From the IMG/VR virus record IMGVR_UViG_3300031841_002281, positions 1-38,490 of that record: 38,490 nt of DNA. One strand, 5' to 3'. The position numbers were made by a program, and so were the translations under genes. Position 1 is the stretch's first letter. The number at the start of each line of letters is the position of its first letter. The notes under the pieces are model-generated. The model saw nothing but the letters and a program-made list of their open reading frames with translations. It made no database searches and had not been told where the DNA came from. The DNA is from a virus. Shown piece by piece: positions 1 to 38,490 of this stretch.

Positions 1-96
1 ATATTGTAGATTTTTATCTACAGACTTTACTTTTGGCTTATTGAGCAGAAGTCGCTCAAACTGATCTAATACTTTCATAATCATTTTAGTTTTCAT
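1..96 (-). CDS. Possible integrase, N-terminal 32 codons (runs off window)
   Basis: An ORF opens with ATG at 96-94 and stays open to base 1. It would encode MKTKMIMKVLDQFERLLLNK and 12 further residues. The piece is short and shows no catalytic motif. A helix of the type VLDQFERLLLNK followed by a basic stretch fits the core-binding N-terminus of tyrosine recombinases, but that is weak by itself. The main argument is position: it starts about 170 bases from a tRNA-half/direct-repeat attachment-like site, where phage integrases usually sit. The SD upstream of 96 is poor; M5 (84) and M7 are alternative starts. The ORF itself could be chance, so the call is tentative. Confidence 0.35.
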   Translation of the reverse strand, partial: MKTKMIMKVLDQFERLLLNKPKVKSVDKNLQY

Positions 97-119
97 AGTA
101 AATAATACAGAGCTTGTAT

Positions 120-130
120 CCGTACTACGG
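120..130. promoter_or_regulatory. Palindromic operator-like site CCGTACTACGG
   Basis: This is a perfect 5-base inverted repeat around one central base. The same palindrome with a different centre (CCGTATTACGG) occurs at 1512-1522. Both lie just upstream of minus-strand starts (96 and 1464). I found no third intact copy by eye. It is probably a repressor site that links the possible integrase to the RHH/early operon. Confidence 0.5.
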
Positions 131-168
131 CAAGTGATTATGTCAAGTATGTTATTCGCAATTGTCCT

Positions 169-192
169 AATTTGGGTCTAAATTTGGGTCTA
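169..192. repeat. Tandem direct repeat, 2 x AATTTGGGTCTA
   Basis: Two identical 12-base units abut exactly (169-180 and 181-192). They lie about 70 bases from the tRNA-like core, on the side of the possible integrase gene. The shared motif TTGGGTCTA resembles TTGAGTCTT and ATGAGTCTA at 372-391. The best reading is integrase arm-binding sites. Confidence 0.6.
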
Positions 193-263
193 TACTTGTC
201 CAAGTCTGTCCAATGTATTTTGAGTTCCCTCTTTATATAATACCACTATATCTATCAGTTTAT

Positions 264-305
264 AGTGATTAACAGTCACCCGCTCTGCCTCTGAGCTACC
301 GAGCA
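264..305 (-). other. 5' half of tRNA-Asn(GTT), probable att core
   Basis: Read on the minus strand, the piece holds a 7-base acceptor strand TGCTCGG, TA at positions 8-9, a D stem GCTC/GAGC with a 7-base loop, and an anticodon stem GGTGA/TCACT closing the loop CTGTTAA, whose anticodon is GTT (Asn). After position 43 the similarity stops. No T-arm and no 3' acceptor strand follow, so it cannot be a working tRNA. It is most simply the stretch shared between phage and host att sites. Carrying a 5' half is less common than carrying a 3' half. Confidence 0.65.
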
Positions 306-352
306 ATAAATCCCTAGTAAGATCTGTTTGTAGGGATTATGGAGAATCATCT

Positions 353-442
353 CTATAGTGTCAATCTTAGGTTGAGTCTTTTATGAGTCTAAAATATGTC
401 TATTGGAAAATTTAGCCTGTTTTTTTCCAATTGACGCTATAG
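353..442. repeat. Nested inverted repeats
   Basis: The outer arms CTATAGTGTCAA (353-364) and TTGACGCTATAG (431-442) pair in 11 of 12 positions. Inside them ATTGGAAAA (402-410) pairs perfectly with TTTTCCAAT (423-431) across a 12-base loop. Nearby are AATCCCTA/TAGGGATT (309-316 and 331-338), CACTATA/TATAGTG (244-250 and 261-267), and GGTGGC/GCCACC (458-463 and 482-487) around an A/T-rich loop. None has a terminator-like U-run in the right place. They are more likely protein-binding or excision-related sites. Confidence 0.5.
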
Positions 443-501
443 CCCACTATTTATCTAGGTGGCACAATTTTTAAAAAAAACGCCACCGGGAAAATGTTGA
501 C

Positions 502-539
502 AAAAAAAGGGCTGCACCCCTCATAAAGATGCAGCCCTT
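502..539 (-). terminator. Rho-independent terminator of the left operon
   Basis: On the minus strand, AAGGGCTGCA pairs perfectly with TGCAGCCCTT over a 13-base loop and is followed directly by seven T (508-502). It lies 25 bases past the stop of the 24-aa membrane peptide, closing the four-gene operon that begins at 1464. It also separates that operon from the attachment-site region. Confidence 0.9.
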
Positions 540-564
540 GGTATGCGTGTGGTAGTGGATGCGG

Positions 565-639
565 TTACAGCCAATCGAAGATCCAAGCTAGTAAGATCAA
601 CCCAACGATCAACAAACAGCCGAAACCGACCAAAGTCAT
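565..639 (-). CDS. 24-aa single-TM micropeptide
   Basis: ATG at 639-637 follows directly on the TAG of the upstream gene (642-640), and TAA is at 567-565. The peptide begins MTLVGFGCLLIVGLILLAWI and ends FDWL. It has no charged residue before a single Asp near the C-terminus, so nearly the whole chain can span a membrane. The abutting stop/start pair suggests translational coupling, and the operon terminator follows 25 bases later. Function is unknown; a holin-like or membrane-signalling micropeptide is possible. No separate SD is evident. I rate it real mainly because the space between gene and terminator is otherwise unused and the hydrophobic pattern is clean. Confidence 0.6.
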   Translation of the reverse strand: MTLVGFGCLLIVGLILLAWIFDWL

Positions 640-927
640 CTAAGCAGCCAATTCACTATGTTTACCACAATAGCCCCGACTATCACTACCAGAAATAATA
701 ATTTCTCCATCTACCACCTCCACTTTATCTTCTTTTAATAATTGTTTAATTCTATAAGGCATGAATACTTTACAAGTTGGCCCAACATAATACCCCACCT
801 TGTCGTAGGTATACACATAGCCAACCTTCACCTCCGGAATATCCTGTATTTCAGATTTAAATATTACAGATTTCGGTAAAGATATTCTTCCAAACATACC
901 ATTTAATATATCAGCTACTTGTTTCAT
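640..927 (-). CDS. Hypothetical protein, ~95 aa
   Basis: No family is recognised. It is the third gene of the small left operon. Several in-frame ATGs exist (948, 942, 927). I prefer 927 because it forms an ATGA junction with the stop of the preceding gene (TGA 926-924), the coupling style used throughout this genome. Starting at 948 would give 102 aa. The product is mixed, with basic N-terminal and acidic central parts. It contains a PEVKVGYVYTYDKVGYYVGP stretch that looks like a small beta-rich fold. Its early/regulatory location suggests a host-interaction role, but nothing in the sequence names one. Confidence 0.75.
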   Translation of the reverse strand: MKQVADILNGMFGRISLPKSVIFKSEIQDIPEVKVGYVYTYDKVGYYVGPTCKVFMPYRIKQLLKEDKVEVVDGEIIISGSDSRGYCGKHSELAA

Positions 928-1274
928 TTTTCTTTTAACCATTTCCATATTTTTTGTGCTGTAGATAATTCCTCATCACCACCATTTCCCCTCCAATCAT
1001 AAACCAAACCAACTTGCCCCTTGTCTAAAGTAACTCTTGCAAGTGGAGCTATACCGAAAGCCTTATTTAAAACATCCATTATAACAGCTTCGATTGAGTC
1101 GTATTTATTATCGTAATTTATATACTTGTGATAAAGCATCTGTGATTCTGATATTAATATTTTATCATCATCCACCACTCTACCCACCATAAGTAACTGA
1201 TGAGGCACTCGTTTCATCCCATAAGGAACATCAAGCTGTTGCGTCACAGACCACCACCCTTTCTTCGTGCTCAT
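924..1274 (-). CDS. Hypothetical protein, 116 aa
   Basis: It starts with ATG at 1274-1272 and overlaps the upstream 77-aa gene by 44 bases. A later ATG at 1217 would remove the overlap and gives a sensible start (MKRVPHQLLMVGR), so the true start is uncertain. The chain has a beta-strand-like opening, a central helix (IEAVIMDVLNKAFGI) and a lysine/tryptophan-rich end (IWKWLKEK). No motif is recognised. It shares the left operon with three other small proteins and is coupled to the next gene by an ATGA overlap. Confidence 0.75.
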   Translation of the reverse strand: MSTKKGWWSVTQQLDVPYGMKRVPHQLLMVGRVVDDDKILISESQMLYHKYINYDNKYDSIEAVIMDVLNKAFGIAPLARVTLDKGQVGLVYDWRGNGGDEELSTAQKIWKWLKEK

Positions 1275-1464
1275 GTATTAGTTTTTGAAAGTCTGCCAAT
1301 ACTTTCTTCCGGCTTCCTTTCAAGCCAAACTGATTTTTTATAATGCTGTAGGCAGATCGTCCCCTTCTTGTCATCCCTGTGATCTCTAATTTTAGTGCTC
1401 CTTTAAGAGCATACATCCTACCTAGAGGAATCTGCGTACCGGTTAATGTAGTTATATTATCCAT
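1231..1464 (-). CDS. Small conserved-looking hypothetical protein, 77 aa
   Basis: This is the first gene of the left operon, with ATG at 1464-1462. It is basic and compact: an N-terminal TGTQIPLGRMYALKGALKLE segment, then GMTRRGRSAYSIIKNQFGLKG, then a helix with His and Glu. The arrangement resembles short phage DNA-binding or inhibitor proteins, and the RRGRS basic patch would suit nucleic-acid binding. That is inference; no known motif is visible. Transcription probably starts in the divergent region 1465-1595 that it shares with the RHH gene, so it may be under RHH or repressor control. Confidence 0.8.
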   Translation of the reverse strand: MDNITTLTGTQIPLGRMYALKGALKLEITGMTRRGRSAYSIIKNQFGLKGSRKKVLADFQKLIHEHEERVVVCDATA

Positions 1465-1595
1465 AATGTATATCGTATTTTAGTTAATAAGTTTTCACAG
1501 ATTGTAATAAGCCGTATTACGGATCAAGCCTTTTTTTGCGATTGTGCTTGCTTTAAGTACGAAAATTTTTGTTTCTTTAAATTACTTAAAGAGAT
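1465..1595. promoter_or_regulatory. Divergent promoter/operator region
   Basis: This 131-base gap separates the minus-strand operon (start 1464) from the plus-strand RHH gene (start 1596). It holds the perfect palindrome CCGTATTACGG (1512-1522). It also holds three half-sites: CTTTAAGTA (1551-1559), CTTTAA (1575-1580) and TACTTAAAG (1583-1591), with the first and last forming a perfect 9-base inverted repeat 23 bases apart. The last half-site overlaps the RHH ribosome-binding region, which suggests autoregulation. No convincing -35/-10 pair was assigned. Confidence 0.55.
1512..1522. promoter_or_regulatory. Palindromic operator-like site CCGTATTACGG
   Basis: This is the second copy of the palindrome CCGTA-N-TACGG also present at 120-130. 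It lies between the divergent RHH gene and left operon, 48 bases upstream of the 77-aa gene start. Two intergenic copies upstream of two transcription units suggest a common regulator. Confidence 0.5.
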
Positions 1596-1769
1596 ATGCC
1601 AAAAAAAAGAAATCACGACAGAGCTGCAGGACAGACAGCAATAAGTTTCAGTTGTACCGAGGAAATGAAGAAACAACTTCAGAAATTAGCAGATAAAGAC
1701 AATCGCACTTTATCTAATTTTCTACAGGTCATCATTAAAAAACATTTAGGTCAATATAAGGGCTTTTAG
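1596..1769 (+). CDS. Ribbon-helix-helix (Arc/CopG-type) DNA-binding protein, 57 aa
   Basis: This is the only convincing plus-strand gene in the window. A basic arm (MPKKRNHDRAAGQ) leads into a short beta strand (TAISFSC). Helix 1 (TEEMKKQLQKLADKDN) and helix 2 (RTLSNFLQVIIKKHL) follow, which is the beta-alpha-alpha pattern and size of the RHH fold (dimeric repressors such as Arc, CopG and MetJ). The beta strand would insert in the major groove of its operator. An AAAGAG purine tract precedes the ATG. The gene is divergent from the left operon, with half-sites CTTTAA repeated just upstream, so it probably represses itself and the operon. Its stop lies 17 bases from the end of the convergent giant gene. 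Confidence 0.8.
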   Translation: MPKKRNHDRAAGQTAISFSCTEEMKKQLQKLADKDNRTLSNFLQVIIKKHLGQYKGF

Positions 1770-1784
1770 AGTCCCACAGAGCCC
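1760..1784. terminator. Weak bidirectional hairpin between convergent genes
   Basis: GGGCT (1760-1764) and AGCCC (1780-1784) form an imperfect stem between the ends of the RHH gene and the giant gene. It is followed by TTATATT on the minus strand and, 10 bases on, by TTTTT on the plus strand. Location is right for a shared terminator, but the stem is short. Confidence 0.35.
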
Positions 1785-1785
1785 A

Positions 1786-4700
1786 CTAATTCATTTTTGC
1801 TTCGATGAATAATTTAGAGTATTCTTCTAAATTGGTTCTTAGTGTTTGCAACTTACTTTTCCAAAACTTTTTATCTTTTACTGCCGGATCATCAATGTGA
1901 TCTAAACAGCTTTTAGCGTCATCATGGTAAACAGAGTATTCACTATACCAATCACTAAGCACCTCATACTCACGCTCAGTCATTATGAATTTCCGGTTAT
2001 CAGCTCTAACACCAGATATTCGATTATACTCTTTAATCATTTTATGAGTATTTTCACCATAACTAAGTTTTAGTTTTGCATACCTAATATCTTGCGTTCG
2101 ATCTATTTCGTACCCTGTTTCGTACCGTCCGGAATCACTTACCTTGATAAGCCTACCTATTGTTTGTTTACCCCAAGTCTTTAAACCATATTCCAATGTT
2201 GTATCTGTTTCTGGATCTACACCAACGAAATTACCCAGACCAGATTGATCGTATGTCCATAAAAACATTTTTTGTAATCCATGCTTACCTCTAACTAAGT
2301 TTTCATCGTAGCTCAGTATATCCCTACCGGTAAATGAATCCTTGGGATTACCACCACCAATATATTCTTTCCATGCCGGCCCAATCTCTAACAATGGATG
2401 CAGCCCAGGCATCTGTTTTTGTACAAAATCAGATAATCCTTCCAATCCTTTTGTTGGATATACTTCTTCCCCTTCCATTTGTTGTGCTACTTCAAAAAGA
2501 AATGCAGAATGAAATTTACTTATCATTTTCTGCGTTTCATCCATCGGTATTCTAAAATATACAACTTTAGCACCTATCGGAATGTCATCAGTAAACACAT
2601 TAATAAACCGATCTATGCCTTCTGAATCTACATAAACATACCCCATTGGTATACAATGGTAATTATCTTGGTCATAGCTTGGTATCATTTCCATTGCTTT
2701 TTTAACAGCAGCACCAAACAACCCTACTAAGCCACCAACTTTTAGCATCGTCCACATACCAGAGGATCTCATATATTTTAACCACCAACTAGCAGTAACT
2801 CCGGCATTTGTTTGTCGATCAGATCTGTTTCCACCGGGTCTACCTCCATAATTTGGCATTTGTTCAGATCCACCGGGAAATCTTGGTGGTAATTTACCAC
2901 CACCACCAGATCCACCACTCAGAGGACCGAGCCCAAGAAATCTTTTGCGATCTGTTGTACCCATGCCTTTAACTTGTCCAGACATAAGTTTGAAATCCAT
3001 CATGTAACCTTTCATAGCTACATTGATAAATGGCATTAATGCTCCACTCATGTAAGCAACTTTACCTCTTCTCCAATATGGAGGAACTCCAGAATAATTT
3101 CGCACGAACTCTCCGGCTTCTTCCGGCTTAATACCTAACTCTCTTGTTAAGATATAATAGGGAGCAGTTTTAGCTAAAGTTTCAAATGTTTGCCCTATTT
3201 GTAAGATCTTACCACCCATCCATTCTAAAGGTTTTAAGAATTTCTCTAGCTTGGCATATAATCCTTTTTCATTTTTTGGTGCTAATTTATATCTCTCCAA
3301 TATCATTTTGAAGATACCACTTTCATCTTCGTAAACATTTTGAGAATAATTATCAAAAGGTGTACCAATAGCACCAACCTCCATCATTTCTTGTACTATA
3401 GGTGAAAGCTCACCTTTAATCCTACCCCATGATGTTCTCCAAAGTTTTTTATAGGCTTTAAGAAGTTGCAAGCGACTAACTTTATTAGGAAGATTCACCC
3501 AAGTTCTATTAAAATCCCTCATTGGTGATAAGATCCATTGGAAACCGGGATTATAAGTTATGAAAAGCGGATAGAAAAACTTTCTGAATGTTAAATTACC
3601 AAAGATTCCTATAACCCCATCAAACATAGGATCTACTCCTTTATGTGCCTGGGCTACATCCCAAGGCACAACATATTCAAATAACTCTCCATTCCTTACT
3701 AGAGTAATTGTACCTTCTTTCCATTTACTACGATTGATCTCAGAACGAACACTATCGTTATACACCTTTTTCCGAGCTAAAATATTTCGATCAAATACCA
3801 TTTTGTAATCTAGCTCCCGGATTTCATTTGGGAAATAACTTTCCATCAACCTAACTGTAGCAGTTTGTGCTCTATGCTTCTCTAACAACCTTAAAGCAGC
3901 AAGTGCTTTCATTACCATGATGGGAAATGGATTCATTCCCGGCTTAAAAGAACCTACTTGTTTTTTTATACCGGCTGGCACATAGGGACGATCCATGAAA
4001 TATTCTGCGACTGCAAATGTGGCATAGCTATCTTTGTTTGGTAAAATATGGTCATGCCATGTTCTAGCTGTAAACATACCTTCCTTGTAAAGATCCTCAT
4101 AGATCTCAAAGAACATCCTACGAAACTTTTTAGCGTGTAGATCAAGTATAGCAATTTTATCAGATCCCAACTCACCCATCATAGATAGTAAATTTCTACG
4201 AGCTTCTGTTGGTGTAGTGCCATACTCATTAGCAATTTGAGATCTACCTGTACCCATTCGATTTGTCTCATGGATAATACGAGTAAACATTAAATACTGA
4301 CCAAAGTCTTCTAAAGTAAGTGCATAGTCATTTAAGCCACCTACAATTTCTCTATAGACCTTAGATACCCATATATAAGGTTTGTTATTAGAAAATGGAT
4401 GTACACCCCATAACATCTCTGGATCTTCCGACCAATCGAAAGTAGCTCCTTGCTCTTTTGCTTTTTTTACTCGTTTCTGAACTCCGTAAGCATAATCGTA
4501 ATGGTCTACTTGCAACTTACTCCAAAATTGCCGAGCTGATGTTACAGCTTTTCTTTGCAAACTATCTTCGTAAACTATTTGTTCTTGCAGCTTCCATCGC
4601 TTTCTTTGCTCTTCAAGCCTATTACGCAATACCCCACTAGCTTGATTTGTTCTAATGAAATCCCAAACTTTTCTTATTTTTGCCTCTAAACTTGGTTTAG

Positions 4701-7700
4701 TAGGTAAGTATGAAAAGAATGATTGCCAGAACATCGGTGCACGTTCTTGTAATTCATGTGGTGCACAGAATAAAACCGACAATGTATCTGCGTACAACTC
4801 CACAGATGATTGCCGATATGCTATATAGCTTGGATCTCCCTCTATTGGCTTCCACCAATCCATTAGATCCAATAGTTCAGCTCTAATTAATTTTTCATCA
4901 AGCATACCACCTTCACCCATAGTCTGTGCAAGCAATTGGTGGTATCGTGGTTTAGATTCTTTTTTTATTCTTTTATTAAGTGCATCTCTAGCTACCGGTA
5001 CATCTTGTTGATTTATAGGAGCTAAATATTCTGCATAAGCATCCTTCCAACCGGTTTGCCGCTTCATGTTTTTGAATGGATCAAGTTGCTTTGCTTCTGC
5101 TATCTCTAACCATTCTTTATAAATCTCTTCAGTAATTTGCTTTTCTGCGTTACTCCTAATTTTTCTCCGTTCTTGCGGAGTCATAGTAAAGTCAGTTACA
5201 GGAGCACCCATAAATGCCGGTAACTGCTTGTCTTTATTATCATTAGCACTAGCAATTCGTCCTAATATATTACCACGCTTAATATTGAAATCATCCATGT
5301 AGTCGAACACATGACCCATTTCATGGGCAAATGTCATTGCAGCTTGGTCGTTTGACATTTTAAAAGTGTTTGGATTGATTGCCATAAACCAATCCTTCCT
5401 ACCATAAGGGGCTACATAACCTAAAGAATCCCTAGATTTTTTAAGTTTTGGAAATTCTCCTTTTATTGCTACATACAATTTAACAAGCTCTGGAAATCTT
5501 ATCGGTGGTATAGCTTCTAAGTTAAACTTTTGCTTAACTACATTTCCATTACGATCTATGTAATCAAAGCAAGATTCCACCGGCTCACTTCTTCTACCAC
5601 CAATAGCTTGGATTGGCTTTTCTCCGTATTGACCTTGTTTTTGCTCAACTGAAATTAAATCATTATTTCCAAACCCTAAGTCATTACCATTTGCTATATT
5701 AAAACCATCTCTCCACTCACTACCCTCCTTTATTACATCTAAGGTATTTTGGGCGGCATCGAATATAACACTATCATTTAATATTTGCTGATCTGCTTGT
5801 TCTTTTGTTTTTGCCGGTGGTTCATAAAGGATAATTTGGCTACTACCTATTGCTTGTGCTTTAAGTCTTATTTTACCAATAAAACTACTTGGATCTGACC
5901 TTGTTCCATCATCAATGATTTCTTTAGTCACTCCTCTAATTATATTTTTACGATCTAAATAAAATACAAAATAGCCATTGCCGTTTGCGTTACTCAAATC
6001 ACCATCAAATTTTTGCATAAATTGATTGATGTAATGAATAGCGTGTTCTGTTTCATTCATCTTATAACCACTAATCGGATTATATTCCTTAGTGATATGA
6101 AACATATCTTGTTGAATAGCTATATCTTTTATTATTCCATAATGGTGAGTATTATCTGATCTTTTAGCAAAAGCGTATTCACCATGGTCTAAAACAATTG
6201 AACCTACATAGTTAGATTTGTACTTCATCCCTTCGTGCATTTTGTCATCGGTAACACTAGGTGATGGATCTCCAGATGGATGGTTATGAACTATATAAAA
6301 TTCATCATATTTCGTATTAAATTCTTTAACTGCCTTGGGATCTATATTAGCTGCATGAGGACTATTTAGGGTAGTAGTTTGAACTTCTTGTATAATTCCA
6401 TCTTTAACACCAACTACATGAGCATATTCTAAATTTGGACTTCTTAATACTTGTGCGTGTTTTATGAACTCTTCAATATTACTTGGATCTGGCATTGCTT
6501 TACCGATCAGACTTGTAGTTTTGACCGGATCTATACTTGCAATAAGACCACCGGTTAAAAGTTGTTCAATATCCCTAGTAGAATCTTTTGCTTTCTGTAT
6601 GTCTCGTAATCCTTTGAGCTCTGCATCAAGATCCCTTTGCACTAAATCTAAGTATGCTTCAGATAGTTGCGGAAACCATCTAACAAAATGATACCTAATA
6701 TTTTCGTAATTTCCATCTCGTTCAGTTATCCACCAATGCACAAACGACTCGATACAAAATTCTATTTGTTCTTCTGTAAGTAATGTGTGTGGCTTAACAT
6801 TACCGATCATGTGATCTTTATTTGCAGCTATTGCTCTAGCTATACTCGGAGATGCCGGTGCTAATTTTTTTAGCTTATTTAAAGTATGCCTATACCTATT
6901 TTGCCGAATAGCTGCCCTAGCTTTTAGCTTTAAATTGCGTGGATTAATTACATCCCTTACACCATAAGGAGAGCTTGGCTCTTCCGTACGAATAGGCATT
7001 TGCACCAACCAAGCAGCCGGATCACCCTTAATACCCGGACGCATCATTACAATAAGTGGTGCATTTCTTCCATCTGGTCTAAATTCAATAACTCCAAGTT
7101 TTAATTCTGCTACAGCTTTTGCTATATCTGCTAAAAACTTTGAATTTATAACGACATCTGGTTTCCGTTTTACCGGTGCATTAGGACTAGAATATTCAAA
7201 TGATGCGTCATTATGATAAGTGTACATTGATATTTTACCATCTGTACCCAACTGCATCCCAATATTCATCCCGGCATCGGTTTTATTCCGGGACATTAGA
7301 TTTAACGAAGTTGCCCAGGTATGCAAAGTTGCTGAATCCAATTGCCAATTTAGATCCGGCTTAAAATATTTATCAGTAAACGAGAAAAAATCTTTATCAC
7401 TATTTAATACACCCTTTGGTACAACATGATGAAGTGGAGGATACTTTCCTCCTTCCTTGTTTTGTAAAATATTTTTTTCATCTAAAGCCACAACCCCACT
7501 AGGGAGCTTACCGGTTTTTTGGTTTTTAATAAATATTAGCCTACGACCATCTGTAGCAGCGATTGTTTCGTAAGGTAATTTATTACCATTATGCAACTGA
7601 ACTACATTTTTGAGCATATATCGCTCAAGATTTGTACTTACAAAATAGTTTCCGGCTTTTGCTAAATCACCTTTACCTCTCGGATAAGGTGTAGGTTTAA

Positions 7701-10700
7701 GTGCCTTTGGTGCTTTTGCCCCGGTTGGTGAAGTAGCCTTCCTAAAGTTGATAGCATTTTTACCAATATTCTTTTTAAAAGCCTCAATTTCTTTCTTACC
7801 ATTGATAAGTCGTATTATGCCGTCATACGGCACTTTCAGCTCAATATATGGTAGGCTTCCGGCATTTAATAATTTAGTTCTAAATTTTTGGAGATCGTGA
7901 AGCATACCCTCTTCCTTAGTCTTTGGATCTCGCTTGGCTTCTTCGTATCTCTTTTCTAATCTTTTATATTCTTTAAGATCCTCTTTAGATAATGCTTCAT
8001 ACGGATCATCGTATGTATTTTTTATAGATTTAAGTTTATCTACAATGTACTTTCTTTGCTGTTTAATAATAAAATCATCAGCTTTTTCAGACATTGGGGT
8101 TTCACCGGATCTAATCCTATCTAATTCATCCTCAATCTTTTTTTGCATATTCGCAAAAATTTCATCCGGCTCTGTTTTTTCTTCTTCACTTGGTGGCTTA
8201 ACTTCAATTTCCGGAGTAGCATTTTCAAAACGCTCAATCCCCATTTCGTAATCGAAATTTAATTCACGAAGTTCTTTTAGCCAATCTGGATACCTACCAC
8301 CATTCTTCCATTCATCTTTTTGCTCTAAAAATGCTTGCAGCTCTGGAGTCTTTGTTGGGTTCTTATTTTCTTTTACAAACTGCTGTGCCTTTCTTTCATC
8401 TCTACTAATTACATCTTTTTTATGGATTGCATAATTATTAAAGTGATTGAGAAAATTAAAAAATCTATCAAACTTTATTCTCCATAAATCATTGTTCTTA
8501 ATTTTTGTTGGAGACGGAATAGCTGAATCAATTAGTCTCGCAAGGTTGTTACGATACTGCACAGCTTCTTTTTTTAGCTTTTCTTCAGTTTCTCTATTTA
8601 ACCTATTTATTATTTTAGGCTGCTTTGTAACCGGATCTGGCTGTTCAGCGATTGGCTCTAAACTACCTGTTTTAATTCTGTGTAATATTGATCTTAAAGC
8701 CCTAATTGATTTTACATACTTACCTTTTAAATCTTTTTCTGTGCCGGCATCCCTAAGATACATAAGCGATTCAGTAGTGTTTTCTTCTACTAACCTTGTT
8801 ACATCTAATAAATATGTAAACTCTGCATCATTAATAAGCTGGTCAAAGTTAGCCCCAAAACGATTTATACCATCAAAATCAGTAGTCGTTGCCTCACCCT
8901 TTTGCATTTCAAATATAGATTGTATTTTTGCGGTGAGCTCATCTATATTTACTTCAGATCTTTTTGGTAATGTATTATCTCCAAACTTTTCTATAAATTT
9001 TTCAGCAGACTTTTTGACTTTTTGAGAATACTTATCGTCACTTTTTAAAACTTCTTCTGCGTAAGCTAATCCTATTTTTATTGTTTCTTGCTTAATATAT
9101 TCAAGATCCCCACCTTCATAAATTAGCTTTTTATTATAGGAAATTGGCCCAGACCTCGCACTTATATTTGTGCTAAAATCTACATTAAAGAATACACCTT
9201 CATCAAATAAAGCATAGTTAGCAGATAATTTAAAATCTCCTTCATCCCATATAACTTCAACATCCTCGTTAATGATTACATCGTTTTCATTTATTTCATA
9301 TTCCTTATGTAAACCTTTAACCTTTTTAACAGCTACACTACCGGTTAATCCTGTTTCCGGATCTACAGGAGATTCCGGCTCTACTATTGTCACATTAGGA
9401 TCTATCGGCTCTTGCTCTACCTCATCTTCATCTAATTTAGTTATAGGAGTTTCTAATCCTTCAAAATCATAGTCTTCATCTTCCGGATCTTGGTCTACAG
9501 GAGCAGTAGGCTCTACAGGAGTAGATGCCTCTTCTGCTTTCTTCTTAATCCATTCTCCTCTATTAGTTTTTGGGAATATTGTTTCTAGTAACTTTTGAAA
9601 CGCATATCGATCTATTTGCCCCGGTCCACCTATTTCATAACCTAAAATTTCCTCTATTTCATAAAGAGTTTTGTTTTCATTCAATAACTTAAATATCTCA
9701 AGAAACTCTTTATCATCATAAGCTACTGCCCTGGCTACCTCTGAAACTTCATTTGGAGTCCACCCGGCTTGTTGAGGAACTGTAGAATATATTTCATCTA
9801 CCCAATCTGTCCAATTTTCATGCTCTGGTATATCATCTACTAAACCAAGGTTTTGTGCTGCTACTTCCATGTTTTCTTTTTTAACTGCATTAACACTTGT
9901 GCGACCAAGAGCAGTATCAGCAGAAATTATAGCTTCCGGCATTTGCTCCCTAATAACTTCAATTAGCTCCTTACCTCTTTGACTTGCCGGATCTACACCA
10001 AGTAAGTGGAATTTGTTATAGGGTTTTAACAATCCTGTAGTAAATAATGATCTAAGCTCTGGTACATTTACACGGCTTAAATTACCCGGTATACCTATGG
10101 TAACATTTTCAACCATGTCAGCCGGTACAGATGCTTCAGTAAACTTACCTCCACTTCGCTCCCTTTGCATTACATAGATATAATTTACATCTTGTAGTGC
10201 ATCTCTGCGTTTTATAGCAGAATAAGCTAAATCCGTATAATCTCTTGTAAGAGCTGCTGAATCTAGTGCATCTGGTAGTATAACATAAAGATTTTCCGGC
10301 TTTGCACCGGCTTGTACAAGCTCATCTAAACGATCAATAAGATCCGTAAATGAATCACCATACGCTTCATCCATTCCACCACCGGTATATAAACCATGTT
10401 CTAAAAATACATTTTGGTTAAGTTGCGTTAGATCCACAACCTTAGATACCATGCTTTTACTTAGTGGTTCATTTAATCTAACACCAATTTGACCACCACC
10501 GGCTATAGCATTTGCTGCATCCGTAGGACTACGCTCTAAGCCACTTACAAAACTAAGCCCCGGATCTACTTTATCTTTTGGTTTTGGTGGTATAGCGGGT
10601 GGATTAGCTATTCCTTTTGTAGTCTCTGCTGTCTCAATAGCTAATTTCTCTATATCTGATTTTGGTGGCGTTGGATCTTTTACTTGAGCTTCTGCTTTTT

Positions 10701-12306
10701 CTACAACCTTTTCTTGTTTTGGTGCTTTAGCTTTCCTTGCTATAACAATTTGGTTTGCCAACATACTCCTAAGAGCCGGCAATTTCTCTGTCCATGCCCT
10801 TGGACTTAATGCTTGGAGCTTAAAACCATTCCTTCCGGTAGCGATGAACTCCATTGGAATACCCATGCGTTCAGCCTGTACTTTTACATAGGCTAAGAAA
10901 TTTGCGTCTGTAGCTGTACCTTTACCAGACGCAACAAGATCATTTATTTTATTGTACTCTGCTTTAAATGCTTCCGCAGTTCCAAACTTTTTCTGAAAGT
11001 TTTTATCTGTCCTATAAAATATTGGTCGTAAACCTTTTGCTCCATGATGGATACCTTCACCTAAAGCAACCATTGCCGGTATATTTACAGCAGCAGCTTG
11101 TAATTCTTTTGTTATTTTATTTTGGAAATAACTTTCATCCAATCTTTCAGCCCCGGCATTTCCTGTTTCTTGATAAGCTAACTCATACCCTGTAGCACCG
11201 GCAGCAGTATTAATCATACGATCTTTAGCTCTTTGTACTCCGGCTTTAAATGGATTACCATATTTTGGTGGTGGGATTCTAGTAGTAGATGGAGTCTTAG
11301 ATCTTATTGTAGACATGATCTTACCCATGCCTTTTTGTCCTCCTTGCCATGCTAAATTACCAGAACCAAATTTAGTGAACTGCATAAGAGTTCCACCAAC
11401 CTCTGATAAAGTTTCATAAAATCTTTTATCTTCTTTAGGATACGGTCTTTTAAAACCTCCCATAAATTGCCACATAGGTACATAAGCACCATACCTTCCA
11501 CGAAATTGTTTTTCTTTAGTAGTTAAGGTATTTGCTTCTTCAGACCCCCTTATCACCGGATCTGCTTCTTCTTTAAGTTCCGCTGCAAATTGCACCATAC
11601 TTAAAGGTATGCCATCCGCAAAAGCTCGTAACATATCTTGTGGTACAATTTGTGCCTCACCTACTCCATATTTAAATAATTCCGGAAACTCATTATTATC
11701 AGAATCATTTTGCCACTTATCATGTTGCTCCCATGAGCTTTGAGCTAAGTCAGCATACTGCTCAGAGAATGTATCGTATGCCTGGGCATATTGTGGATCT
11801 AACTTTAAATATTTACTAGCTTCCTCAAATGCAGTTTTCAACTGCAACCTTGTATCGTAATTCATTGGTGGTTTCTTACCACCCTCTACATACATACTAT
11901 CAAATGGAGCTACTTCATAAGGATGTTTTAATTCCGGAGTAACTTTTATTTTATCAATTTCCTCTGCTTTATTAGCAGCCCATTCACTTGCCTTTAATGC
12001 TAAATCATCTGGAATATGTTTTAAGTCTATTGCACCAGACATAAACATGGACACTATTTGTCCTTCTACGGTATCATCTTTAGCAAATGTTTTATCTATA
12101 TAGCTATCCGATGATACTTGCTCTTGTCCTTCATCCGGCCGTAAAGGATCTATATTTTCTTGTTTAGATCCAAGGTAATCATCAGCAAACTGATCGAACT
12201 CAGATTGCTGTAAATACTCGTTAGCTAGTTGGTCAAAAGAACTTTCAGATTCTCCTAAATAATCTGAAGCTAATTGGTCAAAGTTAGTTTGCTGGGTAGG
12301 GTGCAT
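1786..12306 (-). CDS. Giant polyvalent virion protein, 3506 aa
   Basis: This is a multi-domain protein of the polyvalent type that phages package and deliver with their DNA. Residues 8-46 hold three copies of FDQxAxxYL. Residues ~600-810 read like a tRNA-guanine-transglycosylase/DpdA TIM barrel (LEHGLYTGGG 635, LPDALDS 677, GIPGN, FHLLGVD, ISADTALGR with Asp797). An acidic linker spans ~920-1000. Residues ~1550-1775 resemble DnaN (ATDGRRL 1584-1590, QMPIR 1769-1773). HNHPSGDPSPS at 2007 matches the RadC/JAB metal site. HEMGH 2328-2332 is a zincin motif. A Gly-rich stretch lies near 3128, and a hydrophobic segment follows. The ATG lies 23 bases inside the preceding gene. It is the last gene of the late convoy, after the ejection-protein candidates. 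Catalytic roles are inferred from motifs only. Confidence 0.9.
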   Translation of the reverse strand: MHPTQQTNFDQLASDYLGESESSFDQLANEYLQQSEFDQFADDYLGSKQENIDPLRPDEGQEQVSSDSYIDKTFAKDDTVEGQIVSMFMSGAIDLKHIPDDLALKASEWAANKAEEIDKIKVTPELKHPYEVAPFDSMYVEGGKKPPMNYDTRLQLKTAFEEASKYLKLDPQYAQAYDTFSEQYADLAQSSWEQHDKWQNDSDNNEFPELFKYGVGEAQIVPQDMLRAFADGIPLSMVQFAAELKEEADPVIRGSEEANTLTTKEKQFRGRYGAYVPMWQFMGGFKRPYPKEDKRFYETLSEVGGTLMQFTKFGSGNLAWQGGQKGMGKIMSTIRSKTPSTTRIPPPKYGNPFKAGVQRAKDRMINTAAGATGYELAYQETGNAGAERLDESYFQNKITKELQAAAVNIPAMVALGEGIHHGAKGLRPIFYRTDKNFQKKFGTAEAFKAEYNKINDLVASGKGTATDANFLAYVKVQAERMGIPMEFIATGRNGFKLQALSPRAWTEKLPALRSMLANQIVIARKAKAPKQEKVVEKAEAQVKDPTPPKSDIEKLAIETAETTKGIANPPAIPPKPKDKVDPGLSFVSGLERSPTDAANAIAGGGQIGVRLNEPLSKSMVSKVVDLTQLNQNVFLEHGLYTGGGMDEAYGDSFTDLIDRLDELVQAGAKPENLYVILPDALDSAALTRDYTDLAYSAIKRRDALQDVNYIYVMQRERSGGKFTEASVPADMVENVTIGIPGNLSRVNVPELRSLFTTGLLKPYNKFHLLGVDPASQRGKELIEVIREQMPEAIISADTALGRTSVNAVKKENMEVAAQNLGLVDDIPEHENWTDWVDEIYSTVPQQAGWTPNEVSEVARAVAYDDKEFLEIFKLLNENKTLYEIEEILGYEIGGPGQIDRYAFQKLLETIFPKTNRGEWIKKKAEEASTPVEPTAPVDQDPEDEDYDFEGLETPITKLDEDEVEQEPIDPNVTIVEPESPVDPETGLTGSVAVKKVKGLHKEYEINENDVIINEDVEVIWDEGDFKLSANYALFDEGVFFNVDFSTNISARSGPISYNKKLIYEGGDLEYIKQETIKIGLAYAEEVLKSDDKYSQKVKKSAEKFIEKFGDNTLPKRSEVNIDELTAKIQSIFEMQKGEATTTDFDGINRFGANFDQLINDAEFTYLLDVTRLVEENTTESLMYLRDAGTEKDLKGKYVKSIRALRSILHRIKTGSLEPIAEQPDPVTKQPKIINRLNRETEEKLKKEAVQYRNNLARLIDSAIPSPTKIKNNDLWRIKFDRFFNFLNHFNNYAIHKKDVISRDERKAQQFVKENKNPTKTPELQAFLEQKDEWKNGGRYPDWLKELRELNFDYEMGIERFENATPEIEVKPPSEEEKTEPDEIFANMQKKIEDELDRIRSGETPMSEKADDFIIKQQRKYIVDKLKSIKNTYDDPYEALSKEDLKEYKRLEKRYEEAKRDPKTKEEGMLHDLQKFRTKLLNAGSLPYIELKVPYDGIIRLINGKKEIEAFKKNIGKNAINFRKATSPTGAKAPKALKPTPYPRGKGDLAKAGNYFVSTNLERYMLKNVVQLHNGNKLPYETIAATDGRRLIFIKNQKTGKLPSGVVALDEKNILQNKEGGKYPPLHHVVPKGVLNSDKDFFSFTDKYFKPDLNWQLDSATLHTWATSLNLMSRNKTDAGMNIGMQLGTDGKISMYTYHNDASFEYSSPNAPVKRKPDVVINSKFLADIAKAVAELKLGVIEFRPDGRNAPLIVMMRPGIKGDPAAWLVQMPIRTEEPSSPYGVRDVINPRNLKLKARAAIRQNRYRHTLNKLKKLAPASPSIARAIAANKDHMIGNVKPHTLLTEEQIEFCIESFVHWWITERDGNYENIRYHFVRWFPQLSEAYLDLVQRDLDAELKGLRDIQKAKDSTRDIEQLLTGGLIASIDPVKTTSLIGKAMPDPSNIEEFIKHAQVLRSPNLEYAHVVGVKDGIIQEVQTTTLNSPHAANIDPKAVKEFNTKYDEFYIVHNHPSGDPSPSVTDDKMHEGMKYKSNYVGSIVLDHGEYAFAKRSDNTHHYGIIKDIAIQQDMFHITKEYNPISGYKMNETEHAIHYINQFMQKFDGDLSNANGNGYFVFYLDRKNIIRGVTKEIIDDGTRSDPSSFIGKIRLKAQAIGSSQIILYEPPAKTKEQADQQILNDSVIFDAAQNTLDVIKEGSEWRDGFNIANGNDLGFGNNDLISVEQKQGQYGEKPIQAIGGRRSEPVESCFDYIDRNGNVVKQKFNLEAIPPIRFPELVKLYVAIKGEFPKLKKSRDSLGYVAPYGRKDWFMAINPNTFKMSNDQAAMTFAHEMGHVFDYMDDFNIKRGNILGRIASANDNKDKQLPAFMGAPVTDFTMTPQERRKIRSNAEKQITEEIYKEWLEIAEAKQLDPFKNMKRQTGWKDAYAEYLAPINQQDVPVARDALNKRIKKESKPRYHQLLAQTMGEGGMLDEKLIRAELLDLMDWWKPIEGDPSYIAYRQSSVELYADTLSVLFCAPHELQERAPMFWQSFFSYLPTKPSLEAKIRKVWDFIRTNQASGVLRNRLEEQRKRWKLQEQIVYEDSLQRKAVTSARQFWSKLQVDHYDYAYGVQKRVKKAKEQGATFDWSEDPEMLWGVHPFSNNKPYIWVSKVYREIVGGLNDYALTLEDFGQYLMFTRIIHETNRMGTGRSQIANEYGTTPTEARRNLLSMMGELGSDKIAILDLHAKKFRRMFFEIYEDLYKEGMFTARTWHDHILPNKDSYATFAVAEYFMDRPYVPAGIKKQVGSFKPGMNPFPIMVMKALAALRLLEKHRAQTATVRLMESYFPNEIRELDYKMVFDRNILARKKVYNDSVRSEINRSKWKEGTITLVRNGELFEYVVPWDVAQAHKGVDPMFDGVIGIFGNLTFRKFFYPLFITYNPGFQWILSPMRDFNRTWVNLPNKVSRLQLLKAYKKLWRTSWGRIKGELSPIVQEMMEVGAIGTPFDNYSQNVYEDESGIFKMILERYKLAPKNEKGLYAKLEKFLKPLEWMGGKILQIGQTFETLAKTAPYYILTRELGIKPEEAGEFVRNYSGVPPYWRRGKVAYMSGALMPFINVAMKGYMMDFKLMSGQVKGMGTTDRKRFLGLGPLSGGSGGGGKLPPRFPGGSEQMPNYGGRPGGNRSDRQTNAGVTASWWLKYMRSSGMWTMLKVGGLVGLFGAAVKKAMEMIPSYDQDNYHCIPMGYVYVDSEGIDRFINVFTDDIPIGAKVVYFRIPMDETQKMISKFHSAFLFEVAQQMEGEEVYPTKGLEGLSDFVQKQMPGLHPLLEIGPAWKEYIGGGNPKDSFTGRDILSYDENLVRGKHGLQKMFLWTYDQSGLGNFVGVDPETDTTLEYGLKTWGKQTIGRLIKVSDSGRYETGYEIDRTQDIRYAKLKLSYGENTHKMIKEYNRISGVRADNRKFIMTEREYEVLSDWYSEYSVYHDDAKSCLDHIDDPAVKDKKFWKSKLQTLRTNLEEYSKLFIEAKMN

Positions 12307-13507
12307 TTTTTAAGAGTTCCATAGCTGTTTGTTCATCAATAGCACCTTGCTTTAACAAGCTCTGCAATAACTCTACTTTTCTTTTTTTACCTTCTTCCTT
12401 TGTTTGCACCCCATCTGTAATTGCTTTTATATAATTTGCGTTTGGTGTTCCGTTTGTAAAATATTGCTCAAATATTGATTGTGGATCTTCTTGCTGTGCC
12501 TTGGGAGTTTGTGCCATAGGGCTACTTGTACCACTCGGTTTAGAGCTTCGCAATAAATCTCCTAGTTCTGCAAGCATTGTTCGTTTACGATCCGTCCAAT
12601 CTGCGACTTCTCTGCTAGTCATATTTTTTCTCTGTTCTGCCGGTATGCCTGTATTTAATTCTTTCAAAATAGTATCAAATTGCTTCTCAACCATTGCATA
12701 CCTTTCCGGACTCATACCTCCTTTAGGAGTTCCTTGTTTTACAACTTGTCCGGTATTTTTATTTATTATGTCATGTGCCGGATTATGGCTCTGAAAACTA
12801 GCTCCACTCATACTTTGGTTAGGGTGAAACGATCTAGTGTTTGGATTCATATTACCAATCTGATTACCGTTTTGCATTACCGGCTGTAATGGCTGCATAA
12901 ACTTTGTTTGTGGTGCTGTACCACCACCAGAAGTTTGCATTATACCCCCACCTTTTCCTTGTGGAGTAAATGTCATTTTTGGCTGACCGGTCTTTGATCG
13001 TTCTTGCTGATATGCGTTATAGCCCATCATTTGGTCTAATGACATTTTCGGCATCATTTGAGCTCGTCCAGGTGTAGGCAATCCTTTACGCATTGCCATT
13101 TCTGCACCCTGTCGCATTGAGTTTTGTTTTTGAAGTGCAGCTTGTTTCTCCTTCATTTCAATTTCATGCTTTTGCTGCTTCATCAATAACTCTTTCATCC
13201 TCTCGTTATTGACCTTCATTTCCCTAGCCGACTTCACCCATCCTTTTAGAGATCCTAAAGACATTGATACAGCTCTTCCTGCCGGCAAACCTAAAAAAGT
13301 AGCTTCTGTTTTTAACTGATCGAACTCATTCTTTAAAAGTTTATCAGCTTCTTTCTGTCTTTTTTCTTCTTCTTTCTTACGATCTTCTCGCTCTTTCCTC
13401 TGGTCTAATATTTTCTGTGCTTGCATCTCACTATTTTGCCGTTGCTGCACAAAACTTGTACCACTTACAGGATTAAATCCCGACCCCCTTAAACCTTGTA
13501 AAGCCAT
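12284..13507 (-). CDS. Coiled-coil internal virion protein, 407 aa
   Basis: A Lys/Glu-rich coiled-coil region (residues ~25-140, including EREDRKKEEEKRQKEADK) is followed by Met/Gln-rich, low-complexity and Gly/Asn/Gln-rich sequence (150-260), then a short helical C-terminus. It is one of three consecutive large, low-complexity proteins just before the giant polyvalent protein. In podoviruses this block normally encodes the ejection (internal core) proteins. The start has a good SD (AAGGAAG, 6 bases before ATG), 2 bases after the stop of the previous gene. No specific family is recognised, so the role rests on context and composition. Confidence 0.7.
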   Translation of the reverse strand: MALQGLRGSGFNPVSGTSFVQQRQNSEMQAQKILDQRKEREDRKKEEEKRQKEADKLLKNEFDQLKTEATFLGLPAGRAVSMSLGSLKGWVKSAREMKVNNERMKELLMKQQKHEIEMKEKQAALQKQNSMRQGAEMAMRKGLPTPGRAQMMPKMSLDQMMGYNAYQQERSKTGQPKMTFTPQGKGGGIMQTSGGGTAPQTKFMQPLQPVMQNGNQIGNMNPNTRSFHPNQSMSGASFQSHNPAHDIINKNTGQVVKQGTPKGGMSPERYAMVEKQFDTILKELNTGIPAEQRKNMTSREVADWTDRKRTMLAELGDLLRSSKPSGTSSPMAQTPKAQQEDPQSIFEQYFTNGTPNANYIKAITDGVQTKEEGKKRKVELLQSLLKQGAIDEQTAMELLKNAPYPAN

Positions 13508-13508
13508 A

Positions 13509-15806
13509 TTAATCTTCCTTGTTTAATAGTTCATTCCCTTTATCAACAAAATCCATCATATTATTTAAATTATTAACAGTATTCGTAAGTTTAGTTGAAG
13601 TAGATTCCTGTGTTGAATAATTTAAAAGATCATTAAGAATTGATTGTTGTCCCACAGCCCCGGCATAAGCACTTGTAGGATCTGCTAGTAATTGCGATCC
13701 GGTAGGTTGTGATGATTGAGCATATTGATTACCCACAATTTGTGAACCACTAGGTAAGCCAAATATACTACTTGAACTAACGGTATTGGCGTTTGCTAAA
13801 TTACTAAAGTTTGTTAATTGATTTCCCCTTTGGTTTAGATACCCAGACGCAGCAGATTGTCTAGCTTGCAATGTCCTTAAATTATCTCCTGTCATTTCCC
13901 TAGCTAGTCGCTGAACCCCACCACTTAGTAAACCACTTTGTTTAGATAAGCTAGGTGCAAGTCCACCAAGGATGTTATTACGCATATTACCATAATAAGC
14001 ATCACCCATATCTCCACCTTTACCTAATTCTGTCATTACAGAATCTTCCAACATTTGATTTACCGGACTATCAATTAGCTCATTAGCTAACTTCATTGTT
14101 TTTCGTTGATCTTTAGTCCTAAAATCATCTTCAACAAACCCCATACCTCCCATTTCAGTAGGCTTATATAAGTTTGCTGCATTATTCATGTTGCGAGTTA
14201 GCAACTTTTCCTGTGTGCCTACAGCACTATAACTATCCCTATATGCTTTTGCATCTTCTGTTTCCGGATTAGCTTCCATCCATTGCTTCAACCAATCAGA
14301 TTTACTTAATGGTGCTTCCGGCTCATCACCACTCCCGGCTATACCATCTGGCCCTAACAAATAAGAATCATACCCTTCTTGCCACTTAGGATCTGAACTA
14401 AAAAAATCATTTGCCGGATCTGATCCAAACAACTTTGCGTAATTATCTTGGTTTTCAAGATCTGTTATTTGTGGCTGAAATTCTTTTTGTAAAGCTATGG
14501 CTTCCGGTAAATTTTGCTTTATTGCCTGTACTGATTCTTTTGCTAATTCAGAAGCCGATTTAGTATCTATATCATCATCACCAAACCATGTGTCCCATAA
14601 TGCTGTGCCACCGGCTATTATACCAAGTCCGGCAGCCGACCATTCTAAAATTTCTTTCGTATCTTCCAGAAAAGAACTTTCGTCTTTATCACCATTTAAA
14701 ACCTCAGAAAGATCAGCACTCGTTTCTTCAATGATTTTTGTGTTAAGCTCATTAACTCTATTATAACCATCTTTTAATTTATTAAGGCGAGCATTTGATA
14801 CTAATAACTGCTGACGAGCTTCTTCCTTTTCATCTTCTGATGTAGACGCACTATCTATAATGTCATTTAAATCATCATTTATAGCGACTTCATCTTTATA
14901 CTGATCTAAGGCTTTTTCAGTTATATCAGCCATATTTGATTCAAACTTTTCTAAGTTTTTATCAGCTTCAATTAAAACATTAAGTGCTTCTTCTTTCTCT
15001 TCATCATCTTCAGCATTTTTGTAGTCCTCTATCGCATCATCTACTTTTTCTTCTAATTCTCTATAGCCTTTATTTGTATTACCTTCACTAAAATCAATTA
15101 GTGTACCATCCGGTGCTGTAAATGTTACATTTTCTAGAAGGTCTTCAGTTTCCGGATCTAAAGTTTGATTACCTGTATCGGTATCAGTACCTGTATCAGT
15201 ATCCGGATCTTCTGTTTGTTCACCAAAATTTTGCTGATACCATTCAGATTCCGTATTCTTCCAATCATCACCATAATTTTCAGTAAGCTCTGCTGTATAC
15301 CAATCATTTATAATGGTATTTATTTCAGTTCCTTCACCAAATGCTGTGCTTTCTTGATTTTCAAAACTATCAATTAAGTTACCTTTAGGATCATAAGCAT
15401 AAACATTATATGTCCCATCCTCATTTGCTGTAAAAGTATATTCAAAACCACCTTCTATTGTTTGCCTAATACCACTCCCATCATTATTTGGAGTGTTGCC
15501 GGTATCAACAGGATTATCACCCGGTGTTTCTCCAGGTTGATTTTCATTAGCTTCGTCCTCTGCTTTTGCTTCTTCCTCTGCTTTTGCCTGTGCCTCTGCT
15601 TCTGCCTGTGCTTTTGCCTCGGCTGCATCTCTCTGCTCTGCTCGTTCTAGCTCATCTATTAAGGCTTCTAACTCTGCAAATTTATTTTGAAGCTGGGCAG
15701 AATTAATTGCTGCTTTAATATCACTAACACTTCTGGAAGTTCCATACTGACCACTAAAGTCAAAACCTCCTCCTCCAGAACTTCCTCCACTACTTGAACT
15801 ACTCAT
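13509..15806 (-). CDS. Internal virion/ejection protein candidate, ~765 aa
   Basis: I take ATG at 15806-15804 as the start: a GGGGGGA SD lies 9 bases upstream, and the ATG shares one base with the previous TAA (TAATG junction). An upstream TTG at 15824 would use the SD as codons. The chain opens with Ser/Gly repeats, then an Ala/Glu-rich coil (~70-95), Asp/Thr repeats near 205-215, long acidic helices (240-400), and a hydrophobic segment (AAGLGIIAGGTALWDTWF, ~405). The C-terminal part (ILGGLAPSLSKQSGLLSGGVQ) resembles T7-type internal core proteins in style. Position beside two similar proteins supports an ejection role. Confidence 0.65.
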   Translation of the reverse strand: MSSSSSGGSSGGGGFDFSGQYGTSRSVSDIKAAINSAQLQNKFAELEALIDELERAEQRDAAEAKAQAEAEAQAKAEEEAKAEDEANENQPGETPGDNPVDTGNTPNNDGSGIRQTIEGGFEYTFTANEDGTYNVYAYDPKGNLIDSFENQESTAFGEGTEINTIINDWYTAELTENYGDDWKNTESEWYQQNFGEQTEDPDTDTGTDTDTGNQTLDPETEDLLENVTFTAPDGTLIDFSEGNTNKGYRELEEKVDDAIEDYKNAEDDEEKEEALNVLIEADKNLEKFESNMADITEKALDQYKDEVAINDDLNDIIDSASTSEDEKEEARQQLLVSNARLNKLKDGYNRVNELNTKIIEETSADLSEVLNGDKDESSFLEDTKEILEWSAAGLGIIAGGTALWDTWFGDDDIDTKSASELAKESVQAIKQNLPEAIALQKEFQPQITDLENQDNYAKLFGSDPANDFFSSDPKWQEGYDSYLLGPDGIAGSGDEPEAPLSKSDWLKQWMEANPETEDAKAYRDSYSAVGTQEKLLTRNMNNAANLYKPTEMGGMGFVEDDFRTKDQRKTMKLANELIDSPVNQMLEDSVMTELGKGGDMGDAYYGNMRNNILGGLAPSLSKQSGLLSGGVQRLAREMTGDNLRTLQARQSAASGYLNQRGNQLTNFSNLANANTVSSSSIFGLPSGSQIVGNQYAQSSQPTGSQLLADPTSAYAGAVGQQSILNDLLNYSTQESTSTKLTNTVNNLNNMMDFVDKGNELLNKED

Positions 15807-18415
15807 TATGTTACATCCCCCCAAAAGCTATTACTACTGCCACCTTGTGTATTTAAATTAAAACCTCCGCTTGTACCAGTCCCTATGTTCCCTCCACCAC
15901 TTCCGGTATTTAAGTTAAAGCCACCACTTGTACCAACTCCTGTATTACCACCGGTATTCGTATTAATATTTAGATTAATATTTGGCTGTTGGCTTTTTAT
16001 ATCCTGTCTATGAGTTTGCTGTAAATTAAAATGATTTGTTACAGCATTATTCCATTGAGTCATACTCTGCTGATGGGCTGCATGAGCAGAATAATTAAAA
16101 TAATCATCACTTTGCCCATCAGTTAAATTTTGTAGTGGTTGCCGACTAACACCCATTATTTGTTTAACTAAGCGATCTGCATTACCTAATGTTGTTCCGG
16201 CTTTCGTATCATATATTGACCAAAAATTTTTGTTAGCTTCTTCCAATCCTCTTGTGTCATAGAGACTCATTACAGCGTTTACTTCAGCTTGTTTATTTAC
16301 AGAGCCAAATAACTTACCATCCAACCATTCCATATACGCTTCTCGCTCAGTCTGTGGTTCTTGATTTAATATAGATCTTACTTCGTCCTCAGTTTTACCA
16401 AGTCTTTCCGCAACAACAGCAATTACTTCATTTTCTGCATCTTCCCTTGTATAAGGATCTTGTTCTTCTTCTTGTGCTACTTCTTCTTGTTGCTGCTCAA
16501 TTACCGGCTTCGTGTTTTGCCAAATCCACTCATCAGATTCCTTACCTCTATTTGTTTCCCAATGCCCCCAATCTTCTAGTTCATGCGACCAGACCCATTT
16601 CTCACCGGTTTCCTCACTAATATGAGGGTATAACCAACCTACATCTTCATTCCATATCCAAGTAGATCCGGCATCATTCTCTGCTTCATACAACCATCCA
16701 CCTTCAGAATCATATTTCCAAAAACCACTAGCACCTTCTTTTTGTGCCATTCTATATTCATAACCCCATTCATCATCAAACCACCCATTACCCATATCTT
16801 CTGGATCAAGATCCATTTGATAAGTGCCGGCAAACCACATTTCTCCATCATCATCACGATAATAATTACTATTATCAAAGTTATACATAAACTTTGAATC
16901 ATCGTCTTCATTTAAACTCTCAAAAGTTTCAAAATTTTCAAGAAATGGACTTGTGGCTTCTTGTATTTGTGGTGCTTCTATGCCTCTAAAATATTGTCCA
17001 GCTTCGTAAAAATAATCTTCTCCGGTAGGGTCAAGTGTGCGTATTGGTTCTACTCCACCATCTTGATACCTTAAATTCCATTCACCATGATCGTACAGCT
17101 CGATAGGCCTATCTAATGCTTTTGCGTAATTTAATAACCTTGGTGTAGGTCTTCCATTATCATCAAAAAAACCTTCAGCAATTGGATCAATATCATACCA
17201 AATATTATCCATATCATCTTGCGACCAATTACTATTAAAAGGCTGCTCCATCCATTTTCCATCTGCATTTTTTTCTGCACCATGATGCGTTTGTAAACGA
17301 ATTGGTAGTCCGTGCACTTGTGCGATATGGAAATTCATATCTTTTTCCATTTCATATTGTGCGTTCATATCCTCCCAAGGCTGCTTTGCCTGTGCAGAGT
17401 ACAAACGATCTAATGCCCAATCCTCATCTGTCCATCGAGTTGTATCCCATGTAGAATATCCCCAATCTTTGAACATTTGCTCTCGCTCTTTGCGTTGAGC
17501 AATGCCTTCTTTTGTTTCACGCAACGCATTACGCATATTAGAAAACCATGTCGTAGGCTTTAAAAGTTTAGCTTCACCTCCAAGAGGATTGAATATACTA
17601 CCTATTGTATCAGTAGCTTCTCCTATTTCTCCTGTTACATCCGTTAGCTGACCACCCAACCGCATATCCTCTGTAATATATTCAGGCGTATGACCTTCTT
17701 CTCCGTATAATTTGTCATTAACAGCTTGTGCATCTGCTTCATTTTTATGGAGATTACCTCTAGCATCTCTCCACCTTTCATACTTACTACCAACCGGTAT
17801 ATTAGCTAGTCCCTGTATGCCTAAACCTAAAGAGTTTCTAACACCTTTTTTAATCATGTCAGCTCCCGGTATTTTTTGTACCGTATCACCAACTACATCA
17901 ATACCTTGATCTATTGTACCATACACATCAAACCCGGTAAGCTCCTCTAAGGCTTTATTACCTATTGAACCACCAAAAGATAAAAGTCCTTTATACCCAC
18001 CTTTTAACCCAGATGATGTAATATTACCAAGACTTGTCATCTCAGCTATATTATCAGCTCCATGATCTGGATCTAAGGCTGCATCCGCTATATCTATGCC
18101 TTGCTTAATAGCAATAGCATTTTTTATTCTATTATATCCTTTTGCAGCTTCCGCTGCTTTCGCATGATTCTGTTTAGCTTGTTCTAAATTAGCTCTTGCA
18201 CCATCCCAATCTTTGGCATCTATGCTCGAATAAACTGCATCAAAAGACTTATCCATGTCGTTCATAAATTGATCGACTTTATCTAATGATGCAGAACCAA
18301 TAGCACCACCTACAGCTTCAATAGCTTCAGAATTTTGTTTTGTCTTATCCCAATTCTTACGCAAAGCAGCAGCACTTGCTACTAAACCATGTATGTCATC
18401 TACTACAAAAGCCAT
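15806..18415 (-). CDS. Large virion protein with Trp-rich repeats, 869 aa
   Basis: The N-terminus (1-200) is helical with amphipathic Ala/Gly stretches (GLLSFGGSIGNKALEEL) that could touch membranes. Residues ~525-640 hold a series of short acidic units ending in GWLY, such as GSTWIWNEDVGWLY, WKYDSEGGWLYE and KWVWSHELEDWGHW. The C-terminus (~815-869) is Asn/Gly/Thr-rich with the peptide GTSGGFNLNT repeated. No enzyme motif is seen. It precedes the other two ejection-protein candidates and follows the fibre genes by 9 bases. SD AAGG precedes the ATG. It is best called an internal virion or tail-associated structural protein; exact role unknown. Confidence 0.65.
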   Translation of the reverse strand: MAFVVDDIHGLVASAAALRKNWDKTKQNSEAIEAVGGAIGSASLDKVDQFMNDMDKSFDAVYSSIDAKDWDGARANLEQAKQNHAKAAEAAKGYNRIKNAIAIKQGIDIADAALDPDHGADNIAEMTSLGNITSSGLKGGYKGLLSFGGSIGNKALEELTGFDVYGTIDQGIDVVGDTVQKIPGADMIKKGVRNSLGLGIQGLANIPVGSKYERWRDARGNLHKNEADAQAVNDKLYGEEGHTPEYITEDMRLGGQLTDVTGEIGEATDTIGSIFNPLGGEAKLLKPTTWFSNMRNALRETKEGIAQRKEREQMFKDWGYSTWDTTRWTDEDWALDRLYSAQAKQPWEDMNAQYEMEKDMNFHIAQVHGLPIRLQTHHGAEKNADGKWMEQPFNSNWSQDDMDNIWYDIDPIAEGFFDDNGRPTPRLLNYAKALDRPIELYDHGEWNLRYQDGGVEPIRTLDPTGEDYFYEAGQYFRGIEAPQIQEATSPFLENFETFESLNEDDDSKFMYNFDNSNYYRDDDGEMWFAGTYQMDLDPEDMGNGWFDDEWGYEYRMAQKEGASGFWKYDSEGGWLYEAENDAGSTWIWNEDVGWLYPHISEETGEKWVWSHELEDWGHWETNRGKESDEWIWQNTKPVIEQQQEEVAQEEEQDPYTREDAENEVIAVVAERLGKTEDEVRSILNQEPQTEREAYMEWLDGKLFGSVNKQAEVNAVMSLYDTRGLEEANKNFWSIYDTKAGTTLGNADRLVKQIMGVSRQPLQNLTDGQSDDYFNYSAHAAHQQSMTQWNNAVTNHFNLQQTHRQDIKSQQPNINLNINTNTGGNTGVGTSGGFNLNTGSGGGNIGTGTSGGFNLNTQGGSSNSFWGDVT

Positions 18416-18424
18416 AGCTGAACC

Positions 18425-21400
18425 TTAATTTGTTGTAATACAAAGAGGAGGTCTGTTTTTGTTAGCCAACTCTGTTTCATTATAAACTATGACGTGCTGA
18501 CCGGTAGTTAGAGCTATAACATCATTTGGCACGTGCTCAGTAACATTTGCCATATTTGCGTGCCAAATATCAACTCTACCCATAAGGATGTGTCCACCAT
18601 CTTCTGTCGTAAATTCTCCTTTATCAGCTTCAGCCTGTGAAACATATCTTGGAAATCTTACTTGATTCACCGTCATAACATTTCCTGTTTTATCTAACTG
18701 AACATGGTGCTTCCTACCTAGTCTCCATACATGATTACTATCTGGTCTTTTCTCAAACCTTTGCGTGAAAGAATTATTTAGAGTATCCTCCCAAAACATT
18801 ACTCTTCCGAAGTACGACCCTTGCCCGGTAGCAAGCTCGTTTTCTAATGCACCAATAACTAAGAAATGCCCATCTGCTGATAACTCTACCGCAGATCCGA
18901 AATTCTCATCTCCATAAGTACCATATTTATTCCAATATTTAGTATACGATGCTGTTCCGGTAGTAGTATCATAATTACGATCAAATACCCAAACTCCACC
19001 AACATCTATTTGTGCCATGTGAGATCCAACCGCAATTCTTGTTCCGTCATGGTTTATTGTTACTGCATACCCAAAGTAATAACTTACTTTATTTTGCATA
19101 CCATCATTAGGATGCCCTACAATATCACTCTGATGCGAAGTATACCCAGATCCATCCCATCTCCAACACCTTGCAGATCCTCTTATGGTTTGTCCTTGGC
19201 TAGTAGAGGCTTGATGACCAAGTGAATTACCAACAACAAAGGTTGATCCATCACCAGACATTGCAATTTTTTTATACGCATTACCAAAACCAATATTTGT
19301 ACCGGAGGTATCTAAATATTCTGTAATATGATTAGTAAGTGTATACCCGGCACTTAAATTATTAGGATCACCTTCCCAACATAAAATACCATTGCTTGTA
19401 CAAAATACAACTTTTGTTCCATCATCACTACAAGCTATGCCTTGATAATCTACTCCTATATAAGGAGATGGATTTTGATTAGGCACTTCTGGATTATCAA
19501 CTTCACGATCCCAAACAACGGTTTGCACCATATCTCCACCATAATGGGCATTAATTGCCCAGGTGAAATTATGAGTATTTACGTATAGCTTTTCATCGTA
19601 GTAATAAAAAGATGTAACCATATTTTTAGAAGTACCGGCATAGTGATTACATAAAGCTATGTTTGTAAATTCTTGCCCCTCATTGTCTTCTTTAAAATAA
19701 CTTTGGTTTGTTGTAGCGTGTTGCGTCACATAATTACCGGGAGTGTCACGTTGTACATGAGTTACACCTATATGCTGACCATCTGGAGATAAATCTACCG
19801 TAGTTTTTGTTTGGTCATAAGAATAGTGATGACTAACGTTAAAACTTTCATCTATGTAATGCTGTCCTCGCAATGATGCTTGCCGAGATCCTGTAATATT
19901 TCCGGTCAAAACATGAAGTCTTTCAGCCGTTCCTACACGCAAACTTAATGGCTGTACAATTCTCCATGCCTTTTGTGGGCTTCCATGTTTATCAGCATAA
20001 TATCCGCTTGTTTTGTATTGCCCACCCACATAAGTTTCTTCGACTGCATTGTATAAAGTTGGTCTTAACTCTAAGGTAAAATTCGGTGTGTTTATACTTG
20101 GTTTAAAAAGGATTGATGCACGTTGACCGGCAATTTGACCACGTGCTTGCAACCCGGTTATACCGGTATCTTTCCATTGGTCATCTACAAATGTTATTAT
20201 AGATTTTACACCATTAAGGTAAATCTCAACTCCATCATAAGTATCAATATTCCAAGGAGCTCGCATTGTATATCTCCAAAATATTGCTGCATTAAAATGC
20301 GGATCTCCATTTGCCTTCTTACCAGAAATAGTAATGCTACCAACATTTCCATCAACTGTATCCTCTCCAGTCCAAGGAGCACCAATGGCTTGTAAAGTGT
20401 TCGTTAAACTACTCCACACATACTCTTCTGTCTCTAAATCCCAATTCCACCATTCAGCACCATAACTAATGTAAGCATCAGGCCAAGCACTAGGTAAATT
20501 TTTCGTAATGTAGATTTTTGCTTCTTTTGATATAGGCACAAGAGTAGAATCTATGCCTACATTTGCCGGATCATCTTTATCGTACGATCCAGATGTACCA
20601 TGTTTAGGCTCATAATATACTACTGAACCGGCTACAGCCGTAACTTTACTTGCACTATGTGCATCATCAACTACAGGATTACTACCCCCCGGATTAGTAG
20701 AAATGAATATATCATCTCCTACTTCAAAAGTAGATGTATTTGGTTGTGTGCTTATACTTACATCAGAAGCATCTATTTCAACATTGTCTTGTGTGACTAT
20801 CCAATTTTCTGAAATATATTCTATGATTTTTTCTACACCATTAATATATATAGTTTGTCCATTTGAGTAAGACGAAGTGTTAGGTGCAAGTTTTCTAACG
20901 ATATGGTTTGTTGTAGAAGTCCAAGATATAATGTTTGTGCCACCAACATTAGGATTTACCATCATAGTGCCATCATTATATATAGCAGAAATTTGGCATA
21001 AATGCTCTGTGTTATCTGCTTTGTTTTCAATACCTACTTGATGACCGGCTTGTATTCTTGCTGCTGCATTGCCATACAAAACAGGAGCTTCGTCAGTTAT
21101 ATAATTTTTAGGCAATGTAACCGCAGTACCATTTTGAAATGTAACTTCGTAACCTAAAATTGACCCGATAATGGCAGCTCCACCATTAATATATAAAGTC
21201 TGTCCTACAGAATGTCCGGTATAATTTGGAGCAGATACACTTAAATTTGTTGCCGTTGAAGCATCTACATTAGTTCCATCTGTAAATGTTATACCATGCC
21301 CAATAATATCTTGGATAGTCTTTAGAGTGAGATCTACATATAATTCATCCCCAATACTATATGCAGTAAAGTTTGGCTTGGATACATAAATATTATCAGC

Positions 21401-23197
21401 TCCATTGGAATCAATGTCTGTACCATCCGTAAATGTAAGAACATGACCAAGTATAAATGATATAGTTTTAAGACTTGTATCGACATAAACAGCTTGCCCA
21501 ACCGTATACACGGTATAGTTAGGTGGCGTTGGACTCGTTGTATTATCGACAGCATCTACATTTGTGCCATCCGTAAATGTAATATCAGTCCCCAATATAC
21601 TCTGAATAGTTCTAAGAGAAAGATTTACATATATATCATCACCAACAGAGTAAGCTGTATAATTAGGTGGATCATTTGCTTGGTTAATATCACTTGTGTT
21701 AGTTGACGATGTACCATCTGTGTAATTAATAGTTGTTCCTTCTATCGAACTAATTGTCTTCAAAGAAGTTCCGTCATAAACTTGATCTCCGGCTTGTATG
21801 TTTACTCCATCTACTTGGGTAGCTGTTGTACTAATTGTAGAATCACCATCTACTAGCATAGTGCTATCAGTAAAATAGATTTTATTAGCATCAAAGAAAT
21901 CTATTGTTTTAGCTACACCACTAACATACAAAGTTTGCCCAACCGTATAACTCGTTGTATTCGGTGCATAAGGACTTACATTAGTAGCTGTACTTGTGTC
22001 ACTTACCGTACCATCTGTGAATGTAATTATATAACCTTCAATTTTATAAACTATTTTAGAAGCTCCACTAACATACAATGTTTGCCCTAAAGTAAAATTT
22101 GTATAATTAGGTGCTTCATTTTCAATAGTTTGGGTAGTAGGATCAAAAGTAGTTTCTGTACCATAATAATCTACCGTAGATAAATTACCTCCAGATACAG
22201 CCGTAACTTCATGCAATACCCCACCAATGTAAAATATATCACCGACATCATAACCGGTAGTATTTGGAGAGCTTGATGCACTTGTGCTTGTCGATGTATT
22301 ATTAACTACTCCTGTTGTACCATCTACAAGTGTGTATTGTACTCCTGTACCACTAATTCCTGTAACCGTACCGGATGCACCATCTATATAAATATCGTCC
22401 CCAATATCATATCCAGAAGTGTTTGGATTTGCTGATGTTGTACCATCTTCAGTTGTAACATCTGAAGATCCGGTAGTGCTATCATCAACAAATGAATATG
22501 TAACTACATCACCGGCAATACCGGTAACGGTAGCTTCTCGACCATTAATATAAATAGTATCACCTATATTATAATCTTGCTGTGGCTGTTCTGTAGATAA
22601 GCTCTCACCTTCATTAGATTTAGGAATGGTAGCAAATCCTCCTGTATCTGTATATTGAATAAAGATTTCATCATCGGTTTCCCCTTTTACTTCAGCAGCC
22701 CGACCATTTACATAGACCGTATCTCCTGTTTCCCAAGTATCTGTTGAAGCTGTAGTTTCACCTGGAGCTTCAGAACCACCACCAATTGTTATATTTGTTG
22801 TGCTTGTAGCGTCTTGAGTTTGCGTAGACCCATCTAAGAATGTGTAAGTAATATCATTACCATCTACTCCTGTTACTACAGCTTGTTTATCATCAACAAA
22901 TATTGTTTGTCCAAACTCATAACCACTTGTATTTGTTGGTGCTGATCTTGTTACATTATCAATTTCGGTAGCTATATTTACATCAACCGTAGCACCAACA
23001 GCATTTACACCGGTAATTTTTGCTCTACTTAGAGAAGTAATGTCAAATCTCTCACCATTTTTATACAAGGTCTGTCCTAAATAATAATAGGTATTGAAAT
23101 ACTTTAACCACATCAATTGTCCATTGATGTACAAATTATGCACGTCAGAGCCATTATATACGACTCGATCTACTAAGCTGAAGTTTATATTATTCAT
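18425..23197 (-). CDS. Tail fibre: small beta-barrel repeats plus propeller-like tail, ~1590 aa
   Basis: I place the start at ATG 23197-23195, which makes an ATGA junction with the preceding gene. A TTG at 23239 would add 14 residues. After an N-terminal anchor, residues ~35-865 carry about 15 units of ~48-55 aa with the pattern PNYTxYxVGDxIYVxxxxxTIxxIxGxxITFTDGT, like small SH3/KOW-type beta barrels in tandem. From ~1130 the sequence holds repeated SxDGxxxxVG units (DLSPDGQHIG, ACSDDGTKVV, AMSGDGSTFVVG, INHDGTRIAVG, ELSADGHFLVIG), typical of beta-propeller blades. A receptor-binding fibre or spike is the natural reading, given the esterase and adaptor genes upstream. Confidence 0.75.
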   Translation of the reverse strand: MNNINFSLVDRVVYNGSDVHNLYINGQLMWLKYFNTYYYLGQTLYKNGERFDITSLSRAKITGVNAVGATVDVNIATEIDNVTRSAPTNTSGYEFGQTIFVDDKQAVVTGVDGNDITYTFLDGSTQTQDATSTTNITIGGGSEAPGETTASTDTWETGDTVYVNGRAAEVKGETDDEIFIQYTDTGGFATIPKSNEGESLSTEQPQQDYNIGDTIYINGREATVTGIAGDVVTYSFVDDSTTGSSDVTTEDGTTSANPNTSGYDIGDDIYIDGASGTVTGISGTGVQYTLVDGTTGVVNNTSTSTSASSSPNTTGYDVGDIFYIGGVLHEVTAVSGGNLSTVDYYGTETTFDPTTQTIENEAPNYTNFTLGQTLYVSGASKIVYKIEGYIITFTDGTVSDTSTATNVSPYAPNTTSYTVGQTLYVSGVAKTIDFFDANKIYFTDSTMLVDGDSTISTTATQVDGVNIQAGDQVYDGTSLKTISSIEGTTINYTDGTSSTNTSDINQANDPPNYTAYSVGDDIYVNLSLRTIQSILGTDITFTDGTNVDAVDNTTSPTPPNYTVYTVGQAVYVDTSLKTISFILGHVLTFTDGTDIDSNGADNIYVSKPNFTAYSIGDELYVDLTLKTIQDIIGHGITFTDGTNVDASTATNLSVSAPNYTGHSVGQTLYINGGAAIIGSILGYEVTFQNGTAVTLPKNYITDEAPVLYGNAAARIQAGHQVGIENKADNTEHLCQISAIYNDGTMMVNPNVGGTNIISWTSTTNHIVRKLAPNTSSYSNGQTIYINGVEKIIEYISENWIVTQDNVEIDASDVSISTQPNTSTFEVGDDIFISTNPGGSNPVVDDAHSASKVTAVAGSVVYYEPKHGTSGSYDKDDPANVGIDSTLVPISKEAKIYITKNLPSAWPDAYISYGAEWWNWDLETEEYVWSSLTNTLQAIGAPWTGEDTVDGNVGSITISGKKANGDPHFNAAIFWRYTMRAPWNIDTYDGVEIYLNGVKSIITFVDDQWKDTGITGLQARGQIAGQRASILFKPSINTPNFTLELRPTLYNAVEETYVGGQYKTSGYYADKHGSPQKAWRIVQPLSLRVGTAERLHVLTGNITGSRQASLRGQHYIDESFNVSHHYSYDQTKTTVDLSPDGQHIGVTHVQRDTPGNYVTQHATTNQSYFKEDNEGQEFTNIALCNHYAGTSKNMVTSFYYYDEKLYVNTHNFTWAINAHYGGDMVQTVVWDREVDNPEVPNQNPSPYIGVDYQGIACSDDGTKVVFCTSNGILCWEGDPNNLSAGYTLTNHITEYLDTSGTNIGFGNAYKKIAMSGDGSTFVVGNSLGHQASTSQGQTIRGSARCWRWDGSGYTSHQSDIVGHPNDGMQNKVSYYFGYAVTINHDGTRIAVGSHMAQIDVGGVWVFDRNYDTTTGTASYTKYWNKYGTYGDENFGSAVELSADGHFLVIGALENELATGQGSYFGRVMFWEDTLNNSFTQRFEKRPDSNHVWRLGRKHHVQLDKTGNVMTVNQVRFPRYVSQAEADKGEFTTEDGGHILMGRVDIWHANMANVTEHVPNDVIALTTGQHVIVYNETELANKNRPPLCITTN
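20600..23095 (-). repeat. Tandem ~50-codon protein-coding repeat array
   Basis: About 15 diverged units encode VGD(x)IYV...TI..I.G..ITFTDGT modules. The units between ~20950 and 22100 are closest to each other (several share PNYTxY, VGQTLYV and TFTDGT), and the outer ones are more diverged. Such an array can change length by recombination and so alter fibre length. Confidence 0.7.
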
Positions 23198-24153
23198 GGT
23201 TCTGTAGTTATCGTCAAAACTGATCCGGTGAGATCCCAATTAGCAGCTCCAAGTGATCCACTATTTAAATACAGAGATCCAGATTCTTGCTCATAAACAT
23301 AAGCATTTTCACTCGATCCAAAATTGATAGAAGCACCATTCAAACTAAAAAAACTTTGAACACCTCCAATAGAAGATCCATCTGCATTTGTTATTTTATC
23401 AACTACAACATCTCCTAAAGTTGACTTTCCATTAACTTTTAAATTGTTTTCAATTTTAACAACAGGATCACCACCACTATTATCAGTATGTGCACCAATA
23501 ATTAATTCATTCATGGTATTGTCAGCCTTTACTGCCCAACCATTACCATTAGATGCTTCTAAGGTTAATTGTGTTCTAGCATTTAATTCTGCAACAATAT
23601 CTACTTGTGCCGTACCACCGGCATTATCTTGATCCGGCTCGATGGTAAATTTATTAGCTGCATATTCACTCTCAATAGTCCAGGTATTTAATAAGATTAC
23701 ACCTTGGGCTGATTGCAGCCTACCACTTATATTGATTCTTCCAGAACTAGCTTCATATTTTGCCTTAACATTAAATTCATTACCATCGAATTGTAATGTA
23801 TCTTGTATTGGTTCAGTTAATGTTGGTAAAACCGTACCTTCTTTACTTTCATAAAAAGTCTCAAACCATTCATTTACCAATGAGTTTAAGCTGTTTGCAA
23901 AGGTAGATTTTTTTACTTTTCTAAATCCACTATGGGTTGCAGACCAGATTAGATAAAAATCTTGATCGTTTATATCTTCATCAGAAATTATTGGATAACC
24001 AAATATACTTTCTGCTATAGATCCATCCGCAAGCTGTGCGTACCCAATTGCATTATTTTTAATGGATGCGTTATCAACAAGATTATTTAAATCTGTATGA
24101 GTTAATTGCGACCCACTTTGGAATGTTACACCTTTTTCTAAGAAATCTCCCAT
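23194..24153 (-). CDS. Tail fibre/adaptor protein, 319 aa
   Basis: The N-terminus (MGDFLEKGVTFQSGSQLTHT, then LNNLVDNASI) is of the type found in phage tail fibre attachment proteins, where a short conserved head docks to the tail. The middle (~95-240) is beta-rich with Asn/Gly turns, including a KVNGKSTLGDVVVDKI segment like fibre-shaft proteins. It is coupled to the large fibre downstream by an ATGA junction and follows the esterase gene by 14 bases, with GGGTAAG as SD. It probably links the fibre to the tail. No enzyme motif is seen. Confidence 0.65.
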   Translation of the reverse strand: MGDFLEKGVTFQSGSQLTHTDLNNLVDNASIKNNAIGYAQLADGSIAESIFGYPIISDEDINDQDFYLIWSATHSGFRKVKKSTFANSLNSLVNEWFETFYESKEGTVLPTLTEPIQDTLQFDGNEFNVKAKYEASSGRINISGRLQSAQGVILLNTWTIESEYAANKFTIEPDQDNAGGTAQVDIVAELNARTQLTLEASNGNGWAVKADNTMNELIIGAHTDNSGGDPVVKIENNLKVNGKSTLGDVVVDKITNADGSSIGGVQSFFSLNGASINFGSSENAYVYEQESGSLYLNSGSLGAANWDLTGSVLTITTEP

Positions 24154-24167
24154 GACTTACCCTTTTT

Positions 24168-25820
24168 TTATGGGGCATAATACTTATAAGAGTGACTACT
24201 TGGTAATTTATTACCCAAGCCCCACTTATGTGCTAAATACCCTTCAACCTTTTCTCTATTATTTAAATCTGTACTTACTATTGCCTCACAGAAATTACCA
24301 TCTGTCACAATGCCATTGCCATACTGCGACATGAATACAAATCGACAATTTTGTACGCTAATATTTGTGGGAGCTGCTCGATTATTATCAATCTGACTTC
24401 CATTAAACCATGTAGATGTTTGGTTATTTGCCCAATCCCACCGGATACAATACAGACCTAAAACCCCATCTTGATCTACACTTGCTTGATTAGAACTTAC
24501 AATATTTCCTGTCCAATACCATTTAAAATAATGCGACCCTGTACTACCTAGTGGAATAAAGGTTATAGCATTACCTGCTTCTGTTGCCCATAACGCATCT
24601 TGTCCATTATTAATATCTGGCTTCGCAACAATAAACCAATCTTGTGTTCCTGTACTTAATGTAACCAAACCACTAGATTCTAAATACTCACGATCATCAG
24701 ATAATAAAAGAGATGATCTACCGGCTATTGATGTAGGACTATGCTTTATAGACGCTGTAAAATTTGAGTCTTTAGAATAAGGCAAAATATCAATTGCTGT
24801 GCTACCCTTAGACACAATTTTAGAAATATCCGTAGTGCTTGTATTTTTCGTGATAGTAGAATCATCATCAGCATCTAACCAAAATTGTGTGTTTGTCACG
24901 ATTGGTGCAAATTCAGTATCAGTAGAATTACCTAGCACAGCCGAGGCCATTGCGTTCCCTACAGCTTCTCCGGCATCATACATATTCGCTGCATTTAAAT
25001 GCACATTACTATAAGTGCCGTCATGGTAATCACTAATTTTTACCCAATCATAATAGTTTTGTGATTTTGCTAAAGATGCGTGTGCATTGTTTACATATAA
25101 ATCATTTCCATTTGCATCTGCCGGAGCACAAAATACACTTGGTAAATTAGTTACGCCAAGCTCTTGCTCAAGTGCAGTAATTAATAAACCTAACTCTTCT
25201 TTGTAAACCCAAGGATCTTTTTGTGAATCACTTTCTCCTTGATACCAAACAAATCCTTTCCAAACAGGATTTAGATTTGCATTACCAATTTTTGTTAATG
25301 CGTCAGCTATTGTATTTTTAAGAGCTTGCCAACACTCATCAGTTTTTGACAAATCCCAATCTGCATAGGTTGAATCATTTATCGTAGAAGCACCAACTGC
25401 ATATTTTACTATGCCAATATTTCTATCCGGATAATTGCTTTCTAATATTTTACCAAACCCCCACTCTATACCAAAATAGTCAGAATCTAAACTTGTTTCG
25501 GTGCTATCTCCTCTAGTTTTCCCAAGCTCCATTTTATTGGTATAGCCAGAATAATATAAAGTAGTAGTGGCATTGCTAGTATTGTGATGCCATGCTGTAT
25601 GAAAACCAATATTTATATCACTAGATTGCGAACTTGATAAATCTGCTATTGGAGAATGACCATGTGCATTAGATTGTCCGGCAACTATATATAACTCTAT
25701 ATCTTCCGGCTCTGGTGGTGGTGGCGGCTCTGGTGGTGGTACAGCCGTTCCACTATTATGTAAAGCCGGATTAGCAGCCTTTCCTTGAGCTGCCGGGGCA
25801 TTTGCAGTTCCTAAGAACAT
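24168..25820 (-). CDS. Fibre-associated SGNH esterase with LamG-like domain, 550 aa
   Basis: After a Pro/Glu linker (~27-39) a sialate-O-acetylesterase/CE6-like SGNH hydrolase begins: VAGQSNAHG with the presumed nucleophile Ser50, the WYQGES block at 192-197, and DGTYSNVHLN (267-276) with the likely catalytic Asp/His pair (Asp264 or Asp267, His274). Such enzymes remove acetyl groups from surface polysaccharides during adsorption. The second half (~300-550) reads like a LamG/concanavalin-type jelly roll, ending in EKVEGYLAHKWGLGNKLPSS, a C-terminus common in environmental phage fibres. The start shares one base with the previous stop (TAATG). A sugar-modifying receptor-binding protein is likely. 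Confidence 0.8.
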   Translation of the reverse strand: MFLGTANAPAAQGKAANPALHNSGTAVPPPEPPPPPEPEDIELYIVAGQSNAHGHSPIADLSSSQSSDINIGFHTAWHHNTSNATTTLYYSGYTNKMELGKTRGDSTETSLDSDYFGIEWGFGKILESNYPDRNIGIVKYAVGASTINDSTYADWDLSKTDECWQALKNTIADALTKIGNANLNPVWKGFVWYQGESDSQKDPWVYKEELGLLITALEQELGVTNLPSVFCAPADANGNDLYVNNAHASLAKSQNYYDWVKISDYHDGTYSNVHLNAANMYDAGEAVGNAMASAVLGNSTDTEFAPIVTNTQFWLDADDDSTITKNTSTTDISKIVSKGSTAIDILPYSKDSNFTASIKHSPTSIAGRSSLLLSDDREYLESSGLVTLSTGTQDWFIVAKPDINNGQDALWATEAGNAITFIPLGSTGSHYFKWYWTGNIVSSNQASVDQDGVLGLYCIRWDWANNQTSTWFNGSQIDNNRAAPTNISVQNCRFVFMSQYGNGIVTDGNFCEAIVSTDLNNREKVEGYLAHKWGLGNKLPSSHSYKYYAP

Positions 25821-26074
25821 TATCTTTTATTATAAGCGACAACTAAGCCACTTTGTACACCAATAGTAGTAAAATTACCATACAGAGTAGTGCCTTGCGG
25901 TATAGCTTGCCCAACAATAGCACCCTTACTCACATTATAATTACCACTTAAACCACTAAGTGTAGTTTGCGTTACGCATTGTATAGCTGAAAACACTCCT
26001 TCTGCTGTATTACCGGAAGCAATGACAGAAGCTCCACCTTCACCTTTTAAGTTTCTTACATTTACATTATTCAT
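25820..26074 (-). CDS. Small phage structural-type protein, 84 aa
   Basis: This short protein is rich in Gly, Ser, Val and Asn, with few charges (NVRNLKGEGGASVIASGNTA, TTLYGNFTTIGVQSG). The composition suggests a beta-rich, possibly surface-exposed virion or fibre-related protein. It lies between the nozzle-type protein and the esterase fibre and is joined to the latter by a TAATG junction. I know of similar short proteins near fibres in environmental phages but cannot name a family. Function unknown. Confidence 0.7.
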   Translation of the reverse strand: MNNVNVRNLKGEGGASVIASGNTAEGVFSAIQCVTQTTLSGLSGNYNVSKGAIVGQAIPQGTTLYGNFTTIGVQSGLVVAYNKR

Positions 26075-26081
26075 CTTTATA

Positions 26082-29000
26082 TTAATTAAATTTCCAAGGA
26101 GCAGCAGCTTTTGTTAAATACTCCCTACCATAATCACCGTCTTTGATGATTGTTATCATGCCTTCTATATTTTTCCATTTATAGCCACTAGGCTCTGCTG
26201 TAACTATATCTTCCCATATTTTTTTTAGAGATCTTGTTATTCTATCATTAACTATTGTGGTAGTTTCAGTAATAGCCGGCTCTGGGTGACATTTAGAATC
26301 ACCATTTATATTTGTAACTGCTGACGTGCCAGCCGGACAAATATCTCCACCCATATTGTAAGCACCCCAATCGAGATCCACGGCAAGATATATACCAGTA
26401 CCATCCCATTGACAGACTTTCTTTCCATATTGGGTTTCTACACTATACCCACCTGGGCAAGCATATTCCACCGTTGTTTCTTCTCTTGGAACTAAATCCG
26501 TATAAGAATTACCTTCTTCATCAGAGTAAACAAAAGCTATACCTTCTTGAGTCAGATTAATCCACTTACGAACTCCTTTATCCATAAATGCTACTGCCCC
26601 ATCACTTATGTCTGTACCACTTAAAGCTAAACCGTAATATTGATCTCCGGTCTTCGTATCCCAATTAATAACAGCAGAATTAACTAAAATTTGATCTCGT
26701 AGACTAGGATCTCCAACTATTACACCTTCTTCAAAATCTTGGTCTGTAGGTCTTGTGCCGACTAGAATATTTAAATCAGTTTTTTCGTTATAATTTATAT
26801 TACTCCAATTTCTGGAGCTTCTAGCACACTCTGATCCTTCAGCATATATTTCACTAATTCTTAGCCTTCCATGCCTAAAACTAGGAGTTGCTAAATTATT
26901 TATTGTAACACTTAGTAATTGAGATCTTTGCCGAGCTATAACTTTATATACTTTACGGTATTTATCCGTAATATTTTCATTAAACATAAGCACAGCCTTG
27001 TCTGGATTTTGCATATTTAACCCAAATCCTAAAGCAGCCGTATTCTCTAAACATTGTGCCGTGACTCCTAACCTATGCCACCTTTTTAAATTAAAAGTTT
27101 CAGCATCATAATGTCTGCTTGTAATACTAAATAAGATATTTGCTTCTGTCCAAAGTTGCCCACTACCAAAATAAGTATCAACTCCATACATACTTGTTTC
27201 GTAGGACAATATTTGTGAGTCTTCTGTCACCAAATGTAATGTGTTTTTTCCATTAACAGGAATAACCACAAATTGCTTTGGTTTTAAATCATCTGGGATT
27301 TCATCAACAGATTCAAATTTTTGAATTAATTGATTATACACGATGATCTTATCTATATTACCATCTACAGATCTACTTGAAACTACACCTAAATAGTATC
27401 GGTTATTAGCGTAAGCTGATATAAACTTATCTGCATACTTAAAATTAATATCATCTATCTTATCTTGTATTGTATCAGATAGAGGCTTATCAATTATCTC
27501 TAATGCTTTAATTGGGCTTGCTATATTACTTTCATTTCTGATTCCAGAGTCTACTGCATATATACCATTATCAGATAAGAAATATACAATGTTACCTATT
27601 TCCTGTATTGAACCTCTTGCAGCACAACCTATTTGCCTTGTAATTTCGATAACACGAAGATTTTCACCAAGTGTAGATGTAGCTGTTATTAAATAGATCG
27701 AGTTTCTTTTAAATACCAACAAGGAGTCATCTTGCACCGGCAACATTGCTATTATTTCATCTCCTGTCCCTTCATTTACTAATACACGATTAAAAAATGG
27801 ATTAGCTATAGTAGGAGCAAATACATCACTAAATTGTACTAAATCAGTAGCAGACTTGTACGCTAATCTATTTGCCGTAGTTACTGCAAAATCTGCCGGT
27901 CTTAGATAACTAGATTCATTCCAAGCCCTACCACCACCGTTTTGATCTACTGCACTTGTTGGTATTGGAGCTTTTAAAAGAATTATAGTATTAAAGTCAT
28001 GTCTCTTAATTTCCCATGTGCCATTATGATTCGTTGTACCTTGTATTTTAATTGTTTCACCATCTTTGAAACTATGTCCTGTACTTGAATTTAATGCACT
28101 CCCTGTAACTACATTATCGGAATTAAAAAACCATTGGTCATACATTGACTCAATAGGTGCTAAATCTGCCCTACACTCATTTATAGTTTCTCCGATATAA
28201 TCAGCTCTACCTTGCTTAACATCTTGCTGTGTAGCATTTCGACTCCAGGGATAAATTTGTATAATTACAGAAGCATTTGGCATTTTAAAAACCCCGGCTA
28301 CAGGGTTTGCCTTTTCAAATTTATGGTTATCATTGTAATGAAAATGAACATTTGTTGCTACCTTATCTAAATCTATACCATTTGGATCAGTTGCTGTTTC
28401 CCCTCTCCTTGTCGTACGCATACCTTGTTCATTTTTTACTACAATTGTACCAGAGTCATAAATATGCGTGACTTCATACAACTTAGGGTATTGCGGATCT
28501 ACATCATCACTTGCCTCTACCCAACAAAATTCCCTATCATCTCTTGGATTAGTTTGGTCAAATTTGGTAATACCCCAAAATCCTACTTTGACATAAAGTA
28601 AATCACCGACTTCTATGTCATTATCAGCTACAGCTTGTCCATCATACTCTAGCGGATACTCACCTAGTTTAGCCGGTAAACTGCATGGTAGTTTTGCACC
28701 ACCACCTCTTGTAAGAAATAATGATCCGAATGATTCAACTAACTCAGCGTCACCATTCGCAACTTGCCCACTTTGGTAGGGTACTTTTATTATTTGTTCA
28801 TCCGGATCATAAAGAGTAACATTATCATTATGTGCTAAAGCTATAGTAGCTGATTCTGTAGTTGTTTTTACAGGATTAACATACCTACAAGCATAATGAG
28901 ATGCTTTAAAATCTGCTTCATGGTGCTGAACATCACTACCCTTACGAGTTTCAATCTCTCCATTTTCTATTCTTGCATTGACTGCATTATATAAAACATT

Positions 29001-29108
29001 TTCTGGAATAGCATTTGGTTTTACCGAGGACATAAAGCCAACAAAACCTTTATCACCTACTATTTTAGGTGGATCATCAGTTTCCCGGTATCCCCTTCTA
29101 CTATTCAC
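26082..29108 (-). CDS. Tail nozzle / DNA-stabilisation-type structural protein, 1008 aa
   Basis: The opening (KGFVGFMSSVKPNAIPENVL, then NAVNARIENGEIETRKG) and the middle (DDSLLVFKRNSIYLITAT, then GCAARGSIQEIGNIVYFLSDNGIY) match the style of podoviral tail nozzle/tubular-B or packaged-DNA-stabilisation proteins, which form a propeller-like nozzle below the portal. The size is in range. The C-terminal ~150 residues add two Cys-bounded units (CPGGYSVETQYGKKVC and CPAGTSAVTNINGDSKC), which is unusual. The start is GTG at 29108-29106, overlapping the 54-aa membrane gene by 8 bases. It precedes the fibre genes, as expected of the tail tip. Confidence 0.7.
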   Translation of the reverse strand: MNSRRGYRETDDPPKIVGDKGFVGFMSSVKPNAIPENVLYNAVNARIENGEIETRKGSDVQHHEADFKASHYACRYVNPVKTTTESATIALAHNDNVTLYDPDEQIIKVPYQSGQVANGDAELVESFGSLFLTRGGGAKLPCSLPAKLGEYPLEYDGQAVADNDIEVGDLLYVKVGFWGITKFDQTNPRDDREFCWVEASDDVDPQYPKLYEVTHIYDSGTIVVKNEQGMRTTRRGETATDPNGIDLDKVATNVHFHYNDNHKFEKANPVAGVFKMPNASVIIQIYPWSRNATQQDVKQGRADYIGETINECRADLAPIESMYDQWFFNSDNVVTGSALNSSTGHSFKDGETIKIQGTTNHNGTWEIKRHDFNTIILLKAPIPTSAVDQNGGGRAWNESSYLRPADFAVTTANRLAYKSATDLVQFSDVFAPTIANPFFNRVLVNEGTGDEIIAMLPVQDDSLLVFKRNSIYLITATSTLGENLRVIEITRQIGCAARGSIQEIGNIVYFLSDNGIYAVDSGIRNESNIASPIKALEIIDKPLSDTIQDKIDDINFKYADKFISAYANNRYYLGVVSSRSVDGNIDKIIVYNQLIQKFESVDEIPDDLKPKQFVVIPVNGKNTLHLVTEDSQILSYETSMYGVDTYFGSGQLWTEANILFSITSRHYDAETFNLKRWHRLGVTAQCLENTAALGFGLNMQNPDKAVLMFNENITDKYRKVYKVIARQRSQLLSVTINNLATPSFRHGRLRISEIYAEGSECARSSRNWSNINYNEKTDLNILVGTRPTDQDFEEGVIVGDPSLRDQILVNSAVINWDTKTGDQYYGLALSGTDISDGAVAFMDKGVRKWINLTQEGIAFVYSDEEGNSYTDLVPREETTVEYACPGGYSVETQYGKKVCQWDGTGIYLAVDLDWGAYNMGGDICPAGTSAVTNINGDSKCHPEPAITETTTIVNDRITRSLKKIWEDIVTAEPSGYKWKNIEGMITIIKDGDYGREYLTKAAAPWKFN

Positions 29109-29265
29109 CTTTTCTTTTAATAATGTAATATGTTTTAACTGCTAGATAGATAATAGTAGCCACAGCTACACCAATTGCTGCGACTTCGTGATACTTTCCT
29201 AGACTAAAGCTAGTGGCTGTGCCTATAGCACCTATTACAACATTTTTATCCATAATATTATTCAT
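29101..29265 (-). CDS. 54-aa membrane protein, holin-like
   Basis: ATG at 29265-29263 overlaps the previous stop (TGA 29264-29262) as ATGA; TAG is at 29103-29101. The product begins MNNIMDKNVVIGAIGTATSF and has a clear hydrophobic segment (HEVAAIGVAVATIIYLAVKT), ending in a basic tail (YYIIKRKGE). Small size, one or two TM segments, a charged C-terminus and a place directly after a 3-TM holin suggest a second holin, an antiholin or another lysis membrane protein. The coupling and the open frame filling the whole gap make it a convincing gene. Confidence 0.7.
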   Translation of the reverse strand: MNNIMDKNVVIGAIGTATSFSLGKYHEVAAIGVAVATIIYLAVKTYYIIKRKGE

Positions 29266-29723
29266 CTTCTAGGACTTGGCCCAAAATAGAATCCGAGGAT
29301 TCCCATAAGGCTTGTCTGTCCCATATACGCCAAATGACCGGCTGATAATGTGATTGGATCTTGTGATGCCGGGTACGACAACAATCCGAAAAACCATTCT
29401 GTTCTTCCTTCCCCTGTAGCGTTTGTGATTGAGAGAAATTCTGCTTGAGGGAAAAGGGTGCAGACGAGGACGCACAAGCACAAAGTCCCAATACCCATAA
29501 AGGCAATAACACGACGTGAAAAATCCCTAAATTCTGTATTACCTTGTGCAGCGAGTTCGTTTTGTAGTCTAATGAAACTATCATTCGCGCGAGCTTCTCG
29601 CGCCAATTCCAATTTATGTTTTTGCGCGCGAGCCTCAAAGATAAGCCCAAAACCACCTTTAAGCATAGCCCCAAGAGCTGTAGACCCCCCACCCGTAAGT
29701 AGCATAAGCAAAATTTCACCCAT
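29262..29723 (-). CDS. 3-TM holin (GTA-holin type), 153 aa
   Basis: I start at ATG 29723-29721 because the SD GGAGGAG ends 9 bases before it. A TTG at 29732 would lie against the SD with no spacer. Three hydrophobic segments are seen: GSTALGAMLKGGFGLIFEA, then after a charged coil (QKHKLELAREARANDSF) VIAFMGIGTLCLCVLVCTLF, then AYMGQTSLMGILGFYFG near the C-terminus. This TM-coil-TM-TM plan matches the holin-of-3TMs family from gene transfer agents and environmental phages, which opens the membrane at lysis. It starts one base after the previous stop. A second open frame of nearly equal length overlaps it but is judged a shadow. Confidence 0.75.
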   Translation of the reverse strand: MGEILLMLLTGGGSTALGAMLKGGFGLIFEARAQKHKLELAREARANDSFIRLQNELAAQGNTEFRDFSRRVIAFMGIGTLCLCVLVCTLFPQAEFLSITNATGEGRTEWFFGLLSYPASQDPITLSAGHLAYMGQTSLMGILGFYFGPSPRR

Positions 29724-29724
29724 C

Positions 29725-30039
29725 TCACTCAACTCCTCCGTATCTTAGTTTTTCAATCAGCTCTTCGTGCTTTCCATTACTTTTTTCCAAAAACAATAAC
29801 CTCATGTTTTGTTCCGCATCGTCTGGTAGTGCACCAAGCTCACCTCTAGGCCATTTAATTCTAAACTCTGAGTTCATTTCGATCTCATGCTTACAACGCA
29901 TTAAATCAACTTCTAATCTATTTATATCCGCAACCATTGAACTATAGAACCAGACTGCACTCCCAACTAAGCCAATAGTTTTGCCTACAAAAGTAAGATT
30001 GGCACGTACGGTAGTGTCACCTTTTAGTTCAGTCATCAT
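29725..30039 (-). CDS. Single-TM hypothetical protein, 104 aa
   Basis: An N-terminal TM segment (FVGKTIGLVGSAVWFYSSMV, about residues 17-36) is followed by a helical, charged region (INRLEVDLMRCKHEIEMN) and an acidic/basic C-terminus. It sits just before the holin, so a role in lysis control or as a spanin-like or antiholin protein is possible; no lipobox is seen. The ATG at 30039-30037 shares its A with the stop of the lysine-rich micropeptide (TGATG), and AAAGG lies 7 bases upstream. A TTG at 30042 is not preferred. Confidence 0.7.
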   Translation of the reverse strand: MMTELKGDTTVRANLTFVGKTIGLVGSAVWFYSSMVADINRLEVDLMRCKHEIEMNSEFRIKWPRGELGALPDDAEQNMRLLFLEKSNGKHEELIEKLRYGGVE

Positions 30040-30089
30040 CAATAACCTTTTCTAGTCGTTGTCTTTTTTTTCTTTTTTTTATGTGCCAT
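30039..30089 (-). CDS. 16-aa lysine-rich micropeptide
   Basis: ATG at 30089-30087 is preceded by AGGGGATAG, a good SD, and the frame reads MAHKKKKKKTTTRKGY before TGA at 30041-30039. The stop overlaps the next ATG as TGATG, so translation would couple to the 1-TM protein. Nine of 16 residues are Lys, Arg or His. It may be a DNA-neutralising or membrane-active peptide, or simply a coupling leader. Good SD and tidy junctions favour a real gene, but the A-rich sequence could produce it by chance. Confidence 0.45.
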   Translation of the reverse strand: MAHKKKKKKTTTRKGY

Positions 30090-30091
30090 AT

Positions 30092-31006
30092 CTATCCCCT
30101 TTTATAAATTAAGGTATCCTGTACTTGATCCGATGGTGCATAAACATCCATTAAATCATAAAGTATTTTCTCAGCTCTCTCATGTTCTACGATAGATTTC
30201 GCTTGCTGACCTTCACTTGCCAACCAATCAGCATAAGATCCATGAATGACATAGCGTTCTAAAAATTTAGGAAAAGGAACTACTTCCCAATAATCTGTAT
30301 CAGTAAAAGGATTTAATACAGTAGCCGGGGCAATTGCTTTGTATACATTTTTTGTATTTGGATCATACAATAAACTTGCCGGTGCTGCATTTGATCCAAA
30401 TGGGATTTTTTCTCTGTAAGTTGTTGCATTCTTAATTGTATCAAAAGTAAATTCTGGTGGCTCTTTTTGATATTTTACCCAAACTTTATCAGCAGCTAAA
30501 GCACTTACCAAGATCCCATAATCTAATAGTTCATAACTAATCAACCCACTAGAATAAGATCTATTAGGATTACGCATAGAAACCGATTCTATGCGATGTA
30601 TTACTTCAGATCCTTTGTCGCTAGGCAATGTATCGTTTTGCCAATACGGAATAATTTTAAGCCATTCAGTTGTCTCATCCACGGCTTTCCAATATCTACC
30701 ATCATTACTTTCAAAGTCTTCTGTTTCATCTACACAATAAAAATATTGTTTTTGCGACTCATCCCATAAGATGTCACCTACTTCATATTTTTGACCAACA
30801 CAATATACTTGATGATAATGCTTCTGCTCTATGCTCATAGTCATAGGCCAAAATTCATGTGACCATGCTTTTTTAACACGATCATTGATATAACTAACTA
30901 TATCTGTTGCCATCCCTACCTGGGATGTATCTATGCCATCACGCTTTAAGATCTGATCTACAACATCACCAAAACGCAAACTGCCCTCATTTGTTTTTAG
31001 AGCCAT
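30092..31006 (-). CDS. Head-tail connector/adaptor, 304 aa
   Basis: The N-terminus (GDVVDQILKRDGID, then IVSYINDRVKKAWSHEFWPM) is the helical opening typical of podoviral tail-adaptor proteins that bind under the portal (T7 gp11 type). Two inserted units, about residues 68-112 and 205-245, have the pattern Y..GD.L......YYC....W..V and NVYKA....YWEVV, resembling small carbohydrate-binding (chitin-binding) modules. The C-terminus is helical (HERAEKILYDLMDVYAP). It overlaps the 121-aa gene by 20 bases. The adaptor call comes from the opening and from gene order after capsid; the inserts are unusual. Confidence 0.65.
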   Translation of the reverse strand: MALKTNEGSLRFGDVVDQILKRDGIDTSQVGMATDIVSYINDRVKKAWSHEFWPMTMSIEQKHYHQVYCVGQKYEVGDILWDESQKQYFYCVDETEDFESNDGRYWKAVDETTEWLKIIPYWQNDTLPSDKGSEVIHRIESVSMRNPNRSYSSGLISYELLDYGILVSALAADKVWVKYQKEPPEFTFDTIKNATTYREKIPFGSNAAPASLLYDPNTKNVYKAIAPATVLNPFTDTDYWEVVPFPKFLERYVIHGSYADWLASEGQQAKSIVEHERAEKILYDLMDVYAPSDQVQDTLIYKRG

Positions 31007-31352
31007 ATACTTTGCGAAACTTTGTACCCATTATAGGTTTTTTGAAAAATCCTACCGGTTTATCATGCGATCCATGACCAACCTGTATTTTATTTGAGTG
31101 TGAATTAACTCTACATACTTCATTATCACGCAGAAATTCTCTCACAAACTCATCCGATTCCCAACATTCGTATCCTAATCTCTGCCCCCAATAATGATAA
31201 AATTTAGGATGGATCTGAAACTTAACTTCTCCTTTATCACCAAAAAATCTGCGTTCACCATTGTTTACTTTAGCTCGCAGTTGCTCTTTCTTGGCTTGAA
31301 CGAAGTCAATCAGTTCACCCTTTTTTAATTCATCATATAGTGCTTCAATCAT
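30987..31352 (-). CDS. Hypothetical structural-region protein, 121 aa
   Basis: This is a mixed-charge protein with two N-terminal helices (ALYDELKKGELIDFVQAKKE), a Trp/Tyr/His-rich centre (IHPKFYHYWGQRLGYECWES) and a basic C-terminus (GTKFRKVYGSKNK). Its place between the decoration protein and the connector suggests a head-completion or connector role. No family is recognised. The ATG at 31352-31350 has no good SD; an imperfect hairpin at 31369-31409 ends 17 bases upstream, so its expression may be set by that structure. Confidence 0.65.
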   Translation of the reverse strand: MIEALYDELKKGELIDFVQAKKEQLRAKVNNGERRFFGDKGEVKFQIHPKFYHYWGQRLGYECWESDEFVREFLRDNEVCRVNSHSNKIQVGHGSHDKPVGFFKKPIMGTKFRKVYGSKNK

Positions 31353-31368
31353 AAGACAAAGGGAATAA

Positions 31369-31409
31369 GAGAGGTATAGGTCTTACATTCAAAATTGCCT
31401 ATACCCCTC
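31369..31409 (-). promoter_or_regulatory. mRNA hairpin after decoration gene
   Basis: On the minus strand, GAGGGGTATAGG pairs with CCTATACCTCTC over a 17-base loop, the inner 8 pairs being perfect. The 70-base gap is the longest between late structural genes apart from the scaffold leader. There is no strong U-run, so it is more likely an attenuator or an RNA-stabilising/processing hairpin than a full terminator. Confidence 0.5.
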
Positions 31410-31423
31410 ATTACCCCAAACAA

Positions 31424-31867
31424 TTAGTATCCGTTATTGATACGAAATCTTGCTACAATTTTACCAGAAGTGTACTCGGAAGCACTCTTACCGGTAGCCG
31501 GTGCAGCAAAAACAAACTTAATTGCAGAACCTAATACTTTTTGACCACCGGCTGCGACAGCTCGGTTTACTACATTAGCGTTATTTCCATTAATGTTTGT
31601 TGCACTCAAAAATTGAGTGTTAGAGCTACTATCACCAATGGTGACATTGTGAGCTGCTGTGATTGTACCACCTTTGAATCCTTTAATTTCAGCACCAAGA
31701 AACTCGATGCTTGCCGGATCTGCTGTAGATGATGCAACAACAGGAATACTTACTTCAAATGCAGTATTAGCAGCCGCAGTAGACAGGTCATTGAAATCAC
31801 ATACAACTTGGTGAGTTGCAGCGTCATAAGAAGCAGCCTGTGCTGTAAGTGGAATTATACTAGCCAT
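31424..31867 (-). CDS. Decoration-like virion protein, 147 aa
   Basis: This Ala/Ser/Val/Gly-rich protein of beta-sandwich appearance (ASYDAATHQVVCDFNDLSTA, EFLGAEIKGFKGGTI, TSGKIVARFRINNGY) has almost no low-complexity sequence. It follows the major capsid gene by 15 bases. An AGGAGG SD, the strongest in this stretch, sits 7 bases before the ATG, which suggests high expression, as expected for a head decoration protein. A minor capsid or tail protein is also possible. No named family can be assigned. Confidence 0.65.
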   Translation of the reverse strand: MASIIPLTAQAASYDAATHQVVCDFNDLSTAAANTAFEVSIPVVASSTADPASIEFLGAEIKGFKGGTITAAHNVTIGDSSSNTQFLSATNINGNNANVVNRAVAAGGQKVLGSAIKFVFAAPATGKSASEYTSGKIVARFRINNGY

Positions 31868-31882
31868 TTTTCTGCCTCCTAT

Positions 31883-32890
31883 TTAGTTGTTAATATTAAG
31901 AGGCATCAAAGTGAGAGGATTATCACAGCAAAGCATGAAAATCGCATCAATAATAGCCTTATGACCACCACCTTGATACTCTAATTTTTTAACTCTAGGC
32001 ATACGTGTGTACGCTAGACCGACCATATCCATATCAATGAAGATACCACTCTTATGAGTATCAGCCGTATCTTCACCGGTCACAGGATCACATTTGATGA
32101 ATGAGCTGCAATGAAGGTCGTAAGTACCAGAGTCTAATACAAGTCGATCTACTACAACGTTCAGAGTCGAGCCTTCACCAAAATTAAACCTACGAACAGG
32201 AGTTTTTGCAGACTCAGTTTTTTGGTAAGAAGTGAACTCAGTAAACTGATTCTTCAATTCAATTCCCAAAAATCCATCCATTTTAGCCGGACCTTTTCTT
32301 TGTTTGTACGAAGAAATTCCCATATCACGGAAATCTTCTTCATCAAAGTCAGCCAAACTACCGGAATATTTACTTTCATCTGGAGTACGAAAATTAACAG
32401 GAGGAGCATAGGCTGCATCATCAAATGTAGCATCTGCCCATTTGAAGATTCCTCTTGTTTCATTTGCTTTACTAACTCCATCGTCCCGGCTCACATCTTC
32501 GCTAGATAGAGCTCGTTTTTCGATCATACGGCTCAATACTTTAACACCTTCAGAGATCTGATAGTTAAAGTGAGATCCGCTAATCCCGGCTACATCAGCC
32601 ATTTCCTCCATAAAGTCGGAAACTCCTATGTTGTACCACACTTTTTGTGCTACACCGGTAAGCTCTTCAGCTTGAGTTGCGTTAAATTCAGTTGCGTCTT
32701 TTCCGTCCAACACACCATTAAATCCTACATCTGGGAATTTCTTGGCTTGCCAACGGTGGACTACTTGATTCGGCTCTTGTTTCTTCCGGATCATGGAAGT
32801 AAAAGGAGTCTTGTCACTTTCAACAATAGAAATCAAGTTTGCCCAATCGTCAGGTTTGTTGACGGCATCTATTTCATGTAATGCTGGCAT
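31883..32890 (-). CDS. Major capsid protein, 335 aa
   Basis: A protein of the right size follows directly after the scaffold gene. The N-terminus (LISIVESDKTPFTSMI) and the VVHRWQAKKFPDVGF segment follow the pattern of the SU10-type (DUF5309-like) HK97-fold capsid family. A long helix (ISEGVKVLSRMIEKRALSS) and beta-rich P-domain segments follow. The C-terminus ends with KKLEYQGGGHKAIIDAIFML and a short tail. The ATG is 12 bases after the scaffold stop. No clear SD precedes it, surprising for the most abundant virion protein; coupling to the scaffold is the likely explanation. Family assignment is by eye. Confidence 0.75.
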   Translation of the reverse strand: MPALHEIDAVNKPDDWANLISIVESDKTPFTSMIRKKQEPNQVVHRWQAKKFPDVGFNGVLDGKDATEFNATQAEELTGVAQKVWYNIGVSDFMEEMADVAGISGSHFNYQISEGVKVLSRMIEKRALSSEDVSRDDGVSKANETRGIFKWADATFDDAAYAPPVNFRTPDESKYSGSLADFDEEDFRDMGISSYKQRKGPAKMDGFLGIELKNQFTEFTSYQKTESAKTPVRRFNFGEGSTLNVVVDRLVLDSGTYDLHCSSFIKCDPVTGEDTADTHKSGIFIDMDMVGLAYTRMPRVKKLEYQGGGHKAIIDAIFMLCCDNPLTLMPLNINN

Positions 32891-32902
32891 TTTAAATATT
32901 TT

Positions 32903-33835
32903 CTACGAGATTAATTTTGCAATGGCTGCATCAAGATCACCCGCTTCAGCAGCTTTATAATCTGCCTCAGTAAGACTCGCACTAGCTTTTTTTAGTGAAC
33001 TAAGAAGTTTTGCCCTGGATGGGGCAGGAGCTACAGGAACTTTAGGAGCTGTTTTGGGTACATTTTTTGGTACAGCTTGTGGCATTTTAAGCAAAGGATT
33101 GTCTTGCAACATACCTTTAGTAATTAACCAACAAACCTCTGGGCCATTTTCAGAATGTCGCAAAGAAGCATATTCTTTACTTTGCCAAACTTGTTTAAAA
33201 GTTTTGTAGGCTACTGAACCTTCATCTTGAAGGATTGGATTCGCAAGACATACAGCATCTAGCTTTTGCATCAGCTTTTGTTTAGTTTGCTGAACTTGCG
33301 GTATTTCTAACAACACCCTCTTATTAAAATGGTTATAGGTTTCCTGTATTTCTTCCGGAGAAAAATATTTAGTTTCTCCTTTATCATCAGTTGTTTCATA
33401 ACCATCTCTTAATGGGCCAGAGTTTGCCCAAACCATATATTCCCTAGCTTCACGATCTGCTTCCTCAAGTTGATCTGGAGTCATTTCACTTAGATCTACA
33501 GGGATCTGTACATCTTCTTTTTTCTGCGTCACTTGATTTTCAAGTGCAGAAATTTTAGCTCTATGTGCCTCTAGTTCTTCTTGTAACGCTTTTCGTTTAC
33601 TAACTTCTTTAGCAATACGCTTATTTATCGAGTCTTGAACTTCTGGAGCAAGCTGCTTGCTTGTGCTTTCTTGTTCAGCCGATTCGGTTTTTTCCTTTTT
33701 TTCTGCTGTGAGTTCAGCCGGTTGAGCTTTTGGCTCATCAACTTTCTCTGTCTTAGGCTCTAAAATGCCTGTAACAGTTTCTAGTATTTTATCATCAGAT
33801 ATAGGCTCTGAAGTAGCCATATTTTCTTCGGTCAT
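32903..33835 (-). CDS. Scaffold protein, 310 aa
   Basis: Start ATG 33835-33833 is chosen because GGGAGGT lies 6 bases upstream; a TTG at 33850 would read through that SD. The protein is highly charged, with an acidic N-terminus, a Lys/Glu coil (~75-115, including KRIAKEVSKRKALQEELEAH), a Pro/Ala linker near the C-terminus and a short helical end (EAGDLDAAIAKLIS). This is the typical pattern of internal scaffolds that guide capsid assembly through C-terminal helices. It lies between the portal and capsid genes, as in many podoviruses. Confidence 0.8.
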   Translation of the reverse strand: MTEENMATSEPISDDKILETVTGILEPKTEKVDEPKAQPAELTAEKKEKTESAEQESTSKQLAPEVQDSINKRIAKEVSKRKALQEELEAHRAKISALENQVTQKKEDVQIPVDLSEMTPDQLEEADREAREYMVWANSGPLRDGYETTDDKGETKYFSPEEIQETYNHFNKRVLLEIPQVQQTKQKLMQKLDAVCLANPILQDEGSVAYKTFKQVWQSKEYASLRHSENGPEVCWLITKGMLQDNPLLKMPQAVPKNVPKTAPKVPVAPAPSRAKLLSSLKKASASLTEADYKAAEAGDLDAAIAKLIS

Positions 33836-33930
33836 GGGTATACCTCCCAAGTAGGTTTAAATGTTTCCATTCACCCACTAAGGAGGTTACTTGCAAATTC
33901 GGCAAGTTACCCACTACCGATTCTACATAA
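33832..33930 (-). promoter_or_regulatory. Structured leader upstream of scaffold/capsid
   Basis: On the minus-strand mRNA a hairpin (GGTAACTTGC with GCAAGTAACC, one mismatch, loop of 7) is followed by ACCTCC, complementary to the scaffold SD (GGAGGT). The ACC is shared by the two structures, so they exclude each other. A 12-codon reading frame (ATG 33870, stop 33834-33832) ends in an ATGA overlap with the scaffold start. This could be a translational switch or leader peptide that tunes scaffold and capsid synthesis. It is seen only as base complementarity. Confidence 0.4.
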
Positions 33931-34224
33931 TCAGCTTCTTTTTACCTTTTTATTACGAACTAATTCATTTAATTCTTCCAAAAAAAGGTTTAAACCTTCT
34001 GCTTTACCTAATTCATTTGTAAGCTCGGCATGAGTATAATCCTTTGTCTGTGCCATTTCACAACCATTGCGTTCATTTAATAATATTTGTTTAATAACAA
34101 TAGATGTAATTGCCCTAATTATAGGGTTGTTTGCCTCACCTCTTAAAATTTCTTCACACTCATTTAAAGGCACTAAGTCAATTAAAGTATAATGTGGTTT
34201 TGGTTTTTTGAATAAGTTTATCAT
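33931..34224 (-). CDS. Hypothetical helical protein, 97 aa
   Basis: ATG at 34224-34222 makes an ATGA junction with the portal stop and has a strong GGAGGA SD. The product opens with a basic segment (MINLFKKPKPHYT). Helices follow (NECEEILRGEANNPIIRAIT, IKQILLNERNGCEMA) and a C-terminal helix (LGKAEGLNLFLEELNELVRN) with a basic tail (KKVKRS). A small helical protein between portal and scaffold may be a portal- or scaffold-assembly factor. No family recognised. Confidence 0.75.
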   Translation of the reverse strand: MINLFKKPKPHYTLIDLVPLNECEEILRGEANNPIIRAITSIVIKQILLNERNGCEMAQTKDYTHAELTNELGKAEGLNLFLEELNELVRNKKVKRS

Positions 34225-36410
34225 TTTTGTCCTCCAAGTGCCGGTATAGCTCCAAGCCTCCCATATTGTTTATTGACGGTGTTTTGCTGTATCATGTGGT
34301 CAAAATGCTGTATGCGTTTTTGTAATATTTCTTTCGATATATCACTTAGATCCTCGATTGCAGTTGGGTTACTTTGTGCAATATGATCTATTGTTTGTCT
34401 ACGCAATTGGTGGTTTACTCCATCCTCTTGCATTGGTGGCTCAATGCCGGCAGCAATTTTCGCAAAGTTTGTTTGCTCATCCATTACTTCCTTCATATTG
34501 GCATTTTGTACCGGCTGTATAGTAGCAGCAGCTAATGAAGGATCTAACCCGGAAAATAACTTTTGCACTAATTTGTCACGCTGAATAGTGCTTAAAGTAT
34601 CAATAGGCAAAATGTATTTACCAATAATTTCAGCTTTTTTCATTACATACTCCATATCCAGATCTTTAGAGTCAAAACTTAGAGTAAGATCAAACTTACC
34701 TTGTATCTCAGCTCTATTTTTCACAAGAGGTAGTCCTTGTTCAGCTCCACTTATACGAGACAAAGTTTCATCTGGCATATACTGCTGACAAAGTTGTAGC
34801 ACCATGTGCATTACATCTTTTAAATTAGCCAAAAAACTATCTACCATATCTTGAGTATGTAATTGCGTCAATGCCGGTGGCACTAATTCATCAGCTCTAC
34901 CAAAATACTCATTTACCTCTTTTTCCAATAATGGCTGTGCCTTATCGTTAGATGCCGGATATTTAGGCATATCCATGAATCTAACTTCTCCAGGACGATT
35001 TTCTTTAATTTGTTTTAACGGCCCAAACTCAAATTTAGCATTTGGTCTGTTTTTTGGAACGGTTACAGGAGGAATAGTCGATATGCTTGTATGATCTAAA
35101 AATGAATCCCAAAGGATCTTTTTCATTTTTTGCTGACCCATAGCCAATTCACTTACACTACGTGAATCCCATAATCTTGATGTCAATGTTTCCCTACCAA
35201 ACCAAATAAAAGGATAATTACCATGAGCATAATCAAGCATTTCTCGGTCTTTTGCAGCAAAGTCCACTTGATGATGGAAACAAGTATAATAAATTGCCGG
35301 CACACCATCTTCATTTACTGATCTTGTGTAAGCCGTTATCTGTTCATACAAGCCTTTGTGCTCTATTTGACTTGGAGCTTTTACACGCTCAACCGTCCAC
35401 TCACCGGCTATTTCATGTGATGTGTATTCTGGAAATCCTGTTTCTCCTTCATGCCCAAGCACTTCATCTACATATTTTTCATCATACCCATGCGTAAATT
35501 GCCGTTCTCTTAATTGTGCTTCTGTCAGCCATTCCCTAATAAACACAGATCGTGCAGTATTAAGATCTGTAGTATTACTTGGGAAAAAAATGTCTTCAAA
35601 TAAACGATGAGCACAAATAGTTGGTGTTTGCGTTTTAACATAAGGCGAGGGGTAAACTGCTTGTCCGGTTTCTCTTAATTCCTTAATGATTTTTTTAATT
35701 CTAGCATCAGATAGATGTGGGCTTACCTCTAGTAACATTTTCCCTAATCTATCTTCTTCTGTCTTATTTTGAATTAGTAGCTGAAGCTCAGACAAGAATT
35801 GTTGTTCTGTCATATTTTCTGCATCCGGCTGTTGCTGAACTTTCATTAACAACATTTGTGCTACATCTTCTATGGTCAGAGTTTTATTCTCTAATGCTAC
35901 TTCATCATACCAATAAACTCCCATAACTGCACCGGCTGGCACATCTCCTTCTTGCCATTGTGCAATTTTCTTTAACTCTCTTCTGTATTTTCCACCTAAT
36001 GCGTTATTAGTTACCCATTTAAGAATAGTAGACATTCTACCACCAAGCTCTAAATCATTAGACTCAACTCCTTCTACCGTAATATCTGCTCTCATAGCAG
36101 CAGCGACTAAGATTTTTTCTCGCTCATTTATTATCATGTCACACAAGCGAACCCTTGAGTCACTAGCTCCTTCAAACGGAAAAGCACGATAACCATCGTA
36201 TGGATCACTATGCTTTAAACCATCAGCAGTTTGATGCCCCCAACGACAAAACCGGGTGTCATCTGCATTTCTTCTGCGTTCCTGTACATCATACGCAGCA
36301 TCTTTACAAATATCATCAATTTCGTTTTTTAAATCCGTTAATTGATCTTCGCTGATCTTAGCAGATCCACCATCTGCTTTTACATTCTCTATTGTATTTT
36401 CAGTTTTCAT
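34221..36410 (-). CDS. Portal protein, 729 aa
   Basis: This is the gene after the terminase, of typical podoviral portal length. Early residues (GYRAFPFEGASDSRVRLCDM) match the PF.GASD.R motif commonly seen in the clip/stem-forming region of portals. A long helical middle follows, then beta strands with WFGRETLTSRLWDSRSVSEL. The C-terminus is a long helix with Gln/Asn content (HFDHMIQQNTVNKQYGRLGA), as in portal barrels. It forms the dodecameric DNA gate at one capsid vertex. The start (ATG 36410) lies 10 bases inside the end of the HTH gene and has an AGGTTGGA SD. The next gene is coupled by ATGA. Confidence 0.85.
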   Translation of the reverse strand: MKTENTIENVKADGGSAKISEDQLTDLKNEIDDICKDAAYDVQERRRNADDTRFCRWGHQTADGLKHSDPYDGYRAFPFEGASDSRVRLCDMIINEREKILVAAAMRADITVEGVESNDLELGGRMSTILKWVTNNALGGKYRRELKKIAQWQEGDVPAGAVMGVYWYDEVALENKTLTIEDVAQMLLMKVQQQPDAENMTEQQFLSELQLLIQNKTEEDRLGKMLLEVSPHLSDARIKKIIKELRETGQAVYPSPYVKTQTPTICAHRLFEDIFFPSNTTDLNTARSVFIREWLTEAQLRERQFTHGYDEKYVDEVLGHEGETGFPEYTSHEIAGEWTVERVKAPSQIEHKGLYEQITAYTRSVNEDGVPAIYYTCFHHQVDFAAKDREMLDYAHGNYPFIWFGRETLTSRLWDSRSVSELAMGQQKMKKILWDSFLDHTSISTIPPVTVPKNRPNAKFEFGPLKQIKENRPGEVRFMDMPKYPASNDKAQPLLEKEVNEYFGRADELVPPALTQLHTQDMVDSFLANLKDVMHMVLQLCQQYMPDETLSRISGAEQGLPLVKNRAEIQGKFDLTLSFDSKDLDMEYVMKKAEIIGKYILPIDTLSTIQRDKLVQKLFSGLDPSLAAATIQPVQNANMKEVMDEQTNFAKIAAGIEPPMQEDGVNHQLRRQTIDHIAQSNPTAIEDLSDISKEILQKRIQHFDHMIQQNTVNKQYGRLGAIPALGGQK

Positions 36411-36588
36411 TTTCCAACCTTATTTTCATTATCTCCTTTGCCCTATAAACCTTTTGCTTCATCCCAGATAGAGTGAATGGCTTGATATACCCACTCCCTA
36501 CCATGCAATCTAATTGATACCTTGTTATCCCTAGTAATCTTAATACTTCACCTCTTCGTATGAATGTTGCTAGTTGTTGCTCAACCAT
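36400..36588 (-). CDS. MerR-like helix-turn-helix protein, 62 aa
   Basis: The start is fixed at ATG 36588 by a strong SD (GGGGAGGG, 36593-36600) and overlaps the terminase end by 8 bases. An upstream in-frame start (36636) is unlikely. The body EVLRLLGITRYQLDCMVGSG, YIKPF and QKVYRAKEIMKI follows the MerR/excisionase-type winged HTH pattern: helix, recognition helix, then a strand with Tyr/Lys. It binds DNA in most relatives. Finding it between large terminase and portal is odd. It could be a late regulator, a DNA-packaging accessory or an Xis-like factor, and its dosage would be tied to the late operon. Confidence 0.7.
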   Translation of the reverse strand: MVEQQLATFIRRGEVLRLLGITRYQLDCMVGSGYIKPFTLSGMKQKVYRAKEIMKIRLENEN

Positions 36589-38425
36589 AATACCCTCCCC
36601 CTTCGTTGCTCCATGTACCGGCAGATATGTTCTCACAATCTGACAAGAAAAAGTAACGAGCTGCGTCTATTGGATCTTTACAACAACCTTTATTACCATC
36701 CAACCCTGTCCAATTTTGCAGACTAAATATTAAATTGATACAATTTTTAGAAACATAGAATTTTGGACTATTTAAATAGGACAACTCTTCATCTTCATTC
36801 CAATCTAAGGCATCATTTATTTTTGCAACACCATCTGCTATTGCATCTCCCGGTGCACAATCAAAATACAACTCTATATCTTCAAAATCTGTTATTAGTG
36901 TTACCGGTCTATCATTTTCAACTCTTGGAGTAGAAGCAGCCCTTGAGTCCATAATTCGTAACACTACATTTTCATCACTACCATTCGCTTCAGTCCATTC
37001 TTTTACAGCCTCACCCTCTCTTTGATCTGGCTGTGATTTATAATTTTTACAATCTTCCCAACCTTCTAATCTAGCAATTTCTCGCTTTATTTTCCATAGA
37101 CCAAAACCAAAAGGATCTTGTGCCGGTCCTTGCCTTCCATCCGGCTTCTTCCCATCTGGTAAAGCCCAAGGACCGACTACACCAACTTCCGGAATTTCGT
37201 AACCACTAGGCCATTCTCGGTAACAATACATACGCTCACCCACAACTCTGAACCATGCCATATAAAAGTTTCTACCACTACTAGGATCAACAACTAATAC
37301 ATTAGCTCCTTCCTTCGGTATATCGTCCGGCTCAATGCAATGCACTTTAGGATCAAATTTAGGAAATCTTGATGCCATTGTTTTGTTAGCCAATCCATAA
37401 AATCTTTCTCTTACATACCATCTAGGCTTACCCTTAATAAAATCCACTACGGCTGATGGATTACCATACGGATTATCAGAACTATGAAAAAATGCTACGG
37501 CACGTTTACCATCACCCCCTAATGATTTCATCAACCTGGGTACGGTTTCAAATTTCCTACCAGATGGAATTGGTAATTGCCCTGTGCCTCCTTTTACCCA
37601 ATCCATACAATCTTGTAAGTGTAGTGCGTAATCTTCTAATTCTACACCCTCATCCCTTGGGCATAGAAAAGCTGTAGCTTCGTGCATGATCTCCGCTCCA
37701 TCTTGGAACATTTTGCAAGTTGCCGAATAGCCTTTAACTGGCGTAAAGGTCACGAGCATCTTAGAAAGGGGACTGCGTGTGGCTAATCTCAGCTCAAGTG
37801 TTTCAACCCAATCTGGAGGTACAAGTTCATCGCACCAAGCAAGATTTAGCTCACCACCTTCGATCTTTTCTCGATCCTGTTCGTAATTACGGAAAATACA
37901 TTCAGAGTGATTATGTAAAACAAACTTAGAATCAGAGAACCCATATTTTTGATTATAACTAATATATGCGACTTCTGTCCTTGTTTTTTTACGCTGATCC
38001 GGGGGGAGGTATTTCCACATTAACGGATGTTGGTACTCAACAGAATTTTGATTAGATTCATGGAAACACCAAGCCCTAGCACTTTTTACATACTGCAACA
38101 TCATCATGGTTCTTTTCGCAGCATATTCGGATTTTCCACCACGATTTCCACCATTTATCAGTAAAACATCTACCGGCTTATGAAATCCCAAAATTTCTCT
38201 TATTTTACGACATTCATCTTTATCCAACCAAGGCCATTCAAGTAAAGCATCACATATTTTCCACATTGGAGTTTCCCAACCTTTACGCAAAGGATCGTGC
38301 TTTTCTTCAGCTATAAGCTGTTCCCTTTTAAGCATAATCTCAGCAAACTTTTCATGCCCTAAAGATTCCGCTTCCTCTAATGTAGGAAGTTTGAAAATAG
38401 GGTGTGCTGTTGGTTGAAAACTCAT
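36581..38425 (-). CDS. terL: Terminase large subunit, 614 aa
   Basis: The Walker A region is GGNRGGKS (residues 92-99), and a Walker B-type LAWCDE lies at 195-200 with the catalytic Glu. A coupling segment LVTFTPVKG is at 224-232. The nuclease half has acidic positions VVDPSSG (Asp380), IMDSRAA (Asp493) and KDPIDAARYF (Asp584/Asp587). The length fits phage motors that translocate DNA into the portal and cut it. It begins with ATG directly after the TAA of the upstream, probably small-subunit, gene. Its end overlaps the HTH gene by 8 bases. Confidence 0.95.
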   Translation of the reverse strand: MSFQPTAHPIFKLPTLEEAESLGHEKFAEIMLKREQLIAEEKHDPLRKGWETPMWKICDALLEWPWLDKDECRKIREILGFHKPVDVLLINGGNRGGKSEYAAKRTMMMLQYVKSARAWCFHESNQNSVEYQHPLMWKYLPPDQRKKTRTEVAYISYNQKYGFSDSKFVLHNHSECIFRNYEQDREKIEGGELNLAWCDELVPPDWVETLELRLATRSPLSKMLVTFTPVKGYSATCKMFQDGAEIMHEATAFLCPRDEGVELEDYALHLQDCMDWVKGGTGQLPIPSGRKFETVPRLMKSLGGDGKRAVAFFHSSDNPYGNPSAVVDFIKGKPRWYVRERFYGLANKTMASRFPKFDPKVHCIEPDDIPKEGANVLVVDPSSGRNFYMAWFRVVGERMYCYREWPSGYEIPEVGVVGPWALPDGKKPDGRQGPAQDPFGFGLWKIKREIARLEGWEDCKNYKSQPDQREGEAVKEWTEANGSDENVVLRIMDSRAASTPRVENDRPVTLITDFEDIELYFDCAPGDAIADGVAKINDALDWNEDEELSYLNSPKFYVSKNCINLIFSLQNWTGLDGNKGCCKDPIDAARYFFLSDCENISAGTWSNEGGGYYG

Positions 38426-38490
38426 TTAAAATATGTTGGCTACTGATTCACTAAAGCTGATATACAAGCTTTGGCTTAGGATCTCCCTAA
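38426..38490 (-). CDS. 3' end of an upstream gene, probably small terminase
   Basis: An open frame enters from the right edge and ends in TAA (38428-38426), which directly abuts the large-terminase ATG. Its last residues read REILSQSLYISFSESVANIF. Position just before the large terminase in the convoy suggests the small subunit, but this short tail cannot prove it. The frame is open for all 20 visible codons. Confidence 0.55.
   Translation of the reverse strand, partial: REILSQSLYISFSESVANIF

What the first reader, a model, noticed from the sequence alone, without database searches (positions are those of the whole stretch)
6985..7660. Sliding-clamp (DnaN)-like module inside the giant protein
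Residues ~1550-1775 of the 3506-aa protein contain AATDGRRLIFI, like DnaN's ATDGHRLA, and ~135 residues later VVINSKFLADIAKAV with WLVQMPIR, like DnaN domain III (..N..YL.DAL.. ending MPMR). The distance from ATDG to the MPxR end (about 190 residues) equals that in E. coli DnaN, as I recall it. A clamp-like module in a probably injected virion protein would be unexpected. It might dock to host polymerase partners or mimic the clamp during early replication.
Basis: partly seen in the sequence, partly recalled or inferred. Interest (0 to 1): 0.85.

Follow-up and report, generated by a model that had tools for sequence, protein, structure and literature searches.

The report
Sliding-clamp fragment inside giant phage protein
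A 3,506-residue phage protein, probably carried in the virus particle and injected with its DNA, contains a cut-down copy of the bacterial DNA sliding clamp that has lost part of the ring but kept the pocket that polymerases and repair proteins bind, so it may dock or decoy the host's replication proteins; the binding itself is untested.

Summary
Residues 1546-1776 (window 7671-6979, minus strand) of the 3,506-aa protein are a degenerate DnaN (beta sliding clamp) module: domain II without its second half, plus domain III. It is found by PHROG models that are themselves DnaN families (3.5e-5, 1.2e-4), by an independent mini-clamp HMM (11.4 bits, best of 416 sequences, best control 8.2), and by AlphaFold2/Foldseek, where the top 50 PDB hits are all DnaN or PCNA. 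What it keeps is the peptide-binding pocket: 13 of 18 E. coli pocket residues are identical, against about 13% elsewhere. The shortened domain II and absent domain I argue against a self-made ring. A divergent version recurs just upstream of the zincin motif in giant proteins of other phages (L011, L015, L051); modelled without any clamp sequence, L051's module still ranks DnaN 1-33 in the PDB, though each hit is weak. The best reading is a ring-less clamp-pocket module in a probably ejected polyvalent protein that docks or sequesters host proteins bearing clamp-binding motifs. The homology is strong; ejection and binding are inferred. The key polyvalent-protein paper lists no clamp domain. 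New variant of a known kind.

The parts
1786..12306 (-). Giant ORF, 3506 aa (P0001), last large gene of the structural module; polyvalent-type protein
   Evidence: residues 2262-3457 shared with giant proteins of more than 100 other viral contigs and with Pelagibacter phage Baldr
6979..7671 (-). DnaN-like module, residues 1546-1776
   Evidence: phrog_3007 3.5e-5, phrog_6615 1.2e-4; mini-clamp HMM 11.4 bits; Foldseek/VIA
7489..7671 (-). Domain IIa half: LERYMLKN...AATDGRRLIFI, residues 1546-1606; carries pocket residues R1562, L1565, T1585, G1587, R1589, L1590
7414..7452 (-). Remnant of domain IIb, GGKYPPLHHVVPK, residues 1619-1631, equivalent to DGRFPDYRRVLPK of E. coli; pocket residues P1623, V1628
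7177..7356 (-). Domain IIIa-like half, residues about 1651-1710 (strand-helix-strand-strand); absent from the phage mini-clamps
   Evidence: TIGR00663 weak match; AF2 strands and helix at low confidence; VIA alignment range
6979..7161 (-). Domain IIIb half, residues 1716-1776, ending WLVQMPIR; pocket residues N1721, F1724, V1768, M1770, P1771, I1772, R1773
   Evidence: (pLDDT about 90)
6184..6315 (-). RadC-like JAB domain, residues 1998-2041, HNHPSGDPSPS, C-terminal to the clamp module
   Evidence: Pfam PF04002 7.9e-6, above gathering score
5293..5325 (-). Zincin (metallopeptidase) motif HEMGH, residues 2328 onwards, start of the conserved C-terminal part
   Evidence: conserved in relatives

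Best explanation
Residues 1546-1776 are a DnaN-derived, ring-less clamp-pocket module inside a polyvalent phage protein. The evidence shows homology to DnaN domains II and III and selective preservation of the peptide-binding pocket. It is inferred that the protein is packaged and ejected with the DNA, as other polyvalent proteins of this type are thought to be. It is inferred that in the host cell the pocket binds proteins carrying clamp-binding motifs (QLxLF type: Pol III alpha and delta, Pol II/IV/V, MutS/MutL, Hda, ligase). In that way the module would either dock the host replication machinery at the incoming phage genome or hold those proteins away from the host clamp in the first minutes of infection. 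It is unlikely to be a processive clamp by itself, because domain I is not found and half of domain II is missing.
For: Homology: top PHROG hits are DnaN-type families; mini-clamp HMM hit in the right register, above 415 controls; AF2 model whose 22 PDB matches with E<=0.001 are all bacterial DnaN, best 1.3e-4, and whose top 50 are all DnaN or PCNA; VIA Z 8.4-9.2 over 139-159 residues, best rows spanning model 13-245 against E. coli 132-366; closest viral model the 217-aa PolIII-beta-type factor of Bacillus phage Sam46, E 3.9e-6. Pocket: of the 18 residues listed for the E. coli pocket in PMC11139829, 13 are identical, and H175R, R246H, Y323F, M364I are mild changes; 12-15% identity elsewhere, Fisher p 7e-8 to 2e-6 with other clamps in the alignment and 2e-5 to 1e-4 with the pair alone. 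The only invariant or near-invariant columns across the window, 3 giant modules and 28 mini-clamps are R, Y, T, G, P, M, P at E. coli positions 152, 153, 172, 174, 242, 362, 363, six of the seven in the listed pocket. Recurrence: divergent copies with the same motif order upstream of the zincin in L011, L015, L051; L051 hits phrog_3007 at 0.006; AF2 of L051 with no clamp rows gives DnaN at Foldseek ranks 1-33 and in all 50 VIA rows. Context: the ORF lies in a virion gene block (terminase, major head protein, internal virion protein matches).
Against: No test of binding or of ejection. No close homologue of the window's module was found, so selection on the pocket could not be measured. The AF2 model is only moderate (mean pLDDT 63.9; most of domain IIIa below 60) and its alignment contained clamps, which biases it; TM-scores are about 0.4. 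The unbiased L051 model matches DnaN only weakly (Foldseek E 0.1-0.6, VIA Z 5.8-6.6, below the tool's own caution level of 8). Pocket residues are among the most conserved of all DnaN residues and help anchor the alignment, so some enrichment is expected from homology alone. SAR11-phage versions have mostly lost the pocket, so pocket function is not essential to the family. No further copy was detected in the 80 loci beyond those already known.
Confidence: 0.6

Rival explanations
1. Decayed clamp kept only as a structural spacer: the module descends from DnaN but its fold is now just a building block of a virion protein, with no binding role.
For: SAR11-phage relatives keep position and shape but mostly lose MPxR and TDG; in the window domain II is already shortened.
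Against: In the window the residues kept are pocket residues (13 of 18) while the rest of the domain has diverged to about 13% identity.
Confidence: 0.22
2. Dominant-negative partner of the host clamp: the retained domain III pairs with domain I of host DnaN and breaks or blocks the ring.
For: The window keeps a domain IIIa-like half, which in DnaN carries the dimer interface (own knowledge) and which phage mini-clamps lack.
Against: IIIa is the least confident part of the model; the L011/L015/L051 versions are reduced there; interface residues were not compared.
Confidence: 0.08
3. Working processivity clamp made by multimerising several copies of the module on DNA.
For: Two-domain clamps such as PCNA and stand-alone phage DnaN-like proteins of about 215 aa annotated as processivity factors exist.
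Against: Embedded in a 3506-aa protein; half of domain II missing; no clamp loader or polymerase recognised in the window.
Confidence: 0.06
4. Chance resemblance of a few motifs in an unrelated fold.
For: No Pfam hit, TIGR00663 only 12.7 bits; individual motifs are short.
Against: Independent HMM, fold search and pocket statistics all agree and in one register; recurrence in other giant proteins.
Confidence: 0.04

Closest known systems
Bacterial beta sliding clamp DnaN (E. coli NP_418156.1, PDB 2pol and others)
   Same: Fold of domains II-III by prediction; 13 of 18 pocket residues; order of motifs RYxL, ATDGxRL, P....VxPK, N..[YF], V.MPxR.
   Different: No domain I found; second half of domain II reduced to about 13 residues; fused inside a giant virion-type protein; no curated model passes its cut-off.
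Phage stand-alone mini-clamps, phrog_3007 (named 'RusA-like' but DnaN by sequence) and phrog_6615; e.g. Serratia phage Eta gp10, Sodalis phage SO-1 gp7; and the 217-aa clamp Sam46 gp53
   Same: Profile hits; same pocket residues near-invariant.
   Different: They are free proteins of 170-217 aa; phrog_3007 types lack domain IIIa, which the window keeps, and keep more of IIb.
Phage-type polyvalent proteins (Iyer et al. 2017, PMC5512222)
   Same: Very large multidomain protein with a zincin-like domain; relatives carry LPD38 and LPD3 matches below cut-off.
   Different: The paper's text mentions no clamp, DnaN or beta subunit and lists RadC only for conjugative elements, while here RadC is in phage proteins.
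Giant protein of Pelagibacter phage EXVC032P Baldr (WDQ27601.1)
   Same: Residues 2325-3338 homologous; a degenerate module with the same C-terminal motif order lies upstream of its zincin.
   Different: Pocket motifs mostly lost; RadC was not sought there by a family scan.

Membership tests
DnaN / beta sliding clamp | Clamp fold (domains II-III) | tested here: met
   Foldseek best E 1.3e-4, VIA Z 8.4-9.2 over 139-159 residues; model moderate and alignment contained clamps
DnaN / beta sliding clamp | Three-domain chain of about 366 residues | tested here: not met
   Module about 231 residues; domain IIb reduced, no domain I detected
DnaN / beta sliding clamp | Peptide-binding pocket residues | tested here: met
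   13 of 18 identical, 4 mild changes, one unaligned with confidence
DnaN / beta sliding clamp | Curated family score (TIGR00663 cut-off 137.65 bits) | tested here: not met
   12.7 bits
DnaN / beta sliding clamp | Closed dimeric ring around DNA, processivity | not testable with these tools
   needs biochemistry
Phage mini-clamp families phrog_3007 / phrog_6615 | Profile similarity | tested here: met
   3.5e-5 and 1.2e-4
Phage mini-clamp families phrog_3007 / phrog_6615 | Stand-alone ORF of 170-220 aa | tested here: not met
   Internal to a 3506-aa ORF without internal stop
Phage polyvalent protein | Very large multidomain protein with zincin-like and accessory domains, in a phage virion gene block | tested here: met
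   RadC above cut-off, HEMGH, shared C-terminus with giant phage proteins, neighbours head and internal virion proteins
Phage polyvalent protein | Curated LPD domain | tested here: inconclusive
   None in the window protein; LPD38 0.0016 in L015 and LPD3 3.3e-4 in L150, below cut-off
Phage polyvalent protein | Packaged and injected with DNA | not testable with these tools
   gene order only

The most novel reading that the evidence does not exclude
Phages deliver, together with their genome, a ring-less clamp pocket that intercepts host proteins bearing clamp-binding motifs in the first minutes of infection, either recruiting the host replisome to the incoming DNA or stripping polymerases and the clamp loader from the host fork; a clamp-derived cassette of giant ejected proteins that recurs across distant phages.
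Probability: 0.4. Interest if true: 0.85.

Novelty: new variant of a known kind. Interest (0 to 1): 0.64.

Why it matters
Clamp-binding motifs are how many bacterial replication and repair proteins find their place. A pocket delivered with the phage genome would be a direct way to take over or jam replication before any phage gene is expressed. Known phage attacks on the clamp, such as Twort gp168, bind the host clamp; this would be the reverse, a fake clamp. The idea is directly testable with a 230-residue fragment and known peptides, and a degenerate relative exists in a cultured Pelagibacter phage. It also shows that a PHROG family named RusA-like is a clamp family.

Tried and rejected
Direct relatives of the module: exact-pattern scan of viral contigs, tblastn of phages and a sequence search of the PDB found none. 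A C-terminal pattern scan with one sequence found none. The HMM comparison without the window row was void because its input files were empty; it was redone. Loading loci by file name failed (files hold several records). The SAR11-phage module profile does not hit the window module and its link to clamps by profile comparison is weak (P 0.13); its link to L011/L015/L051 is better (P 0.0018) and was carried by the structure test. A profile of those modules finds no clamp in the PDB by sequence. Clamp-binding-like peptides (Q-aliphatic-x-L/M-F/L) in the phage's own window proteins: none, so no phage partner is visible here. A working ring and a chance match were considered and ranked low.

Full report
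What was checked. The window is a 38,490-base virus record whose minus strand carries a structural gene block: terminase (phrog_979, weak), portal-like protein, major head protein (phrog_1328, 7.8e-19), a protein matching internal virion proteins (phrog_511, 8.7e-15), tail-fibre-like proteins including one with a SASA carbohydrate esterase domain, and last a 3,506-aa ORF.

Is the resemblance to DnaN real? Pfam finds nothing and NCBIfam's DnaN model is far below its cut-off, so the case rests on more sensitive comparisons. An HMM built from 35 diverse stand-alone mini-clamps fetched from viral contigs scores the giant protein 11.4 bits (P 1.1e-5 for one sequence) and aligns precisely at 1576-1606 and 1716-1773. 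Among 415 controls (block shuffles, related giant proteins, reversed sequences) the best is 8.2 bits.

Structure. AlphaFold2 on residues 1530-1785 with an alignment of three related giant-protein modules and 28 mini-clamps (A5) gave pLDDT 63.9, pTM 0.61, with most of the last 60 residues of the module near 90 and much of domain IIIa below 60. Foldseek's 22 PDB hits with E<=0.001 are all bacterial DnaN, and the top 50 are all DnaN or PCNA. VIA-align gives Z 8.4-9.2 over 139-159 residues, with the best rows spanning model 13-245 against E. coli 132-366. In the viral library the best hit is the 217-aa PolIII-beta-type factor of Bacillus phage Sam46, described by its authors as a sliding clamp (PMC8190038). 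TM-scores are only about 0.4 and the input contained clamps, so this is support and not proof.

Anatomy. The module is E. coli domain II first half (1546-1606), a remnant of the second half that is only GGKYPPLHHVVPK, then domain III (about 1651-1776). Relative to E. coli the step T172-P242 is 38 residues and not 70. The overall ATDG to MPxR distance matches only because other segments are longer. No domain I was seen.

What is kept. The review PMC11139829 lists the 18 residues of the clamp's peptide pocket. The window keeps 13 unchanged: R152, L155, T172, G174, R176, L177, P242, V247, N320, V360, M362, P363, R365. It has H175R, R246H, Y323F, M364I; the residue opposite V344 depends on the alignment. 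Elsewhere identity is 12-15% when other clamps guide the alignment. Fisher p is 7e-8 to 2e-6 in those alignments and 2e-5 to 1e-4 for the bare pair. In the 32-sequence alignment the only invariant or nearly invariant columns correspond to R152, Y153, T172, G174, P242, M362 and P363. The pocket has outlived the ring. Caveat: the pocket is among the most conserved parts of DnaN anyway and the alignment is partly anchored on it.

Recurrence. The C-terminal 1,200 residues (zincin HEMGH onwards) are shared with giant proteins of many viral contigs and with Pelagibacter phage Baldr. Upstream of the zincin most of them differ, but L011, L015 and L051 have modules with the same order: T[DN][GS], P.Y..I.P, and a strand-helix-strand pattern ending G[VL].MP[MI]. 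L051 and L015 hit phrog_3007 weakly (0.006, 0.054). Their profile aligns to the mini-clamp profile with both ends in register (P 4.4e-4). As a test without circularity, L051's module was modelled with giant-protein rows only and no clamp row (A8): pLDDT 76.5, pTM 0.66. Foldseek ranks 1-33 are all DnaN, each at E 0.1-0.6, and all 50 VIA rows are DnaN, Z 5.8-6.6, model 54-217 against E. coli 148-366. Each hit is weak, but the unanimity and register are hard to explain otherwise. In 26 SAR11-phage-like proteins the same place holds a 141-column module whose pocket motifs have mostly decayed. In the 80 loci of the last viral scan no further copy beyond those already found was detected. So it looks like an accessory cassette, best preserved in the window.

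How it most likely works. Shown: clamp ancestry and pocket retention. Inferred: the giant protein is packaged and ejected, as supposed for polyvalent proteins (PMC5512222); the pocket binds clamp-binding motifs of host replication or repair proteins. It could then tether the host replisome to the phage genome or sequester its parts. A self-made ring is unlikely. No clamp-binding-like peptide occurs in the phage's own proteins in this window, which points to host partners, although the phage's replication genes are not in the window.

Known or new? Phage clamps and phage polyvalent proteins are both known. The polyvalent-protein paper mentions no clamp domain, and literature searches for the combination found nothing relevant in the held library. 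I rate it a new variant of a known kind.

Noticed in passing
window 6315-6184 (minus), residues 1998-2041; also L150 residues 1093-1153 and probably L151, L156, L157: RadC-like JAB domain in phage-type giant proteins (PF04002 7.9e-6 in the window; 6.8e-12 in L150); the 2017 polyvalent-protein survey placed RadC only in conjugative-element polyvalent proteins.
   Followed up: partly
PHROG phrog_3007 (e.g. L054 1183-1722, L059 1171-1689): A phage family named 'RusA-like Holliday junction resolvase' is a DnaN-derived mini-clamp family: E. coli DnaN matches it at 6.5e-24. Members lack domain IIIa but keep the pocket.
   Followed up: yes
L057 1144-1722 and L063 1144-1722 (Vibrio phages 1.250.O and 1.024.O): Mini-clamp gene sits directly upstream of an NLPC/P60 endopeptidase gene and a large ORF, after coil-containing proteins, which may be the tail module, an unusual place for a replication protein.
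   Followed up: no
MG065686.1 113831-114928 (Campylobacter phage A18a record): Record contains a dnaN 100% identical to E. coli DnaN, probably host DNA contamination of the deposit.
   Followed up: no
window 24168-25820 (minus): 550-aa tail-fibre-like protein with a SASA sialic-acid acetylesterase domain (PF03629, 2.3e-20), perhaps a receptor-modifying enzyme.
   Followed up: partly
L005 about 17993-18538 (Pelagibacter phage Baldr): Degenerate clamp-like module in a cultured SAR11 phage's giant protein, ending GMLMPRK, offers an experimental handle.
   Followed up: partly
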